DNA of 64,000 nt from contig JAGIAD010000010.1 of assembly GCA_017745075.1 (NCBI GenBank), positions 62,001 to 126,000 of the forward strand, in the 5' to 3' direction. The position numbers were made by a program, and so were the translations under genes. Shown here one piece after another: positions 1 to 64,000 of this stretch. The notes under the pieces were generated by a model. It saw only the letters and a list, made by a program, of their open reading frames with translations, was not told the origin of the DNA and searched no databases. This stretch comes from Sphingobacteriaceae bacterium (GTDB lineage: Bacteria > Bacteroidota > Bacteroidia > Sphingobacteriales > Sphingobacteriaceae). Position 1 is the stretch's first letter. Every line of letters starts with the position of its first letter.

Positions 1-2171
1 TCCTTGATGCATCTATCGAAAAAGTAATCCACACCTTGGTAGAGGCCTTCATTTTGGTTGGTTTAGTCGTATTCCTGTTCCTTGGCGATTGGCGTTCAAC
101 GCTTATTCCGGCTATTGCCGTACCGGTATCGTTAATCGGAACATTTGTGTTTATGCAGTTCTTTGGCATTACCCTTAACTTAATTACATTGTTTGCATTG
201 GTACTCGCCATTGGGGTGGTAGTAGATGATGCGATCGTGGTAATTGAGGCAGTACATGCCAAAATGGAGCACGATAGTCACCTCTCGGTATTAAAAGCCA
301 CGCAACAGGCCATGAAAGAGATTGGTGGTGCCATTATTGCCATTACCTTCTTAATGGCTTCGGTATTTATTCCGGTAGCATTTATGTCTGGTCCGGTGGG
401 TATTTTCTACCGTCAGTTCTCCATTACCATGGCAACTGCAATTATCCTTTCGGGTATTGTGGCTTTAACACTTACACCTGCATTGTGTGCCATTATGTTA
501 AAAAACAACCATGGAGTCGTTAAGAAAAAAACAGCTATTGATCGTTTTCTCGATGGTTTTAACCGCGGTTTTGCTAAATTATCGGGCAAATACCAATTGG
601 TGTTGAGCAAGGTAGTTAGCCGCAGGTTGTTAACCTTTGGTGTACTGGTTGCCTTTTGTCTGGGTGTTTGGGTACTGAGTGGAAGTGTGCCTTCTGGTTT
701 TATCCCTAACGAAGATCAGGGGATGGTTTATGCCATTATCCAAACCCCTCCGGGATCTACTTTAGAGCGTACCGACCAGATAGCAGAAAAACTGCAGAAA
801 ATGTGCGAAGACATTGATGGCGTTAAATCGGTTTCATCTCTGGCAGGTTACGAAGTTCTTACCGAAGGTACAGGATCTAACTCGGGTACCTGTTTAATTA
901 ACCTTAAAGACTGGAGCGAGCGTAAGCACTCTGCCCGCGAAATTATCGAAGAGCTGGAGCAGAAATCAAAATCTATACCTGGTGCAACAATCGAATTTTT
1001 CCAACCACCGGCAGTTCCGGGTTATGGTGCTGCGGGCGGTTTCGAGCTCCGTTTACTGGATAAGGCAGGGAGCGGCGATTATAAAAAAATGGAAACTGTT
1101 GCCAATGATTTTGTACGCGAGCTGAACAAGCGCAAAGAGTTATCATCTGTATTTACTTTTTACAGTGCCAGTTTCCCGCAATACATGCTTGATGTTGATA
1201 ATGACATTGCCCAGCAAAAAGGGGTGAGCATTGATAATGCAATGAATACCATGTCTACTTTTGTGGGTAGCGATTACGAAACCAGTTTTATTAAATACGA
1301 CCGTCAGTACAAGGTAATTGTTCAGGCCTTACCTCAATACAGGGCTTTACCTGAAGATATCTTAAAACTTTCGGTTAAAAACAGTCGCGATGAAATGGTG
1401 CCTTTCTCGGCCTTTATCAAAATGCGAAGGGTTTATGGTTTGTCTGAGATTACCCGTCATAACATGTACAATGCTTCTGAGATCAGCGGACAGGCAGCAC
1501 CAGGTTATAGTTCTGGTGAAGCCATTAAAGCCATTACAGAGGTGGCGCAGAAAACGTTGCCAAGGGGATTTGGTATCGACTGGGCCGGTATCTCTAAAGA
1601 TGAGGTATCAAGAGGTAACGAAGCGATTTACATCTTCCTGATCTGTTTAGGTTTCGTTTATCTGGTACTGGCCGCACAATATGAGAGTTTCATTCTACCA
1701 CTTTCGGTAATCCTTTCACTACCTGCAGGTATTTTTGGAGCGTTCCTTTTCCTTAAAATATTAGGGTTGGAGAATAACATTTATGCCCAGGTAGCCATGG
1801 TAATGCTGATCGGTTTATTGGGTAAAAATGCCGTGTTAATTGTAGAGTTTGCCACACAGCGCCATAGTCAGGGGGCAACAGTGCTTAAAGCCGCAATGGA
1901 AGGTGCAAGCGTGCGTTTCCGCCCGATTTTAATGACTTCATTTGCCTTTATTGCAGGTTTGATCCCATTGATGATTGCAACCGGGCCAGGTAAGATCGGT
2001 AACCGTACCATTGGTTCAGCAGCTGCCGGGGGTATGCTTTTCGGTACCATTTTCGGGGTAATTGTAATCCCTGGCTTGTATTATATATTCGGATCAATTG
2101 CAGCAAAACACAAGCTGATTAAAATTGAAGAAGAACATCCGTTAACTGAAGAAATTGAGAATAATGTTTAA
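1..2171 (+). CDS. RND multidrug efflux pump, inner-membrane subunit (HAE1/AcrB family), 5'-truncated by window edge
   Basis: The C-terminal 720 or so residues of a proton-driven RND exporter that moves drugs and hydrophobic compounds from the periplasm or inner membrane into an outer-membrane channel. The reading frame is already open at base 3, so the N-terminal third lies outside the window. Seen here are the TM helices around residue 1-130 of the visible part, including the family-typical GVVVDDAIVVIEAV stretch that carries the paired TM4 aspartates of the proton relay, a long periplasmic porter loop, and a second hydrophobic block (AAQYESFILPLSV, GLLGKNAVLIVEFA) near the end. These are classic AcrB signatures. 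The stop overlaps the start of the outer-membrane channel gene, as expected for one operon; the membrane-fusion subunit is probably upstream. Substrate cannot be read from the sequence. Confidence 0.96.
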   Translation, partial: LDASIEKVIHTLVEAFILVGLVVFLFLGDWRSTLIPAIAVPVSLIGTFVFMQFFGITLNLITLFALVLAIGVVVDDAIVVIEAVHAKMEHDSHLSVLKATQQAMKEIGGAIIAITFLMASVFIPVAFMSGPVGIFYRQFSITMATAIILSGIVALTLTPALCAIMLKNNHGVVKKKTAIDRFLDGFNRGFAKLSGKYQLVLSKVVSRRLLTFGVLVAFCLGVWVLSGSVPSGFIPNEDQGMVYAIIQTPPGSTLERTDQIAEKLQKMCEDIDGVKSVSSLAGYEVLTEGTGSNSGTCLINLKDWSERKHSAREIIEELEQKSKSIPGATIEFFQPPAVPGYGAAGGFELRLLDKAGSGDYKKMETVANDFVRELNKRKELSSVFTFYSASFPQYMLDVDNDIAQQKGVSIDNAMNTMSTFVGSDYETSFIKYDRQYKVIVQALPQYRALPEDILKLSVKNSRDEMVPFSAFIKMRRVYGLSEITRHNMYNASEISGQAAPGYSSGEAIKAITEVAQKTLPRGFGIDWAGISKDEVSRGNEAIYIFLICLGFVYLVLAAQYESFILPLSVILSLPAGIFGAFLFLKILGLENNIYAQVAMVMLIGLLGKNAVLIVEFATQRHSQGATVLKAAMEGASVRFRPILMTSFAFIAGLIPLMIATGPGKIGNRTIGSAAAGGMLFGTIFGVIVIPGLYYIFGSIAAKHKLIKIEEEHPLTEEIENNV

Positions 2172-3597
2172 GAATCATATTTTTAAAGGCCTTGGACTGG
2201 TGTTGATATGCGCTGCATATACCGCCTGTAAGCTCCCAGAAGTTGCCCAACGTGCCGAAAATAAAACTGTACCTGTGAGCTTTAACGGCTCACAGGATAC
2301 CGTAAGTACTGCCGGTATACAATGGCGTAATTTTTTTACCGATCCTTACCTCATCAACCTGATTGATACAGCACTGAAAAATAACCAGGAGCTGAATATT
2401 ACCCTTCAGGACATCGAAATCGCGAAAAACGAAATCAAAGCAAAAAAAGGAGAACTTTTGCCAAGTGTAACTTATGGCGTGGGTGCCGGTTTGGATAAAG
2501 TTGGCCGTTATACCAGTTCTGGCGCCGGCGATGCCTCTACAGAAATTACGCCAGGCAAAGGTGTGCCTGAAGTATTGCCTGATTATCGTTTCGGTTTACA
2601 GGCTAATTGGGAAGCTGATATTTGGCATAAACTGCGTAATTCTAAAAAAGCAGCCATTAATCACTATCTGTCAACCGTTGAAGGTAAGAACTTCGTAATC
2701 ACCAATTTAATTGCCGAAGTAGCAAATTCATACTATGAACTGTTAGCCTCAGATAATCAATTGGAGACGGTGAAAAAAACGATCGAACTTCAAAGCAATG
2801 CACTGGAGTTAATGAAAATCCAGAAACAGGCTACCCGGGTTAATGAACTGGCTGTACGCAAATTTGAAGCAGAGGTGTTAAGTTCTAAAAGTCTGGAATT
2901 TGATATCCAGCAGGATATTACCGAAACGGAGAATAAAATTAATTTTCTATTAGGCCGTTTCCCTCAGCCCATCATCAGGGATAAATCCAGCTTTACAGAT
3001 CTCGTACCGGCAACGGTACATTCGGGTTTACCTGCCCAGTTGTTAGCCAACCGTCCGGATATTAAACAGGCCGAATACGAATTGGCAGCCGCTAAATTAG
3101 ATGTTAAAGTAGCTAAAGCCCAGTTTTATCCATCGTTAGGGATCTCTGCAGCTATTGGTTATCAGGCATTTAATCCGTCTTATTTGCTAAGAACACCAGA
3201 ATCGTTGATTTATTCTTTAGCCGGCGACCTGGCCGGACCGCTGATTAACAGAAATGCCATAAAAGCTGAATATTCTTCAGCAAATGCAAAACAACTGCAG
3301 GCTGTTTTCGAATATGAAAAAGCCATTTTAAATGGTTATATCGAAGTAGCCAATCAGATGTCTAAAATAAACAACCTGCAAAAAAGTTATGATCTAAAAT
3401 CGAAACAGGTTGCTGCGCTTAACCAATCGATTGATATTTCGAACGATTTGTTTAAAGCTGCAAGAGCTGATTATTTTGAGGTATTGATGACACAACGTGA
3501 TGCTTTGCAATCGAAATTGGAACTGATCGAAACCAAAAAACAACAGTTAAACGCCGTAGTAGATATTTACCATGCACTTGGTGGTGGATGGAAATAA
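2164..3597 (+). CDS. Outer-membrane efflux lipoprotein, TolC/OprM/NodT family
   Basis: Trimeric outer-membrane channel that completes the RND pump encoded just upstream. The ATG at 2164 overlaps the last 8 bases of the pump gene, which suggests translational coupling; a TTG nine bases earlier is less likely. The N-terminus is a lipoprotein signal ending in AYTAC (Cys22). The protein then shows the two internally repeated outer-membrane-efflux domains, with the typical helix motif LLANRPDIKQAEYELAAAKLD around residue 295 and the RADYFEVLMTQRDAL helix near the C-terminus, which is the usual NodT/CusC-type signature. Length (about 477 residues) is normal. An intrinsic terminator follows, so this is the last gene of the efflux operon. 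Confidence 0.95.
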   Translation: MFKNHIFKGLGLVLICAAYTACKLPEVAQRAENKTVPVSFNGSQDTVSTAGIQWRNFFTDPYLINLIDTALKNNQELNITLQDIEIAKNEIKAKKGELLPSVTYGVGAGLDKVGRYTSSGAGDASTEITPGKGVPEVLPDYRFGLQANWEADIWHKLRNSKKAAINHYLSTVEGKNFVITNLIAEVANSYYELLASDNQLETVKKTIELQSNALELMKIQKQATRVNELAVRKFEAEVLSSKSLEFDIQQDITETENKINFLLGRFPQPIIRDKSSFTDLVPATVHSGLPAQLLANRPDIKQAEYELAAAKLDVKVAKAQFYPSLGISAAIGYQAFNPSYLLRTPESLIYSLAGDLAGPLINRNAIKAEYSSANAKQLQAVFEYEKAILNGYIEVANQMSKINNLQKSYDLKSKQVAALNQSIDISNDLFKAARADYFEVLMTQRDALQSKLELIETKKQQLNAVVDIYHALGGGWK

Positions 3598-3650
3598 CAA
3601 CACCGGGTACGTAAATAACAGCAAACCCTGTTAAATTATCCTTATACATT

Positions 3651-3683
3651 AAAGGCTGTTCCTCACCGGAGCAGCCTTTTTTT
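3651..3683 (+). terminator. Intrinsic terminator after the efflux operon
   Basis: Stem AAAGGCTG+TTCC pairs with GGAG+CAGCCTTT around a TCACC loop (one G-T pair), followed by a run of seven T. It lies about 55 bases after the outer-membrane channel stop codon. Confidence 0.85.
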
Positions 3684-3716
3684 GTCATTCAGAGCGTAGC
3701 GAAGAATCTTTTACGA
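3684..3716 (+). repeat. REP-like GTCAT...GAGCG...GAAG repeat
   Basis: The sequence GTCATTCAGAGCGTAGCGAA and what follows matches the same loose consensus seen in other intergenic spots of this window (near 4704, 4893, 24480, 31340, 31491 and 38200). It sits directly behind a terminator. The family resemblance is seen by eye only. Confidence 0.55.
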
Positions 3717-3870
3717 TCATCAGTGGTGTCAGGTGTTACCATCTGGTACATAAATTTTCTAACTCAATAAATTACTTCCTCATTTATTTATCATAAAATT
3801 CGTTTGGCAAACAATGCGGTTCACCGCTGGTTATTTAATTCATAGAATTTATCATCATATCTGAAATAAA

Positions 3871-4701
3871 ATGGGAAAAACAACATTTAAATTTGGCGAA
3901 CTAGAGGTTAACCGTTTAGGTTATGGCGCCATGCAGTTAACCGGGAACGGTGTTTTTGGCGAAGTGGAAGACCGCGAAAATGCGATAACCGTTTTGCGCG
4001 AAGCAGTAGCAAATGGCGTTAATTTTATTGATACTGCGGAGGCTTACGGGCCAAAACTCAATGAATCACTTATTGCCGATGCTTTATCATCTTTTCAAAA
4101 AGATCTTTTTATTGCTACTAAAGGTGGGTTTGACCGTCCAGGTCCAAATCAATGGGTGCCTAATGGAACGCCTGAAAAAATCAGGTCAGATATTGAAGGT
4201 AGTTTACAGCGTTTAAAAGTAGATTCAATCGATTTATGGCAGCTTCACCGCATTGATCCTAATGTTGATGTAGTCAAAACCCTGGCGCCTGTGGCTGAAG
4301 CTGTTAAAGAAGGTAAAATAAAAAATGTAGGTTTATCAGAAGTAACTATCGATCAGATTAAACAAGTGCAAGAGATTCTGCCAGTAGTTTCCGTTCAAAA
4401 TTTATATAACCTTGGCAATAGACAATGGGAGAGTGTTTTAGACTTTACAGCAGAACAGGGCCTGGCCTTTATTCCATGGTTTCCGCTAGCTTCCGGTCCG
4501 CATAAGTTAGCAGATAAGATTAAAGCGATTGCCGAAGAGCATAAAGCAACAACTGCTCAGATTGCTTTGGCTTGGCTATTAAAAAGATCATCAAATATCC
4601 TTTTAATCCCTGGAACAAAATCTGTAGATCATTTAAAAGAAAACTTAAAGGCCGCAGAAATTGAATTGACTGATGAAGAATTTGAAAGCTTAGCTAACTG
4701 A
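3871..4701 (+). CDS. Aldo/keto reductase family oxidoreductase
   Basis: A cytosolic NADPH-dependent TIM-barrel oxidoreductase of 276 residues. The AKR catalytic tetrad is visible: Asp54 and Tyr59 in NFIDTAEAYG, Lys84 in IATKGG, and His126 in LWQLHRIDP. The C-terminal cofactor-binding stretch (LLIPGTKSVDHLKENLKA) is also present. The overall shape resembles the short E. coli YdbC-type reductases that act on small aldehydes, but the substrate is not evident. It is a stand-alone gene with its own terminator at 4759. A second, unrelated-subfamily aldo/keto reductase lies at 15401-16390. Confidence 0.93.
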   Translation: MGKTTFKFGELEVNRLGYGAMQLTGNGVFGEVEDRENAITVLREAVANGVNFIDTAEAYGPKLNESLIADALSSFQKDLFIATKGGFDRPGPNQWVPNGTPEKIRSDIEGSLQRLKVDSIDLWQLHRIDPNVDVVKTLAPVAEAVKEGKIKNVGLSEVTIDQIKQVQEILPVVSVQNLYNLGNRQWESVLDFTAEQGLAFIPWFPLASGPHKLADKIKAIAEEHKATTAQIALAWLLKRSSNILLIPGTKSVDHLKENLKAAEIELTDEEFESLAN

Positions 4702-5019
4702 TTGTCATTTTGAGCGCAGCGCAGCATTTTTTTTTGCTTTAACTTACTTTGCATTACCGGTCTTAGCATTTCGCTAAGGCCTTTTTTATTATAACAATTT
4801 GCTACGGATATTTTCTGGTTTAGATTCCGGCATGCCCCAGAATCACAAATGGATTGCAAAGTGTCATTAAGTTAAGGAGAAGGCATAAAAGCGTGTCGTC
4901 CTGAGCATAGCGATGTATCTTTTTCCAGCTTACACCTACAAAACCTTTTTACATTGTAAATAAGCCATTACGGGATCACATTATTTACCAATATTCGCAT
5001 TTAAGTATGATATTTAAAC
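4702..5019. repeat. Intergenic region with two REP-like repeats
   Basis: About 318 bases without a gene. It holds a GTCATTTTGAGCGCAGCGCA copy starting at 4704, a terminator at 4759-4787, and a GTCGTCCTGAGCATAGCGATG copy near 4897, all variants of one family. The last 100 bases are AT-rich and presumably contain the promoter of the VOC gene. No coding potential seen. Confidence 0.5.
4759..4787 (+). terminator. Intrinsic terminator of the aldo/keto reductase gene
   Basis: GGTCTTAGC pairs with GCTAAGGCC (one G-T pair) around an ATTTC loop and is followed by six T. Confidence 0.8.
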
Positions 5020-5481
5020 ATGAAACAATTCATTTTAACCACTGCTATTATATTTGCTGTTATTTTTCAAAAAGCCATGGCGCAAAATAATCCAAAAAAC
5101 ACACCCGCTATTTTAAATCATATTGCCGTTTATGTATCCGATTTAAATAAAGCCACAACTTTTTATGAAAGTGTTTTTAACCTTAAAATTATTCCCGAAC
5201 CTTTTAAAGATAACCGCCATGCCTGGTTTACCCTGGGGCCGGCCGGGCAGTTGCATTTAATTCAGGGAGCAAAGGGCAACGAAACTTTTGATAAAAATGC
5301 ACATTTGTGTTTCAGCGTTCCATCGGTTGATGATTTTATAAAGAAACTCACTGCCAAAAATATAAGTTTTGAAGACTGGGCCGGAAAGGAAAGGGGCATT
5401 ACCCTGCGTGTTGATGGCGTAAAACAGATTTACTTTAAAGATCCCGATGGGCACTGGCTGGAAGTAAACGATGCGAAGTAA
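5020..5481 (+). CDS. Exported VOC-family (glyoxalase/bleomycin-resistance fold) protein
   Basis: A 153-residue protein with a clear Sec signal peptide (MKQFILTTAII...KAMAQ, cleavage after Ala21 or so) followed by a single vicinal-oxygen-chelate module. The module begins with LNHIAVYVSDLNKATTFYE, whose His is the usual first metal ligand, and ends with YFKDPDGHWLEVND, whose Glu is the usual last ligand. VOC proteins include glyoxalase I, dioxygenases and drug-binding proteins, so the reaction cannot be named. The export signal is common among Bacteroidota members of this family. It is followed after 66 bases by an exported serine hydrolase on the same strand; co-transcription is possible. Confidence 0.9.
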   Translation: MKQFILTTAIIFAVIFQKAMAQNNPKNTPAILNHIAVYVSDLNKATTFYESVFNLKIIPEPFKDNRHAWFTLGPAGQLHLIQGAKGNETFDKNAHLCFSVPSVDDFIKKLTAKNISFEDWAGKERGITLRVDGVKQIYFKDPDGHWLEVNDAK

Positions 5482-5547
5482 ATTTTTTACCACGTGGCAA
5501 CTTAATCATGGTTCATACCCTATATTTATACCTGACCCCATTATACA

Positions 5548-6693
5548 ATGAAACACTGCCTTCCAAAGTATTTACTCGCCTTTCTTTTAATCATTGGTTT
5601 AACCAATCAATCTAATGCCCAGAATGAAAAAGCTGAGGCAGATTTTAAGGCTGTTATGGAAAAATACAGTGCTGTTGGGGCTTCGGTGGCTGTAGTCAGG
5701 GACAGCCGGATTATTTACACCCATTCGTTTGGTTTAAAAGATTTAGAGCACAAACTGCCATTAACCGATCAGGATATTTTTAGGATCGCATCCATATCAA
5801 AGTCCTTTTCCGCAACTGCTATTATGCAGCTGGTAGAAGCAGGTAAAATCTCGCTCGATGATGATTTTGGCGATCTGGTTGGCTTTAAGATCAGGAACCC
5901 GAAATTTCCAGATCAGAAAATTACCTTAAAAATGGCTTTGTCGCATACTTCAAGTTTAAACGATTCGCAGGGATACCTGAATCTCGATCTTATCAATCCG
6001 GATAAAAACCCTGATTGGGCCAAATGTTACAGCAATAATTTACCGGGAAGCAAATTTGACTACTGCAACCTTAATTTTAACCTTATAGGTGCTATAATTG
6101 AGCGAAAATCTGGCGAACGTTTCGATAACTATGTGAAAAAACATATACTGAAGCCGTTGGGGCTTTATGGAGGTTATTGTATCGATTCTTTAGACAGTAC
6201 ACGTTTTGTTCACCTGTACGAGTATCATCCCGATACCAAAACCTACACCCCCTCACCAGGTGCCTATGCACCAAGGCGGACAGAAATTGCCAATTATGTA
6301 ATGGGATATTCTACACCGGTTTTTTCGCCAACAGGAGGAATGAAAATTTCGGCGACCGATTTAGCTAAATACATGATGATGCACATGAACTATGGTACAT
6401 CAAATGGTGTTAAAATCATAACTAAAAAAAGTGCTAAAAAAATGCAGACTGCTTTAACTGACGATGAAGGCTATGGCCTGGCCATCAGAACGGCTGATCG
6501 TCTTATACCCGGACATAAGCTAAAAGGGCATACCGGCTCTGCTTATGGATTGTATAGCACCATGTTTTTCGATCCAAAAAAGAAATTTGGATTGGTAATC
6601 ATTACAAATGGAATAAATGCAACTTATACCGATGGTTTTCCTAATTTTACTCGTGCAGCTATTAATAGTTTATACCAATCTTTTTTTGAATAA
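5548..6693 (+). CDS. Exported serine hydrolase, class C beta-lactamase/esterase family
   Basis: A periplasmic or secreted penicillin-binding-protein-fold hydrolase of 381 residues with a signal peptide ending around SNAQ (residue 25). The three active-site motifs of the family are visible: Ser82-Ile-Ser-Lys85 (SxxK, nucleophile), Tyr172-Cys-Asn174 (YxN), and His328-Thr-Gly330 in place of KTG. The HTG variant and overall features are typical of Bacteroidota beta-lactamase-related esterases and D-aminopeptidases rather than of true resistance AmpC enzymes, so resistance should not be assumed. Substrate unknown. Confidence 0.92.
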   Translation: MKHCLPKYLLAFLLIIGLTNQSNAQNEKAEADFKAVMEKYSAVGASVAVVRDSRIIYTHSFGLKDLEHKLPLTDQDIFRIASISKSFSATAIMQLVEAGKISLDDDFGDLVGFKIRNPKFPDQKITLKMALSHTSSLNDSQGYLNLDLINPDKNPDWAKCYSNNLPGSKFDYCNLNFNLIGAIIERKSGERFDNYVKKHILKPLGLYGGYCIDSLDSTRFVHLYEYHPDTKTYTPSPGAYAPRRTEIANYVMGYSTPVFSPTGGMKISATDLAKYMMMHMNYGTSNGVKIITKKSAKKMQTALTDDEGYGLAIRTADRLIPGHKLKGHTGSAYGLYSTMFFDPKKKFGLVIITNGINATYTDGFPNFTRAAINSLYQSFFE

Positions 6694-6694
6694 C

Positions 6695-6892
6695 TTACAG
6701 CAGGTTTGACAAACCATTCTTGTGAAAGAAAACAGTTAAGGTTCTGATACCTGCCTTTGGGTGGTTTACGCTATTGCCATTTATTTTTTGGTCGAAAATA
6801 CTTTTAACAGGAGGTAAATCAATTAAATGTTTACAATCGGTAATGGGTAGATCAACTGTTAACGGATCTTTGCTTTCATTTTTAAGGTTCAT
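6695..6892 (-). CDS. Small hypothetical protein, doubtful
   Basis: A 65-codon open frame that starts 7 bases downstream of the DUF3606 gene on the same strand and ends 1 base from the convergent serine hydrolase stop. The predicted product has ordinary, non-repetitive composition with no signal peptide, membrane segment or recognisable motif. The tight arrangement with the DUF3606 gene is the main reason to list it. It may be chance. Confidence 0.3.
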   Translation of the reverse strand: MNLKNESKDPLTVDLPITDCKHLIDLPPVKSIFDQKINGNSVNHPKAGIRTLTVFFHKNGLSNLL

Positions 6893-6899
6893 ACAGCTG

Positions 6900-7121
6900 T
6901 TATTGATTCACAAATCGTTGGTAGGCACTTCCGGATTTAACTTTTTCCATCATCAAATGTTCTTTCAGTTTTGAGAATTCCATACTATGGAGTGCTTTAA
7001 CAACTGATTTAAGTTTTTCAGTGCTGATGCCCAGTCTGGCAGCCCAATAATCGCGATCCTGTTCATCTGCGAGGTCGACAAATTCTTTTCTCGCATTCAT
7101 CGAATTAAGTTGATATTCCAT
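6900..7121 (-). CDS. Small DUF3606-family protein
   Basis: A 73-residue soluble protein containing the DUF3606 core, DYWAARLGISTEKLKSVVKAL (residues 24-44), a short helical motif of unknown function that is frequent as a tiny stand-alone protein in Bacteroidota and Proteobacteria. A second member lies at 8731-8904 just ahead of ligD. Compared with that one it has longer N- and C-terminal tails. Function unknown; a role in stress physiology is only a guess based on general context. Confidence 0.8.
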   Translation of the reverse strand: MEYQLNSMNARKEFVDLADEQDRDYWAARLGISTEKLKSVVKALHSMEFSKLKEHLMMEKVKSGSAYQRFVNQ

Positions 7122-7350
7122 TTTTACAAATTTTGGTTAGTAATATTCATAGAAACAGGGAGATATCTCTTTTTGTTTTGGACTTTTGTCAGTAAATTCT
7201 CAAAAAAAGTGTTAAATTTTAATAAAGACAGGTTTTGGGATGAAATTGCCGCTGGCCTAAGCAATTAGAGCTTAAAAAATAAGTTAAAAGCCAAATTTTC
7301 AGTGCCTTGATTGTTTGACTAATATCCCCTAAAAGAGTAATATTTTTTAT

Positions 7351-7369
7351 ACAAAACATTAGGTTTTGT
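7351..7369. promoter_or_regulatory. Perfect 7-bp dyad upstream of the GT87-type gene
   Basis: ACAAAAC-ATTAG-GTTTTGT lies about 44 bases upstream of the ATG at 7413, in the 291-base gap between two divergent genes. It could be an operator or the start of a leader hairpin. No regulator is assigned. Confidence 0.35.
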
Positions 7370-7412
7370 CGATTTGCATTTTTATTATTGTATTGTAATA
7401 TATTTTTTACAA

Positions 7413-8624
7413 ATGCTAAATCTTTTTCAAACTAACGTTCAAAGTCTATCCCCACGTTTAAAATTTTATCAGGATAATCGCTTTGTATTATCCATTTGGG
7501 TTTTGATCACCCTGGTTTTTGTTATAGACTCGTGGGCTACACACCGTTATAATAACTACCTGATTTTTGAAAATACATTTAGAAATTTATTGCATGGGCG
7601 GTCGCTTTATGCGTTCTATCCGGCTTATCACGATGATGCTAACCACTATGGTCCGATTTTTAGTGTATTAATAGCCCCATTTGCCATTTTTCACAATTGG
7701 ATAGGTTTACTATTGTGGAACCTGTTTAACTGTTTTTTGCTTTTTAAGGCCATACAAACGCTGCCATTAACCGAACATCAAAAAGTAACTATCGGTTATA
7801 TTGCTATTCCTTGCCTGATCGAATCGATGCTGAACCAGCAGTTTAATGCAGGTGCAGCGGCATTAATGATATTGAGTTATACACTGCTCAATAAAAATAA
7901 AGGGATATGGGCCGCGCTTTGCATCGTACTCGGTACCTTTATTAAACTATATGGCATAGTAGGCCTGATATTCTTCTTTTTTGCCAAAAAAAAGCCGGCT
8001 TTTATCCTGTGGCTCATGCTCTGGTCGGTAATAATATTCTTATTGCCGATGTTGTTCGCTTCGCCTGATTATGTGGTGCATTGTTATGTAGACTGGAAGA
8101 ACTCCCTCGTTGGTAAAAACATGGTTAATATTTTGGGTGATGGGATAGATATTTCTATTATGGGTTTCTTTAGAGAGCTATTTAATGAGAAGAAAATACC
8201 GAATTTTCTATTTATAAGCCTAGGAGCGATATTGTTTATGTTGCCTTTTATAAATATATCGCGCTTTAAAAAACGCGGATTTCAATTGATGGTCCTGTCA
8301 TCAGTAATGATTTTTCCGATTTTATTCAGCACAGGGGCAGAAGACTGTACATTCATTATTCCAATTGTTGGGGTAGGTGTATGGTATGTGAAAGAAAGTA
8401 ACGAGGCTATGAAAAAGGTATTATTGCCTGTTTTACTTTTAATTACCTGTAATTTCCCGTTGCTGTTATTTCCGGTTTTTGCCAAATCACATCCTTTATC
8501 ACTGGCCATTATCAGCTTGCCTTATTTCCTTGTATGGTTAAGGGTTATTTATCATGCTACAAATAATAGGTTCGCCTATGCCGAAGAAACAGAGCCAGAG
8601 ATGGTTACTGCGCTAATAGATTAA
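7413..8624 (+). CDS. Polytopic membrane glycosyltransferase, GT87/DUF2029 type
   Basis: A roughly 403-residue integral membrane protein with about ten hydrophobic segments. It resembles the GT87 (DUF2029) family, which transfers mannosyl or arabinosyl units from polyprenyl-phosphate donors to envelope glycans on the periplasmic side. Family-like features are the aromatic, acidic first loop (FRNLLHGRSLYAFYPAYHDD, with HYGPIFSVLIAPF just after) and the internal LGTFIKLYGIVGLIFF helix. The ATG at 7413 is preferred over a TTG 39 bases upstream because it places the first hydrophobic segment about 25 residues in, as usual. A long terminator follows, so it is probably monocistronic. The acceptor is unknown. 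Confidence 0.78.
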   Translation: MLNLFQTNVQSLSPRLKFYQDNRFVLSIWVLITLVFVIDSWATHRYNNYLIFENTFRNLLHGRSLYAFYPAYHDDANHYGPIFSVLIAPFAIFHNWIGLLLWNLFNCFLLFKAIQTLPLTEHQKVTIGYIAIPCLIESMLNQQFNAGAAALMILSYTLLNKNKGIWAALCIVLGTFIKLYGIVGLIFFFFAKKKPAFILWLMLWSVIIFLLPMLFASPDYVVHCYVDWKNSLVGKNMVNILGDGIDISIMGFFRELFNEKKIPNFLFISLGAILFMLPFINISRFKKRGFQLMVLSSVMIFPILFSTGAEDCTFIIPIVGVGVWYVKESNEAMKKVLLPVLLLITCNFPLLLFPVFAKSHPLSLAIISLPYFLVWLRVIYHATNNRFAYAEETEPEMVTALID

Positions 8625-8645
8625 GTTTAAAATTTTATTTTTTTG

Positions 8646-8691
8646 AAGGTTTTGATGTCCGTTTATAAAAACGGATGTTAAAACCTTTTTT
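8646..8691 (+). terminator. Long-stem intrinsic terminator
   Basis: AAGGTTTTGATGTCCGTTT pairs with AAACGGATGTTAAAACCTT around a short ATAA loop, with a few G-T pairs, and runs into a T tract. It closes the glycosyltransferase gene. Confidence 0.88.
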
Positions 8692-8730
8692 GTTATCAGG
8701 CTGTTTTATAGCAGTCTAATCAAAAGTATT

Positions 8731-8904
8731 ATGGATGATAAACAAAAAAGGGGGAGTGCTGACCGCAGTAGGATCAACATTAACGAAGGTTATGAGGTCG
8801 ATTATTGGTCTAATAAATTCGGTGTAAGTAAAGATAAACTTAAGGCAGCAGTACAAACGGTGGGTAACTCTGCTCATGCAGTAGAAGATTTTTTAAGGAA
8901 ATAA
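8731..8904 (+). CDS. Small DUF3606-family protein upstream of ligD
   Basis: A 57-residue ORF starting at ATG 8731 and ending TAA 8902-8904. The product is acidic/basic mixed and holds the DUF3606 core DYWSNKFGVSKDKLKAAV, closely similar to the core of the protein at 6900-7121 (shared DYW, LG/FG-S, KLK). The stop is only 9 bases before the ligD ATG, so the two genes are almost certainly co-transcribed. Whether the small protein acts with the ligase is unknown, but its position directly ahead of a DNA-repair gene is worth noting. Confidence 0.85.
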   Translation: MDDKQKRGSADRSRININEGYEVDYWSNKFGVSKDKLKAAVQTVGNSAHAVEDFLRK

Positions 8905-8913
8905 AATTTGGTT

Positions 8914-11607
8914 ATGAGTCTGGAAAAATATGTTGCAAAACGCGATTTCTCAAAAACGGCAGAACCTAAATCAGGTAAAAGCAACGATCGGAACAAGTTG
9001 CATTTTGTGATTCAAAAGCACGATGCCTCACGTCTGCACTATGATTTCAGGCTCGAAATGGAAGGTGTTTTAAAAAGCTGGGCTGTACCTAAAGGTCCTT
9101 CAACCGATCCAAAAACTAAACGTTTGGCCATGATGGTAGAAGACCATCCCTTTAACTATAAAGATTTTGAAGGTATTATCCCACAAGGAGAATATGGCGG
9201 CGGAACTGTTATTGTCTGGGATGAAGGTACTTATGAACCGATTGAAAACATCAAAGGCAAAAAGGCACAGGAAAAACACCTTTTACGCCAGTTAAAAGAA
9301 GGTTCTTTAAAAATTAAATTAAACGGAGAAAAACTACATGGCGAATTTGCCCTTGTTAAAACTCAAGGTATGGCTGAAAACAGCTGGTTACTGATCAAAC
9401 ACCGGGACGACTATGCCTCGACCAATGATATTACCAAAAAGGATAAATCGGTGCTTTCAGGGAAAACGATAGAAAAAATGCAAAAAACATCTGCAAAGGT
9501 TTGGAAAGAAGGAAAAGAACAAGATGTAAAAGCCGAAATAAATGATCCTGAACCAAAAGTGAAAAAAGAAGCAGTTGCAAAGGATAACGATCTGCCTGAT
9601 GTAAAAGATATTCTTAAAAAAGCACCAAAATCTGCTATCCCCCGAAATATTAAACCCATGCTAGCCACTCTTGTAGATGAAGCTTTTGATGATCCCGACT
9701 GGCAGTATGAGGTAAAATGGGACGGTTACCGTACCCTGGCATTTATTAATAAAGGCAAAGCAGAGCTCTTTTCGAGGAACAATAAATCATTTAACGAAAA
9801 ATTTTACCCTATATATGATCTGCTGAAAGATTGGAAAACCAACGCCGTACTGGATGGTGAAATTTTAGTCCTGAATGATAAAGGCATATCCAATTTTGGT
9901 TCATTACAGAACTGGAGGAGCGAAGCCGATGGGGAACTGGTTTTTTATGTATTCGATATCTTATGGTACGAAGGGAAAAACCTGATGGGTCTTCCACTTT
10001 ATGAACGCCAGGCAGTTTTAAGTGATATTTTACCAACTGATGATGACCGACTGCGTTTAGGTAAGGTATTTAAGGCCAGTGGCATCGATTTTTTTGATGC
10101 TGCCCAAAGGATGGGCCTGGAAGGAATAATCGCCAAGAAAAGCGATAGTACCTATGTTTCTGATAGAAGATCGAAAGAATGGCTTAAAATTAAGGTACAT
10201 AAGCGGCAGGAAGTGGTAATTGCCGGTTTTACCAAAAATGCCGATACCTCAAAAGCATTTAGTTCGCTTTTGCTGGGCCTTTATGATAAGGGAAAATTAC
10301 AATATGTAGGTAAAGTGGGTACTGGATTTTCAGATAAACAGCAGAAAACAATGATGGAGCAGTTTAAACCGCTTATTGTTGATAAAAGTCCCTTCGAAGG
10401 GGTTCCTGATATAAACAAACCTTCGCGTTTCAGGCCAAATCCGCCGAAAGCAAAAGCTACCTGGTTAAAGCCTCAACTGGTCTGTGAAGTAGCTTTTACA
10501 GAAGTAACAGACGATGGGGTATTCCGGCATCCTTCCTTCCAGGGCATGCGCGAAGATAAAAAAGCAAAAGAAGTGATCAGGGAAGAAGAAAGGGAGGTCA
10601 TGAAAATAGTGGAAGACGTTAAAGAAAAAAAAGAACATCACGAAGCGGTAAAACCGCCAAAAGGAAAAGACCGCAAAACGTTATTAAACCCAAAAGATGA
10701 AACCCAGGTAAGGAAAATAAAAGGCCAGGAGCTTAAATTTACCAATTTAAGTAAAGTATACTGGCCTGAAGATAAGGTAACAAAAAGAGATGTGCTCAAC
10801 TATTACTACCAGGTTGCAGAATATATTTTACCATATCTCAAAGATCGGCCGCAGTCACTTAACCGTTTCCCGGGGGGCATCCACGGACCAAGTTTTTACC
10901 AGAAGGACGTAAAGGGTAAAGCGCCTGATTGGGCAGAAACTTTTCCCTATGAAAATGGCGAAGGTGAAAAAAAAGAATACCTGGTAGGAACAGATGAAGC
11001 TTCGCTGTTATGGATGGCCAATCTGGGCTGTATTGAAATGAACCCCTGGTTTAGTCGTGTACAGCACCCCGATAACCCCGATTATTGTGTAATTGATTTG
11101 GACCCCGACAAACATACTTTTGATCAGGTAGTTAACGCTACCATCGAAACCAAAAAAGTACTGGATGCCATTGATGTACCCGGTTATTGCAAAACATCAG
11201 GCTCAACGGGAATGCATATTTACATCCCGTTAAATGCCAGATACGACTACGACCAGAGTCAGCTTTTTGCAAAGCTCGTGGTTAATCTGGTGCATCAACA
11301 AATTCCGGATTTTACTTCTTTAGAACGGATGGTATCGGCAAGGAAGGGAAAGATGTATCTCGATTTTTTACAGAACAGACCAGGGGCTACCATTGCCTGT
11401 CCGTACTCTTTACGGCCCAAAATAGGGGCGAGCATTTCGATGCCCTTACATTGGGATGAGGTAAAACCGGGACTAAAAATGAGAGATTTCAATATTTTTA
11501 ATGCCATTGACCGGTTAAAAGCAGAAGGCGATTTATTTAAAGGTGTGCTGGGCAAAGGGATTGATCTTAAAAAAGCCATAAATAAAGCAAAAAGTGTTTT
11601 TGGATAG
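8914..11607 (+). CDS. ligD: ATP-dependent DNA ligase D (NHEJ), three-domain
   Basis: Multifunctional non-homologous end-joining enzyme of 897 residues that trims, extends and seals double-strand breaks. Domain order is phosphoesterase (about 25-190, with HDASRLHYDFRLE and IPQGEYGGG), ligase (about 245-555, adenylated Lys268 in YEVKWDGYR, then the OB-fold with QEVVIAGF), and AEP-type polymerase (about 610-880, with NRFPGG, the catalytic DLDPD and SGSTGMHIYIPL). This order, phosphoesterase first and polymerase last, is the one common outside Mycobacterium. ATG 8914 is preferred to the TTG two codons earlier. LigD normally works with the end-binding protein Ku; no Ku gene is present in this window. 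A charged, Lys/Glu-rich linker separates ligase and polymerase. Confidence 0.97.
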   Translation: MSLEKYVAKRDFSKTAEPKSGKSNDRNKLHFVIQKHDASRLHYDFRLEMEGVLKSWAVPKGPSTDPKTKRLAMMVEDHPFNYKDFEGIIPQGEYGGGTVIVWDEGTYEPIENIKGKKAQEKHLLRQLKEGSLKIKLNGEKLHGEFALVKTQGMAENSWLLIKHRDDYASTNDITKKDKSVLSGKTIEKMQKTSAKVWKEGKEQDVKAEINDPEPKVKKEAVAKDNDLPDVKDILKKAPKSAIPRNIKPMLATLVDEAFDDPDWQYEVKWDGYRTLAFINKGKAELFSRNNKSFNEKFYPIYDLLKDWKTNAVLDGEILVLNDKGISNFGSLQNWRSEADGELVFYVFDILWYEGKNLMGLPLYERQAVLSDILPTDDDRLRLGKVFKASGIDFFDAAQRMGLEGIIAKKSDSTYVSDRRSKEWLKIKVHKRQEVVIAGFTKNADTSKAFSSLLLGLYDKGKLQYVGKVGTGFSDKQQKTMMEQFKPLIVDKSPFEGVPDINKPSRFRPNPPKAKATWLKPQLVCEVAFTEVTDDGVFRHPSFQGMREDKKAKEVIREEEREVMKIVEDVKEKKEHHEAVKPPKGKDRKTLLNPKDETQVRKIKGQELKFTNLSKVYWPEDKVTKRDVLNYYYQVAEYILPYLKDRPQSLNRFPGGIHGPSFYQKDVKGKAPDWAETFPYENGEGEKKEYLVGTDEASLLWMANLGCIEMNPWFSRVQHPDNPDYCVIDLDPDKHTFDQVVNATIETKKVLDAIDVPGYCKTSGSTGMHIYIPLNARYDYDQSQLFAKLVVNLVHQQIPDFTSLERMVSARKGKMYLDFLQNRPGATIACPYSLRPKIGASISMPLHWDEVKPGLKMRDFNIFNAIDRLKAEGDLFKGVLGKGIDLKKAINKAKSVFG

Positions 11608-11654
11608 CACAACAATCTCTTGCTGCTTTCATATATTTGGCAAAAAAATAGAAA

Positions 11655-11951
11655 ATGATAGCACACCACGTTTTATTCTGGCTTAAAGCCGATACCACAG
11701 ATGACCAAAAAGCTGCATTCCGCAAGGGGTTACAAACATTAGAAAATATTGAAGTTGTAAAAACCTTTCATATAGGCGTACCTGCACCAATTGAGCGTGC
11801 AGTTGTTGATACCACTTATACTTTCAGCCTGATTTTGTTTTTTGAAGACCTTGCTGCCCACGATGTTTATCAGGTTCATCCGGTGCACAAAGCTTTCCTG
11901 GATGAATTCAGGGTTTACTTCGAAAAGGTTGTAATTTACGACGCTGAATAA
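11655..11951 (+). CDS. Dabb-family (stress-responsive alpha/beta barrel) protein
   Basis: A 98-residue soluble protein with the dimeric alpha/beta barrel (Dabb) pattern: N-terminal IAHHVLFWLK strand, a helix with the cofactor-side loop, a TFSLILFFEDLAAHDVYQVH strand/helix, and a C-terminal HKAFLDEFRVYFEKVVIYD segment. The family comprises small dimeric ferredoxin-like folds, some induced by stress, some acting as cyclases. A near-consensus -7 element TATATTTG lies at 11632-11639, about 16 bases before the ATG, so it may have its own promoter within the 47-base gap after ligD. Substrate unknown. Confidence 0.85.
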   Translation: MIAHHVLFWLKADTTDDQKAAFRKGLQTLENIEVVKTFHIGVPAPIERAVVDTTYTFSLILFFEDLAAHDVYQVHPVHKAFLDEFRVYFEKVVIYDAE

Positions 11952-12449
11952 TGCTGTAAAGGGCCATGCCCATAAGTTATTAATTCCATTCTATTGTATT
12001 TTCGTCAGGCCGGGTCTGTACTGAGCCTGGCGAATATCGAACGCCTGCTACCAAGCCTTCTATAATCATCAAATATTGGGTTAATTTTCCCTTCTTTTTT
12101 AAACTTCCCTAATCTTGCTCTTTTATCAAGTTTAAAAGAAAATAACATAAAAATAAATAAAGTTGAAATAGATATCATTTATTGATTTAATGCAATAAAT
12201 TAATTTTAAGTTAAAAAAACTACCTTATTTAATTATTTTTTTTATATATTAATGTGTTGTTTATTAGGTAATTACGGTTTATGTTTTTTATAAATGTAAA
12301 TAAAGTAAGGTGTATTTTACGAATTTATAATATTATAAATTGATGATTAAACATACAATTTTGTATTTTTGATTGTAAAATTTGAGTAATTTATAACACT
12401 ACAAAACCAGGGTGTTTTCGGTTACGTAAATCATTTAAACTGCAATCTT
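11952..12449. other. AT-rich intergenic region
   Basis: About 500 bases with no convincing gene. From 12120 on it is extremely AT-rich. A possible promoter for the small gene at 12450 is TTG at 12340 with TATTTTTG at 12364-12371, which would give a leader of about 70 bases. No stable RNA structure is evident by eye. Confidence 0.4.
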
Positions 12450-12647
12450 ATGGAAAAAACAGCTACATTAATTAAAAGAGCATCCCTTAGTGTGAATCAG
12501 TTGGATAATATTAAAATCGGGGATCTGTTATCCGACGAATTTGGTAAATCGGGTAAAGTGTGCGAAATCGAAAAAGTGAACCGCCATGGCGAATTTCACT
12601 ATTACTTTAAATTATTTAAGTCGGGTACTATCCTAATTATCCTTTAG
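12450..12647 (+). CDS. Small hypothetical protein
   Basis: A 65-residue product starting MEKTATLIKRASL, with a hydrophobic C-terminus (GTILIIL). I do not recognise the family. The middle part (KIGDLLSDEFGKSGKVCEIEKV) looks like a small beta-rich fold with a single Cys. It has its own upstream AT-rich promoter-like region and is followed by a very strong bidirectional terminator, which together argue that it is a transcribed gene. No signal peptide. Confidence 0.55.
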   Translation: MEKTATLIKRASLSVNQLDNIKIGDLLSDEFGKSGKVCEIEKVNRHGEFHYYFKLFKSGTILIIL

Positions 12648-12730
12648 TTCCTTTATCGTCCTAAACAACGCTGCAATCAAAAATAAAGAGCAGTGATGGA
12701 CGATGTATAGGCGATTGCCTATTTTATAAA

Positions 12731-12772
12731 AAACAAAAAGCTCCAGATTTACGAATCTGGAGCTTTTTGTTT
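12731..12772. terminator. Bidirectional intrinsic terminator, 19-bp perfect stem
   Basis: The arms AAACAAAAAGCTCCAGATT and AATCTGGAGCTTTTTGTTT are perfect inverted copies around a TACG loop. The A-tract/T-tract design lets it stop transcription both from the small gene at 12450 and from the convergent siderophore receptor gene ending at 12788. Confidence 0.95.
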
Positions 12773-12787
12773 AGTCTATTCCTGTAA

Positions 12788-15199
12788 TTAGAATTTATAA
12801 GATAGTGTGGTTACAAACTGGCGTGGAGCAATTGGATTTACACTGTAGTTTTCGTGTACGAAATAATTCAGTTCATTGGTAAGGTTAGAAACTTTAGCAA
12901 GAAGCGAGAATTTTTTCCAGCTGTACCCTGCGGAAAGATCGAATGTGGTAAATGCGGTTAAAGGAATCAGCCTCAAAGTTGTTGCATTTTTAGCATCGTT
13001 CCAGCCTCCGTTACGCTTACCCGTATAAAATGTAGAAGCGCCCAATTTTAAACCTTTTACAGCCCCTTCCTGGAAAGTGTAAAATAAAGTGGCGTTAACC
13101 GTATTTTTAGTAGTGCCTACCAAACGCACATCTTCAATCATTCCTGTAATCTCGGGCGTATTGGTATAGCGCATAAAGTTATAACTATAGCCGGCAGTAA
13201 AATTTAATCCAGGTAGAATAGATCCAGTTAAATCAATTTCGACTCCATCACTTGATGTAGTCCCATTTAATTGTTTGAGGTTGGTATTTGAGTTAAGATT
13301 ACCATTTTGGTCAAAAGTTGCAGTTTGGGCCGTGTTGCTGTTCTTAATTTTATAATAAGTTAAGTTAGCTGATAATCTGCCTCCAAAGAAATCATTTTTT
13401 ATACCGGCCTCGTATTGATCTACTAGCGATGGTGGGAGTGCGGCAAAATAAATGTCGGTACCTGTGTTGGTTATAAAATTGCCAGCATAACTTACATACA
13501 GGGAAGTAGTTTTAATAGGCTGGTATATCAATCCCAACTTAGGAGAAAAAGCATCATCAAACTTTGTTGCTCCGCGGGTTATTGCCCCGTTTTCTAAGTT
13601 TAAGGCCCTCGAACTTGCGTTTTTCTGGTCTGTATAGCGTAAACCCGCCAATACTTTAATTTTTTCGGTTACCTCGATCAAATCTTGAACAAAAGCGCCA
13701 TATCTATAGATTGGGGCCAATGTGCTGGTTATACCAAATGCTTCGGGCATTATTCCTGAACCATAATAGGTGCCTGGATCGAACACATTAACATTACCAT
13801 AATTTAAAGTAGTGGTATTAGCCCCCTTGGCATCTTTACCGTAAGCAAAAGCAGTGCTGGTTACCCTCGATTGATCTGCATCTACACCAAACAAAACAGT
13901 GTGTTTAATGCTTCCGGTATTAAAACTTCCGTTAATGTTAATCTGCTGGTTGTAAGTATATTCTTTACTTAACGCTCTCGAAAGATTTCGGGCAGAAATA
14001 CCGTCAGCATTAGCCTGGATGCGCTCTGATCCATAATAATTTCGGTTATATACCTGGAAAGATCCAATTGCACTTAATTTCCAGTTTTCGTTAAATTTAT
14101 GTGTTAAATTGGCTTGGGCAGTAGTGGTATTTGTTTTATTGTAAGCCCAGGGGGTGTTGATGAATTTATCACGACCGAAATCTACTATCTGATTATTCAC
14201 AGATCCTACACCAAAATCAGGTGTGAAATCACTTTTCAAATAATCACCCTGAACCAGAACCTCTGTCTGTTCACTTATCTTATATAATAATGATGGATTA
14301 ACATAAAAACGCTTTGATTTTACAAAATCCCTGAAACTTCCTGCACTTTCGTAAGTGCCAATTGTTCTGAAAGCTAGTTTTTTTGATATGGAACCGTAAA
14401 GATCAACTGTTGGTTTGTATTGATCGTAACTGCCGGTTCTCATGCTTACCTCGCCACCATTTTCAAATTTAGGTTTCTTGGTCACCATGTTTACAACAGC
14501 TCCGCCAGTTACACCACCATAAAGCAAGGCAGCACTTCCTTTTAAAACCTCTACCGATTCTAATGTGCTCGCCTCCGGGCTACCACCAATAGTTGTTCTT
14601 GCTCCATTTTTGAAAACGTTATTGCTACCCAGGCTATAACCCCTTGCAAAGAAGTTTTCACCAACGCTGCCACGGTTAGCTCCTAAAGCTACACCATTCA
14701 CATTTTTCATTACGTCGCCCAGGCTGTTTACCTGCTGGTCAACGATCAATTGTCTGCCAATAACCTGTACTGCTTGTGGAAGATCCATCGGCGCAATGGC
14801 AATTTTGCCTAAGTCAACGGGTTTTCTGTTTGATGTTTTATAACCGCTAATGGCTACCTCGTCTAATTGCGATAAAGATTCTGCAATGGTGAAATCAGCA
14901 TTTGTGGTTTGACCAGCCGTTATGGTAATTGATTTTTCCTGGGCAGAAATACCAATAGCAGATGTTTTAATGGTATAAGTGCCGGGTATTACATTTTTGA
15001 TAGTGAAATTACCCTTCTCATCAGTTTGTGTAGTTTTACCTGTGTTCTTTAAACCAACACTTACATAACTGGCTGGATTACCATCGCTGGTTTTAATCGA
15101 ACCTGATACAGATCCATTTTTATTTTGAGCCATGGTATTTCCTGCTAAAAGCAGGAGAAGAGCAATTAAATTTAAAAGAAGAGTAAATTTTTTATTCAT
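12788..15199 (-). CDS. TonB-dependent siderophore receptor with carboxypeptidase-regulatory-like domain
   Basis: An outer-membrane gated barrel of 803 residues that takes up ferric-siderophore using TonB energy. Order: signal peptide (residues 1-24, ending NTMAQ), a carboxypeptidase D regulatory-like Ig domain (about 28-110, GSVSGSIKTSDGNPASYVSV onward) typical of Bacteroidota receptors, the plug (about 125-240, with LPQAVQVIGRQLI and VEVLKGSAALLYGGVTGGAV), then a barrel ending in the terminal aromatic YKF (LSYKF). The plug motif is that of the TonB-siderophore (FhuA/FecA/FpvA-like) subfamily rather than SusC. Two TTTAGA-type half-palindromes lie upstream, consistent with Fur control. The siderophore itself cannot be told. 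Confidence 0.93.
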   Translation of the reverse strand: MNKKFTLLLNLIALLLLLAGNTMAQNKNGSVSGSIKTSDGNPASYVSVGLKNTGKTTQTDEKGNFTIKNVIPGTYTIKTSAIGISAQEKSITITAGQTTNADFTIAESLSQLDEVAISGYKTSNRKPVDLGKIAIAPMDLPQAVQVIGRQLIVDQQVNSLGDVMKNVNGVALGANRGSVGENFFARGYSLGSNNVFKNGARTTIGGSPEASTLESVEVLKGSAALLYGGVTGGAVVNMVTKKPKFENGGEVSMRTGSYDQYKPTVDLYGSISKKLAFRTIGTYESAGSFRDFVKSKRFYVNPSLLYKISEQTEVLVQGDYLKSDFTPDFGVGSVNNQIVDFGRDKFINTPWAYNKTNTTTAQANLTHKFNENWKLSAIGSFQVYNRNYYGSERIQANADGISARNLSRALSKEYTYNQQININGSFNTGSIKHTVLFGVDADQSRVTSTAFAYGKDAKGANTTTLNYGNVNVFDPGTYYGSGIMPEAFGITSTLAPIYRYGAFVQDLIEVTEKIKVLAGLRYTDQKNASSRALNLENGAITRGATKFDDAFSPKLGLIYQPIKTTSLYVSYAGNFITNTGTDIYFAALPPSLVDQYEAGIKNDFFGGRLSANLTYYKIKNSNTAQTATFDQNGNLNSNTNLKQLNGTTSSDGVEIDLTGSILPGLNFTAGYSYNFMRYTNTPEITGMIEDVRLVGTTKNTVNATLFYTFQEGAVKGLKLGASTFYTGKRNGGWNDAKNATTLRLIPLTAFTTFDLSAGYSWKKFSLLAKVSNLTNELNYFVHENYSVNPIAPRQFVTTLSYKF

Positions 15200-15202
15200 T
15201 TA

Positions 15203-15278
15203 TTTAGATTAATTCTTATTTGCCGCAAAGGAACTGTTTTTGCTGCGGAATAACAAAATTATTTTTAATTATTCTAAA
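15203..15278 (-). promoter_or_regulatory. Possible iron-box-like dyads upstream of siderophore receptor
   Basis: Two imperfect TTTAGA-N5-TCTAAA-type sites: TTTAGATTAATTCTTAT at 15203-15219 and TTTTTAATTATTCTAAA at 15262-15278. They bracket the promoter region of the receptor. That these bind Fur is inferred from the target gene and dyad shape only. Confidence 0.3.
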
Positions 15279-15400
15279 TAAGGTTAATCTACGATTTGAA
15301 AGGCTTAGGTAGAAAATTAAGTAACAGGAAATCTTTGAACTGTATTGATTGGATTTGTTCAAAAATTTCCCTGTTGCTGTCGAAATAAAGATTGATTTTT

Positions 15401-16390
15401 TTAATTTAAAATTTCATCAATCAGTTTTATTTCAGCAGCACTAAATTCAATATTATCTAAAGCTTTAATTGAATCTGTTATTTGCTCTGGTTTACTGGCA
15501 CCTATAAGTACTGTGGTAATTCTATTATCTTTCAATATCCACGATAAAGCCATGTGTGCCAGTTTTTGTCCACGCGATTTGGCTAGTTCATTTAATTTGG
15601 CAATCATGGCTAATTTCTCTGGGGTGATATTACTTTCTTTAAGAAAAATACCACTGGTAGCCACCCTCGAATCGGAAGGGATGCCGTGTAGATACTTATC
15701 GGTAAGTAAGCCCTGTGCCAATGGCGAAAATGGGATACAGCCAACACCATTGTTTTCCAAAACATCAAGCAATCCACCCTCTACCCAGCGTTCGAACATC
15801 GAATATTTGGGCTGATGGATTAAACATGGCGTACCATTATCTTTTAAAATTTTGATGGCCTTTGCTGCATCTTCTGCCTGATAGTTTGATATACCTACAT
15901 ATAAAGCCTTTCCTTGCTGAACCATTAAGCTTAAAGCACCCATGGTTTCTTCCAGTGGCGTTTCCGGATCAGGACGGTGGTGGTAAAAAATATCAACATA
16001 ATCCAGTTTCATACGCTTTAAGCTCTGGTCTAAACTGGAAACCAGGTATTTTTTTGAACCCCAGTCGCCATAAGGGCCATCCCACATCGTATATCCCGCT
16101 TTACTGGAAATAATCATTTCATCACGGTAGCCCTTAAAATCTTCATGAAGGATTTTTCCAAAGACTTCTTCAGCCGAACCAGGAGGCGGGCCATAATTGT
16201 TGGCTAAATCGAAATGGGTAATTCCATTATTAAAAGCAGTGTAAATTAAGTTTTTGCTGTTTTCAAAAACGTTTACATGTCCGAAATTATGCCACAAGCC
16301 CAACGATATTGCGGGCAATTTTAAGCCACTGTTTCCACAACGGCGGTATAACATTTTATCGTAACGAGCTGTTGAAATGTTTTGATTCAT
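15401..16390 (-). CDS. Aldo/keto reductase, YghZ/L-glyceraldehyde-3-phosphate reductase type
   Basis: A 329-residue cytosolic NADPH-dependent reductase. It contains the AKR tetrad Asp61 and Tyr66 (HFDLANNYGPPPGSAEE), Lys97 (ISSKAGY) and His138 (FYHHRPDPETP). The extended loop KAGYTMWDGPYGDWGSKKYL is characteristic of the E. coli YghZ subgroup (AKR14), which reduces L-glyceraldehyde 3-phosphate, methylglyoxal and similar aldehydes. The C-terminal VLIGASKPEQITD motif binds the NADPH phosphate. It lies alone between the siderophore receptor and the HAD phosphatase, all on the minus strand with gaps of about 200 bases. Role is probably aldehyde detoxification. Confidence 0.92.
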   Translation of the reverse strand: MNQNISTARYDKMLYRRCGNSGLKLPAISLGLWHNFGHVNVFENSKNLIYTAFNNGITHFDLANNYGPPPGSAEEVFGKILHEDFKGYRDEMIISSKAGYTMWDGPYGDWGSKKYLVSSLDQSLKRMKLDYVDIFYHHRPDPETPLEETMGALSLMVQQGKALYVGISNYQAEDAAKAIKILKDNGTPCLIHQPKYSMFERWVEGGLLDVLENNGVGCIPFSPLAQGLLTDKYLHGIPSDSRVATSGIFLKESNITPEKLAMIAKLNELAKSRGQKLAHMALSWILKDNRITTVLIGASKPEQITDSIKALDNIEFSAAEIKLIDEILN

Positions 16391-16612
16391 ATTAGGGATT
16401 TGATTGCCACAATAATAATCAGTTTTAAGGGATTATATTAGGTTTTGGCTTAAAATTCTAAGTCTAAGATCCTGTTTTAAATTAAATAAAATAATTACGA
16501 TGTCAGTCTGAACCTGTCGAAGACCACTGTTTTTAATGCAAGGAAAGCAATCGACAAGCTCATTGCAATAGAATAAGTATAGTTGAATAAAATTTAAACG
16601 GGCGTTAATATT

Positions 16613-17278
16613 TTAGAAAAGATCCTGTAAAACGGGATCTGTATAATCTTCTATAAAAGCAATAATATTGTGATATGCCGAAAATTCCTCTTTGCTGTGC
16701 ATAGTTGTTAAGGCCACACATTTCATTCCGGCATTCTGCGCTGCTTCAACGCCTTTTGGAGCATCTTCAAAAACAACGCATTCGCTTGCCGAAACACCCA
16801 GAATTTCGGCACCTTTGGTAAAGGTTTCAGGGTCAGGTTTACTATTTGCCACATCTTCGGCACTTACTATGGCTTTAAAATAGGAGCGGAGATTTAAATT
16901 ATCAAGTACAAAATTGATATTAAAGGGGATTGCGGCTGAACCAATTGCCATTTGAATACCCGATTGTTTTGCTTTTTCCAGAAAATTACCCAAGCCAGCT
17001 ATCAGTGCCAAATGTTTTTTGTAGGCCGCCTGGTACCTCCGCTCTTTTTCGATAGAAATCTGATCGATCTGTTCCTGTGAGAAATGGCCTACACCAAAAA
17101 CGCGTTCTAAAAGATCCTGATTTTTACCGTACATCTGTTTTTTAACGGCATCGAAACTAATATTTGCACCTAAATCCTGTGTAAGGATGTTATGCCATGC
17201 CACATTATGAAAAGCCATGTCGTTAATCATGGTGCCATTTAAATCGAAAAGAAAAGCTTTGGGTTTAGGGATTATCAT
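16613..17278 (-). CDS. HAD-superfamily hydrolase, beta-phosphoglucomutase-like
   Basis: A 221-residue subfamily IA HAD enzyme with an alpha-helical cap (about 18-85). Motif I reads FLFDLNGT, with nucleophile Asp12 but Asn14 where most phosphatases have the acid/base Asp. Motif II is GSAAI (about 109-113), motif III includes Lys in SKPDPETF, and motif IV is VVFEDAPKGVEAA. The cap and the KPDPE/FEDA motifs point to the sugar-phosphate phosphatase/phosphoglucomutase group. The Asn substitution could lower hydrolysis or change chemistry, so substrate and even catalysis are uncertain. Stands alone. Confidence 0.88.
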   Translation of the reverse strand: MIIPKPKAFLFDLNGTMINDMAFHNVAWHNILTQDLGANISFDAVKKQMYGKNQDLLERVFGVGHFSQEQIDQISIEKERRYQAAYKKHLALIAGLGNFLEKAKQSGIQMAIGSAAIPFNINFVLDNLNLRSYFKAIVSAEDVANSKPDPETFTKGAEILGVSASECVVFEDAPKGVEAAQNAGMKCVALTTMHSKEEFSAYHNIIAFIEDYTDPVLQDLF

Positions 17279-17382
17279 GGCGACAAAATTATCAGATTTT
17301 TTTATGAATGAGTTAAAACCTGCTCATCAATGCAAAATTTAACATTTGATCATAGTCAAAAAAATAAAGCCTGTAGTAATTT

Positions 17383-18045
17383 TTAAGTATTAACCTGTTT
17401 TTTCCTGAAATAGAAATAACATAAAGGGAAAAGGCAGATCAGTCCGAGTAAAAATCCTCCAACAGTATCGGTAAACCAGTGAGCGCCTAAATAAATCCTT
17501 GAGGGAGCAATGGTTACGATCAAAAATACAGATAAGTATGTAACTATATTTTTGGTGCGTTTAGGGATGGTTTTCGAGGTGTGCATCAGGATAATCAGAA
17601 AGCCAAAAAATAAAGTGTAGGATAATACGTGCCCACTGGGATAGCTCTGAAAACGGTTTACTTCTACCAAACGGACATAAAATGCTGTTGGTCTCGGACG
17701 GTTAATTACATTTTTTATACCCAAAATAATTAATCCCGATAATAAAACGGTTGAAATAAATATGGCCTCACGTTTATATTTCTGCCAATAAAAAATGGCA
17801 GCCACCAATACAACCGAAAGCAGGGAAAAAGGGAGTTCGCCAAAAAAACTGATTGCCAGCATCACTTTATCTAACCAATCGGCATGGTATTGCTGGATAA
17901 ACAGTGAAAATTTAACATCAAAAGGGAGGATAGGATGTTGCGCAATAAAAAAACTCAGAGCGGCAAAGCATACAATCAATAAGGTGAGTATAAAAATTAA
18001 GGTATTTCGGTTCAAAAAAATGTTCATAGGCAGGGTAAAATTCAA
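17383..18045 (-). CDS. PAP2-family membrane phosphatase
   Basis: A 220-residue six-TM membrane phosphatase of the lipid-phosphate phosphatase family (PgpB/BacA-like activity on phosphatidic acid, PGP or undecaprenyl pyrophosphate). All three catalytic motifs are present: Lys111-X6-Arg118-Pro119 in KNVINRPRP, Pro136-Ser-Gly-His139, and Ser182-Arg183-X5-His189-X3-Asp193 in SRIYLGAHWFTD. The start used gives MNFTLPMNIF; a second Met seven codons in is an equal candidate. Its likely role is recycling of lipid carriers at the outer face of the inner membrane. It is transcribed away from the divergent TPR gene at 18162. Confidence 0.93.
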   Translation of the reverse strand: MNFTLPMNIFLNRNTLIFILTLLIVCFAALSFFIAQHPILPFDVKFSLFIQQYHADWLDKVMLAISFFGELPFSLLSVVLVAAIFYWQKYKREAIFISTVLLSGLIILGIKNVINRPRPTAFYVRLVEVNRFQSYPSGHVLSYTLFFGFLIILMHTSKTIPKRTKNIVTYLSVFLIVTIAPSRIYLGAHWFTDTVGGFLLGLICLFPLCYFYFRKKQVNT

Positions 18046-18161
18046 AACTATAGATTTTATACCAATAGAAATAAAAAAAAACGGGCTTTTTTAATTATAC
18101 ATATGTCCTCATAACCAAAATTGTTAAAAAATATTATCTTTATTGACTTAACGAATCTCAT

Positions 18162-19205
18162 ATGCAGGAAAATCATCCCACCCAAAGTGTAACAGAAAAT
18201 CATTTTAACGAAAACCTGTGCGTAAACTGTCAGGTAAATTCATACGAGCCGGGTTATAACACTAATTTATGTTCTGATTGCCGGAAAAGCTTAATTAAAT
18301 ATCCCATACCCAAATGGATCAAGTTTTTCGGGCTTGGCATCCTGGCAGTTGTAATAGTCAGTTTGGTGCGCACGCAGAAATATATTTCTGCGGCAGTTCA
18401 CTTAGGCAAAGCTGAAAATGCAATTGATCAAAAACGTTTTTTAACGGCTCAGCGTGAATTAAGTTTAGTATTAAACCAGTTTCCTGGACATTTCAATGCC
18501 AATGCCTATATGATGGTTGCTAGTGCCTATAATTTTGATTATGAAACCTACCAAATCGCTTTTAACAAAGTTGCGGATGTAAAAACAGAGGATGAAGACT
18601 TATTGAGCACGGTAAATGCAGCTTCTGAATATATTGCCCAGTCTTTTCCTAAAGATACGCTGATGTATAAACGTATTGTAGCGGCAGCTAAGGATAAAGA
18701 GAAATTATTGGCTATACTGGATAGTACCGACGAAATCGCGTTAAAAACGCATATTGCCAATTTTTTATTCGAAACAAGAGATTATGCCAGGGTTGATAGT
18801 ATTGTAAACAAGGTATTGCAGGTCGACCCTGATTTTTATCAGGCTTTAAGCTTGAAAACTGCTGTTAAAAGAAATACGGCCAAGTATGATGAAGCTTTGG
18901 CAGTTTGTGACCGGCTATTGGCATTTAATGCCGAAAATATTTATGTGATATCGCAAAAGGCCAGGATTGAACTGAAACGAAAACACGATAAAGAGGCTGC
19001 CGTTTTTGCATCAAAAGCCCTCGCCCTTGATCCGAATGACGACAGTGCTATTGAAGCCAAGGCAATGGTTGACTATTTTGCAGGCAGGAAAAAAGAAAGT
19101 TTGGCAAGTTTGGCCAAAATAAAGGCCCACGAAACCCAGTCGGGCGACAGCACAATATCAAAGCGTTTATCGCCTATTATTTTGGGTTCAGAAATTTACA
19201 GGTAA
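18162..19205 (+). CDS. Zinc-ribbon, single-TM, TPR-repeat membrane protein
   Basis: A 347-residue protein whose N-terminal 45 residues carry two CxxC pairs (Cys20/Cys23 and Cys37/Cys40), a likely zinc ribbon. Next comes one hydrophobic helix (about residues 51-68), then a long alpha-helical region with TPR-like repeats (for example residues 85-115, 215-250 and 255-300: ARIELKRKHDKEAAVFASKALALDPND). The topology suggests a cytosolic ribbon and a periplasmic or extracytosolic TPR scaffold. It is followed after 15 bases by a membrane metalloprotease gene, so the pair may form one unit in which the TPR domain presents substrates or partners. Specific function unknown. Confidence 0.8.
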   Translation: MQENHPTQSVTENHFNENLCVNCQVNSYEPGYNTNLCSDCRKSLIKYPIPKWIKFFGLGILAVVIVSLVRTQKYISAAVHLGKAENAIDQKRFLTAQRELSLVLNQFPGHFNANAYMMVASAYNFDYETYQIAFNKVADVKTEDEDLLSTVNAASEYIAQSFPKDTLMYKRIVAAAKDKEKLLAILDSTDEIALKTHIANFLFETRDYARVDSIVNKVLQVDPDFYQALSLKTAVKRNTAKYDEALAVCDRLLAFNAENIYVISQKARIELKRKHDKEAAVFASKALALDPNDDSAIEAKAMVDYFAGRKKESLASLAKIKAHETQSGDSTISKRLSPIILGSEIYR

Positions 19206-19220
19206 TTAGAAAATAAAATC

Positions 19221-19751
19221 ATGTTTATTCCAGGTATATTAATCAGTATTGCAACTTTTCCGGGTGTAATTGTACATGAACTTGCACACCAGCTTTTTTG
19301 CAGGTTATTTAAAGTTCCGGTATTCGAAGTTTGCTATTTTAGACCCGAAAACCCTGTAGGCTATGTTATACACGAACCTGCACAAAAGGTTTATCAAACG
19401 GTATTTATTTCAGTAGGGCCTTTTATTATTAACTCGCTGTTGTGTTTTGTTATCGGTTTTTCTGCAGCACTGCAGTTTAAATTCGATTCGGCCAATGTTT
19501 TAGATTATTTGCTCATGTATCTGGCCATTTCAATCGGAGCGCATGCATTTCCAAGCACTGGCGATGCAAACAGTTTATGGAACGCAGTGGTAAAATCAAA
19601 CACAACTTCATGGTTATCTAAAATTGTGGTAACGCCTATAGTCGGTTTTATATACGTGGGTGCGTTGGGATCTTTCTTTTGGCTTGATATTATTTACGGT
19701 AGTGCGGTTGCTATGGGCTTACCTTACCTGATCATTAAGTTTTTGGTATGA
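19221..19751 (+). CDS. Membrane-embedded metalloprotease-like protein with HELAH motif (M50-like)
   Basis: A 176-residue integral membrane protein. The first helix carries the zinc motif His19-Glu20-Leu-Ala-His23 in VIVHELAHQLFCRLF, which together with the VGPFIINSLLCF helix and a conserved Asp in PSTGDANSLW (about residue 116) is the layout of site-2-protease-like (M50) and DUF3267-type enzymes. It is shorter than classic M50 proteases and lacks a PDZ domain. It starts 15 bases after the zinc-ribbon/TPR gene, so the two are probably co-translated from one message. A role in intramembrane cleavage is inferred, not shown. Confidence 0.75.
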   Translation: MFIPGILISIATFPGVIVHELAHQLFCRLFKVPVFEVCYFRPENPVGYVIHEPAQKVYQTVFISVGPFIINSLLCFVIGFSAALQFKFDSANVLDYLLMYLAISIGAHAFPSTGDANSLWNAVVKSNTTSWLSKIVVTPIVGFIYVGALGSFFWLDIIYGSAVAMGLPYLIIKFLV

Positions 19752-20187
19752 TAAAAACTACAGCAGTAGAAAATATTCATCAAGGAAATAAAACTATTCA
19801 TCAAGGAAATGTGGCTGTATGTATAATCCGTTATGAAATATTAAAAGGATTTTGAATCTTCGAAGCAGATAATAAGGATATCTATGCTTACGAGGTTGGC
19901 AGGATAATTTCCTGCCGACTGAAGAGGCAATCCCACCAAAATTGTTCAGCACATAATAAATTAGTGTTAACGCTCAAGCCGAAGCTTACCTCCTTTAAAA
20001 GAGGAGGTGCTTAGGTTGTTTTTGCTCCGAGCTGCCAAATCATGTTACATTTTAGAGTTCATCCTAAACCTGGCAGACCTGAGGTTCTGGTAGCATAAAG
20101 TAGAGGAAATCTAGCACACTGGATAACCCAAGTATTGCTTTATGTTGAGGCTGTAAAAAGCTGTTTAATATAAATATATGAAGCTAA
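19752..20187. other. Intergenic region with hairpin
   Basis: About 436 bases with no supported gene. A hairpin formed by ACCTCCT (19988-19994) and AGGAGGT (20002-20008), flanked by AAGC/GCTT and followed by a short T-rich run near 20017, might end transcription of the protease gene or be an intergenic repeat. The rest looks like decayed non-coding sequence. Confidence 0.4.
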
Positions 20188-20538
20188 TTATTTCACTACA
20201 ATCTGTTTTGGATCGGTAACTATAATTTGCTGTTTGCCTTTAAACTCGCTTATTATTCCCGTTACGCAGATTTTATTGCCCATAAACATACTGTTCGGCT
20301 CAGATGGAAATTTACTCTCATCTTGTTTGTTAATGACTATCGTAATCAGTTCTTTTGGATAAGCGCCTCCCAAATTAATCAAAGTTAATTTATCCAATCC
20401 CTTGGTGCTGTAAACCGAATCGCAGATGGTTACATTTTTACCAACATATTTGGCTGCATCTTTGGCCAATACCAAAGTTTGGCTTTTTGCATAAAACGAG
20501 CCAGCCAATGCAAACAAAAAGAGAACTGATTTTTTCAT
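20188..20538 (-). CDS. Small exported OB-fold-like protein
   Basis: A 116-residue protein with a signal peptide (MKKSVLFLFALAGSFYAKSQ) and a mature part of about 95 residues. The pattern DAAKYVGKNVTICDSVYS, then LINLGGAYPKELITIVI, and finally GKQQIIVTDPKQI resembles the periplasmic nucleic-acid-binding-like OB fold (tRNA_anti-like) often annotated as DNA-binding in Bacteroidota. The mature protein is small and beta-rich. Ligand unknown. It reads toward the convergent protease gene with the hairpin region between. Confidence 0.7.
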   Translation of the reverse strand: MKKSVLFLFALAGSFYAKSQTLVLAKDAAKYVGKNVTICDSVYSTKGLDKLTLINLGGAYPKELITIVINKQDESKFPSEPNSMFMGNKICVTGIISEFKGKQQIIVTDPKQIVVK

Positions 20539-20838
20539 ATTGATGGGATGAATAAAACAGAAAAAGCACTAGTGCCAGATCTATTTTTTTGTAAGTCAAA
20601 GTTAAGCCGAATTTGATAAAAATCAACAAAAAATGTAAAACACGCATAAATTTTACATGAAAAGGATGGGGATTTAAGCTTCACGGATATTATTGCTGGT
20701 CAAATACTTTAGTCCATTATCACAATAGATTGCATGATGTTGTTCGGCTCCGGTATAAGTTTATGGGGAATTTTTCTGGCTATCCGGTTAATATCCGTAA
20801 TTTGGTTCCTTAATTGCAAAAGGCAAATCCAAATCCCG

Positions 20839-21531
20839 ATGAAAACTAAGTTATATTCGTTTATATTTTTACTCGTTTGTGTGGTTCAGCTATATGCAGA
20901 ATATGCCAAAAATATCGAGCTGAGTAATTTCTCCAGGCCATTAATTGTAGTGGTACTTTTAGTATGGCTTTATCTCAGTACGCATTTGAAAGGGCGTTTC
21001 CATAAACGGATTTTTGCAGGTTTAATTTTTGCATGGATAGGAGATATACTATTGATGCTGCAGAACGGAAGGACAAGTTTCTTTATCTTCGCTCTGGTTG
21101 CTTTTTTAGTTTGTCATATTTTTTATATCAGGGCTTTTATGCTCGATCATAAATCCAACCCCAGCCATAAAACACCATATTTTTTATGGGCCGTTGGTGC
21201 ATTTGCTATTTTTTGCTCAGGTTTGTTCTTCTATTTACAGCCTCATCTCGGGCCAATGCAGTTTCCGGTTTTAATGTATGCCATCATCGTAACAGTTATG
21301 GCTATTATGGCCGTTAATCGATATGGCAAAGTGAATATTTTTAGCTATAAACTTATTCTTTATGGGGCCTTATCTTTCTTGCTGTCTGACAGTGTTTTAG
21401 CTATTGATAAATTTGCGCAGCCCATTTCACAGGGTAGCGTATTAATTATGGCTGCTTACATGGCGGCACAGTATTTAATCGTTTATGGCACAATTGAACG
21501 AAAGCTGGTGGTAACGAGAACGGAAGTATAG
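20839..21531 (+). CDS. Lysoplasmalogenase, YhhN/TMEM86 family
   Basis: A polytopic membrane enzyme of about 230 residues with seven or eight hydrophobic segments. The family-typical acidic residues occur in FAWIGDILLMLQ and in a late LSFLLSDSVLAIDKF helix. YhhN proteins hydrolyse the vinyl-ether bond of lysoplasmalogens; whether this organism makes such lipids is not shown here. ATG 20839 (MKTKLYSFIF) is chosen because homologues start at this helix; an ATG at 20734 would add 35 residues with another hydrophobic stretch. Stand-alone gene. Confidence 0.8.
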   Translation: MKTKLYSFIFLLVCVVQLYAEYAKNIELSNFSRPLIVVVLLVWLYLSTHLKGRFHKRIFAGLIFAWIGDILLMLQNGRTSFFIFALVAFLVCHIFYIRAFMLDHKSNPSHKTPYFLWAVGAFAIFCSGLFFYLQPHLGPMQFPVLMYAIIVTVMAIMAVNRYGKVNIFSYKLILYGALSFLLSDSVLAIDKFAQPISQGSVLIMAAYMAAQYLIVYGTIERKLVVTRTEV

Positions 21532-21560
21532 TTGTTATCGTTAATTTAAGGTTTTAATCA

Positions 21561-21615
21561 TGGACGTATACAGATAAACACCGATTTCATATCTGTGTGC
21601 ATCCTATTTATCTGT
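21561..21615 (-). repeat. CACAGAT repeat, inverted relative of the copy at 36036-36090
   Basis: On the minus strand this reads GGATGCACACAGATATGAAA then TCGGTGTTTATCTG, nearly the same as the plus strand at 36042-36076. Two copies in opposite orientation 14.5 kb apart indicate a dispersed intergenic repeat. Confidence 0.6.
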
Positions 21616-21821
21616 GATTACTTTATTTCTATTTGTGTAATCAGCATACTTAATGATATCGGACTAGGGCAACATAGCATCCATCAATATTTATCTGCGT
21701 TACACGATACAGTCAAACGGTTGATCTAAATTGTAACAGAAATGTGGGATTTGGAATAAGGCCATAATCTCTATCTTGGTTGAAATAATTGAACAAATAT
21801 TATAAAAACCTCAACACACAC

Positions 21822-23732
21822 ATGAACAAGGCATTTTCTATTTTTATGGCTGTATTAATAAGCGCGGGTGCATTTGCACAGAGCGATCCCAACCTGGGGA
21901 TCATTCCTGCACCGGTGTCTATTACTAAGGCAAACGGAACTTTTATTTTGGATAAAACAACTGTTTTGGTAAACCAGAGCATAGACGGTTCAAAAATGAC
22001 CGATTTATTAAATGCTTTTATTGTCAGCAAGGCAGGTTTTGCTTTAAGAGAAACCAAAACGCCCCAACCCAACCAAAAAGCCATCGTGCTAACATCTGTT
22101 GGCGCAGATCAGTTACCTGCCGAAGGTTATACCATTAAAGTTACGCCTAAACAGGTTGTTTTAACCGGAAAAGGAGCAGGGCTTTTTTATGCCGTACAAT
22201 CGGCCATGCAGATGATGCCGGATAAAGTTGCCGATAAAATTACCATCCCTGCAGTTAATATTAGCGATTATCCGCGTTTTAGCTACCGCGGAACAATGCT
22301 TGATGTTGGCCGCCATTTCTTCCCGGTTTCTTTTATCAAAAAATACATTGATCAGCTGGCTTATTACAAAATCAATACTTTCCACTGGCATTTAACCGAA
22401 GATCAGGGCTGGAGATTGGAAATAAAAAAATATCCTAAGCTTACCCAGGTTGGTTCTGTCCGTAATGGTACCATCATCGGTAATTATCCGGGCAACGGCA
22501 ATTACCTTACCCCGGTAAAAGGTTTTTATACCCAGGATGAAGCCAAAGAAGTTGTAAGATATGCGGCAGAGAAATACATTACCGTAATTCCGGAAATTGA
22601 ATTGCCGGGACATGCTTCTGCTGCAATTGCTTCATACCCCGAGTTAAGCTGTTTCCCTGACCGTGATACTTTTATCAGCGATAAAACCCCATGGGCTGGC
22701 AGTAGAAAAGGGAAGCAGGTGCAACAAACCTGGGGTGTTTTTGATGATATCTTCGTGCCATCAGCCAATACTTTTACTTTTTTAGAAAATGTTTTGGATG
22801 AGGTGATGGCGATCTTCCCTTCTAAATATATCCACATCGGAGGTGATGAAGCACCCAAAACCTATTGGAAAGAATCAGCTTTCTGCCAGAATTTAATGAA
22901 AGAGAAAGGCCTGAAAGATGAACACGAATTACAGAGTTATTTTATTCAGACCATCGAAAAGTATATGAACAGTAAAGGACGTTCAATTATAGGCTGGGAT
23001 GAGATTTTAGAAGGTGGTTTGGCACCAAATGCTACAGTAATGAGCTGGAGGGGCGAAGATGGTGGAATTGCTGCTGCACAACAAAAACACGACGTGATTA
23101 TGACCCCGGGTTCAATGGGTTTGTACATCGACCATAAACAATCAAACTCTCCTGATGAGCCGGTAACCATTGGCGGATTTGCGCCTTATCAAAAAATATA
23201 TGCCTACGATCCGATTCCGAAAGTGTTGGGTGCCGACGAAAGGAAATATATAAAAGGCGTGCAGGCCAATTTGTGGACCGAGTATATTAAAACCACAGCC
23301 AAAGCCGAAAATCATGCGTTCCCCCGTTTATTGGCATTGTCTGAAATTGCATGGTCGCCGGTTGAACGTAAAGATTTAAAGAATTTCTCAGAGCAGCGTT
23401 TGCCGTCACATTTAGCGCGCTTAGATAAAATGGGGGTTAATTTTTGGGTACCTACGCCGATCGGACAAAGTGATAAACCTTTAACTGGTGGCGAATTTAC
23501 CATTGATTTAAAAGCACCGGTAACCGGAGCAAAAATTTATTATACCATTGATCTGGCACGTCCTTCAGAAAACGCATTTTTATACACCGCTCCATTTAAA
23601 ATTACCGTTCCGCAGGGAGAAAAAAGGGTATTAAAAACCATTGTAATTGCACCAAGCGGAAGAAGAAGCGTAGTTACCGAAACGATTTTAAACAACGGAG
23701 CACCTGAAGTTAAAGCCGAAGCGAAGAAATAA
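21822..23732 (+). CDS. Beta-N-acetylhexosaminidase, glycoside hydrolase family 20
   Basis: An exported 636-residue enzyme that removes terminal beta-linked GlcNAc or GalNAc from glycans such as chitin fragments, host glycans or peptidoglycan debris. ATG 21822 gives a signal peptide MNKAFSIFMAVLISAGAFAQ; the upstream TTG at 21789 is unlikely. A GH20b N-terminal domain (about 25-145) is followed by the catalytic barrel with RGTMLDVGRHFFPV, FHWHLTEDQGWRLEI and the catalytic Asp342-Glu343 pair in HIGGDEAP. A C-terminal beta domain (about 540-636) matches the chitobiase C-terminal type (KIYYTIDLARPSENAFLYTAPF and so on). It lies alone, not in a polysaccharide-utilisation locus within this window. 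Confidence 0.96.
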   Translation: MNKAFSIFMAVLISAGAFAQSDPNLGIIPAPVSITKANGTFILDKTTVLVNQSIDGSKMTDLLNAFIVSKAGFALRETKTPQPNQKAIVLTSVGADQLPAEGYTIKVTPKQVVLTGKGAGLFYAVQSAMQMMPDKVADKITIPAVNISDYPRFSYRGTMLDVGRHFFPVSFIKKYIDQLAYYKINTFHWHLTEDQGWRLEIKKYPKLTQVGSVRNGTIIGNYPGNGNYLTPVKGFYTQDEAKEVVRYAAEKYITVIPEIELPGHASAAIASYPELSCFPDRDTFISDKTPWAGSRKGKQVQQTWGVFDDIFVPSANTFTFLENVLDEVMAIFPSKYIHIGGDEAPKTYWKESAFCQNLMKEKGLKDEHELQSYFIQTIEKYMNSKGRSIIGWDEILEGGLAPNATVMSWRGEDGGIAAAQQKHDVIMTPGSMGLYIDHKQSNSPDEPVTIGGFAPYQKIYAYDPIPKVLGADERKYIKGVQANLWTEYIKTTAKAENHAFPRLLALSEIAWSPVERKDLKNFSEQRLPSHLARLDKMGVNFWVPTPIGQSDKPLTGGEFTIDLKAPVTGAKIYYTIDLARPSENAFLYTAPFKITVPQGEKRVLKTIVIAPSGRRSVVTETILNNGAPEVKAEAKK

Positions 23733-23794
23733 AATTTATTGCTTTGATAGGCTAAAATACTTAATTTGGGACAACCAAAATGATCCCAAATAGA

Positions 23795-24415
23795 ATGAAA
23801 CTACAGAAATATACTTTACAGCACCTTTTGTTAATTGCAGGGGTGCTGTTTTGTTTTGCATGCACCGAAGAGAAACCTAAAGAAATTAAAACCGAAACGG
23901 TTAAAGTAGAAAAGAATCCTTTCCGCTTTTATAAAGATATAGAAGTAAAACCGGGTTTAAATTTCGAAATTGTAAGCTGGGGAAAGGGAGTAGACTCCAT
24001 TGGCGGCTACCAGATCTTAATGTCTGATTCTATCCGTAGCAATTATAGATCGGTTGCGGTAGACCGCAAAGGTATTATTACCGATGCCTGGAATATGGAT
24101 CTTGACAATGATGGTAACCCCGAACTGTATATCCAGTTGTTAAGCAAAAAAAATGTTTTAGACCTGAATGTATTTGAATATGCACATGGCGAATTCAATA
24201 AAATCGGTTTTCCGTCTTTAAGCACAACTCAGAAAAAAGGTTATAGCGGCAATGATAAATTTTTTATTAAAAACGGCGATCTTTTCCGCTCTTTTCCGGT
24301 AAAAGATGCAGCAGACAGCACCAAAACGATTACCAAAACCTATCAATATAAATTGAGCGGAAATAGTTTTTCTACAAGTGAGGTGAAGCCTGAAGAGGGG
24401 AAAGCTAAAAGCTAA
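23795..24415 (+). CDS. Lipoprotein of unknown function
   Basis: A 206-residue predicted lipoprotein. ATG 23795 places the lipobox FCFAC about 27 residues in, followed by a charged tether (TEEKPKEIKTETVKVEK). The mature domain contains DMDLDNDGNPELYIQLLS, similar to the calcium-binding or FG-GAP/VCBS-like Asp-rich loops seen in many Bacteroidota surface lipoproteins. The rest shows no motif I can name. It starts 62 bases after the hexosaminidase stop on the same strand and may share its transcript. An earlier ATG at 23780 would add five residues. Confidence 0.7.
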   Translation: MKLQKYTLQHLLLIAGVLFCFACTEEKPKEIKTETVKVEKNPFRFYKDIEVKPGLNFEIVSWGKGVDSIGGYQILMSDSIRSNYRSVAVDRKGIITDAWNMDLDNDGNPELYIQLLSKKNVLDLNVFEYAHGEFNKIGFPSLSTTQKKGYSGNDKFFIKNGDLFRSFPVKDAADSTKTITKTYQYKLSGNSFSTSEVKPEEGKAKS

Positions 24416-24478
24416 AACCAAAGACTAAAGGTGAAAGGCATAGCATGTGGTGTAAAGCTGTGGACCATACTTTGAAGG

Positions 24479-24508
24479 ATCGTCATGCTAAACTTGTTTC
24501 AGCATCTT
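24479..24508 (+). repeat. REP-like GTCATGCT...TTTCAGCATC hairpin
   Basis: CGTCATGCTAAACTTGTTTCAGCATC sits between the lipoprotein and kinase genes and can fold as GATGCTGAAAC-like arms. Shorter relatives occur at 16500 and elsewhere in the window. Confidence 0.45.
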
Positions 24509-24535
24509 TATTGCCAATAGGGTAAATTTAAAACA

Positions 24536-24907
24536 ATGGACAACGAAAAATTTTCTATTATCGATCGTATCAGGAGCTTTAAATACGCGTTTAATGGTTT
24601 AAAACTTTTTTTCCTTAACGACCATAATGGAAGGGTTCATTTATTTGCTGCTGTAGTTGCCATCGGTTTATCTTTCTATCTTAAAATATCCGGTTTAGAG
24701 TGGATTGCGATTTTATCTGTTATTTCAGCGGTTTTTGTAGCCGAAATTATCAATTCTTCCATTGAGAAACTTGCCGATGTGGTTTCGCCGGATTATCATC
24801 CAAAAATCAAAGTGGTAAAAGACCTGGCTGCAGCCGCCGTTTTGGTTGCTGCAATTTTAGCGGTGGCAGTTGGTGCCATTGTATTTATTCCAAAATTATT
24901 TCTGTAG
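24536..24907 (+). CDS. dgkA: Diacylglycerol/undecaprenol kinase
   Basis: A 123-residue small membrane kinase with three TM helices preceded by an amphipathic N-terminus. It carries the family motif AEIINSSIEKLADVV (Glu and Asn of the active site) followed by KVVKDLAAAAVLVAA, the catalytic helix of the DgkA/UdpK family. In Gram-negative bacteria it phosphorylates diacylglycerol for phospholipid recycling; in others undecaprenol for cell-wall lipid-carrier supply. Its stop overlaps the stop of the convergent HEXXH gene by 12 bases. Confidence 0.92.
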   Translation: MDNEKFSIIDRIRSFKYAFNGLKLFFLNDHNGRVHLFAAVVAIGLSFYLKISGLEWIAILSVISAVFVAEIINSSIEKLADVVSPDYHPKIKVVKDLAAAAVLVAAILAVAVGAIVFIPKLFL

Positions 24908-25462
24908 CTCGGCCAGTGCAGCTCTCGATTCGTCCATTTTATCCTGGATAATTTCATCCCAACGTGCCTGCATTTTATGATTGCCTCCGTGTTCGGTTTC
25001 ATCATCATAATTGCGCTGCATGGTATCAAAAAAACTGCTGATCTGGTTGGCCAGATCCGAAATCTGTGCCTTGTAATTATTAACCGAATAATTCCGGTTT
25101 TTTAATACCCTTTCGGCCTCTAAAAGCAAAATGTACTGAATATTGGCGTGGCCCTGCTCATGGTGTAAAAGGCTCGCCCTAACTTCAGGATCTTTAATTT
25201 TATCCCATTTCACCCACGACCTGTTTTTATCAATACTCACCTCGTTTTTAAGCTTAATCACCACGCGGTTACGGTAAACAGTGCTTTCATAGCTGTATTT
25301 CCATGTCATGGCGGTTAAAGCAAAAAATGGCGAGCGCATATCGGCTTTACCTTTAAAATGGGTTTCCCAATCTAATTGTACCGGTTGACTGAGGTCTTGC
25401 TTAAAAGCAAAGGTGCATGGCAAAGCCAGCAAAAATAATATAGATATAATTAGTCTCTTCAT
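24896..25462 (-). CDS. Exported HEXXH-type protein, DUF922-like predicted Zn protease
   Basis: A 188-residue protein with a signal peptide (MKRLIISILFLLALPCTFA) and the zinc-binding motif His101-Glu102-Gln-Gly-His105 in LLHHEQGHANI. The surrounding pattern (RSWVKWDKI, then a long helical tail with NYKAQISDLANQISSFFDTMQ) matches the DUF922 group of predicted secreted metalloproteases. The helical C-terminus may fold over the active site. Transcribed convergently with dgkA and downstream of a membrane-protein/sigma pair with only a 36-base gap, so it may be the last gene of that operon. Confidence 0.78.
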   Translation of the reverse strand: MKRLIISILFLLALPCTFAFKQDLSQPVQLDWETHFKGKADMRSPFFALTAMTWKYSYESTVYRNRVVIKLKNEVSIDKNRSWVKWDKIKDPEVRASLLHHEQGHANIQYILLLEAERVLKNRNYSVNNYKAQISDLANQISSFFDTMQRNYDDETEHGGNHKMQARWDEIIQDKMDESRAALAELQK

Positions 25463-25498
25463 GTGTCGGTTTTTACAATGAAAAAACCGTGCCTAAAA

Positions 25499-26098
25499 TT
25501 ATTCCGGTGTAGAAATCTGTCCGATGATGCGCTCGAATTTCTCGATCAATAAAGAAATACGTTCTTTTTCCCTGCTCATTACCGCTTTTCTTAAAATGGT
25601 TGAGCAAAACAACATCCACAAAGCAGTTAAGCCTACAGCCAAGACTTTTTGAACCGTGTTAAAATGTGCCAGTATTTCTACAAAATAGAATATAATACCC
25701 AAAGAAAGCGCAATTACATAGAACCAATACAATGAGTTATACAGTTTGTAACGGTTTAACTGATAGGTCTTTAGGTTGTTAAGGTATTCGTGTGGGTGCG
25801 CGGTAAAATCGGTTTTCGAAATCAGCCTGTAATCGCGGTAAAGAATTAAAGTATATACACCAATGGCAATAATGGTAATGCTGATACCTACGTGCGTAGT
25901 CCACGATTCGAAGTGAAAAAATATCCATAAGGCTGCGATGGCAATAAAAGAGGCCAACATACCCAAAATGTTCAAAGCCGATTTCAGCTTTAATCCACTT
26001 ACTTCTTTCTTCGCTTGCTGCAACATTTCATCGGCAGAAACCTTAACTTCTACCTCGTGCTTTTGCCACAACTCCTGTATTTGATCAAACGCTTGCAT
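25499..26098 (-). CDS. Membrane protein paired with ECF sigma factor
   Basis: A 199-residue protein with a soluble N-terminal part (about 1-35, HEVEVKVSADEMLQQAKKEV), two close TM segments (about 38-80), a loop, two more TM segments (about 115-160), and a charged C-terminal tail. Its ATG overlaps the end of the sigma gene by 14 bases, so they are coupled. In such pairs the second gene usually encodes an anti-sigma or regulator, but this protein lacks the zinc-binding HxxxCxxC motif of classic ZAS anti-sigma factors. I list it as a candidate regulator of unknown mechanism. Confidence 0.75.
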   Translation of the reverse strand: MQAFDQIQELWQKHEVEVKVSADEMLQQAKKEVSGLKLKSALNILGMLASFIAIAALWIFFHFESWTTHVGISITIIAIGVYTLILYRDYRLISKTDFTAHPHEYLNNLKTYQLNRYKLYNSLYWFYVIALSLGIIFYFVEILAHFNTVQKVLAVGLTALWMLFCSTILRKAVMSREKERISLLIEKFERIIGQISTPE

Positions 26099-26582
26099 AC
26101 TGGCTATATAATTCTGTTAATTTTTGTTTAATTCGGTGAATTTTTACCCTTAAATTGCCTTCACTTATCCCTGATATGTCTGCAATTTCGTGGTATGGTA
26201 ACTCATCAAGTACCATGGTAATAATCAAACGGTCGTTTTCTTCAAGCTTTGATATACATTTATAAAGGAGAGCCACCTGTTCGTTCTTTTCCGAAAACTC
26301 CTCTACCTTATTTTCAATAATATTATCTGTTAATTCGTCTTTAGCCTGTCTTTTTTCCGACCTTAAATACGTTAAACAGGTGTTTACTGCAATTCTATAG
26401 ATCCAGGTAGAAATTAAAGATTTGTTCCTGAACTTATCCAGGTTTTGCCAAACCTTTAAAAACGTTTCCTGTAAAAGATCATTTGCAGCGTCGGTGTCGC
26501 CAGTATAACCATAACATAAATGGAATATCTTTTTGGAATTTGAATCGAAGATCTCTTTAAATAACTTGTCTTTTTGTTCCAT
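26085..26582 (-). CDS. ECF-type RNA polymerase sigma factor
   Basis: A 165-residue sigma-70 family group-4 factor. Region 2 is seen in IFHLCYGYTGDTDAANDLLQETFLKVW and WIYRIAVNTCLTYLRSEKR (about 15-80), followed by a linker and region 4 with MVLDELPYHEIADISGISEGNLRVKIHRIKQKL (about 125-160). It directs RNA polymerase to an alternative promoter set, probably in response to an envelope signal sensed via the coupled membrane protein downstream. A -7-like TATTTTTG lies upstream on this strand near 26650. Autoregulation is likely but not demonstrated. Confidence 0.93.
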   Translation of the reverse strand: MEQKDKLFKEIFDSNSKKIFHLCYGYTGDTDAANDLLQETFLKVWQNLDKFRNKSLISTWIYRIAVNTCLTYLRSEKRQAKDELTDNIIENKVEEFSEKNEQVALLYKCISKLEENDRLIITMVLDELPYHEIADISGISEGNLRVKIHRIKQKLTELYSQYASV

Positions 26583-26890
26583 TTAGGGAATGATAGTTGC
26601 GTTTTAGATGATGATGTACACTTTTTGTTACACTCTAGGCCAAAAATAATATATTTTTTGATGTCATTGAGTTAAAAAAAATTAACTGCAGCTGTGCACA
26701 ATTATACAATGATTTTCACACCTGGGTACCATTATTTTCCTATATGCGGTTAATATATTTTTGCTTTTACCAGATGGCTTAACTCAATCACTTAGAGATA
26801 TTTTTTAATGCCAGCTGTTATCAAAATTTGTTACACGAAGTAAATGTTGTAGTTTTACCAAATTAAGAGTACCACAAACTTTTTATATTC
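26583..26890. promoter_or_regulatory. Divergent promoter region, sigma factor / symporter
   Basis: A 308-base gap between divergent genes without coding potential. A candidate -7 element TATTTTTG at 26756-26763 could serve the symporter with a leader of about 120 bases. A similar box on the other strand near 26650 could serve the sigma gene. No further motif is recognised. Confidence 0.4.
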
Positions 26891-28267
26891 ATGAAGAAAA
26901 ACAAACTCACGCTTTTTATTTTCATTGCGCTGATTGCAGGTATTGCACTGGGATATATTTTAAATGTAAACTCAATTGATGTTTATAACCAAAAAATACT
27001 CAATGCTGACGCAAAAGTTAAAAGTATCGAGGTAAGTATTGCTAAATTAACGGATACGACAAGCATTGCTTACACGCAGTTAAAGGCCGAAAAAAAGGCC
27101 AATTCCAAAATCAAAAAAGAGAATGAAGACATCAGGGAGAAGAAATTGGAGTATTTTACGCTCCTGAGCGATATTTTTCTCCGCCTGATTAAAATGATTG
27201 TTGCGCCTTTGGTATTTACCACCCTGGTGGTAGGGGTAGCCAAAGTTGGCGATATAAAAGCCGTGGGCCGTATAGGTGGTAAAACATTGGGCTGGTTTTT
27301 GGCCATGTCGTTAATGTCGCTGGTATTGGGAATGATCCTGGTGAATCTTTTCGAACCAGGAAGACACATGAAATTATCTTTACCTGATCATTTGGTGAAT
27401 ACGGGCATCCAGAAAGCTGCTATGAGCGTTAAAGATTTTATTGCCCATGTTTTTCCGAAAAGTATTGCCGAGGCTATGGCAAATAATGAAATTCTACAGA
27501 TTGTAGTATTTTCATTGTTTTTTGGTGTGGCAACGGCCGCAATTGGCGATTTAGGACAAATCGTAATAAAAGCTTTTGATGCGATTGCCCATGTTATCTT
27601 AAAAATGACCGGTTATGTAATGAATTTTGCACCATTGGCCGTTTTTGGGGCCATGACAGCCATTATAGCCAAGCAAGGACTTAACGTTTTAAATACTTAT
27701 GCCATATTTATAGGAGAATTTTACTTCGGGTTGGGTGTTTTATGGTGCCTGTTGATCTTTTTAGGGTTTTTAGTACTGAAGAAACGCATTTTCCGCCTGG
27801 TGAACGATATGAAAGAACCAGCTATTCTGGCTTTCAGTACAGCAAGCAGTGAAGCCGCCTATCCAAAAACCATGATGTTATTGGAACGTTTTGGTTGCAA
27901 AGATAAAATCGTAAGTTTCGTTTTGCCTCTGGGTTATTCATTTAACCTTGATGGTTCGATGATGTACATGACTTTTGCTTCCCTGTTTATCGCACAGGCT
28001 TACGGTATTCATTTAGGCTTTGAACAACAGATTTCTATGCTTTTAATCCTTATGCTTACCAGTAAGGGGATTGCAGGTGTGCCAAGGGCATCTTTGGTTG
28101 TAATTGCAGGAACAATAGCCAGTTTTAATATCCCTGAAGCTGGTTTAGCTTTGCTAATCGGTATAGATCCTTTATTGGATATGGGCCGTTCTGCAACCAA
28201 TGTGGTTGGAAACAGTATTGCCACGGCTGTAGTGAGTAAGTGGGAAGGGGAACTTAAGGAGGCTTAA
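26891..28267 (+). CDS. Dicarboxylate/amino acid:cation symporter (DAACS family)
   Basis: An inner-membrane carrier of 458 residues of the GltP/DctA family, importing glutamate, aspartate or C4-dicarboxylates with H+ or Na+. Signatures are LIKMIVAPLVFTTLVVGVA, the serine-rich hairpin FSTASSEAAYPKTM, the NLDGSMMYM helix (a ligand-binding Asn/Asp), GIAGVPRASLVVIAG and DMGRSATNVVGNS. Unusual is an insert of about 55 residues (32-90) between TM1 and TM2, rich in Lys, Glu and Ala with heptad-like spacing, that would protrude from the membrane as a coiled coil. Similar insertions occur in other Bacteroidota homologues to my recollection. Transport of the specific substrate is not shown. Confidence 0.93.
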   Translation: MKKNKLTLFIFIALIAGIALGYILNVNSIDVYNQKILNADAKVKSIEVSIAKLTDTTSIAYTQLKAEKKANSKIKKENEDIREKKLEYFTLLSDIFLRLIKMIVAPLVFTTLVVGVAKVGDIKAVGRIGGKTLGWFLAMSLMSLVLGMILVNLFEPGRHMKLSLPDHLVNTGIQKAAMSVKDFIAHVFPKSIAEAMANNEILQIVVFSLFFGVATAAIGDLGQIVIKAFDAIAHVILKMTGYVMNFAPLAVFGAMTAIIAKQGLNVLNTYAIFIGEFYFGLGVLWCLLIFLGFLVLKKRIFRLVNDMKEPAILAFSTASSEAAYPKTMMLLERFGCKDKIVSFVLPLGYSFNLDGSMMYMTFASLFIAQAYGIHLGFEQQISMLLILMLTSKGIAGVPRASLVVIAGTIASFNIPEAGLALLIGIDPLLDMGRSATNVVGNSIATAVVSKWEGELKEA

Positions 28268-28326
28268 GACTATAATTCTATGCGCTCATTCAATAATTAA
28301 TATTCATTCAATAATTCAATATAAAA

Positions 28327-28827
28327 GTGTCAAGTAGAGGAAAAAAGATATTCTTAGCCATTACCATCATTGTTCCAATGATTATTTATTGCTACATCTA
28401 TTACAAACCGATTATCCAGAATGCACCCTTCAGAAAAGCTGACTTTGTATCAATGGAATACAAGTGGGGCGTAAAAGATACTTTAGAAAACAGCTATAAT
28501 TCGGCTACAGGCGAATACCAGTATGTTACCAATTCAGATTCGACGATCCGTAAAAAGATCTTTTTAAAGAGCGATGATATTCTGTATATGCATGCTAAAG
28601 CAAATGAAATCGGACTTTGGAATTTTCCTGATACCATTGGAAAGAAAAGCCCAAAGTCAATGGCTGTTCCCCGTTACGATTTGCTGTTTAAATACAAAGA
28701 AAAATCAAAACATGTAGTTATTTACGGCGATTTCGATGGTAATCCTAAATTATTGGATGCTGCAGTACAAATGAGAAAAGTGATTGAAGAGACCTTAAAC
28801 CAGGCAGAAAGAAGAAGCGGGAAATAG
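28327..28827 (+). CDS. Membrane-anchored hypothetical protein
   Basis: A 166-residue protein with an N-terminal TM helix (about 6-27, KKIFLAITIIVPMIIYCYIYY) and a 135-residue extracytosolic domain rich in Lys, Tyr and Asp. The reading frame has no good ATG before residue 18, so GTG 28327 is assigned as start; it lies 60 bases after the symporter stop. I do not recognise the domain, but the DFDGNPKLLDAAVQMRKVIEETL segment near the C-terminus looks like a terminal amphipathic helix. It may be co-transcribed with the symporter. Confidence 0.65.
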   Translation: MSSRGKKIFLAITIIVPMIIYCYIYYKPIIQNAPFRKADFVSMEYKWGVKDTLENSYNSATGEYQYVTNSDSTIRKKIFLKSDDILYMHAKANEIGLWNFPDTIGKKSPKSMAVPRYDLLFKYKEKSKHVVIYGDFDGNPKLLDAAVQMRKVIEETLNQAERRSGK

Positions 28828-29043
28828 TTTGGAGTTGGGTGTTTGGAGTCAATTCACCTGTTTAAACAATCAATCAATTTCCCTCTCGATCCGTCGCCCA
28901 TTGGGATATAACGTCAGTATTAATTATTAATAGGAACGTCTAGCGTTCCAGATCTCCCCGAGAAATTGTCATTGTTAAAGGCTGTTCTATTGATGGCCTT
29001 CAATAGCAGCGGGGATCGTAAGAGGTTTAATTTAGAGTTTAGC
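28828..29043. other. Intergenic region with small hairpin
   Basis: Holds GGAACG-TCTAG-CGTTCC (28933-28949), a perfect 6-bp-arm hairpin, and no convincing ORF. It precedes the strong inverted repeat and operator of the BlaI-type gene. Confidence 0.4.
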
Positions 29044-29090
29044 ATCGATTAACCGGTTTAAACAATTAACCGGTTAATCGATTTTTTATT
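29044..29090 (+). terminator. 15-bp perfect inverted repeat with T tract upstream of blaI-like gene
   Basis: ATCGATTAACCGGTT (29044-29058) and AACCGGTTAATCGAT (29068-29082) are perfect inverted copies around a 9-base spacer, followed by TTTTTT. It ends about 37 bases before the blaI ATG and just upstream of the operator. It probably shields the regulator from upstream transcription, although the palindrome could also bind a protein. Confidence 0.7.
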
Positions 29091-29097
29091 AGGATGT

Positions 29098-29123
29098 TTT
29101 CGTATATTTACGATATATTCGTA
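29098..29123 (+). promoter_or_regulatory. BlaI-like operator overlapping its own promoter
   Basis: Three alternating half-sites TCGTA (29100-29104), TACGA (29109-29113), TCGTA (29119-29123), spaced 4 and 5 bases, with a -7-like TATATTTA at 29103-29110 inside it. The same half-site order and spacing occurs at 35231-35254 ahead of the GLPGLI gene. It ends 3 bases before the repressor ATG. Binding by the BlaI-type protein is inferred from position and symmetry. Confidence 0.7.
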
Positions 29124-29126
29124 ATA

Positions 29127-29489
29127 ATGGAAAAGTTAACATTACAGGAAGAAGAGGCTATGCTGGCTGTTTGGCAGCTGGGTAAGGGGTTTATTAAAGA
29201 TTTTATGGATGCATTGCCCGAGCCTAAGCCACCCTATACAACACTAGCTTCTACTATAAAAAACCTCGAACGTAAGGGGTATTTAGTAAGTGAAAGGTTT
29301 GCAAATGCGAATCGTTATAGCGCAAAGATTAAGGAAGCCGATTATAAAAAACGTTTTATGAATGGTTTTGTAAACAATTATTTTCAAAGTTCATATAAGG
29401 AACTGGTTGCTTTTTTTGCGAAGGATAAAAAAATCAGTGCCGAAGAATTAAAAGAGATAATCAACCTGATCGAAAACCCTGAAAAGTAA
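29127..29489 (+). CDS. BlaI/MecI/CopY-family transcriptional repressor
   Basis: A 120-residue winged-helix repressor with the BlaI pattern: EEEAMLAVWQLGKGFIKDFMDALP, then the recognition helix region PPYTTLASTIKNLERKGYLV, and a C-terminal dimerisation helix (SYKELVAFFAKDKKISAEELKEIINLI). Such proteins repress promoters until a membrane M56 protease (BlaR1/MecR1) leads to their cleavage. ATG 29127 is chosen over an upstream frame start at 29094 because the latter lies within the operator. It is followed after 5 bases by the M56 protease gene, the standard two-gene arrangement. Confidence 0.93.
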   Translation: MEKLTLQEEEAMLAVWQLGKGFIKDFMDALPEPKPPYTTLASTIKNLERKGYLVSERFANANRYSAKIKEADYKKRFMNGFVNNYFQSSYKELVAFFAKDKKISAEELKEIINLIENPEK

Positions 29490-29494
29490 ATGCT

Positions 29495-31003
29495 ATGCCA
29501 CATTTCTTTATCATTCTTTTAAAGATTAACCTGGTACTGATCTTGTTTTCGGCAACCTATTACCTGGTGTTGCGCAGGTTAACATTTTATTCCATCAACA
29601 GGATGTTTTTGCTGTTTGGGATTCTGTTTTCTTCAGCTTATCCGTTTATTAACCTCACCGAATTTTTTGCCAGCCGGAAAGCGGTTCCGGCATTTGTACC
29701 CCGTTTAAATCAACAGGTAAGCCAATTGGTGCAACAGGATGCCGTTTCGGTATTCTGGCAGGGATTAACCATACTTTTTTATATCGGTGTGCTGGTGATG
29801 GCTTTAAGGTTATTGGTACAGTTTATTTCCCTTTACAGGGTTCATAAAAATTCCTCTCCCGATCGCCTGGCTCACTATAAGGTAAGGATATTAAATGATG
29901 AAGTGAGCCCTTTTAGTTTTTGGCAAACCATTTATATTAATCCAGCATTGCATAAAAAGCAGGATTTAAATAATATCCTGGAGCACGAAAAAGTGCATGT
30001 GGAAGAATGGCATACGATAGATATTATCCTGGCCGAGTTCTGCATTGTTTTTTATTGGTTTAACCCGGGGGTTTGGTTGATGAAAAAAGCGGTAAGAGAG
30101 AATATTGAGTTTATTACTGATGCCAAGATCTTAAAAAAAGGGATCGATAGAAAAGCCTACCAATACAGTTTGCTGGATGTAGGCACTTTACAGCCATCGG
30201 TAGCTATTGTAAATAATTTCAATCTGTCTGACCTTAAAAAGCGGATTAAAATGATGAATGCCAAACGTTCATCGAAAGTAAATTTAACTCGCTATTTATT
30301 TGCGCTGCCGGTATTAATCTGCTTCACCCTGGCATTTACTATTGATAAAAAAGAAATAAAAACACACCTGGCGCCTTTAAGCACAATGGTAAATGATGTT
30401 TTGCCTGCAAAAGTGTCTGAAGTACAGCTAAAACCAAAAACCGCCCCTAAATTCAAGGTGAAAAAGAAAATATTTATCGATACACTGAAAGCTCCGGATA
30501 CCGCTGCAAGAATGACTTTCATCTTCAAAAGCATTTCTGCTGGGGTAGATTCTTCCCGGAAATCTATCGAAGATATGCTGAGTGGGCTAGGCAAGAAGGT
30601 GAAAATCATGAGTTTTAAAACAGACGGTAATATTAAAGGCAAAACTTTTGTACAGCACTTTAGCTTCACAGGTACTACAAAAGCCGATGAGAAAAATATG
30701 GATGTAAAGGTTCTGGCAAAGAGCGGCGATGATTTGCCGGAATTGCCTATGCCTAAGAAAAAGGGGATTAGCTATATGTATATTGTAAAATCGACCGCTA
30801 CGATCTCTGATGCTAAAGACGAAAATCAGCATCCGGCTGGTGATGGAATTATTGATGGAGTTATGGTTGCAGAAAACGCATCCTATTTTCTTAATGGAAA
30901 TAAGGTTACGAAAGATGAACTTAATAAACTTAACCCCAATAAAGTTTTTGACATAAAATTTAATCGGAATAATCAGACTATTCAGATTACGACAAAACCA
31001 TAA
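29495..31003 (+). CDS. BlaR1/MecR1-type M56-family membrane sensor protease
   Basis: A 502-residue integral membrane zinc protease. Four TM helices fill the first 275 residues: about 5-25, 35-52, 90-112 and 258-276. The zinc motif is His164-Glu165-Lys-Val-His168 in ILEHEKVHVEEWHT, with Glu205 in NIEFITDAKIL as likely third ligand. The last 225 residues form an extracytosolic domain that does not show the penicillin-binding SxxK/SxN/KTG set convincingly, so beta-lactam sensing is unlikely and the signal is unknown. By analogy with BlaR1 it would trigger inactivation of the BlaI-type repressor upstream. TonB is not part of this protein. Confidence 0.92.
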   Translation: MPHFFIILLKINLVLILFSATYYLVLRRLTFYSINRMFLLFGILFSSAYPFINLTEFFASRKAVPAFVPRLNQQVSQLVQQDAVSVFWQGLTILFYIGVLVMALRLLVQFISLYRVHKNSSPDRLAHYKVRILNDEVSPFSFWQTIYINPALHKKQDLNNILEHEKVHVEEWHTIDIILAEFCIVFYWFNPGVWLMKKAVRENIEFITDAKILKKGIDRKAYQYSLLDVGTLQPSVAIVNNFNLSDLKKRIKMMNAKRSSKVNLTRYLFALPVLICFTLAFTIDKKEIKTHLAPLSTMVNDVLPAKVSEVQLKPKTAPKFKVKKKIFIDTLKAPDTAARMTFIFKSISAGVDSSRKSIEDMLSGLGKKVKIMSFKTDGNIKGKTFVQHFSFTGTTKADEKNMDVKVLAKSGDDLPELPMPKKKGISYMYIVKSTATISDAKDENQHPAGDGIIDGVMVAENASYFLNGNKVTKDELNKLNPNKVFDIKFNRNNQTIQITTKP

Positions 31004-31588
31004 TCCGGCATTTAAAGAATTAATGCTCCTTAAATTCCGTCATTTCGAGAGATAATTTATTGTATAAAAACCAATATAAATAACATTTTTCACCCTATGG
31101 CGCAGTCTTGCCTCGGCTCGCCGCCGCCGAAGGGCTCTTTCTTTTTGGCATTAAAAAGAAACAAAAAATGCCGGCTGAAAATTTTTCTTCAAAGCCAGTA
31201 GTATAGCTAGAACAGTGCAGTCCGAAAAATTTGTTAGACCGGTTTTAAATGAAACGGTGGTGCTGTGCTATGGCCTAGCGGGGTGGAAATGCAATTGTTA
31301 AGGCAATGTGTTAAATATTAATGAGTTGCAGGGTGACGTCATTTCGAGTGGAGTACAACGTAGCCGAGAACCACGCAGTGCTCAGCGAAGCTAAATCTGT
31401 CTATCTAGACATAGATCTCTCCATTCCGCGATGCTCCAGTCGAGATGACGAGAGTTTTATTTAAAGCTATTTCGAGCAGGTCCCCACTCCGAGCGTCATC
31501 TCGAGCGAAATGCAATGAAGCCGAGAGATCTACCAAGACATAGATCTCTCCGTTCCGCTGTGCTCCAGTCGGGATGACACTTTGATAC
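31004..31588. repeat. Convergent intergenic region packed with REP-like palindromes
   Basis: About 585 bases. 31040-31060 holds a GTCATTTCGAGAGATAA fragment; around 31098-31165 is a GC-rich stretch ending in TTTCTTTTTGGCATTAAAAAG; 31337-31450 and 31491-31579 are two long imperfect palindromes starting GTCAT..TCGAG and ending in TCGAGATGAC or TCGGGATGAC, both holding the inner motif AGACATAGATCTCTCC. The second is the clearest: outer arms pair over about 85 bases with an inner GAGAGATCT/AGATCTCTC stem. They lie between two convergent genes and may end transcription. Confidence 0.75.
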
Positions 31589-34249
31589 TTAAAAACTAAA
31601 AGTAGCCTTCAACATCGCCACTCTTCCCGGAATATAATAGGTTCCTGTAGTAAGCGAATTTGCTGAAAGGTAAACGGCATCAAAGCTTTTGATATTTGCC
31701 AGATTGGTTATACCAAATTCGAAATCCGTTTTCATTTTCAGGTATTTGTATTTGATATTCATGTCAGCAAAAAGATATTTTAAATTGGGCTGGGTAGATT
31801 GGTGTGTAAATAAATGTTCGGCAGATAAGTTTACATATACATTTTTAAATGTAGCAATGGCCAGGGTAGACTGCTGCCTGAGCTGCTGAAAATTTGTTTT
31901 GATGGCATCAGCCATTTTAGCTTTATTGTCGGTTACCGAAAAATTTGCCAGATAAGACCAATTGATAAAATTGGTGAGTTTTGCTTCTATTCCAAGTTTG
32001 TATGAAATAGTCTGAGCATTAAATGCAAAGAGTTCATTGTTCTGTAATTGATCATACTGGCTCTGCGAAAAAGTAATGCCCCCGCTTAAAGTGCTTTTCA
32101 GTGCAAAAAGGTATTTGCTGGCGTTTGCATTAAAAGATAGGGTGCGGATATGGTTACTCAGTGGCAGTACAAGCCTTTGCTGGATGTTGTTGCTTAAACT
32201 GTAAGAAGAAATGGTATTCAGTTCGGTATCATTGTAGCTCGCCAGCAAATTTACAAACAACATCTGCATGGCTTTTCTAAAATTAAACCCTGCAGTAACG
32301 TTATGGGCTTTCGACTCAGAAACAGGTGCATCATTGGCAAAAAGCGAGCGGTAGTTTTTTAATACTGTGCCGCGGTAAACGTCATCAATCCCGCCTAAAT
32401 CGTTTCTAAAACTATAATTTGCCGTCACATAATTTTCAACGCTGGTTTGGTATTTTACGTTTAGAGAAGGATTTAAGAACAATTTATCCAGGCGCTTATC
32501 CAACCGGTTAATGTCATCACTATATTTAATCAGGTTATAACTTAAAGGCATGCTCAAGCCGACTTTTAATTTATCATTGGTAAATTCGTATGTGGCATCA
32601 GCATATAACTTGGTTTTTAGCCAATCGAGATCATTTACGCTATTGCCGGCTACGGGTTCGGTTTGTCCGTTGTTCTGCGTGCGGTAAAGTTCTGAATTGA
32701 GCTTTTGTTGCTGTACATTAAAACCTGCCTTGTAAGTTTGAACGAAATGATTGTTTACAAAAGCAAATGAAGCATAGTTATTGGTGTACCAGGTTGGTAT
32801 TTTGATATACTGGCTTAATCCAAGATAACTGTTTCCATTGTTTAATATATCAGCATTAAGCCCCGGGGTTATATTTAAGTTTTCTGGTTGAGTGGTGCGG
32901 TTTAAATAGGAGTAAAGGTTAATTACATCTTCTGATTTTAACTTTTTACGATAATTAAACTCATTCGAGATATCGAGCGTTTCCTGCCGCAATACCTGGT
33001 TGGCTGCCACATTGTTGATTACAAAGCCCGACGATGTTTTAAAAGGTGCATAATCGAGTACGAAATTATTGTTCAGGTAATATTTGTCGGCGTTCCCGTT
33101 GAGGTTAAATTGCGCTCTTAATTTTTGCGGATTAATGATGTTGCTCTGCGATTCGGAATAACTGATGGTTTGTCCTGAAAGATAGGTCTGCGAAAATTTA
33201 TTGTATTGCTGATTGCGCCGATCGTATAGATAAGAAATATTTGCCCTCAATTGTAAATCCTGGTTAAACTTATACAGGTTATTTAAGTTGAGCAATCCTG
33301 CTTTATTAAAAAGATACCTGCTCTGTGGCAGGGAAGGTACACCCGCGGCGCCGGTAGAAAGCAGGGCATTTAGCCTGTCGTTATCCAGTTTTTTTAAGTA
33401 ATCAGATAAGTTGTGCGAGGTAAGATCAATACCTGGATCATTACCTATGTTGTTGCCCTTAAGATTATTGATGAATTTAAGCTTTTTATTGAACAGCATG
33501 GCTGTTAGGTTTTCATCAAAACGCTCTGGCATGCCTGCGCCAACGGTGGCATCGCCCATTACTTTAAGTTTAGCTTCGTCTTTAAGTACCAGGTTCAGTG
33601 CTACATCATCGCTCATGTTATTTTTGCGCATCATTTTAATTGGTTGGTCATTCTGGATAACCTGTACCTTATCTACGGCGTTCTGCGGGATGCTTTTGGT
33701 TCCAATATTGTATTTGTCATCTAAAAGGTTATCGCCATCCACATATAGGTTAGAAATAGATTTTCCGTTATAACTGATTTTTCCATCTTCGGCTACTTCG
33801 ATACCCGGCATTTTTTTGAGTACATCGCCAATGCTTCTGTCTTGTTTATCCGCAAAATCAGACGGCCTGTAATTTAAGGTATCGCCACGGGCTGTTAGCG
33901 ATGGCCGGTTTTTAACGGTAACAGTTTCCAATGTGGTTTCGCTGGGTTGTAAAATCAGGTCGTAGCTTTTAGCTGCATCAGTTACCGTAGTAATCAGTTT
34001 TTTATAGCCAATACTTGATGCTTCAATTTTGTAACCTGCAATCTGGTCATTTTTGAGTTCCATGCTAAAAGCACCGGTTTTGTTTGTACGGGTAAAATTA
34101 ATGATGTTGCCTTCAGCATCCTTTAAAGTTACGTTAACCGATTCGACCCCTTTACCGCTAACATCTTTTACCAGGCCTTTAAGAGGCTTTTGGGCAAAAA
34201 CAGAAAAAGCTGCCAGCAGCAGCCAGCAGGTTAAAGTGAGCTTTTTCAT
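31589..34249 (-). CDS. Outer-membrane beta-barrel protein with carboxypeptidase-regulatory-like domain (TonB-receptor-like)
   Basis: An 886-residue outer-membrane protein. Signal peptide MKKLTLTCWLLLAAFSVFAQ; Ig-like carboxypeptidase D regulatory domain (about 22-105, KPLKGLVKDVSGKGVESVNV onward); a plug-like region (about 120-230, with DRSIGDVLKKMPGIEVAEDGKISYNGKSISNLYVDGD); then a long beta-strand-rich barrel ending TFSF. It belongs to the Bacteroidota outer-membrane barrel family 3 related to TonB receptors but lacks a siderophore-type plug signature. Its ATG overlaps the stop of the GLPGLI gene in ATGA, so they are translationally coupled. Likely partner of the GLPGLI protein in transport or assembly of an unknown substrate. 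Confidence 0.9.
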   Translation of the reverse strand: MKKLTLTCWLLLAAFSVFAQKPLKGLVKDVSGKGVESVNVTLKDAEGNIINFTRTNKTGAFSMELKNDQIAGYKIEASSIGYKKLITTVTDAAKSYDLILQPSETTLETVTVKNRPSLTARGDTLNYRPSDFADKQDRSIGDVLKKMPGIEVAEDGKISYNGKSISNLYVDGDNLLDDKYNIGTKSIPQNAVDKVQVIQNDQPIKMMRKNNMSDDVALNLVLKDEAKLKVMGDATVGAGMPERFDENLTAMLFNKKLKFINNLKGNNIGNDPGIDLTSHNLSDYLKKLDNDRLNALLSTGAAGVPSLPQSRYLFNKAGLLNLNNLYKFNQDLQLRANISYLYDRRNQQYNKFSQTYLSGQTISYSESQSNIINPQKLRAQFNLNGNADKYYLNNNFVLDYAPFKTSSGFVINNVAANQVLRQETLDISNEFNYRKKLKSEDVINLYSYLNRTTQPENLNITPGLNADILNNGNSYLGLSQYIKIPTWYTNNYASFAFVNNHFVQTYKAGFNVQQQKLNSELYRTQNNGQTEPVAGNSVNDLDWLKTKLYADATYEFTNDKLKVGLSMPLSYNLIKYSDDINRLDKRLDKLFLNPSLNVKYQTSVENYVTANYSFRNDLGGIDDVYRGTVLKNYRSLFANDAPVSESKAHNVTAGFNFRKAMQMLFVNLLASYNDTELNTISSYSLSNNIQQRLVLPLSNHIRTLSFNANASKYLFALKSTLSGGITFSQSQYDQLQNNELFAFNAQTISYKLGIEAKLTNFINWSYLANFSVTDNKAKMADAIKTNFQQLRQQSTLAIATFKNVYVNLSAEHLFTHQSTQPNLKYLFADMNIKYKYLKMKTDFEFGITNLANIKSFDAVYLSANSLTTGTYYIPGRVAMLKATFSF

Positions 34250-35202
34250 TTTTTGTTTTCAATTTCAATCGGGTTGTTTACTTCGGCCTTAACTGGAGCC
34301 GCACCTTTAGGGCGTGGTGCCTGATTCATTCTGAATGAGCCTTGCATACCGTTTGCTGCCATTTGTGCCTGCATAAAGCCTTGTGGGTCCTTATCACGGG
34401 CAGCTTTAAGTTTATCCAGCTCTTTCCAGGTGGTTTTTATTGCATCAGTTGGTAATTTAATTTCAGGCCCCAGGTAGCTTGTGTTTACATCTATTCCCAT
34501 AATTTTTACCGAGCCCACACCGCCATTTGGAGCTGCAATTTTAACATCGCCGTCGGCATTGGTAGCAGCATCTGCTTCTCTTACATTTTCGAGCCCAGCA
34601 AATTCAAATTTCACTTCTTTTTTGTCGTCATAAGCTTCTATTATTAAACCTGGGAGACCGTTTAATTTCCACGGACCGCTTTGAAAAGGAATCTCAGTAG
34701 CAAACCAGGCAATCCAGTTACGGCCTTTAAATTTGGCAGTTGCTTTCTGGCAGGCTACTCCCGAAAAACTCATTGTATCTTTTAGTATTTTCCAATTTAT
34801 AGTAGGGGCAGGTTCTTCAACCAGGTAATTGTTAAACAGGCGTTCTTTGGTAATCATTTTGTGCTCGTTGGCAAAAAAGAAATAATCTTCCTGGGTAGGC
34901 TGTGTTTTCATTTCGCTTTTCACTTCAATTTTCATGTTGCCATTGCCGCTTTGGTTTTTTATCTGCTCCTGGATCTGCTTTTGCATGTTGAGTGATTGAT
35001 TCAGTTTATCGTAGCTGGTATAAACAGATGCATTTTTGCCGGTAACCAATAGCATGTTTTCGGTCTTAGGCTTATCGCGTTGGGTCGTATCCTGTATATG
35101 GGTAAAAGTGTAACGTACTCGTGCCAGGGCTTTATCGGGGTTTTGAGCTTTGACAGACAGGGTTAGCGCTGTGGCTAAACAAAAAGGTAGTATTCGTTTC
35201 AT
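34246..35202 (-). CDS. GLPGLI-family exported protein
   Basis: A 318-residue exported protein with a signal peptide (MKRILPFCLATALTLSVKAQ) and the name-giving motif in GPWKLNGLPGLIIEAYD around residue 180. GLPGLI proteins are Bacteroidota-specific periplasmic or surface proteins of unknown biochemical role, often found beside TonB-like barrels. The long internal stretch (about 200-300) is Met/Asn/Gly-rich in part (QMAANGMQGSFRMNQAPRP). It is first in a two-gene operon with the barrel protein and carries the same operator as the blaI-like gene upstream of its ATG, so the BlaI-type repressor is a good candidate for its control. Confidence 0.92.
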   Translation of the reverse strand: MKRILPFCLATALTLSVKAQNPDKALARVRYTFTHIQDTTQRDKPKTENMLLVTGKNASVYTSYDKLNQSLNMQKQIQEQIKNQSGNGNMKIEVKSEMKTQPTQEDYFFFANEHKMITKERLFNNYLVEEPAPTINWKILKDTMSFSGVACQKATAKFKGRNWIAWFATEIPFQSGPWKLNGLPGLIIEAYDDKKEVKFEFAGLENVREADAATNADGDVKIAAPNGGVGSVKIMGIDVNTSYLGPEIKLPTDAIKTTWKELDKLKAARDKDPQGFMQAQMAANGMQGSFRMNQAPRPKGAAPVKAEVNNPIEIENKK

Positions 35203-35227
35203 AATAATTGTTTTAGTATCTATTTAT

Positions 35228-35254
35228 TTTTCGTAAATCTACGAATATTTCGTA
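35228..35254 (-). promoter_or_regulatory. BlaI-like operator in GLPGLI promoter
   Basis: TCGTA (35231-35235), TACGA (35240-35244), TCGTA (35250-35254), spacers 4 and 5 bases, identical in order and spacing to 29100-29123; 21 of 27 aligned bases agree. A -7-like TAGATTTA on the minus strand lies inside it, 32 bases upstream of the ATG. Confidence 0.7.
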
Positions 35255-35480
35255 GATCGGAAATTGATTTAACATTTTTTAACGAAAAGGAGGTAGAGGA
35301 GGTAAAATGGAGGTTATAAAAAGGATCATAGGAGCTAGAGGATAGCGTTTGGTCGTTAAGACTTTAAAACGCATAAAATCTGGTGGATATATTAGCATGA
35401 GTGCGTTGAAGGATCTATTTCGGAGCTTGGATAGTACGCAGGCAAATGTTTTTAATGATTTAGAAATGAGCATTCAGTAT

Positions 35481-35650
35481 TTCTTGGCGGTGTGCAGCCC
35501 CGCTTTCGCTTATAGTCCTCTCCCGATGAAAGATCGGGATGCGGGCTATTTCGCTCAATCGGGTTTAGGAACAAGGGTTCTGCACCTTGCAACCTCAAAA
35601 ATGAAATACTGCTGTGGCCACCTAGCCCCGGTTGAAGCGTTACCCTGCAG
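35481..35650 (+). repeat. Intergenic element, copy 1
   Basis: Starts TTCTTGGCGGTGTGCAGCCC and holds ATCGGGTTTAGGAACAAGGG, a TCCCGAT-GAAAG-ATCGGGA hairpin and GTTCTGCACCTTGC. It matches the copy at 35849-36003 over most of its length. Weak overlapping ORFs in several frames are considered chance. Function unknown. Confidence 0.7.
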
Positions 35651-35848
35651 TAACGAGGAAGCGAAGCGTAAAAGCGGAAAACGGGAAGAAAGTGAATGTT
35701 CTGTACAGGCACTGCGCTCCAAATAATGTTCGTGTTTTCGAGGCACGTTGTTCAAGTTTTTTTTTCTAGTGGTTGTGCCTCACCGACCGAAACCTAATGT
35801 TATGCGCTTATGATGCTTAATTCTTATCAGGAAAGGAGCGGATAGTGG

Positions 35849-36003
35849 TTCTTGGCGGTGTGCAGCCCCGCTTTTCATTTCAAGTCCTCGCTGCGCTGTG
35901 GGCTTTACATTACAATCGGGTTTAAGAACAAGGGTTCTGCACACTGCAAACTTCAAAAATAAAATGCTGTTTGGGTCACCAGCCTGGTTGGAGCGTCACT
36001 CAA
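35849..36003 (+). repeat. Intergenic element, copy 2
   Basis: Second copy, 368 bases downstream of the first, with the same TTCTTGGCGGTGTGCAGCCC start and TCGGGTTTAAGAACAAGGGT core but a changed middle (the GAAAG hairpin is lost). Together with copy 1 it fills much of the 1.1-kb gap between GLPGLI and rplU; the rest of that gap has no gene. Confidence 0.7.
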
Positions 36004-36035
36004 TGTCGTTAAGTTGAGCTCTCGATGCGTAGGCA

Positions 36036-36090
36036 TAAGGATGCACACAGATATGAAATCTGTGTTTATCTGTGTACATCTGTGGTTAAA
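36036..36090 (+). repeat. CACAGAT repeat with hairpin
   Basis: ACACAGAT-ATGAA-ATCTGTGT is a perfect 8-bp-arm hairpin, followed by TTATCTGTGTACATCTGTGG. A near-identical inverted copy is at 21561-21615. Confidence 0.6.
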
Positions 36091-36242
36091 ACTCCAAATT
36101 ATATTAGTGTTTTCGTGGCAGGCAGTTGAGGAATTACCGGACGGTGATTTTCGAAAAATATAAATTTAAAATCGATCTTAAAATCCTAAAATCTTCCAAA
36201 TACTGATCGTGTACGATTTTAGTGAAAAATATTTTCGATATG

Positions 36243-36274
36243 TGTTTGTGTGTTAATTGAATTTGTTCTATATT
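36243..36274 (+). promoter_or_regulatory. Bacteroidota-type promoter of rplU-rpmA
   Basis: TTTG at 36243-36246 and a perfect TATATTTG (TAnnTTTG) at 36267-36274, 20 bases apart, close to the usual spacing of the Bacteroidota housekeeping sigma. Expected start near 36280, leaving a leader of about 38 bases. Confidence 0.65.
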
Positions 36275-36317
36275 TGCACCTCGTTAAATAAAAATTTAAA
36301 AAACTAATATTTAAACA

Positions 36318-36629
36318 ATGTACGCAATAGTAAATATAGCAGGGCAGCAATTTAAAGTTGCTAAAGACCAGCACCTTTTTGTACACAGATTGCAAGGAGA
36401 TGAAGGCGCTAGTATTGAATTTGATAATGTATTGTTGGTTGATAACGGTGGTGCAATTACCGTAGGTGCTCCTGCAGTTAAAGGTGCTAAAGTTTCAGCT
36501 AAGATCGTATCTCATTTAAAAGGTGATAAAGTAATCGTTTTCCACAAAAAACGTAGAAAAGGTTACAAAAAGAAAAATGGTCACCGCCAGTTTTTCACTA
36601 AGATCCAAATCTCAGACATCACTTTATAA
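36318..36629 (+). CDS. rplU: 50S ribosomal protein L21
   Basis: A 103-residue ribosomal protein that binds 23S rRNA. Typical start [18 protein letters not shown] and the ending [19 protein letters not shown] are standard for L21. It is first in the conserved rplU-rpmA operon with rpmA 51 bases downstream, and carries a near-consensus promoter. Confidence 0.98.
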
Positions 36630-36680
36630 TTAATTGTTAACCCAATAATCCGCTTTTAGCGGGTTACAAAATATAAAATC

Positions 36681-37103
36681 ATGGCACACAAAAAAGGAGC
36701 CGGTAGTTCGAAAAACGGACGTGAATCGCACAGTAAGCGTTTAGGTATTAAAGTTTTCGGTGGTCAGTCAGCTATTGCAGGAAACATTTTAGTACGTCAA
36801 CGTGGTACAAAACACCATCCTGATAAAGGCGTTGGTATTGGTAAAGACCATACTTTATTCGCTTTAATTGATGGTACTGTTGTTTTCAAAAAGAAACAAG
36901 ACAACAAATCTTACGTTTCTATTCTTCCTTTCACTAACACTGAAATCGAAGTAGTAGCTAAAGCACCGGTTGCTAAGAAAGCAGCTGCAAAGAAAGAAGT
37001 TGTAGCAGAAGCAGCTGTTGAAGCAGCTCCAGCTAAAAAAGCACCTGCTAAAAAAGCAGCGAAAAAAGACGAAACTACTGAAGAAGCTGCATCTGCAGAA
37101 TAA
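36681..37103 (+). CDS. rpmA: 50S ribosomal protein L27 with long Ala/Lys tail
   Basis: L27 sits near the peptidyl-transferase centre. The first 85 residues are canonical ([20 protein letters not shown] onward, with [21 protein letters not shown]). The remaining 55 residues form an Ala-, Lys-, Glu-rich tail ([11 protein letters not shown] type), similar to histone H1-like tails. There is no cleavable N-extension before AHKKG as found in Firmicutes. The tail length is unusual against the typical 85-90 residues, but such extensions are known in Bacteroidota. A strong terminator follows. Confidence 0.98.
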
Positions 37104-37121
37104 TTGGTAAAAAAATGAATT

Positions 37122-37155
37122 AAAAAGGTCCTGATGAAAATCAGGACCTTTTTTT
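37122..37155 (+). terminator. Intrinsic terminator of rplU-rpmA
   Basis: AAAAAGGTCCTGAT (37122-37135), loop GAAA, ATCAGGACCTTTTT (37140-37153), then further T. Confidence 0.95.
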
Positions 37156-37332
37156 GTTATATGGTGATTAGTTCATTAGTCATTGGTTCACTGGTCATTA
37201 GCTTGTACCATCACTTAACTGACTTACGACTCCAGACTGTCGACTCCCGACTCATTTGTTAAACCCTGTTAAATAACAAAAATTAACATTTCAGGCCTTT
37301 AGATTTGGGTATTGATTTTAAAACAAATCCCC

Positions 37333-38187
37333 ATGAATCTGAAGAAAATATCTTTATTGGTTGCATTACTTATTTCTGGCCGCTTATTAAATGCACAAGA
37401 GGTCGAAGAAAATATCCGCATGGTAAAGCCGTTTAAGGCCGATGGTATATCGAACGAATGGAACGAACCGCTTAACCAGTATAATGATGCCACCCGGCTG
37501 GCTTTTGCCCTGGCTAATGACGATCAAAACCTTTACGTTATTATTGAATCTCTAGACCCGCAAACTACTTTTAGCATATTAAGCGGAGGTATTACCTTAA
37601 ATATTAATACAGCTGGCAAAAAGAAAGACGGGATGAAATTAACCTTTCCGCTGATGGAAAGACCACCCTCACCCAAAGATGTAGATGCATCGGAAGGTCA
37701 TCATACGCAGCATCCTGATGGAGATATGGGAATGATGCACGATCCTGCAGCGATGAATAAAGGTATTCGCGTATCGGGTTTCAAAAACATTGCTGATGGC
37801 GATTTACCGGCCGATAACCAGAGCGGGATTGAAACGGGTATGAGTATACATCCCAATAAAGACCTGATTTATGAACTTCGCATTCCCCTGGCGCAACTGG
37901 GTGTGGATTTAGATATGAAAAAACCATTGGTTTACAACATTAAAATTAATCAACCCAACAAAACTGCTATGCATAAAGCTGGTAAGCCAGAAGGTGGAGG
38001 CAGAGCAGGTGGTTTTTCTGGTGGTGGAAAAGGTATGGGCGGAATGGGCGGTGGCCGTGGTGGTATGGGTGGAGGAAGATCAGGAGGTGGTATGGGCGGT
38101 GGCCGTGGTCAAAGACCCCAGGAAGGGGGAGAATTTCCTGCTAAATCATCAGATTTTTGGATTAAATACAAGTTGGTTAAAAGCTAA
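37333..38187 (+). CDS. Exported protein with CBM9/DOMON-like domain and Gly/Met-rich tail
   Basis: A 284-residue exported protein. ATG 37333 (MNLKKISLLVALLISGRLLNAQ) gives a clean signal peptide; the TTG 21 bases upstream is unlikely. The mature N-terminal half has VKPFKADGISNEWNEPLNQY and RLAFALANDDQNLYVIIESL, the pattern of CBM9/DOMON-like beta-sandwich domains. Near residue 120-145 is a His/Met/Asp cluster (SEGHHTQHPDGDMGMMHDP) that might bind metal, and residues about 215-265 are a low-complexity Gly/Met/Arg tract (GGRGGMGGGRSGG type). The C-terminus FWIKYKLVKS is typical for this family. Function unknown. Confidence 0.75.
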   Translation: MNLKKISLLVALLISGRLLNAQEVEENIRMVKPFKADGISNEWNEPLNQYNDATRLAFALANDDQNLYVIIESLDPQTTFSILSGGITLNINTAGKKKDGMKLTFPLMERPPSPKDVDASEGHHTQHPDGDMGMMHDPAAMNKGIRVSGFKNIADGDLPADNQSGIETGMSIHPNKDLIYELRIPLAQLGVDLDMKKPLVYNIKINQPNKTAMHKAGKPEGGGRAGGFSGGGKGMGGMGGGRGGMGGGRSGGGMGGGRGQRPQEGGEFPAKSSDFWIKYKLVKS

Positions 38188-38199
38188 TTTAAACATAAA

Positions 38200-38276
38200 T
38201 CGTCATCTCGATTGAAGCATAGCGGAATAGAGAGATCTATAAAGTAGTTTTTTCTACTTCGCTCGAAATAACGATT
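38200..38276 (+). repeat. REP-like palindrome
   Basis: CGTCATCTCGATTGAAGCA at the left and CTTCGCTCGAAATAACG at the right form imperfect inverted arms, with an inner AAGTAG-TTTTTT-CTACTT hairpin. It lies between convergent genes. Confidence 0.6.
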
Positions 38277-38294
38277 TGTGATTAGCCTCTTTTT

Positions 38295-39269
38295 TTAATA
38301 CTCTCTGGCCATTAACTGGTTCGTAAGCGTTAACAGGTTTGCTTTTCTTTCATCGCTCACATTTATCTGCTCAAACAGGGCCAAAGCTTTATCGCGGTAA
38401 TGGTTCATGTGTTCTTTGGCAATTTGCTGTATATCTAGCGTATCGTATACCCCCCTAACGGTATCTACTTTTTCCTGCGCATTAAACTCTTTAGAAGCGG
38501 TCCAGGTATTTAAAGCAGTTTTGGTATCACCTTCTGCGAGTTCAAAGGCTTTTAACAGCAGAAAGGTCTTTTTATTGGCTATAATATCGCCGCCAACCTG
38601 TTTTCCGAATTTTTCAGGATCGGCATATACATCCAGAATATCGTCCTGTAATTGAAAAGCAATCCCAATGTTTTCGCCAAACTGATAGATTAAGTCGGCA
38701 TCTTTTTCTGAAGCACCAGCGATAATGGCTCCGAGTTTTAATGCGCCACCCAAAAGCACAGCAGTTTTTAATCTGATCATGTTGATGTATTCTTCAATAC
38801 TTACATCATCGCGGCCTTCAAATTCCATATCAAGTTGCTGGCCTTCGCAAACACCCTGAGCGGTTGTATTAAAAGTATCTAAAGCATCTTTAAGGAAAAT
38901 GGGATTTACTCGTGCAAGGTTTTTATTGGCTTCGACCATCATTACGTCGCCACTTAATATGGCCACGTTTGTGCTCCATTTTTCGTGTACGGTAGCCTGC
39001 CCCCTGCGGAGCGGGGCATTGTCCATAATATCATCATGAACAAGCGTAAAATTATGAAAAATCTCAATGGCCATGGCGGCGTGGATTGATTCATTGGCAT
39101 CTTCACCAAATAATTCGGTAGCCATTAAAACCAGTAAAGGTCTTACCCGCTTTCCGCCAAGGTTAATGATATAAGTGATCGGATCGTAAAGCTGTTTAGG
39201 ATGATCCGGAAACTTTAAATTTTGTATTGCAGTATCTAAAATTTGCTGTAATTCTTCTGTAGTATGCAT
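38295..39269 (-). CDS. Polyprenyl (isoprenyl) diphosphate synthase
   Basis: A 324-residue trans-prenyltransferase that condenses isopentenyl diphosphate to make long-chain precursors for quinones or carotenoids. The first Asp-rich motif is Asp79-Asp80-Ile-Met-Asp83 in LVHDDIMDN and the second Asp209-Asp210-Ile-Leu-Asp213 in FQLQDDILDVYAD; GGKRVRPLL near residue 38-46 binds diphosphate. ATG 39269 (MHTTEELQQ) is preferred to an in-frame ATG at 39302. Phe74, five residues before the first motif, may favour shorter products, but chain length cannot be settled from this. The upstream rnr gene ends 45 bases away and may be co-transcribed. Confidence 0.92.
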   Translation of the reverse strand: MHTTEELQQILDTAIQNLKFPDHPKQLYDPITYIINLGGKRVRPLLVLMATELFGEDANESIHAAMAIEIFHNFTLVHDDIMDNAPLRRGQATVHEKWSTNVAILSGDVMMVEANKNLARVNPIFLKDALDTFNTTAQGVCEGQQLDMEFEGRDDVSIEEYINMIRLKTAVLLGGALKLGAIIAGASEKDADLIYQFGENIGIAFQLQDDILDVYADPEKFGKQVGGDIIANKKTFLLLKAFELAEGDTKTALNTWTASKEFNAQEKVDTVRGVYDTLDIQQIAKEHMNHYRDKALALFEQINVSDERKANLLTLTNQLMAREY

Positions 39270-39314
39270 TCTTTGGTTTGAACATTGTGCTTTCGGACAC
39301 AAATGTCTTAATTT

Positions 39315-41447
39315 TTAATCAGGAATTAAGGTAAAATCAATTTGACGTTTAGAAAGGTCTACTTTTTTAACCCTGATCATCACTTCATCACCCAATTGGT
39401 ATTTTCTTTTTTTACGCTGGCCTATGATGCAATAGTTTTTTTCGTCAAGAACATAAAAATCGTCAGATATATCGCGTAAACGAATCATACCTTCACATTT
39501 GTTTTCTTCAATTTCTACATACATACCCCATTCGGTAACGCCCGAAATAATGCCTTTGTATGCGGTACCGATATTATTTTCTAAATATTCGGCCTGTTTG
39601 TATTTAATGGAAGCTCTTTCTGCATCAGCAGCTCTTTTTTCCATCGCCGAAGAATGTACTGAAGCAACTTCGTAAAACTCCATATCAGCCGATTTGCCGC
39701 CATCCAAATAGATTTGCAGTAAACGGTGTGCCATTACATCGGGATAACGACGGATAGGCGAGGTAAAATGGGTATAGTATTCGAAAGCCAGGCCGTAATG
39801 ACTGGTTTTTTTAGTGGTATAAATGGCTTTGGCCATAGAACGGATGGCCAGCGAGGTTAAAATGTTCTGCTCTTTTTTGCCTTCTACATCGGCCATTAAA
39901 TGGTTCAGCGATTTGGCAATTTCTTTATCTGATTTGGTATTGATTTTATAACCAAAACGGGAAGCAAAGTTGGCAAAAGTATTCAGGGTTTCCATGTTTG
40001 GCGAATCATGCACCCGGTAAACAAAAGTCAGTTTTTGTTTACCCTTGCTTTTTTTTGCAATAAACTCAGCCACTTTACGGTTGGCCAAAAGCATGTAATC
40101 TTCAATGAGTTTATGGGCTTCTTTGCGTTCTTTTACGTAAACGCCTATGGGTTTACCCGCTTCATCGAGTTTAAATTTAACTTCGGTGCTTTCAAAGCTG
40201 ATGGCCCCGTTTTTAAACTTGCGTTCGCGTAAAATGTAGGCCAGTTCATTCAGTTTTTGTATTTCACTCGCATAATCGCCGCTTTTATTTTCAATCACTT
40301 CCTGTGCTTCTTCGTAGGTGAATCTGCGGTCGGAGTGGATTACGGTACGGCCATACCACTCATTTTGGATATTGGCCTGTTCATCGAGTTCAAAAACTGC
40401 CGCAAAGCATAATTTATCTTCATGCGGACGGAGCGAGCATACCCCGTTACTCAAACGCTCGGGTAACATCGGGATTACGCGATCAACCAGGTAAACCGAG
40501 GTAGCGCGACTATAGGCTTCTTTATCGAGTTCGCTTCCCTGAATTACGTAGTGCGAAACATCGGCAATGTGGATACCGATTTCGTGGTTACCGTTAGGTA
40601 ATTTCTGGTAGGAGATGGCATCGTCAAAATCTTTGGCATCGGCCGGGTCGATGGTAAAGGTTAGTACCTTTCTAAAATCCTTGCGCTTAGCAATTTCTGC
40701 AGCCGGAATTTCTTCGGGAATGGCATTGGCCTCTCTTTCTACCTGTGGCGGAAATTCTAAAGGAAAACCGTACTGTGCCAGGATAGCGTTCATTTCGGTA
40801 TTGTTTTCACCCTGATTACCCAGCACATGTTTCACAATACCAATAGGGTTTTTAGCACTTTCGGGCCAATCTGATAGGGTAACCAGTACCCTTTGACCAC
40901 TTTTTGCACCATGGGTATCGGCCAATGGCACAAAAATATCGTGCATCATCTTTTTATCATCGGCAATTACGAAAGCAAAGCGGTCTGAAATTTTAATTAC
41001 CCCTGTAAAATCAGATTTTGCTCTTTTAATGATCTCGACTACCTCGCCATCATTTTTACGGCCGCTCTTTTTCGCAAAAACATAAGCTTTTACGGTATCG
41101 CCATGTAAGGCATTTTTAAGTTTGCGGGGTGCAACAAAAATATCTTTTTCGAATTCATCTTCTGGAATGATATAAGCCGAGCCATCAGCAGTCATATCAA
41201 CAGTGCCTATAATGAAATTCTGCAGTTCTTTAAGTTTAAATTTGCCTTTTTCGGGCTCTAAGAAAATTCCGTTACTTTTTCCCTCCTTTAAAATTTCTAA
41301 AATCGTTTCTCTTGATTCCTGATCCTTCAGGTTCAATTTGGCCGAAACCTGTTTATAATTAAGCAGCTGATTATTGTTTTTTTCAAAAATATCACTAACC
41401 AGTTGATTCAGAACCAATTTTATATTTGCCGATTTTTTCTTTGCCAT
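39315..41447 (-). CDS. rnr: Ribonuclease R
   Basis: A 710-residue 3'-to-5' exoribonuclease that degrades structured RNA. Order: N-terminal helix-turn-helix-like and cold-shock domains (about 1-230), the RNB catalytic domain (about 255-590, with DPADAKDFDDAISYQ carrying the catalytic Asp cluster and the HIADVSHYV and TSVYLVDRVIPMLPERLSN motifs), and an S1 domain (about 625-710, GIISGVTEWGMYVEIEEN). Length and motifs match RNase R rather than the shorter RNase II. Last gene boundary is tight against the prenyl synthase downstream. Confidence 0.96.
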   Translation of the reverse strand: MAKKKSANIKLVLNQLVSDIFEKNNNQLLNYKQVSAKLNLKDQESRETILEILKEGKSNGIFLEPEKGKFKLKELQNFIIGTVDMTADGSAYIIPEDEFEKDIFVAPRKLKNALHGDTVKAYVFAKKSGRKNDGEVVEIIKRAKSDFTGVIKISDRFAFVIADDKKMMHDIFVPLADTHGAKSGQRVLVTLSDWPESAKNPIGIVKHVLGNQGENNTEMNAILAQYGFPLEFPPQVEREANAIPEEIPAAEIAKRKDFRKVLTFTIDPADAKDFDDAISYQKLPNGNHEIGIHIADVSHYVIQGSELDKEAYSRATSVYLVDRVIPMLPERLSNGVCSLRPHEDKLCFAAVFELDEQANIQNEWYGRTVIHSDRRFTYEEAQEVIENKSGDYASEIQKLNELAYILRERKFKNGAISFESTEVKFKLDEAGKPIGVYVKERKEAHKLIEDYMLLANRKVAEFIAKKSKGKQKLTFVYRVHDSPNMETLNTFANFASRFGYKINTKSDKEIAKSLNHLMADVEGKKEQNILTSLAIRSMAKAIYTTKKTSHYGLAFEYYTHFTSPIRRYPDVMAHRLLQIYLDGGKSADMEFYEVASVHSSAMEKRAADAERASIKYKQAEYLENNIGTAYKGIISGVTEWGMYVEIEENKCEGMIRLRDISDDFYVLDEKNYCIIGQRKKRKYQLGDEVMIRVKKVDLSKRQIDFTLIPD

Positions 41448-41543
41448 ACACTAAACTGAATTTACCGAAGATACAGAAAAGATGGCTACAATAGGTAAAA
41501 ATGAGGAGTGAAAAGATAAAACTGCCCGAACAAAATCCCTTGC

Positions 41544-41930
41544 CTAAACACAAAGTTCAGGCAAGCCGGCGGTTATTTTTTTACCATCGGCATAGGTCTT
41601 GCCCCAATCGCAAAGCATCTGTAATATTGGAATTAATTCTAAACCTTTATTCGTAAGGGTATATTCAATACCCTGTGGGATTGATCCGGGAATCTCTTTC
41701 TTAATGATGATGGCATGAGTTTCCAGTTCTTTTAATTGCCTTCCCAATACCTGTTCCGAAATATTGGGCAGTTCTTTTTTCAGGAGATGGAACCTGTTAT
41801 TCCCTTCGTAAATGGAATATACAATCTGGGATTTCCAACGGCCTCCAATCATGGCAATGGCCGAGTTAAGTTCGCATACCTGAAACAGGAACTGCTGATT
41901 TAATACATTGGTTGAATTTTCCTTACGCAT
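41544..41930 (-). CDS. HxlR-family transcriptional regulator
   Basis: A 128-residue winged-helix regulator. The HxlR signature is complete: the early Cys in FQVCELNSAIAMIGGRWKSQIVYSI, then NRFHLLKKELPNISEQVLGRQLKELE (recognition region) and the wing IIKKEIPGSIPQGIEYTLTNKG. These proteins often sense aldehydes or thiol stress through the conserved Cys. ATG 41930 (MRKENST) is used; an ATG eight codons earlier is possible. It is divergent from the esterase at 42014 with a shared promoter of about 80 bases, so that gene is the most likely target. Confidence 0.92.
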   Translation of the reverse strand: MRKENSTNVLNQQFLFQVCELNSAIAMIGGRWKSQIVYSIYEGNNRFHLLKKELPNISEQVLGRQLKELETHAIIIKKEIPGSIPQGIEYTLTNKGLELIPILQMLCDWGKTYADGKKITAGLPELCV

Positions 41931-42013
41931 AACCTGATTTATGAAGACTAACAATTTTGTTCGTTATTGCAGATCTAAAAATGCATGATGATTTTTGCAT
42001 CAAATTTACAACT

Positions 42014-42835
42014 ATGAAAAATTTGATTATCACAGCAATTACATTTTTTATGTCTTTTAATGCATTTGGCTACGAGGTATGGACTTTAAATTCCAAATAC
42101 CTGAAATCTCCAGGTCAAGTAATGGTATTTAAACCTCAAAATTACCTCAGATCTAAACATTATCCGCTTGTTTATCTATTGCATGGTTACAGTGAAAATT
42201 ATACGCAGTGGTCAAAAACAACAGATTTGCAAAGATTAGCCAATCAATATCAATTTATTATTGTAACTCCTGAAGGTTTCACTTCGTACTATATTAACAG
42301 CCATCAGCCTGACGGCGATCAATATGAGGATTTTTTCTTCAAAGATTTGTTACCGAGAGTGCATCAATCATTAAGTGTAGATACGCAAAATATTTTTATT
42401 GGTGGTTTAAGTATGGGCGGTTATGGTGCGCTTCGCTATTTTATCCTTAACCAAAACTATTTCAACACTGCCGCATCTACCAGTGGTGCGCTGGAAATAG
42501 ACTTTAACGACCTGGATAAAGCGAGTAAACATTTCTGGCAATCGAGTACTATGACAGATAATTTGATAAAAGTTTTCGGACATCCTCAACGAAATGATTG
42601 GCATCAGTATAGCATTTCAAATTTATTGGCCAGAAATCAATCCTTTAAAAAGCCTTTCCTGATAGATTGCGGGACATCAGATATACTGTATCCCGCAAGT
42701 CTTTCTGTTAAATTATCAGTAGAAAAGTCAGGTATTCCTATCAGCTTCATAAGTCAGCCCGGTGATCATAATACCGAATATTGGAATAAAGCTATTGAAT
42801 ATCATTTCATTTACTTTAAACAGCATTTAAGATAA
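42014..42835 (+). CDS. Exported alpha/beta-hydrolase, esterase family
   Basis: A 273-residue exported hydrolase of the esterase D/feruloyl-esterase-like group. ATG 42014 (MKNLIITAITFFMSFNAFG) gives a short signal peptide; a longer frame upstream overlaps the regulator's promoter and is rejected. The nucleophile elbow is GGLSMGGYGALR (Ser about 138), preceded by the oxyanion stretch YPLVYLLHGYSENYTQW, and the catalytic His is likely in PGDHNTEYW near the C-terminus. Divergent from an HxlR regulator, convergent to the sialidase-fold gene with a 17-base gap. Confidence 0.88.
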   Translation: MKNLIITAITFFMSFNAFGYEVWTLNSKYLKSPGQVMVFKPQNYLRSKHYPLVYLLHGYSENYTQWSKTTDLQRLANQYQFIIVTPEGFTSYYINSHQPDGDQYEDFFFKDLLPRVHQSLSVDTQNIFIGGLSMGGYGALRYFILNQNYFNTAASTSGALEIDFNDLDKASKHFWQSSTMTDNLIKVFGHPQRNDWHQYSISNLLARNQSFKKPFLIDCGTSDILYPASLSVKLSVEKSGIPISFISQPGDHNTEYWNKAIEYHFIYFKQHLR

Positions 42836-42852
42836 GGCGCGGTAATCGCATC

Positions 42853-43884
42853 CTATTTAAGTTTAATGCAAAAGTATTTGATTTTTTTTCTGAGAGAGGT
42901 ATAGGACAAATGGATCAAACCATCATCACTTTGGATTATAGCGGGGTAACTGTATTCGCCTTCGCTATGATCTTCTAAAGTATAAATGTCTTTCCAGTTT
43001 TTGCCATCGGCTGATATGGCGAGTTTCAATACTGAACGGCCTTCCCACCAGTTTTTACCAGCAGTTAAGGGGTTGTAAATAAGGAGCTGCCGGCCATCTT
43101 TTAAGGTTACGGCATCGCTGCCCGAATTGGGGTTGGGCAGTTGTGTGGGCTTAAGTTCAGACCAGGTTTCGCCCATATCTTCCGACCAGCTTTCTACAAT
43201 TACATTCTGCCTGCTTCTGCACAATAACTGTAATCTCTCTTTTGGATAGGAGAGAATAGAAGGCTGGATTACACCAAAGGTATCGCAGTTGATATTGATT
43301 TTCTTCCAGTTTCTGGCTTTGGCATCCGATTTTTCAATGTGGATATGCCATGTTTTTTCATCCGGGCTTTCGGTACTCGAAGGGTATAAAATGTTTCCAT
43401 TCGCCAGTTGGATGGGCTTGTTTTTAATTGGCCCTAAGAAATCTTTAGGTAGTTTACGTGCTTCTGACCATGTTTTACCATTGTTAACCGATGTTTTATA
43501 TTCGGCCCACCAGGTACGCGGATTTAAGCCCACTTTATAATGTAAAAATAAAGTGCCGCTTTTTGTTTTAAAAAGAACAGGGTTCCAGCAAGCAAGCCTG
43601 CTGGTATCGTTTATTATCCCATTGGCGATTTCTACCGGTTTACTCCATTGTGTTCCGGTTTTAATTGACGACCATATCACTACGTCATTACTCCCTTCGT
43701 GTTTACCCCCAAACCACGCGGCCATAATTTTTCCTTTACCCATATCAACAAGGGTTGAGGCATGGCAGGCCTCAAATGGAACCTTTTCGAAAATAAAAGC
43801 CGATTGAATGATTTCCACTTTTTGTGCAAAAACGTTCGGAGCAAGAAAAATTAGTATAAAAGCAATGGAAAAATATTTAAGCAT
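42853..43884 (-). CDS. Exported sialidase-fold (BNR repeat) glycosidase-like protein
   Basis: A 343-residue exported protein with a signal peptide (MLKYFSIAFILIFLAPNVFAQ) and a six-bladed propeller of the sialidase superfamily (BNR_2). Blade motifs include SVNNGKTWSEAR, SEDMGETWSELKP, and SADGKNWKDIYT (Asp-box-like). A FRIP-like Arg motif is not evident, so true sialidase activity is uncertain; related proteins act on other sugars, for example rhamnogalacturonans. It follows the ABC-ATPase gene with a 9-base gap and belongs to that four-gene run on the minus strand. Confidence 0.82.
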   Translation of the reverse strand: MLKYFSIAFILIFLAPNVFAQKVEIIQSAFIFEKVPFEACHASTLVDMGKGKIMAAWFGGKHEGSNDVVIWSSIKTGTQWSKPVEIANGIINDTSRLACWNPVLFKTKSGTLFLHYKVGLNPRTWWAEYKTSVNNGKTWSEARKLPKDFLGPIKNKPIQLANGNILYPSSTESPDEKTWHIHIEKSDAKARNWKKININCDTFGVIQPSILSYPKERLQLLCRSRQNVIVESWSEDMGETWSELKPTQLPNPNSGSDAVTLKDGRQLLIYNPLTAGKNWWEGRSVLKLAISADGKNWKDIYTLEDHSEGEYSYPAIIQSDDGLIHLSYTSLRKKIKYFCIKLK

Positions 43885-43893
43885 TTTTGATGA

Positions 43894-45597
43894 TTAATGT
43901 CCTGGTATAGCTTCGATCAGTTTTTGGGTATAAGCTGCTTTTGGTGTATAAAATATCTGTTCCGGAAAACCTTCTTCTTCGATTTTTCCCTTATTCATCA
44001 CTAAAATACGGTCTGATATATGCTTTACCACCGCCAGATCGTGCGAAATGAAGATATAGGTGAGCCCGAATTCGCGTTGCAGATCTTTAATCAGGTTTAA
44101 AACCTGGGCCTGCACAGAAACATCTAAAGCAGATACCGATTCATCACAGATGATAAATTTAGGTTGCAGTGCCAAAGCCCGGGCAATTACCACCCGCTGC
44201 CGCTGACCACCGCTAAACTCATGTGGGTACCGGTTAAAATGATCTGCTTTTAAGCCAACTTTATCCAGCAGTTCTAATACTTTTTGTTTGCGTTCCGTGT
44301 CGTTTTGATAAAGCCGGTGCACCTGCAGGGGTTCCATTATGGACTGCCCGATGCTTAATTTAGGGTTTAATGAAGCATAGGGATCCTGAAAAATGATCTG
44401 GATATCTTTTCGGAGCTTTCGCAGTTCGTTTTTATCCAGGTGTGTAATGTCTTGTCCGTTAAATATAATAGAGCCAGAAGTAGGCTGGATTAATCTGAGA
44501 ATGGTACGGCCTAAGGTTGTTTTTCCGCAACCCGATTCGCCGACAAGGCCAAGGGTTTCACCCGGAAAAACTTCAAAATTAATCTGGTCAACCGCTTTAA
44601 CATAATCGGTCGTTTTCCCAAAGAGACCGCTGTTGATGGGATACCAGGTGCAGAGATCTTTTACCTGGAGTAAAGGCCGCATGGCATATAATTTTTCCCT
44701 TCGTGCTGCTACTTCTGCCGTAGTTAACTGGTTTGAGGGTTGTAGATGTGCCGAGGCATCATCAATTTTTCCCGTTAAAAAATCGGCCACCACGGGTAAT
44801 TTCTTTAACTGTAAACTAGGTGAGGGTCTGCAGGCGAGTAAACCTTTTGTGTAAGGATGTTGCGGATTTTCGAATATCGATTTTGCTGGTCCCTGTTCTA
44901 CAATTTCGCCTTTGTACATCACAGCAACCTCATCAGCAATTTCGTTTACTACACCTAAGTCGTGCGAAATGAAGATCATGGCCATATTGCGCTCTGTTTT
45001 GAGCTTAAGGAGCAATTGCAAAATGGTTTTTTGGACGGTTACATCCAGCGCCGTGGTGGGTTCGTCGGCAATGAGGAGCTTAGGGTTACAGCTCAAAGCC
45101 ATGGCGATCATTACCCGTTGCTTTTGTCCGCCCGAAATCTGGTGCGGATAACTGTCAAATATTTTTTCGGGCCGTGGCAGCTGCACTTCGTTAAAGAGGG
45201 CAATAGTCTGTTTTTTTGCTTCGGCTTTATCAACCTTTTGATGGAGGATAATGGCTTCGGCCACCTGATCGCCGCAGGTAAAAACAGGGTTCAGCGAAGT
45301 CATGGGTTCCTGAAAAATCATCGAAATCTGGTTGCCCCTGATCTGCCTGATTTCGTTCGAGCTGAGATTGAGTAGACTAATATCTTCAAAATCAATATCA
45401 CCGGTAATTTTTGCGAGACGTTCGTCGTGCAAACGCATAATGGAGAAAGAAGTAACCGATTTTCCGGAGCCCGATTCGCCAACTATACCTAAAACCGTAC
45501 CTTTTTTTACGTTAAAGCTGATTTTTTTAACGGCTTTAAACCAGTTTTTATCTTCCTGGTTGTAGAAATCGATATTTAAATTCTCAACGTTTAGCAT
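43894..45597 (-). CDS. Double ABC ATPase of a peptide/oligopeptide importer (YejF/GsiA-like)
   Basis: A 567-residue fusion of two ABC nucleotide-binding domains. Domain 1 (about 1-260): Walker A GIVGESGSGKS, signature SGGQKQRVMIAMAL, Walker B LLIADEPTTALD. Domain 2 (about 310-567): Walker A GLVGESGCGKTT, signature SGGQRQRVVIARAL, Walker B FIICDESVSALD. Each half ends with an oligopeptide-type C-terminal extension (PQHPYTKGLLACRPS). This is the layout of YejF/GsiA-type peptide importers, but the permeases and binding protein are not in the window. It begins with ATG in TAATG overlap with the Imm32-like gene. Confidence 0.93.
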   Translation of the reverse strand: MLNVENLNIDFYNQEDKNWFKAVKKISFNVKKGTVLGIVGESGSGKSVTSFSIMRLHDERLAKITGDIDFEDISLLNLSSNEIRQIRGNQISMIFQEPMTSLNPVFTCGDQVAEAIILHQKVDKAEAKKQTIALFNEVQLPRPEKIFDSYPHQISGGQKQRVMIAMALSCNPKLLIADEPTTALDVTVQKTILQLLLKLKTERNMAMIFISHDLGVVNEIADEVAVMYKGEIVEQGPAKSIFENPQHPYTKGLLACRPSPSLQLKKLPVVADFLTGKIDDASAHLQPSNQLTTAEVAARREKLYAMRPLLQVKDLCTWYPINSGLFGKTTDYVKAVDQINFEVFPGETLGLVGESGCGKTTLGRTILRLIQPTSGSIIFNGQDITHLDKNELRKLRKDIQIIFQDPYASLNPKLSIGQSIMEPLQVHRLYQNDTERKQKVLELLDKVGLKADHFNRYPHEFSGGQRQRVVIARALALQPKFIICDESVSALDVSVQAQVLNLIKDLQREFGLTYIFISHDLAVVKHISDRILVMNKGKIEEEGFPEQIFYTPKAAYTQKLIEAIPGH

Positions 45598-45857
45598 TAA
45601 ATTTTACAAATTATAATTTCTTTCGACCCGATTTCTAAACTATTGTGTTCATCTAAATGATAATGGCAATCTAAAGGAGTTTCGTCTTGCGCGAGAAAAA
45701 GCAAATGTTTTGCTAAAGAAATTAAGCCTGCCTGATTTGCTGCGATAATAATCTGATCCTTTACAACATCGCTTTTAATCACAAATCCATCCTCCCAGTT
45801 AGAAACAGCGCCATGTTTTGTAGAATAGTGAGGAATATTTAATGTTAATTCTTTCAT
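45597..45857 (-). CDS. Small Imm32-like protein
   Basis: An 86-residue protein whose core IIIAANQAGLISLAKHLLFLAQDE, then CHYHLDEHNSLEIGSKEIIICKI resembles the Imm32 immunity-protein family, which protects cells against toxins of contact-dependent systems. Many stand-alone relatives occur in Bacteroidota away from toxins, and no toxin is seen here. It overlaps both neighbours (TGATG with the exonuclease, TAATG with the ABC ATPase), so it is translated from their common message. Family assignment is from memory of the pattern, hence the moderate confidence. Confidence 0.65.
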   Translation of the reverse strand: MKELTLNIPHYSTKHGAVSNWEDGFVIKSDVVKDQIIIAANQAGLISLAKHLLFLAQDETPLDCHYHLDEHNSLEIGSKEIIICKI

Positions 45858-46585
45858 CAGGTTACAATGGTAATATTTTCTTCCGGAATTATATCTATAC
45901 CTTTAAATTTTAATAACACCTGGGCGGTAGTAATTACATCTTTCTGGCAATAGGTAACAATTCTATCCAGATTTTTTTCTTCATAGTATACCTGTCTTAC
46001 CTGCGAGCCGTTAATGTCGTCTTTCGGAGTCGGGATATCTAAAATGGCCGATAAGAGGTTTAGAGAAGTGTAATGTTTGTGATCGCCGAACTTCCAGAGC
46101 TCCATCGTGTCGATATGGTTAACTTCCCAGGGTTTTTTACCCGAAAGTTGCAGTTGAACGGGGATTTCTATTCCATTAACCAGTAGCCGCCGGCATAAAT
46201 AGGGAAAATCGAATTCCTTTCCATTGTGGGCACAGAACATTAAGGTTGCGGGTTGTTTATTGAGCAATGCCGAAAATTGTGAGAGTATTTCGTGTTCATT
46301 ATGGCCGGCATAGGATTTGATACGTAATTTGTTTGTTTTTTCGTCGGTGTAAAAAATACCCAGGCTAATGCAGATAATCTTACCAAATTCGGCCATAATG
46401 CCTGCTTTTTCATAAAATTCTTCAGGAGTTTGCTCTGAATTTCTCTGATAATGCGTTTTTTGTTCCCAGAGTTCCTGGAAATGCGGAGGTACATCCTGAA
46501 AAGACGGATATTGCGGAACGGTTTCAATATCGAGCACCATTACCTGGTTTAGATCTAGCGTTTTTAACATATAAACAGTTTTCAA
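45857..46585 (-). CDS. Predicted 3'-5' exonuclease, PolB-type DEDD family
   Basis: A 242-residue DnaQ-like exonuclease. Motif ExoI: Asp19 and Glu21 in MVLDIETVPQYPSF; ExoII: FCAHNGKEFDFPYLCRR (Asp); ExoIII: IVTYCQKDVITTAQVL (Asp in YCQKD, with Tyr five residues earlier). This arrangement is the stand-alone PolB-like exonuclease (PFAM exonuc_X-T type 2) common in Bacteroidota. It would act on DNA or RNA 3' ends; role unknown. ATG 46585 is used; a second Met five codons on is possible. First gene of the overlapping run that ends in the sialidase-fold gene. Confidence 0.88.
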   Translation of the reverse strand: MKTVYMLKTLDLNQVMVLDIETVPQYPSFQDVPPHFQELWEQKTHYQRNSEQTPEEFYEKAGIMAEFGKIICISLGIFYTDEKTNKLRIKSYAGHNEHEILSQFSALLNKQPATLMFCAHNGKEFDFPYLCRRLLVNGIEIPVQLQLSGKKPWEVNHIDTMELWKFGDHKHYTSLNLLSAILDIPTPKDDINGSQVRQVYYEEKNLDRIVTYCQKDVITTAQVLLKFKGIDIIPEENITIVT

Positions 46586-46648
46586 ATATCAATTTACAGT
46601 TTTCTGTTCATAATTATAGCAGGTGGATTATATTTTATAAGTTTGGAT

Positions 46649-47167
46649 ATGGCGAAAAGTAAATTCGAGCAGTCTTTAACAGATGGCGCTCATCAACAAT
46701 TACAAATGCTGGTTGGTCGGTGGAGCGGCAATACTAAAACCTGGTTTGAAAAAGATATCCTGGCAGATGAATCGCCGTCTGAAGGCGAGATTACTTCCAT
46801 TTTGGGTGCACGATTTATCTCTTTCGATTACCAGGGAAGTTTGGAAAGCAAACCTTTTGAAGGTAAAATGATTATTGGTTTCGATATTCCTTACCAAAAG
46901 TACAGGGTAAGCTGGATTGATAGTTTCCACATGGGCACGCAGATTATGCTCTCAGGTGGCGAGGCAACTGGAAATGGCTTTTCTGTTTTTGGCGAATACG
47001 GCAGTCCGGAATATGGTGAACAGCTTTGGGGCTGGCGTACGGTTTTAGCCATAAACAACCCAGACGAAATTGTACTTACGGCTTATAATGTTTCGCCCGA
47101 TGGGGAAGAGGCAAAAGCTACAGAAACAGTTTATAGGAGAGTAGATATTGTTGGTCGGGATTTGTAA
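46649..47167 (+). CDS. DUF1579-family protein
   Basis: A 172-residue soluble protein with the DUF1579 pattern: GAHQQLQMLVGRWSGNTKTWF at the start, GARFISFDYQGSLESKPFEG, IGFDIPYQKYRVSWIDSFH and the C-terminal PDEIVLTAYNVSPDGEE. It is a lipocalin-like beta-barrel of unknown ligand. ATG 46649 is used because the TTG two codons earlier is weak. The last codons, encoding GRDL, and the TAA stop lie inside a perfect palindrome (47154-47174), so the C-terminus has probably been supplied by an inserted repeat. Confidence 0.85.
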   Translation: MAKSKFEQSLTDGAHQQLQMLVGRWSGNTKTWFEKDILADESPSEGEITSILGARFISFDYQGSLESKPFEGKMIIGFDIPYQKYRVSWIDSFHMGTQIMLSGGEATGNGFSVFGEYGSPEYGEQLWGWRTVLAINNPDEIVLTAYNVSPDGEEAKATETVYRRVDIVGRDL

Positions 47168-47250
47168 TCCCGACTTTCGAATTGAGGATTTATAATCCTT
47201 TAGGATGGATTACAAATCCACAGTTCACTGAGACGAGATTGCAAATCTCG
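47154..47250 (+). repeat. Cluster of four small palindromes with GATT-N3-AATC cores
   Basis: H1 GTCGGGATT-TGT-AATCCCGAC (47154-47174), H2 AGGATT-TAT-AATCCT (47185-47199), H3 TGGATT-ACA-AATCCA (47206-47220), H4 CGAGATT-GCA-AATCTCG (47234-47250). All have the same core, a 3-base loop and different outer bases. H1 contains the stop codon of the DUF1579 gene. Similar palindromes are known to me as dispersed REP-like elements in Bacteroidota. No transposase is present here. Confidence 0.85.
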
Positions 47251-47286
47251 ACTAGCTCATTTAAAATCTGCGAGGTTATATATCGC

Positions 47287-48183
47287 TTAAAACAAGCTAG
47301 GCGAAGCCTGATTGGCCATTACCGGAATTTTTAAATCGGTTCCAACGGCTTTATTCAGTTTATTGGTAAAATAGGCAGAAAATAAAGGAGAAGAAAGCTC
47401 TACATTTTGGTGTACAAAAAAGTAAAGGTTTTGCAGGCCCTGTTCTTTCCAGTTCACAATTCTTTCAATCCAGTCATCCAAACGTTTTTTATCAATTTGA
47501 TCGTCATTGGCACCTACAAAACGTACAAAGGCCGTTGGTGTAGTTAAACGCATGTGCAGCATGTCTCTTCTGCCAGAAGTATCAACAATGATGTTGCTTA
47601 TTCCATTATCTTCAAAAAGTTTGGCAAATTCGTTTGCAATGGCCGGGTTTGTAAACCATTCTGTATTCCTCACTTCAATGCCGAGCGGAATTACCTTTGG
47701 AAATTCTTGGACTACGATTTTTAGCCTTTCAAAATCCTTGGGCTTAAAATTATCGTGAAGCTGAAGAAAAGCCATGCCCAGTTTATCTTCAAAATTGCTG
47801 ATGGCATCGCAATACTGTTCAACGGGTTCTTTAACATTGATCAACCTTTTAAAATGACTGATGGTATTGGTCAGTTTAGGGAAGAATTTAAAATCTGGCG
47901 GGGTTTTTTGCGTCCAGGTAATTACCTGCTCGCGGGTAGGCATGCCGTAAAAAGTAGCATTCAATTCAATCGAATTAAACTGGGTAGCATAATAAGTTAA
48001 TTCGTCTTTTGTCCCTTTAGGGTAAAAACCTTTTAAATCGGTTTTATTCCATTTTGCACAGCCCACAAAGGCCTTAAAATCCTGTTTAGATTTATTGGCT
48101 GCTAAAATCGATGCGGTTTCAGGAGCATCAGCCGGGAGAGTATAATCTATAATCGATGGGTCGTCTACTTTACCGAATTGCAT
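47287..48183 (-). CDS. DUF72-family protein
   Basis: A 298-residue protein of the DUF72 family (COG1801), predicted TIM-barrel enzymes. The usual start FKAFVGCAKWNKTDLKGFYP and the pattern YYATQFNSIELNATFYGMPTREQV are present, along with conserved mid-region features (FKFFPKLTNTISHFKRL, then LGIEVRNTEWF). The function of the family is unknown. It is separated from speA by a terminator (48211-48246) and so has its own promoter. Confidence 0.9.
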   Translation of the reverse strand: MQFGKVDDPSIIDYTLPADAPETASILAANKSKQDFKAFVGCAKWNKTDLKGFYPKGTKDELTYYATQFNSIELNATFYGMPTREQVITWTQKTPPDFKFFPKLTNTISHFKRLINVKEPVEQYCDAISNFEDKLGMAFLQLHDNFKPKDFERLKIVVQEFPKVIPLGIEVRNTEWFTNPAIANEFAKLFEDNGISNIIVDTSGRRDMLHMRLTTPTAFVRFVGANDDQIDKKRLDDWIERIVNWKEQGLQNLYFFVHQNVELSSPLFSAYFTNKLNKAVGTDLKIPVMANQASPSLF

Positions 48184-48210
48184 TTTTTAAAGGTTTTATA
48201 GGTTTAAGGC

Positions 48211-48246
48211 AAAAAAATACCTTAGCTTAATTCAGCTAAGGTATTT
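48211..48246 (-). terminator. Intrinsic terminator of speA
   Basis: On the minus strand AAATACCTTAGCT and AGCTAAGGTATTT form a 13-bp perfect stem around GAATTA, followed by TTTTTTT. It lies about 100 bases downstream of the speA stop. Confidence 0.9.
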
Positions 48247-48346
48247 ATATATTGTAAAAATAAGAAACTTGTTCCTTGCTTTAGCTTATTGTGGAAAGTT
48301 TATGTTCAGCTATCTCCAAACTGTAAACTCCCAACTGAAAACTGAA

Positions 48347-49735
48347 TTAGTAACCCAGGATCTTCAGCACCTGCTTACTGTTCTGTTCTTCGCCAAAAAC
48401 CTCAAAATTGAAACTTTCATCGCGGTTTCTGCGGATCAGAACATGTTTAGGGCTAGGCAACAAGCAGTGGTGTATGCCACCATATCCGCTTAATACTTCC
48501 TGGTATGCCCCGGTATGGAAGAAACCCAGGTACTGTACTTTACGCGTTTTAGGCATAAATACACTGTTCATGTGCGCTTCCTGGTTGTAGTAGTCCTGCC
48601 CGTCGCAGGTAATCCCCCCAAGGTTAACACGTTCGTATTCGGCATCCCAATTGTTTATTGGCAATAAGATGTATTTTTGGTTCAGTGCCCAAACATCAGG
48701 TAAATTGGTGATGAAAGAGCCATCAAGCATTAACCAGCGCTCGCGGTCGTTCTGTTGTTTACGGCCCAATACTTTATAAAGGATACCCGATGCTTCAGCC
48801 ACGGTATATTTACCAAATTCGGTAATAATATCAGGCTCCATTACATCATGTATCGCGCAGATTTCTTTAATCCTTTTTACAATTTCGTTTACCATATATT
48901 CGTAATCGAAATCGAATACCAGTGAATCTTTAAATGGCATACCGCCACCAATATCAAGTGTATCTAAATCAGGATTAATTTTTTTGAACTTGCAATAAAG
49001 GGTTACATATTTTTCTAACTCGTTCCAGTAATACGGCGAATCGGTAATACCGGAGTTGATGAAAAAGTGTAACAACTTAACCCTGAAATTAGGATTGTGC
49101 ACGATTTTATTGTTGTAAAAATCGATAATATCTTCCATACGCACACCCAAACGCGAAGTATAAAACTGCGAGTCTGGCTGCTCTTCTGCCGCAATACGGA
49201 TACCCAGGTTACAAGGGGTATCTATATCCACCTCATCATCAAAAAGGTTAAATTCCTCTTTGTTATCTAAAACCGGGATAATGTTGGTATAACCATCGTG
49301 CAGCATATCAATAATATACTGTTTGTACTGGTAGGTTTTAAAACCGTTGCAGATGATGGTGGTTTCTTTTGTCAATACCCCTTTTTTCTCCAGTGCATCA
49401 ACCATTGGCATATCAAAAGCCGAAGAAGTTTCCAGGTGGATATTGTTTTTTAAAGCTTCTTCTACAATGTGCTTAAAATGCGAGCTTTTTGTGCAGTAAC
49501 AATATTTATAATCGCCACGGTAATTGTTCTTTAAAATAGCGGTCTGGAAAAGAATCTTCGCTTGCTGAATCTTCTTACTTACCATCGGTAAATACGTGAA
49601 ACGTAGGGGAGTACCGTAAGTTTCAATCATTTCCATCAGGTTTAAATCCTGAAAATATAATTCATCTTCTATCACATCGAAACCCTCCTGAGGGAAACCA
49701 ACGCTTAGATCAAGAAATTCTGAGTAACTCTGCAT
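48347..49735 (-). CDS. speA: Arginine decarboxylase (PLP fold III, biosynthetic)
   Basis: A 462-residue PLP-dependent decarboxylase that converts arginine to agmatine, first step of polyamine synthesis by the agmatine route. The PLP Lys is in KYCYCTKSSHFKH (about Lys83). Other features are LHFFINSGITDSPYYW, GGGMPFKDS and DIITEFGKYTVAEASG, all typical of the compact Bacteroidota arginine decarboxylases rather than the 630-residue E. coli SpeA. C-terminal GAYQEVLSGYGGIHHCLLPS closes the active site. Part of an arginine-themed neighbourhood (ctlX, arginine deiminase, argS) on the next 7 kb. Confidence 0.9.
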   Translation of the reverse strand: MQSYSEFLDLSVGFPQEGFDVIEDELYFQDLNLMEMIETYGTPLRFTYLPMVSKKIQQAKILFQTAILKNNYRGDYKYCYCTKSSHFKHIVEEALKNNIHLETSSAFDMPMVDALEKKGVLTKETTIICNGFKTYQYKQYIIDMLHDGYTNIIPVLDNKEEFNLFDDEVDIDTPCNLGIRIAAEEQPDSQFYTSRLGVRMEDIIDFYNNKIVHNPNFRVKLLHFFINSGITDSPYYWNELEKYVTLYCKFKKINPDLDTLDIGGGMPFKDSLVFDFDYEYMVNEIVKRIKEICAIHDVMEPDIITEFGKYTVAEASGILYKVLGRKQQNDRERWLMLDGSFITNLPDVWALNQKYILLPINNWDAEYERVNLGGITCDGQDYYNQEAHMNSVFMPKTRKVQYLGFFHTGAYQEVLSGYGGIHHCLLPSPKHVLIRRNRDESFNFEVFGEEQNSKQVLKILGY

Positions 49736-49929
49736 TTACTTTTAAATAATTTCTGCAAAAATGTAATTTTAAATTGAGAATTAATCTTTAATAAAAATAT
49801 TTTTACTGTGAGGAAACGCTTGGCCTAACTACAAAAAATGCCAACAAATTGTTTTCGATTGAAAGTGAATAGCGCTATTTTGTTAAGATCCTGAAAAACA
49901 GGCAATAATAATGTGTTTTATGTTTTAAG

Positions 49930-50398
49930 ATTTGGAAAGCAGGTTCCTGTTGTTATCGGTTTGGTTGGCCCTGCTCTCTACTTTACTCGTTGCACTCTTG
50001 TTCGTTCTGATCAGGTTTATTTAAATCAGGCCGGTGCTGCTATTTGAGGTTTAATAGCGAGTGCCTTTATGCAAAGGTTTTTCCGTGTGTTCAGTGTTTC
50101 CGTGGCAAAATAAAAATGGTATGTGGAGGCACGAACGAAGGCAGAGGATAACTGAATTGTTTTACTTAATAATTCGGAAAGCAGGTTCCTGTTTTTATAG
50201 GGTAGGTTTGGTCCTGCTCTCCACTTTACTCGTTGCTCTCGTGTTCGTTCCGATCAGGTTTATTTAAATCAGGCCGATGCTGCTATTTGGGGTTTAATAG
50301 CGAGTGCCTTTATGCAAAGGTTTTTCCGTGTGTTCAGTGTCTCCGTGGCAAAATAAAAATGGTTTGTGAAGGCACGAACGAGGGCAGATCAAGGTTTT
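49930..50398 (+). repeat. Direct-repeat array, units A and B (about 240 bp each)
   Basis: Unit A begins GGAAAGCAGGTTCCTG at 49934, unit B at 50176 (242 bases later). Each holds CTTTACTCGTTGC, TTCGTTC-GATCAGGTTT, TTTAAATCAGGCCG, TTTAATAGCGAGTGCC and TTCCGTGTGTTCAGTGT. B differs from A by many substitutions and a few indels, so they are diverged. 49736-49929 holds speA upstream sequence without a gene. Frames across A-B are not considered genes. Confidence 0.8.
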
Positions 50399-50399
50399 G

Positions 50400-50714
50400 T
50401 TAGCCTTTAATAATTGCTTCGTTCTTTTTAAGATCAGTTTTAAACTTTTCCGTCCATTCGCTTAAGCTTAAAGCAGTTTCCTCTTTTTCATCATCATATA
50501 CAATCCACGCATTTGCATCTGTTGAAAGTTTAATCAATTTAGCGATATCATCTTCAGTGACGTATGATTGGCCATATTTTCTTTTTCCATTTATTGCAGC
50601 GTGCCATAAAACATATTCCAGGTTCTTCATCCAGCCAGCGGCATAACAATGTTCTGAAATTTCACTCATAAAGTGTGCAAGTTTTAACTCCTTTTCTGTT
50701 AGATGGGATTTCAT
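50400..50714 (-). CDS. Orphan hypothetical protein inside a direct-repeat array
   Basis: A 104-residue soluble protein without signal peptide. It starts MKSHLTEKELKLAHFM and is largely helical, with a DEEKEE-like acidic patch (VYDDEKEETALSLSEW) and a Trp/Tyr-rich middle (HCYAAGWMKNLEYVLW). I do not recognise a family. It lies between unit B and unit C of a direct repeat, flanked on both sides by the same roughly 70-base segment (50320-50391 and 50737-50806), so gene plus flanks look like a captured or expelled cassette. Immunity-like small proteins can look like this, but there is no direct evidence. Confidence 0.7.
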   Translation of the reverse strand: MKSHLTEKELKLAHFMSEISEHCYAAGWMKNLEYVLWHAAINGKRKYGQSYVTEDDIAKLIKLSTDANAWIVYDDEKEETALSLSEWTEKFKTDLKKNEAIIKG

Positions 50715-50736
50715 TCAAGTGTAAATTTAGGATATT

Positions 50737-51020
50737 CTTTTCCGTGTGTTTAGTGTTTCCGTGGCAAAAATAAAAATGGTATGTGGAAACACGAACGAGG
50801 GAAGAGGATAACTGAATTGTTTTACTTAATAATTCGGAAAGCAGGTTCCTGTTGTTATCGGTTTGGGTTGGCCCTGCTCTCCACTTTACTCGTTGCACTC
50901 GTGCTCGTTCCGGTCAGGTTTATTTAAATCAGGCCGGTGCTGCTATTTGGGGTTTAATAGCGAGTGCCATTATGCGAAGGTTTTTCCGTGTGTTTAGTGT
51001 CTCCGTGGCAAAAATACGAA
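50737..51020 (+). repeat. Direct-repeat array, unit C
   Basis: A third, diverged copy. GGAAAGCAGGTTCCTG is at 50836, and the TTTAATAGCGAGTGCC and TTCCGTGTGTTTAGTGT segments repeat. It begins with a second copy of the TTCCGTGTGTT...CACGAACGAG segment that ends unit B before the orphan gene. After 51020 comes a short GCGTT-AGA-AACGC hairpin and no gene until 51085. Confidence 0.75.
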
Positions 51021-51084
51021 GGGTTCATAGATGCGGACACGCGTTAGAAACGCGCGCCAGCACTAATGGGATATGAAAGGTAAA

Positions 51085-51663
51085 CTAACCTTTCCTTAAA
51101 TATTTTGTTAAAATTACAATGGTTTGTCCCTCTACTTTACCCTCAATCTGTTCGGTGTTATCGTGTACTAAACGGATGTTTTTTACCACAGTACCCAGTT
51201 TGGCACTGAGTGTTGAGCCTTTAACATCAAGTGTTTTAACCAGAACTACGGTGTCGCCTTCAAATAAACGGGCACCATTACTGTCCTGGTGAAATTCTAC
51301 AGTACCTTCCTGTTCATGGTCGCCGGTTTTTTTAGCCCATTCTAAAGTTTCATCGTCGAGGTATAAAATATCCAGACTATCGGCAGCCCAACCTTCATTT
51401 CTCAGGCGGCTTAACATGCGCCAGGCCACTACCTGGACGGGTGCAAATTCAGACCACATGGTTTCTGTTAAAATTTTCCAATGACCGGCCTCAAGCTGCT
51501 CGTTTTTTTCAATCTGGTCTAAACAGGTCTTACAAACTAAAATGCTGTTATCGCTATTGGCGTTGCTGGTTGGGGGTACTTCATATACCGATAAGCTGGT
51601 TTCAGCAGTGCACAATTCGCATTTATTTCCCGACCGGGTTTGTAACTCTTGTAGTAAAGACAT
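51085..51663 (-). CDS. PhnA/YjdM-family protein
   Basis: A 192-residue protein with an N-terminal zinc ribbon (Cys15/Cys18 in NKCELC and Cys44/Cys47 in LVCKTC) and a C-terminal PhnA SH3-like domain (GARLFEGDTVVLVKTLDVKG, then KLGTVVKNIRL). The E. coli relative YjdM (historically PhnA) is not an essential phosphonate-utilisation enzyme, and the family function is unclear. It stands alone within the arginine block; nearby ctlX begins 62 bases upstream on the same strand. Confidence 0.88.
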   Translation of the reverse strand: MSLLQELQTRSGNKCELCTAETSLSVYEVPPTSNANSDNSILVCKTCLDQIEKNEQLEAGHWKILTETMWSEFAPVQVVAWRMLSRLRNEGWAADSLDILYLDDETLEWAKKTGDHEQEGTVEFHQDSNGARLFEGDTVVLVKTLDVKGSTLSAKLGTVVKNIRLVHDNTEQIEGKVEGQTIVILTKYLRKG

Positions 51664-51725
51664 GGGTTTTTAAATTTTCGGCGAAAGTAATAAAACTTTT
51701 GGGAATAACCGGCCTTGATTTCAGG

Positions 51726-52640
51726 TTACTTTTCCGGTAAATGAATCTCTGCCAGCATGCATCTGGCACTGCCACCACCATTTTTTTCGATGGTGTAAAG
51801 CGGTGCATAGATAATTCGGCTGTATTGTTCCAGTGCAGCCACCTGTTCAGGATTTAAGGATAAATAGGCCTGTTCCGACATTACCAGCAAACTTTCGCTG
51901 GCAGTGTTAGAGAGTTGTAACATATTGCCGGCAAACTGATTCATCTGCTCCAGGCTGATCTCGATCACCTCTTTCCCGCTTCCTTTTAAACTGATGCTCA
52001 CCTGTAACCTTTCATCCGGGTTGCGGATTGAATCGAGGCAGATTACTGCAAAACGATCGCCAATACACATCATCACATTGGTATGGTAAATCGGGAAATT
52101 ATCGCTGTCTACCGCTTGAAAAGCTACAGGTTCGTACCCGGTAAGCATGCAAAAGTTGTTCAGTACCTCTTCATCGGTGCGCACACTCAGGCAGGCATAT
52201 GCAATTTTGTTGGTACGGTCTAAAACCATGCTTCCTGTTCCCTCTAAAAAAGCATACTGATGTTCGTAAAAGCTTAAATCGCTAATGTGGTTTACTTCAA
52301 AGCGATCTTTTAATCCATCCAATATTTCTTTCCGGCGTTCTAACCTGCGATTTTCAGAAAACATGGGGTAGAGGTAAACCGATCCATCCTCGTGAAAAGA
52401 AACCCAGTTGTTCGGGAAAATCGAATCGGGCGTTTCCGGCTGCAGGGTATCGTCTACTACAGTAACGTCGACATCATTCTTGCGCAAAAGCTCAACAAAA
52501 GCATCAAATTCTTTTAATGCCTGTGCCTGTACATTGCGCTCTGTAGAAGCCACCTGAAACTTGTTATTTGCGGCCGTTTGCTCGTTGAATTTAAAATCAA
52601 CCGGGCGGATCATGAGGATATGGCTTGTCGTTTGGTTCAT
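51726..52640 (-). CDS. ctlX: Citrulline utilization hydrolase CtlX
   Basis: A 304-residue member of the amidinotransferase/guanidino-modifying superfamily that hydrolyses citrulline to ornithine, CO2 and ammonia. The catalytic Cys lies in GGGSARCMLAEI near the C-terminus; other conserved parts are IRPVDFKFNEQTAANNKFQ, DSIFPNNWVSFHEDG and EGTGSMVLDR. ATG 52640 (MNQTTSHILM) is preferred because the preceding in-frame ATG at 52655 lies in a microrepeat (TTCATTGGTTCA type) between genes. Its product ornithine connects it to the arginine deiminase gene immediately upstream on the same strand. Confidence 0.93.
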   Translation of the reverse strand: MNQTTSHILMIRPVDFKFNEQTAANNKFQVASTERNVQAQALKEFDAFVELLRKNDVDVTVVDDTLQPETPDSIFPNNWVSFHEDGSVYLYPMFSENRRLERRKEILDGLKDRFEVNHISDLSFYEHQYAFLEGTGSMVLDRTNKIAYACLSVRTDEEVLNNFCMLTGYEPVAFQAVDSDNFPIYHTNVMMCIGDRFAVICLDSIRNPDERLQVSISLKGSGKEVIEISLEQMNQFAGNMLQLSNTASESLLVMSEQAYLSLNPEQVAALEQYSRIIYAPLYTIEKNGGGSARCMLAEIHLPEK

Positions 52641-52763
52641 CGGTTCTCTTGTCATTTTGTTAATTGGTCACTTGTTCATTTGGCATCCTGTTCATTGGTT
52701 CATGTGATTGTCTTACCAGGAGTTTAAGCTATGACCACAACAAATGAACCAATGACAGATGAA

Positions 52764-54215
52764 CTATTGAACTAAATCATCTCTAAGTATCGGCAAACTC
52801 ATACAGTGGAAACCTCCACGTGCACGAGATAATTCGGCTGAAGGCATCAAAATCAACGTATCGGTTATGGTTTCTGTATTTACTTTGCCACTTTCTAAAT
52901 CCTCGATCAGGTCTTTTACCTCTACCACATTAAAGCCCGCCGCTTTAAAAGCCTCAACCGTTTTATCGTTCCTGTCGTAACCTAAAACTACACCTTCTTT
53001 AATGGCTAACAGGTTGCACGAATCGGTCCATTGTTCTCTCGAATCGTAAGGGAACTGGTTATTTCCGCTGTAAATAATTTTAGTGGGTTCGGTACTCTTT
53101 AAATCATTTTGGCTGATATCATTCAGAAGGGCCTCTACATGTTCGAAATGTTTCGGCTCTTGCGGATTGGCTTTGGTAAATTGGATAGCCGTAGTGGCTT
53201 CCAGTTTTTCGGGTTCTTTTAAGAAGTTGATCGGTTCGTAAGGGTTGTACTTTGGCGAGTGTGCAATCGAATTTAAAATTACCCAGGTATTACGTTTAAC
53301 CTGTGTAAAAACAGTATCAAGGTGCATGTAATCGCGTTTACTCGGTATTTTTACCACGGTTACTTTTTCGACCACATTCTGCTCAAACAAGAGTTTAATG
53401 GCTTCGTTTGCCCCATGTTCTGAGGTACGTTCGCTGCACCCTATTAATACATGGTTAGGGCTCACCATCATCACGTCGCCGCCTTCGAGTGTGGTACTGA
53501 AAGCAGGCTCATCGCCGGGGCGTAAAAAATGCATCGTTACATCCGGTATTTCGAGAATGTTGTTGCGGTAAGCTTCAAATAATGGGTGGTTAAAGAAAAT
53601 ATAGCGCATTAAAAGCGTTTCGCGCACACGTGCTTTTTTTGCCGGTTTATTTAATAAAATGTGGTTATTGATCGTGGTCCCTACATCCCTGGTGAAAATT
53701 AAATTGGGAATCGGCGCAAAAATCATCGTATCATTAGCCAATGTACCGGAGATAAAAATCTCGGCCAGCTGTTTTGGGTTGGTATTGGTTAATTCCATCT
53801 GTACTTTATAGGTACAGCCTTCAATGGCACAAACGGCTGCCACCAGTTTTTTGCGGATAGATTCGTTCTCCAGCATTTCGCTTAACAGGTTCTGGATCTC
53901 TATTACCGATGTAGAATTGTGAAAATCGGGGTGGTTGGGTTTGTAAAAGTTACGGTTTGATGCTTCTGAATCTATTACAGCAAGTTTTCCTTTAATCTTT
54001 TCAGGATCAAGAAAATACATCAGTAGTTTAATGTAGTAATCGTATTCGCCTTTACGGATGGTATCTAAATGCACAATATCTTCGAAAAGCCAATCCTGCG
54101 CCTTAGAGGGTACTACTTTGCCTAATCCACTATCAGGACTATGTATCAACAATTTACGCAACCTGCCGATTTCGGTGTTTACGCTCACTTTAAAATGTGG
54201 GTTCTGCTCGCTCAT
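52764..54215 (-). CDS. arcA: Arginine deiminase
   Basis: A 483-residue guanidino-modifying enzyme that converts arginine to citrulline plus ammonia. It shows FTRDVGTTINNHILLNK, EGGDVMMVSPNHVLIGCSERTSEHG (conserved Glu/Asp and arginine contacts), HLDTVFTQV (catalytic His) and the Cys loop RARGGFHCMSLPI (catalytic Cys). The true start is at 54215, MSEQNPHF, because the 198-base open extension before it lies in a 102-bp tandem repeat. Upstream of ctlX, which can hydrolyse its product citrulline, so together they could run arginine to ornithine with two ammonia. Length exceeds the 410 residues of classic ArcA because of an inserted helical region. Confidence 0.9.
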   Translation of the reverse strand: MSEQNPHFKVSVNTEIGRLRKLLIHSPDSGLGKVVPSKAQDWLFEDIVHLDTIRKGEYDYYIKLLMYFLDPEKIKGKLAVIDSEASNRNFYKPNHPDFHNSTSVIEIQNLLSEMLENESIRKKLVAAVCAIEGCTYKVQMELTNTNPKQLAEIFISGTLANDTMIFAPIPNLIFTRDVGTTINNHILLNKPAKKARVRETLLMRYIFFNHPLFEAYRNNILEIPDVTMHFLRPGDEPAFSTTLEGGDVMMVSPNHVLIGCSERTSEHGANEAIKLLFEQNVVEKVTVVKIPSKRDYMHLDTVFTQVKRNTWVILNSIAHSPKYNPYEPINFLKEPEKLEATTAIQFTKANPQEPKHFEHVEALLNDISQNDLKSTEPTKIIYSGNNQFPYDSREQWTDSCNLLAIKEGVVLGYDRNDKTVEAFKAAGFNVVEVKDLIEDLESGKVNTETITDTLILMPSAELSRARGGFHCMSLPILRDDLVQ

Positions 54216-54250
54216 AAATAAATTAGTTGTTACAAAGCTATCATTTTTTT

Positions 54251-54424
54251 TATAGTCCGGAAGTGCTGTGTCAGAGGTCCAAAGTTCTGATGCCCGTAAA
54301 ACAAAAACACCAAGAGGTTTGAGGTGGAAAAATAAAATTGTGTCAGGCTTTTTATAGTCCGGAAGTCTGGTGTCGGAGGTCCGAAGTTTTGAAATCCATA
54401 AAACAAAATGCACTAAAAGGTTTA
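54251..54424 (-). repeat. 102-bp tandem duplication in the arcA leader
   Basis: TATAGTCCGGAAGT begins at 54251 and again at 54353 followed by GAGGTCC-AAGTT-TGA similar segments. It lies upstream of the arginine deiminase ATG. Adjacent 54460-54490 and 54690-54715 hold GACTnnnGACT microrepeats (AGACTCCCGACT type) also seen at 37220. No gene found in the 54216-54737 gap. Confidence 0.75.
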
Positions 54425-54737
54425 ATATTGATAAATAAATATGGCACCAGACTTCTGACTGCGGACTTCCAGACTCCCGACTTTACCGCACAGCACCGAC
54501 AACAATATACCTTATTTCAGCGGCAGCTTCCGATTTCTTCAATAGGGACTATAGCGAAAAGAAGGACTATCGGAACCGATAAGCACTACAGTGCCTTTCC
54601 AAACCCTTAAAAATTCAGACATGAGTATTGAGATGATAGATTTGAGACCTAATAATCCTTGGAAAATTGAAATTTAAGATAAAAAATCTTCGGTCTCCGG
54701 ACTCCTGACTTCGGACTTTTTTACATATTTTTGGCCC

Positions 54738-56510
54738 ATGAATTTTATTATTGCCGAAACACAGAAAGCCATTTTTGAACTTTATAACGAAGAAATAGCT
54801 GAGGGTGTAATCAACATACAAGAAACCCGTAAAGAATTTGAAGGTCAGGCGACCATAGTTGTTTTTCCGGTTACCAAAATTTCGAAAAAATCGCCCGAAC
54901 AGACGGCTACCGAGATTGGCGAATATTTGGTTGCTAACGTAGCCGATATTACCAAATTTAATGTGGTAAAGGGTTTTTTAAACCTTAGTATTGCCGAAAG
55001 TTATTTCCTTAAACAATTTAACGAAGAAATTTTGGCACCAGGTTTTGGTGTATATCCATCAAACGGTAAAAAGGTAATGGTAGAATATTCTTCGCCAAAT
55101 ACCAATAAACCGCTTCACCTGGGGCACGTGCGCAATAACCTGTTAGGCTATTCGGTTTCCGAATTGCTTAAAGCCTATGGTTACGATGTGGTAAAGGTAA
55201 ACCTGGTGAACGACCGTGGTATCCACATCTGTAAATCGATGCTGGCCTGGCAAAAATGGGGCAATGGAGAAACTCCCGAAAGCACTGGTTTAAAAGGCGA
55301 TCATTTGGTTGGAAAATATTATGTGATTTTCGATAAAGAGTATAAAAAAGAAATCGATGCTTTAAAGGCCGAAGGGCAAAGTGAAGAAGAAGCCAAGAAA
55401 AATGCACCTTTAATTAAGGAAGCGCAGCAAATGCTTTTAAAATGGGAGCAAGGCGATGAGGAAGTAGTTTCGCTATGGAAAACCATGAACGAGTGGGTTT
55501 ATGCAGGTTTTAATATTACCTATAAAAACCTCGGAGTCGATTTTGATAAGTTTTATTACGAAAGCAATACTTACCTGCTGGGAAAAGATACCGTTGATGA
55601 AGGTTTGGCAAAAGGTGTTTTCTTTAAAAAGGAAGACGGTTCGGTATGGATTGATTTAACTGCCGATGGTTTAGACCAAAAACTGGTTTTACGTGCCGAT
55701 GGTACTTCGGTGTACATTACACAGGATTTAGGGACTGCAGAAATGAAACACGACGATTTCAATATGGATGAGTCTATTTATGTGGTGGGCAACGAGCAGG
55801 ATTACCATTTTAAAGTATTGTTCCTCATTTTAGAAAAACTGGGTAAAAGCTGGGCAAAAGGTTTATACCATTTATCGTACGGCATGGTCGATCTGCCAAA
55901 TGGTAAAATGAAAAGCCGAGAAGGTACCGTTGTTGATGCCGATGAGCTGATTGAAAGCATGGTAACCACTGCGCGAGAGAAAACCGAAGAACTGGGTAAA
56001 ACCAACCATTTTGCCCAGGAAGATAAAGACGAGCTTTACAAAAACATTGGTTTGGGTGCGCTAAAATATTTCCTGTTAAAAGTAGAACCCAAAAAACGTT
56101 TATTGTTTAATCCTGCAGAGAGTATCGATTTTCAGGGCAATACAGGTCCGTTTATTCAGTATACCCATGCGAGAATTAAATCGTTGTTAAGTAAATCGAA
56201 TTATCAGTTTGCAGTGAGCAGTGAGCAGTTTTCAGGTATATCGGAAGTAGAACTGGAAATGATTCAACAATTGGCTAAATACCCGGCAGAAATTGCCATT
56301 GCAGCTAAAGCCTATAGTCCTGCAAGTTTAGCCAACTATTTATACGAACTGGCTAAATTATTCAATAAGTTTTACCATGAGGTACCACCGATCGTAAAAA
56401 CAGAAGAAGGTGATGTGAAACAATTCCGCTTAAACCTGAGCAAAAAAACGGCCGATATTATAAACGCCGGTATGTTGATTCTGGGTATCACTTCTCCTGA
56501 AAGGATGTAA
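54738..56510 (+). CDS. argS: Arginyl-tRNA synthetase
   Basis: A 590-residue class I synthetase that charges tRNA-Arg. The N-terminal Add-1 domain (about 1-105) is followed by HIGH as HLGH at residues 127-130 in PNTNKPLHLGHVRNN, the catalytic Rossmann domain, the KMSKS-equivalent GKMKSREGTVV around residue 390, and the C-terminal anticodon-binding helical domain. Near residue 490-500 the linker is coded by a microrepeat (56205-56237, FAVSSEQFS) that appears inserted. A -7-like TATTTTTG at 54726-54733 sits so close to the ATG that a very short or absent leader is possible. Last of the arginine-related genes here. Confidence 0.97.
   Translation: MNFIIAETQKAIFELYNEEIAEGVINIQETRKEFEGQATIVVFPVTKISKKSPEQTATEIGEYLVANVADITKFNVVKGFLNLSIAESYFLKQFNEEILAPGFGVYPSNGKKVMVEYSSPNTNKPLHLGHVRNNLLGYSVSELLKAYGYDVVKVNLVNDRGIHICKSMLAWQKWGNGETPESTGLKGDHLVGKYYVIFDKEYKKEIDALKAEGQSEEEAKKNAPLIKEAQQMLLKWEQGDEEVVSLWKTMNEWVYAGFNITYKNLGVDFDKFYYESNTYLLGKDTVDEGLAKGVFFKKEDGSVWIDLTADGLDQKLVLRADGTSVYITQDLGTAEMKHDDFNMDESIYVVGNEQDYHFKVLFLILEKLGKSWAKGLYHLSYGMVDLPNGKMKSREGTVVDADELIESMVTTAREKTEELGKTNHFAQEDKDELYKNIGLGALKYFLLKVEPKKRLLFNPAESIDFQGNTGPFIQYTHARIKSLLSKSNYQFAVSSEQFSGISEVELEMIQQLAKYPAEIAIAAKAYSPASLANYLYELAKLFNKFYHEVPPIVKTEEGDVKQFRLNLSKKTADIINAGMLILGITSPERM
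56205..56237 (+). repeat. CAGT microrepeat inside argS
   Basis: CAGTTTGCAGTGAGCAGTGAGCAGTTTTCAGG in 56205-56236, a type also found in intergenic form near 48320 (AACTGAAAACTGAA). It stays in frame and encodes FAVSSEQFS in a linker. Confidence 0.6.
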
Positions 56511-56584
56511 GGGTTGATGGGAGAGCTAAGATGTAAAATGAGAGATGGAAGATGGAGGATAGGAAATAATATATACCATAGCTG

Positions 56585-57346
56585 ATGGCAACTGACTTGA
56601 TTTTACTTTGTGCGGTTGCTTTTGCAGCCGGATTTATAGATGCTATAGTAGGTGGCGGTGGTTTATTACAAACTCCCGCCATTTTATTAATTTTACCTCA
56701 TTACCCGGTGGCTACCCTTTTAGGTACCACCAAAATCCCCTCTATGGCAGGTACTACGCTTGCCGCTTTTAAATATGGGAGGCAGGTTAAGTTTAATTAC
56801 CGGGTACTTGCCGCCTGTGCAGCAACTGCTTTTTTTGCCGCGCTTTTAGGTGCCTACCTGGTTAGTACCATTAATAATGCTGTTATTAAGCCGGTTATAC
56901 TGGTTGTGCTGGTTTTTGTAGCCTTGTATACTTATTTTAACAAACAATTCGGCATCCACCAGGCGAAATCCCATTCGCTGGTAAAGCAGGTGTTATTAGC
57001 GGCTTTATTCGGCTTAATTATTGGCTTTTACGATGGTTTAATTGGCCCAGGTACGGGTTCTTTTTTAATTCTGGTGTTTATTGCAGTACTTGGCTTCGAT
57101 TTTATCGGCGCCAGTGCACATGCCAAAATTGTAAATATAGCCACTAACCTGGCCGCCATTATCTATTTCAGCTCCAGTGGGCATATCTTATTTCAATATG
57201 CCATTCCCATGGCGATTTTTAACCTGAGCGGTGCCTTTTTCGGTGCCAAACTGGCCTTACTAAACGGAAATAAATTTGTAAGGGTGTTTTTCCTGATCGT
57301 TGTTTTCGGAACAATCCTACGCTTTGCTTACGATATTGTTTTTTAA
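56585..57346 (+). CDS. TSUP-family transporter (TauE/SafE sulfite exporter type)
   Basis: A 253-residue membrane permease with about eight TM helices. The family half-motifs are visible: AFAAGFIDAIVGGGGLLQTPAIL near the N-terminus and GFYDGLIGPGTGSFLILVFIAV in the second half, an internal duplication. TSUP members export sulfite, sulfoacetate or other organic anions, or import some; the substrate is not deducible. ATG 56585 follows argS by 74 bases, possibly co-transcribed. Confidence 0.9.
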   Translation: MATDLILLCAVAFAAGFIDAIVGGGGLLQTPAILLILPHYPVATLLGTTKIPSMAGTTLAAFKYGRQVKFNYRVLAACAATAFFAALLGAYLVSTINNAVIKPVILVVLVFVALYTYFNKQFGIHQAKSHSLVKQVLLAALFGLIIGFYDGLIGPGTGSFLILVFIAVLGFDFIGASAHAKIVNIATNLAAIIYFSSSGHILFQYAIPMAIFNLSGAFFGAKLALLNGNKFVRVFFLIVVFGTILRFAYDIVF

Positions 57347-57373
57347 AATTTACGACATCTTTGGGGATGGCTC

Positions 57374-60300
57374 TTAATATTTTAAAGTAAAGTCCAGGTA
57401 AACAGAGTAGCGCCCATAGGTTTCATAAAATGGCTTAAAAACCACATCATCAATGGTAAATTGTAACTGCTTAGGATCACCTTTAATGGATCTGCTTATA
57501 TCTTTGACATCTAATGTTACCTTACGCCACTCTTTTCTGGCTTCTGGCTCCTGGGCTGCCAGCAATATAGGTCCATAAAACAGACTGGCAATATTCTGCT
57601 GGTCCATAACCGGGGCAAGATGAAATTCGAACGGCATTTTTAGCTCGATGGTATCGCCATCTTTCCAGCTACGGCTTAATTTTAGGTAACTGCCTGGTTT
57701 GGCTCCAAGTTTTTGCACTTTACCGTTAATCTTCACAAAGAACCCTTTGGTAGCCCAGCCTGGCACACGCACATTGATGTCAAATTTTCCACTGCCCTTA
57801 ATTGTTAGCAGCGTGTGGTCTTCCTTTGGGAAATTTGTGGTCTGTTCTATTGTTACATTACGTTCTGTCCATTTTAATGTGGAGGGGATATAGAGGTTTA
57901 CATAAAGTGCCTGGTTATCCCTGCTTTTAAAATAAATTGAATTCTGTAGTTTGGTACTGCTCTCTATCGCAGTGCCATTGCAGCAGGTAAAACCTGTCAT
58001 ATCAGGATTGCCAAATTGTTTAGCAGCACCTGGCCTGAGAGACACATGATAGGTATTGGCCGGACTATCTTTGGCTACCGATGCCAGGATATGGTTGTAC
58101 AGTCCACGCTCATAATAATCCATTAACTCTGCACGCGGATCAAATAGAAACAGTTCGCCAGTTAACTTTAGCATATTGTAGGTAGCACAGGTTTCGTTCT
58201 GTCCTTCCTCAGAGAATCCGTTTTCGTACAGTGTTGACGGTTGGCTGGTAAAACATTCGGCATTTGCCGGATTGCGTGCGCCTGCCACGCCACCAATGCT
58301 GTACATATAATCATTAACAGCTTTATACCAGAAATTATCGGCCACTTTGTAATATTCAGGATTATTGGATACCTGGTACATTTCGATACTTCCCACAATT
58401 TGTGGAATGTGTTGATTGGCATGCAGGCCGCGGAAAAGATCTACATTTTTGGCCAGTCCGTTCGAGTGTGCTGTGTCGCCAAAAAAAACTTTAATATTAT
58501 CAAACAGCTGTGCTGTTTTCAGGTATTTTGGCTCTCTGGTAATGTGGTACAAACGGGCCATTGCATCATTCATACCGCCGTATTCACCAGCAATGTAGGT
58601 ATTCCACATCCTGATCAGGGTTTCCTGTGGCAATTGGCTCAAACGGGCATATACCCAATCGCTCATATTGGTGGCTATTTCAAGGGCTTTTTTATTGCCG
58701 CTTACCTCATATACATCTATCAGTCCGGCCAGTATTTTATGTAAGGTATAATAAGGTGCCCAAATCTGGCTTTTTTGTCCACCGTACTTAGCCCCGTTTT
58801 CTAACATGATAAACTGATCAGGCGGATAAGCGCTAATAAATCCTTTTCCCCAGTTCCAGTAATCCGTACGTATACCCGTATCGCTAAGGTCTGAATCATA
58901 AGCTGATTTCCCCGGCCCGTACGGTACAGCTGTCGGGTCATATACATGTGTTGAACCTGTTGTTTTCGGCTTCCCTGATAATTGTGACAGCTCATACAGT
59001 GTATTTACCATATACTCCATCTTGTTACGAAAGTTCATCTGCAGGGCCTTGTTATAGCCTGTGCCGGCATAAGCTTGTGCAATGGCCGTTAGGTAGTGGC
59101 CTGTGGCATGTCCCCTTAACTTGGTATCCTCACTGTCCCAAACACCCAGGGGTTTAGCACCTTCTGGCTGTTTCTGACCAAAAGCATCGCGGAACATATA
59201 CAGAAAGGAATTGGGATCGGTTTTGGCCAGTGTATTGATAAATTTATCCCGGTTTTCAATAAATTTGGTTTCGTGGCCACGGGCATCAGTTTTCAAGGAA
59301 ACCTGATCCAGGTGAAAAGGCTCCAGCACCGAAACTGGTGTAGCTGGTTTATTTACATTTTTTATTGTAACAAATGCCTTTGGTTTAAAATCCGTTCCAG
59401 CAACACGTCCGGTAATGGTATAACGCCCTGGTTTAAGCACAGCCGTATTATCTATATCGATAGGCCATAATACACGTACCTGCGGACCTTTTATCCCATT
59501 TTTGTAGGTTCCTGGCAGGTAACTTGGTAAACGGGGTAAATTACCCACTTCTGTTTCCACTTCAACATCGGCAACCTTAACTAAATAAGGGTTGTAAAGC
59601 TGGGCCCCGGTTTTCGGGAAAGTTGGAAGCTTATCTTCCCGCTTACCCACATTTACCGCACTTCCCTGGTTGCCGTTGATGGCATTGTTATAAATCCGGG
59701 CAACCTGGCCTGCACTTAATGGAACACGGTAAATACGGAAATCGTGAACCATGGCATTAAGATTGGGATCTCCTGGCAAAAGTGATTTTCCAAGGTAAAG
59801 GGATTTTTTTTCTGTTGATTGTTGACCGAACACTGCTGTTAACTCCAATGGAATATCTTTGGTCTGGCCTACGGGCTTGCCATTAACATAGGCAGTCATC
59901 GTTTTTGAAGGAACATCTATTACCACGGCAAGATAAACCCATTTATTTATCTCTATTACTGGGGAAACTATTTCAGCTTTATTGCCCTTTTCAATGGTTA
60001 TTGAAGCCTGGTTGCCTTTCTGGCCAGCTGTTCCTACAGGGGCTGCAAAAAAATGGTTAGTGGCATTCTTTCCGAAATCGAAAAAATGCTGGCCGGGCTG
60101 ATCCGAACGAAGGTATATCCATCCCGATAGGCTAAGCGATTCTACATCTGCTAATGATTCTCCAGGGATTACAATAAAAGAATTTTTATCTCCGGAGAGC
60201 GATAAAACTTTTCCAAACTGTTCGTCGTTAATAAATTTGACTTCAGTGCCTTGAAATTTGGCATGCAGAGTATTCCGTGACCAGTCTTTTGTATCTCCGT

Positions 60301-60442
60301 TAAACACATACCGTGCAATCATTCCCGTTTCACCGATTCCATCCAATATCTGGTCGCCATTTTGTGCCTGTACCCTGTTGATACCCTGAATAAAAACAAC
60401 AATAAACAGAACTACCTGCAAGAATATTTTAGCCATTTTCAT
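57374..60442 (-). CDS. Beta-L-arabinofuranosidase-like glycoside hydrolase, GH127, with N-terminal LamG domain
   Basis: A large exported enzyme of 1022 residues. Signal peptide (ending QGINRVQAQ), a LamG/concanavalin-A-like lectin domain (about 40-255), an Ig-like linker (about 290-370), and the GH127 (DUF1680) catalytic domain (about 375-1000, ending in a beta-jelly-roll). The zinc site of GH127 is visible as Glu750-x-Cys752 in NETCATYN and Cys820-Cys821 in GFTCCNG, where Cys is nucleophile and Zn ligand in characterised members. It acts on terminal beta-L-arabinofuranosides, for example on hydroxyproline-rich glycoproteins or arabinans. Divergent with a GH43 gene, forming a small arabinose-related unit. 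Initiation at ATG 60442; a second Met is two codons later. Confidence 0.92.
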   Translation of the reverse strand: MKMAKIFLQVVLFIVVFIQGINRVQAQNGDQILDGIGETGMIARYVFNGDTKDWSRNTLHAKFQGTEVKFINDEQFGKVLSLSGDKNSFIVIPGESLADVESLSLSGWIYLRSDQPGQHFFDFGKNATNHFFAAPVGTAGQKGNQASITIEKGNKAEIVSPVIEINKWVYLAVVIDVPSKTMTAYVNGKPVGQTKDIPLELTAVFGQQSTEKKSLYLGKSLLPGDPNLNAMVHDFRIYRVPLSAGQVARIYNNAINGNQGSAVNVGKREDKLPTFPKTGAQLYNPYLVKVADVEVETEVGNLPRLPSYLPGTYKNGIKGPQVRVLWPIDIDNTAVLKPGRYTITGRVAGTDFKPKAFVTIKNVNKPATPVSVLEPFHLDQVSLKTDARGHETKFIENRDKFINTLAKTDPNSFLYMFRDAFGQKQPEGAKPLGVWDSEDTKLRGHATGHYLTAIAQAYAGTGYNKALQMNFRNKMEYMVNTLYELSQLSGKPKTTGSTHVYDPTAVPYGPGKSAYDSDLSDTGIRTDYWNWGKGFISAYPPDQFIMLENGAKYGGQKSQIWAPYYTLHKILAGLIDVYEVSGNKKALEIATNMSDWVYARLSQLPQETLIRMWNTYIAGEYGGMNDAMARLYHITREPKYLKTAQLFDNIKVFFGDTAHSNGLAKNVDLFRGLHANQHIPQIVGSIEMYQVSNNPEYYKVADNFWYKAVNDYMYSIGGVAGARNPANAECFTSQPSTLYENGFSEEGQNETCATYNMLKLTGELFLFDPRAELMDYYERGLYNHILASVAKDSPANTYHVSLRPGAAKQFGNPDMTGFTCCNGTAIESSTKLQNSIYFKSRDNQALYVNLYIPSTLKWTERNVTIEQTTNFPKEDHTLLTIKGSGKFDINVRVPGWATKGFFVKINGKVQKLGAKPGSYLKLSRSWKDGDTIELKMPFEFHLAPVMDQQNIASLFYGPILLAAQEPEARKEWRKVTLDVKDISRSIKGDPKQLQFTIDDVVFKPFYETYGRYSVYLDFTLKY

Positions 60443-60892
60443 ATTAAACTATTTTTATCAATCACCTTATCCGCCATAAGCATTGCTTTTTGGGAGTACA
60501 ACATTTTAAATTTCTCCAATCCACTATAATTGGTAGAAAAGCGTGGATTTCTACCATACAGTGTATTCAATCCGATAATTCATTGTCTTTATAGTGATTT
60601 ATAAAACTAGGAAGAATCCGGGCATTTCAATTCGTTTATTTTATCTAACAACCACAAGATATTAACAGATATTTATTCAATAGCTAAAATATGTAGGCAG
60701 AAAAACCATGTTGCAGCGGGATTTGCCAATATAGGCCTAAGGTTAAGTTCAAATGAGCTATTATGGTTAATATCGGTCAAAATCCAATAATCGAAGCACT
60801 CCGCTATGCCTTATCTTTGAATATATTCCGAACCCGGTTAAAACATGGTGAACACCTGGGGAGCTAAGTTTTATATTTCAGCCGAAATAACG
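60443..60892. promoter_or_regulatory. Divergent promoter region of GH127 and GH43 genes
   Basis: About 450 bases with no gene. A perfect 9-bp dyad TGGTAGAAA-N8-TTTCTACCA lies at 60531-60556, about 90 bases upstream of the GH127 ATG; it is the best operator candidate for joint control of the pair. No further motif found. Confidence 0.55.
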
Positions 60893-63800
60893 ATGAAAAA
60901 CATTTATATAATATTCTCGGGCATTTTTATTTTATGCTGTTTTTGGCAACCAGCAAGGCCACAGTCGCAGCCGCTGAAACAGGGGATGGGCAATCCCATT
61001 ATACCGGGTTATTTTGCAGACCCTACGGTAAAGAAATTTGGAGATACCTATTATATCTATGCAACTACCGATGGTAATGGTGGTGGATTTGGCCCATCGC
61101 AGGTTTGGACTTCAAAAGATTTTGTGAACTGGACCATGCAGGATATGAACTGGCCAACCACGCATCATTATTGGGCGCCAGATGCTACGCTGGGTCCTGA
61201 TGGAAAGTATTATCTCTATTACTGCCAGCCAGTAGAAATATTTGGTGCATCGGCCAAAACACCAGTTGGCCCTTGGACATCCTTACTGGTACCGGGAAAA
61301 CCTGTGGTTTCTAATTTTATGGTGCCGAATGTCATCACCCTCGATGGTCAGACCTTTAAAGATGACGACGGGAAGTATTATATGTACTGGGGCACCTGGG
61401 GCATTTATCCAAATCATGGTTGTGGTGTGGGGTTGCTTAACGCAGACATGAAGTCGTTCTCCAAATTGGCCCAGATTCCCAATACTGATGCAAAAGAATT
61501 TTTCGAAGCGCCTTTCGTATTCAAACGAAAAGGTATTTATTACCTTACCTATTCATCTGGCTATTGCGAAGACGGAACTTACCGGGTGCAATATGCAACT
61601 GCAAGCCATCCAATGGGGCCGTTTAAATATGCATCCAATAATCCTATTCTTTCCACAAATGCCGATGGAACGGTACATGGACCTGGTCATCAGTCTGTAC
61701 TACAGCAAGGAGATGATTTTTACCTGATTTATCACCGTCATAACAATCCGCACAACGATGGTGGCTATCACAGGCAGGTAGCAGCAGATAAAATAGTATT
61801 CGATGAAAGAGGGAATATCATGAAGTTGATTCCCACGCATGCTGGTATTGGTTATTTAGCTGAAAATGCCAACCCAACCCAAAACCTGGCCTTCGGTAAA
61901 ACGGCAATAGCCTCTTCTGTATACGATCAGGATTTTAAAGCAGAATTTGCATTAGACGATAACAACGGGACTTTATGGAAACCTAAAAATAATGTTGGTG
62001 CCGCGTGGCTTCGCATCGATTTGGGTAAGGTTTGTAGGGTTAAAAGTGTACACACACAATTTGAGTATGCTACCTGGTATTATCAATATAAGATAGAATA
62101 TTCCGTTGATGGCAAAATATGGAAACGCTATGCCGACAGGAGCCGTAATACCCGCCATGGAAGTCCGATGATCGATTTTGGAAATGTCAGCGCGAGATAT
62201 CTGCGCACCACAATCTTACGCACGGAATATCCGGGACTGAACAAGGCGATCTGGAATATTCAGGTATTTGATAATCAGCGGTACAATCCGGTGATGAATA
62301 CCAACATCAAAAAATGGAAATCCTTGCAGCGTTTCGAGGCTAAAGGATTATTGGTAGATCTAGATCTGAAGTCGCTCAGGGTAGGATCAGCAGTACAGGA
62401 TTTGCCAAATGCAGGAAAGTTTGGAGGGATATTTTCATCCACTGGAGCAGATAAACCAATAGTATCTATGATTGATGGGAAAAAAGCACTGGTTTTCTCG
62501 GGTACTGAACGCTTGTCATCCGCTAAGCCCGCACCACCATCAATGCTTGGTAACAGCAGCTACAGTGTGGGCATGTGGGTATTGAATCCGGAGATCGATA
62601 GAGAAGAAACCATCGTTTCGTGGACGGAAAGTGGTGGCGATAATTTAACCAATGCCGCGGTAGGTTATGGCGCAGCTAAGAATGCCGGTGCTGTTACCCA
62701 TTTGGGCTGGGCAGATTTAGGGTATAAGCAGGTGCCGAAACCAGGTGAATGGCACCATATTGCGATGGTTTTTGATGGGACCATGGAACATATATATGTT
62801 GATGGAAAGCTTGACCGTTCAGAAAGAAGAATGTTGTTTATTAAAAACCTAAGCCGTTTTGTTGTTGGCGGAAATGAAAATGGCAATTTGGGTTTTTCCG
62901 GAGCGCTGGCCTCGCTTAAAATTTACGATATTCCTCTTACTGCAAAGGAAATAGACGCCGCTTACAAAAAAGGGCTCGATAACAAAACGGCTCTGTATGC
63001 AGATGCTAAAAACCTGAAATACGGAAAGTTGGAAGAATGGAAGAACCACGGGACTGCTTTAGGTAAATTGATTACCCTCGGTAAGGCAGAGGTAGAAGAT
63101 GTAAGCGGGAAAATTTCCGTTGTTTTAAATAGCGGAAGTAAACTTCGACTGGGAACTGAGATTGTTGGAGGGATAAATTTTTCGAAAGCATTTAGTGCCG
63201 TTTTCTCAATCTTGTCTGCTAGCGGATCAAAAACAGACCTGTTTTTGGGTAAAGGGAAACAAGCCGTCCGGATACCGGGAAATGGAAAATGGAAACAGGT
63301 GCTCTGTTCTTACCAGGACAAAAAGCTGCGGGTTTTCGTTAATGGGGCCTTGGCCACGAACGTAATCATTCCTAATAACCAAAAAGACAAACGTATTTTA
63401 ATGGAAACATCAGGTAGTACTGCGGTATCATGCATTTTATTCTATAATTATGGCTTGGATCATACTGCCATCACAGCTGAATTTAATTACTGGAAACAAA
63501 CGCTGAATACGCATAATTCCATTGCATCATTTGTCTCAAAACCGGTGGCAGTTACGCCAAATATGATTGGCATGGTAGCTGGTCAGCCTCTATTACCAGG
63601 TAATAATTTTGAATACCTTTTTACCAGAGACGATGATAAAAATCAGGCAAAATGGATCCGGTCTGCAGATTATACCGATTTTTTGGTTGCTCCGGAAAAA
63701 AACTACCATTATGTACTAAAAGTTAGGGATAATTTTGGAAATGTTACGCAACCTTCGGCATCCGTTTCAGTAAAAACAGATACTTCACTTTTTGCGATCA

Positions 63801-64000
63801 GAAAACAAAATGGATCTGCCCAATCTATTCCTGCCGGAAAAAACGGATTATCAGGAACCTCCTGGGACGGTTTAATGGGAGTTGCCGATACGGTTGTACA
63901 GCATGCAGGTGTATTAAAAATGGTTTCGCATAATACCTTTTGGGATGGGGCGGATGTTACAGGTCCTTTTGCCTTTAACATGGTAGAAGGCGATTTTGTT
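60893..64000 (+). CDS. GH43 glycoside hydrolase with discoidin and LamG domains, cut by window end
   Basis: Exported enzyme, first 1036 codons shown, open at the right edge. Signal peptide (ending around PARPQ), then a five-bladed GH43 propeller with catalytic Asp43 in YFADPTVKKF, Asp151 (pKa modulator) in VITLDGQTFKDDDG and acid Glu205 in KEFFEAPFVF. Next is an F5/8 type C (discoidin) carbohydrate-binding domain (about 325-465), then LamG-like lectin modules (about 500-870). A further beta-rich part (NTFWDGADVTGPFAFNMVEGDFV) begins near the edge. The family includes beta-xylosidases and alpha-L-arabinofuranosidases. Divergent from GH127, consistent with breakdown of arabinose-containing glycans. 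Confidence 0.92.
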   Translation, partial: MKNIYIIFSGIFILCCFWQPARPQSQPLKQGMGNPIIPGYFADPTVKKFGDTYYIYATTDGNGGGFGPSQVWTSKDFVNWTMQDMNWPTTHHYWAPDATLGPDGKYYLYYCQPVEIFGASAKTPVGPWTSLLVPGKPVVSNFMVPNVITLDGQTFKDDDGKYYMYWGTWGIYPNHGCGVGLLNADMKSFSKLAQIPNTDAKEFFEAPFVFKRKGIYYLTYSSGYCEDGTYRVQYATASHPMGPFKYASNNPILSTNADGTVHGPGHQSVLQQGDDFYLIYHRHNNPHNDGGYHRQVAADKIVFDERGNIMKLIPTHAGIGYLAENANPTQNLAFGKTAIASSVYDQDFKAEFALDDNNGTLWKPKNNVGAAWLRIDLGKVCRVKSVHTQFEYATWYYQYKIEYSVDGKIWKRYADRSRNTRHGSPMIDFGNVSARYLRTTILRTEYPGLNKAIWNIQVFDNQRYNPVMNTNIKKWKSLQRFEAKGLLVDLDLKSLRVGSAVQDLPNAGKFGGIFSSTGADKPIVSMIDGKKALVFSGTERLSSAKPAPPSMLGNSSYSVGMWVLNPEIDREETIVSWTESGGDNLTNAAVGYGAAKNAGAVTHLGWADLGYKQVPKPGEWHHIAMVFDGTMEHIYVDGKLDRSERRMLFIKNLSRFVVGGNENGNLGFSGALASLKIYDIPLTAKEIDAAYKKGLDNKTALYADAKNLKYGKLEEWKNHGTALGKLITLGKAEVEDVSGKISVVLNSGSKLRLGTEIVGGINFSKAFSAVFSILSASGSKTDLFLGKGKQAVRIPGNGKWKQVLCSYQDKKLRVFVNGALATNVIIPNNQKDKRILMETSGSTAVSCILFYNYGLDHTAITAEFNYWKQTLNTHNSIASFVSKPVAVTPNMIGMVAGQPLLPGNNFEYLFTRDDDKNQAKWIRSADYTDFLVAPEKNYHYVLKVRDNFGNVTQPSASVSVKTDTSLFAIRKQNGSAQSIPAGKNGLSGTSWDGLMGVADTVVQHAGVLKMVSHNTFWDGADVTGPFAFNMVEGDFV

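Follow-up and report, generated by a model that had tools for sequence, protein, structure and literature searches.

A candidate two-promoter BlaI-M56 regulon with a GLPGLI-barrel gene pair as its target in a Sphingobacteriaceae genome

The analysis presented here suggests that, in the bacterium studied, a BlaI-type repressor and an M56 membrane protease form a regulon with two promoters, in which the autoregulated repressor would also repress a convergent gene pair, encoding a GLPGLI family protein and an outer-membrane barrel-type protein, and in which proteolysis by the M56 protein would lift this repression. We assign this reading a probability of about 0.8. All positions refer to the window, i.e. 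the whole stretch of 64,000 nucleotides that was analysed. The features concerned are the following.

29090 to 29094, plus strand: imperfect fourth half-site (TAGGA) preceding the blaI operator (one-mismatch match at 29090-29113 on the minus strand)
29100 to 29123, plus strand: blaI operator TCGTA-N4-TACGA-N5-TCGTA, exact match, preceding the BlaI-type gene
29103 to 29110, plus strand: -7-like box TATATTTA within the central inverted repeat of the blaI operator
29127 to 29489, plus strand: BlaI-type repressor, 120 amino acids (MEKLTLQEEEAM...), Pfam Penicillinase_R
29495 to 31003, plus strand: M56 membrane metalloprotease (BlaR1-like), 502 amino acids, with a C-terminal extension, Pfam Peptidase_M56
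31589 to 34249, minus strand: outer-membrane barrel-type protein, 886 amino acids, CarboxypepD_reg followed by a plug-like region (Pfam)
34246 to 35202, minus strand: GLPGLI family protein, 318 amino acids, probably exported, NCBIfam TIGR01200
35231 to 35254, minus strand: GLPGLI operator TCGTA-N4-TACGA-N5-TCGTA, exact match, read along the gene as TACGA-N5-TCGTA-N4-TACGA
35234 to 35241, minus strand: -7-like box TAGATTTA within the central inverted repeat of the GLPGLI operator

In the proposed mechanism, the BlaI-type repressor would bind TACGA/TCGTA half-sites about one helical turn apart and would cover the -7 box of its own promoter as well as that of the convergent GLPGLI-barrel promoter. 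The periplasmic part of the M56 protein would sense a signal in the cell envelope, upon which its zinc-protease site would cut BlaI. Cleavage would switch both units on, and autoregulation would then reset the system. The position at which BlaI is cleaved is known from S. aureus. The data directly show the two sites and their conservation, the association with one BlaI clade, an intact protease motif and the lack of a match to a penicillin-binding domain. Binding, repression and cleavage as well as the envelope-related nature of the signal are steps that we infer.

Operators at the two promoters

Both copies of the three-half-site motif that the first-pass annotation had reported, at 29100-29123 and at 35231-35254, are exact, and its count of 21 agreeing bases out of 27 is correct for 29097-29123 compared with 35228-35254. 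Its description of the half-sites as having an identical order holds on the plus strand, but not along the genes, where the two sites are mirror images of each other. The TAnATTTA -7-like boxes that it had seen overlapping each site lie inside the central inverted repeats, as TATATTTA and TAGATTTA, respectively. The convergence of the two units on 31.0-31.6 kb agrees with the gene ends, the M56 gene ending at 31003 and the barrel gene at 31589. Between these convergent genes, at 31320-31590, two near copies of an element (GTCATTTCGAG... and GTCATCTCGAGCG...) were noticed by eye.

When up to two mismatches were allowed, the window contained three operator matches, compared with 0.03 expected from shuffled sequences. 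Across the 5.83 Mb of the genome, no exact copy other than the two window sites occurs. A search of this genome at the same tolerance gave six matches in all, compared with 12 for a reversed-pattern control; thus, nothing beyond the two exact copies rises above chance, and the assumption of extra operators in the genome is unsupported. A chance repeat as the source of the two sites is ruled out by the motif counts in the window, in the genome, in Pedobacter and in the host family. Random occurrence of the motif, against which the first-pass annotation had wished its proposal to be judged, is likewise at odds with the count of just two exact copies in this genome and with the co-occurrence of the motif with the M56 orthologue described below.

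Conservation of the promoters was assessed in a pool of motif-chosen and protein-chosen loci with 124 distinct blaI and 127 GLPGLI upstream regions. The core TCGTA-N4-TACGA is kept with at most one mismatch in 119 of these blaI and in 107 of these GLPGLI regions, and the half-site columns of the blaI core average 1.97 bits compared with 0.45 in the upstream flank. The 20 GLPGLI regions without a core, as far as they could be placed, belong to genes inside tandem arrays or are cut by contig ends. Among the core-bearing promoters of the pool, the octamer TATATTTA is found in 73 of the 119 blaI promoters, with 118 fitting TAnnTTTA, and TAGATTTA in 69 of the 107 GLPGLI promoters, with 89 fitting TAnnTTTA and 18 deviating from it. 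For flavobacteria, the -7 box is given as TAnnTTTG in a passage of PMC9723704. Relative to the -7 box, the third half-site is on the downstream side at blaI (in 112 of the 119 core-keeping promoters of the pool) and on the upstream side at GLPGLI (in 103 of the 107), and the sites are therefore mirror images along the genes. At the position of the fourth half-site, TACGA is present in 31 and TAGGA in 28 of the 119 core-bearing blaI promoters. The period of the half-sites is 9-10 bases, which suggests that two BlaI dimers may bind next to each other across the -7 box.

Co-occurrence with the M56 orthologue and sites elsewhere

The exact motif was found in 115 of 301 genomes of the host family, Sphingobacteriaceae, and the reversed control in one genome of the same tabulation. 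Among 99 Pedobacter genomes, 53 carry the motif and 52 a close M56 orthologue, defined by an E-value of at most 5.7e-95, with the next matches at 1e-42. All 52 Pedobacter genomes with the orthologue contain the motif, compared with one of the 47 others. The corresponding Fisher p of 1e-27 is not corrected for shared ancestry and overstates the evidence, because related genomes are not independent.

Since loci selected mostly by the motif are circular evidence (53 of 53), the counts that matter are those from 80 loci fetched by similarity to the M56 protein and not by the motif. In this set, the core lies within reach of blaI in 76 of 78 cases, of GLPGLI in 53 of 54 and of both in 51 of 53. The exceptions are two blaI cores with two mismatches (L165 and L170) and one locus (L134) where the GLPGLI core is absent and the GLPGLI reading frame is truncated where the contig stops. 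Near the starts of other reading frames of at least 200 amino acids, the core was found with at most one mismatch in 54 of 1056 cases, a count that may include both neighbours of true sites and chance matches and from which eight loci with known sites at other genes were excluded. The co-occurrence of the motif with blaI-M56 and GLPGLI genes, for which the first-pass annotation had suggested a search, was thus found, with the core at both promoters in 51 of 53 protein-chosen loci. Its wider proposal of one regulon with an M56 sensor is supported by the co-occurrence, by the protein-chosen loci and by the unlinked sites described further below.

In a class-wide draw, 10 of 295 genomes carried the motif, six in the host family and four among the 285 outside it. 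Measured against six genomes with the reversed pattern, the four outside the family are, by count alone, what chance would give. In all four of them the motif lies immediately upstream of blaI-M56, the reversed-pattern hits having been compared by count alone, and their BlaI has the same PYTTLAST recognition region. Conversely, six GLPGLI genes from genomes without the M56 orthologue (L199, L209-L213) showed no core with fewer than two mismatches within 300 bases upstream; among these controls only L199, from genome G328, is a close homologue, the others being more distant. The barrel gene follows GLPGLI in five of these six regulator-less loci (L199, L209, L210, L212 and L213, not L211), and the pair itself therefore looks like a unit. 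A sample of 37 genomes of the phylum contained nine with both BlaI-type and GLPGLI genes, which lie within about 5 kb of each other in two of them, the window genome and G373. Thus, the linkage between BlaI and GLPGLI recurs across the phylum but is not general.

Sites were also found where the two units are separated from each other or where only one of them is present. In one genome (G200) they lie 149 kb apart, with the units unlinked (L042/L043), and in another (G243, L222) a GLPGLI-barrel unit with a site has no blaI within the 16-kb stretch. Sites also occur at blaI-M56 genes without a nearby GLPGLI gene (L097, L098, L104, L112 and L217-L220), and some extra tandem GLPGLI genes carry further ones (L075, L080, L093 and L095). 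Tandem expansion of GLPGLI, with up to five genes beside one barrel gene, was observed in L075, L076, L080, L138 and L149. In other genera, the site also precedes unlinked genes of the exported type, which encode a 'DGKxxEW' protein (L099, L100 and L107), a TPR/DUF6624 protein (L101) or a CarboxypepD barrel (L103).

As a separate observation, the window encodes on the plus strand, at 37324-38184, a protein 32% identical to one from genome G025 that is encoded by a gene with the TCGTA/TACGA operator (L107). The window protein has no Pfam match, and neither it nor its G025 relative has an NCBIfam match. The gene is separated from the GLPGLI operator by about 2 kb with two genes that by eye resemble rplU and rpmA, and no operator with up to two mismatches was found near it. 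Furthermore, in 12 of 25 loci mostly from Mucilaginibacter (L012-L036), a divergent gene, by eye a short-chain dehydrogenase, starts 100-200 bases from the blaI operator. In three loci of Chitinophagaceae, including Terrimonas (L166, L167 and L171), BlaI-M56 and barrel-GLPGLI units are convergent, with operators having zero or one mismatch; these loci possibly arose by lateral transfer.

The one motif-bearing Pedobacter genome without the M56 orthologue (G150) has kept both flanks of the locus, with 84-90% nucleotide identity, and in it a single hybrid operator (L038, 9231-9264) replaces the four-gene block. This arrangement resembles what a deletion by recombination of the two sites would leave behind, although it could also represent an unoccupied ancestral state.

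Properties of the encoded proteins

The BlaI-type protein matches Pfam PF03965 (Penicillinase_R) over residues 5-116 of 120 with 87.4 bits (cut-off 22.6), and it matches the MecI/BlaI structures of S. aureus by sequence with E-values of 3.3e-6 to 8.6e-6. A longer reading frame from the ATG at 29094 would begin inside the operator region; as homologues begin at MEKLT or similar, the start is placed at 29127. The window genome contains six full-length BlaI-type genes.

The M56 protein matches Pfam PF05569 (Peptidase_M56) with 54.5 bits (cut-off 31), and all 44 M56 homologues compared share the residues H164, E165 and H168 of its HExxH zinc motif. Its predicted model matches S. aureus BlaR1 (8exq) with an E-value of 1.5e-5. 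The organism is a Pedobacter closely related to P. zeae, to whose M56 protein the window protein is 87% identical over the best segment. In agreement with the claim of the first-pass annotation that the sensor is without a beta-lactam-binding domain, the Pfam search of the window protein gave Peptidase_M56 only and no penicillin-binding domain. Likewise, no transpeptidase is among the four Pfam families listed for 20 M56 homologues. Eight of these 20 homologues match the Plug domain of TonB receptors in Pfam; no such match was obtained for the window protein itself. The model is poor over residues 281-461, with a pLDDT below 50 for 361-461, and its last 40 residues form a beta-alpha-beta unit with a pLDDT of about 70. 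As to this C-terminal region, a profile search with A3 matched no solved structure by sequence, and structures not listed by Foldseek or VIA-align exclude nothing.

The GLPGLI protein matches NCBIfam TIGR01200 with 162.3 bits (cut-off 50), and its N-terminal hydrophobic helix suggests that it is probably exported. The gene for the barrel-type protein overlaps the GLPGLI gene by four bases. In Pfam, this protein matches CarboxypepD_reg with 32.8 bits (cut-off 32.3) and Plug with 19.1 bits, below the cut-off of 23.9; as no barrel model itself was matched in the 886 residues, the label 'barrel' refers to this architecture. The predicted GLPGLI model (pLDDT 76) aligns to the PNGase PNGF-II (4r4z) with a Z-score of 15.1 and an rmsd of 3.2 over 171 residues. 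Its alignment to 7zgn, an entry that bears the name 'Glpgli family protein', has a Z-score of 14.2. Z-scores against LolA reach 8.8 and against RseB 7.6, with identities of 4-11%, Z-scores of 7-9 being a range in which unrelated matches are common and which may reflect no more than a frequent arrangement. The resemblance of the predicted fold to the 'bowl' domain of PNGases and, weakly, to LolA/RseB hints at a role in envelope homeostasis, and together with the co-encoded barrel-type protein it suggests a probable function of the pair at the outer membrane. The function of the N-terminal bowl-like (NBL) domain of type II PNGases is described as unknown in a passage of PMC9522356. GLPGLI genes appear among PhoP targets (PMC9603813), and two of them in a PG0720 comparison (PMC8757827); the passages of these two papers that deal with GLPGLI make no tie to BlaI.

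Repressor clades, alternative explanations and known systems

In a midpoint-rooted tree of 38 BlaI proteins, the 24 that are linked to TCGTA sites form one clade with a support of 0.99 and have their own recognition-helix sequence. These 24 include the protein of L165, where the core has two mismatches, and that of L114, where the site precedes the M56 gene and blaI comes after it. Two groups of four proteins each, linked to GTCTA and AACTA repeats, form other clades. In the latter group, AACTA-N6-TAGTT is found exactly before blaI in L197, L204 and L206 and is absent from the stretch searched for L214. In the GTCTA group, L200-L203 are paralogous arrays of the order GLPGLI-barrel-BlaI-M56. 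GTCTA-N6-TAGAC is exact before GLPGLI in L201, L202 and L203; a repeat check found no exact repeat of this kind before blaI in L200-L203, where by eye a one-base variant precedes blaI in L200, L202 and L203. A fourth class of operators, 'AACTT', was dropped because L198, L205, L207, L208 and L215 share no consistent short repeat. In genome G373, which belongs to another family, the genes for BlaI, M56 and two GLPGLI proteins follow each other in a row (L221). With the GTCTA-type arrays included, at least two BlaI clades thus have BlaI-M56 linked to GLPGLI.

The two sites could also be direct repeats of a mobile cassette, as its ends or att-like sequences, their promoter position being incidental. 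Such a cassette would account for the same orientation of both copies on the plus strand, for the single site between conserved flanks in G150 and for the patchy presence of the M56 orthologue in Pedobacter. However, it would not account for sites at GLPGLI-free blaI-M56 genes, at unlinked exported genes and at extra tandem GLPGLI genes, nor for the gene-oriented TAnnTTTA box in the core of nearly all blaI (118 of 119) and most GLPGLI promoters (89 of 107). In addition, no integrase was noticed on inspection of the four-gene block, and we regard the cassette reading as highly improbable. Alternatively, another transcription factor might bind both sites, BlaI being only one of its targets. We consider this very unlikely, as the motif goes with a single BlaI clade in different genera, GLPGLI promoters in a different clade carry GTCTA-N6-TAGAC, and in a third clade AACTA-N6-TAGTT precedes blaI itself. 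The absence of a site from the GLPGLI-barrel unit of G328, which has no close M56 orthologue, also argues for BlaI, as does the known binding of BlaI and MecI to inverted repeats (described in a passage of PMC7253601).

Finally, BlaI might bind both sites without being cut by the M56 protein, a direct ligand lifting the repression as copper does for CopY. The BlaI-type protein does give a weak match to TIGR02698 (CopY_TcrY), with 28.5 bits compared with a cut-off of 122. However, inspection of its 120 residues, which end in ...IINLIENPEK, revealed no Cys-X-Cys motif, and the M56 gene is adjacent and encodes the invariant zinc-site residues, so that a ligand-released repressor appears improbable. 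The two-promoter BlaI-M56 regulon with proteolytic release is thus the reading that we prefer.

BlaI-M56 switches are of a known kind. The window system shares with BlaI-BlaR1 and MecI-MecR1 the adjacent genes for repressor and M56 membrane protease, the presence of repeats at both its own and a target promoter, and the matches of the two proteins to MecI/BlaI and BlaR1 structures. Unlike in these systems, no penicillin-binding sensor domain of the transpeptidase or class-D-like type was found in the window M56 protein with Pfam, and the Plug domain is matched by eight of 20 homologues. The only other exact site of the genome lies at GLPGLI-barrel and not at a beta-lactamase or PBP gene, and the operator is built from TACGA/TCGTA in contrast to the staphylococcal TACA/TGTA (as given in part of PMC7253601). 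CopR-CopY belongs to the same repressor superfamily and likewise has a small repressor acting on inverted repeats; the CopY operator RNYKACANNYGTMRNY and the C-terminal Cys-X-Cys metal motif described in a passage of PMC7253601 were, however, not found here, and the window repressor has an M56 partner. The likeness of the GLPGLI protein to type II PNGases with an NBL domain concerns the predicted fold, as its model aligns to 4r4z and 7zgn; unlike them, it stands alone, is paired with a barrel-type protein and has no PNGase catalytic domain that was seen. LolA/LolB and RseB have the fold of an open beta-barrel with a helical lid, which binds acyl chains or lipoproteins. The similarity of the GLPGLI model to the LolA and RseB chains is within the range of common arrangements. 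In the literature searched, in which subscription journals are thinly covered, no BlaI-M56 system was met that lacks a penicillin sensor and has GLPGLI-barrel as its target.

A more far-reaching idea, which we put forward only tentatively and consider rather unlikely, is that BlaI-M56 pairs of this kind serve as an outer-membrane surveillance system of Bacteroidota comparable to RseB/DegS-sigmaE, but made from components of a penicillin-resistance switch. The C-terminal part of the M56 protein would then monitor barrels or plugs, as the Plug matches in the homologues might indicate, LolA/RseB-like GLPGLI proteins with their barrel partners would be the response, and more than one BlaI clade, each with an operator of its own, would have acquired GLPGLI targets.

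Overall, this soil bacterium appears to use a sensor-altered relative of the penicillin-resistance switch for the control of the switch itself and of a gene pair of the outer envelope. For the GLPGLI family, whose function is unknown, the locus thereby provides a candidate regulator and a partner gene, as well as a predicted fold and a promoter that can be used for screening. Furthermore, the BlaI clades with their different operators could help to predict BlaI regulons across the phylum. Should envelope damage turn out to be the signal, the system would be a stress pathway assembled from components of antibiotic resistance.
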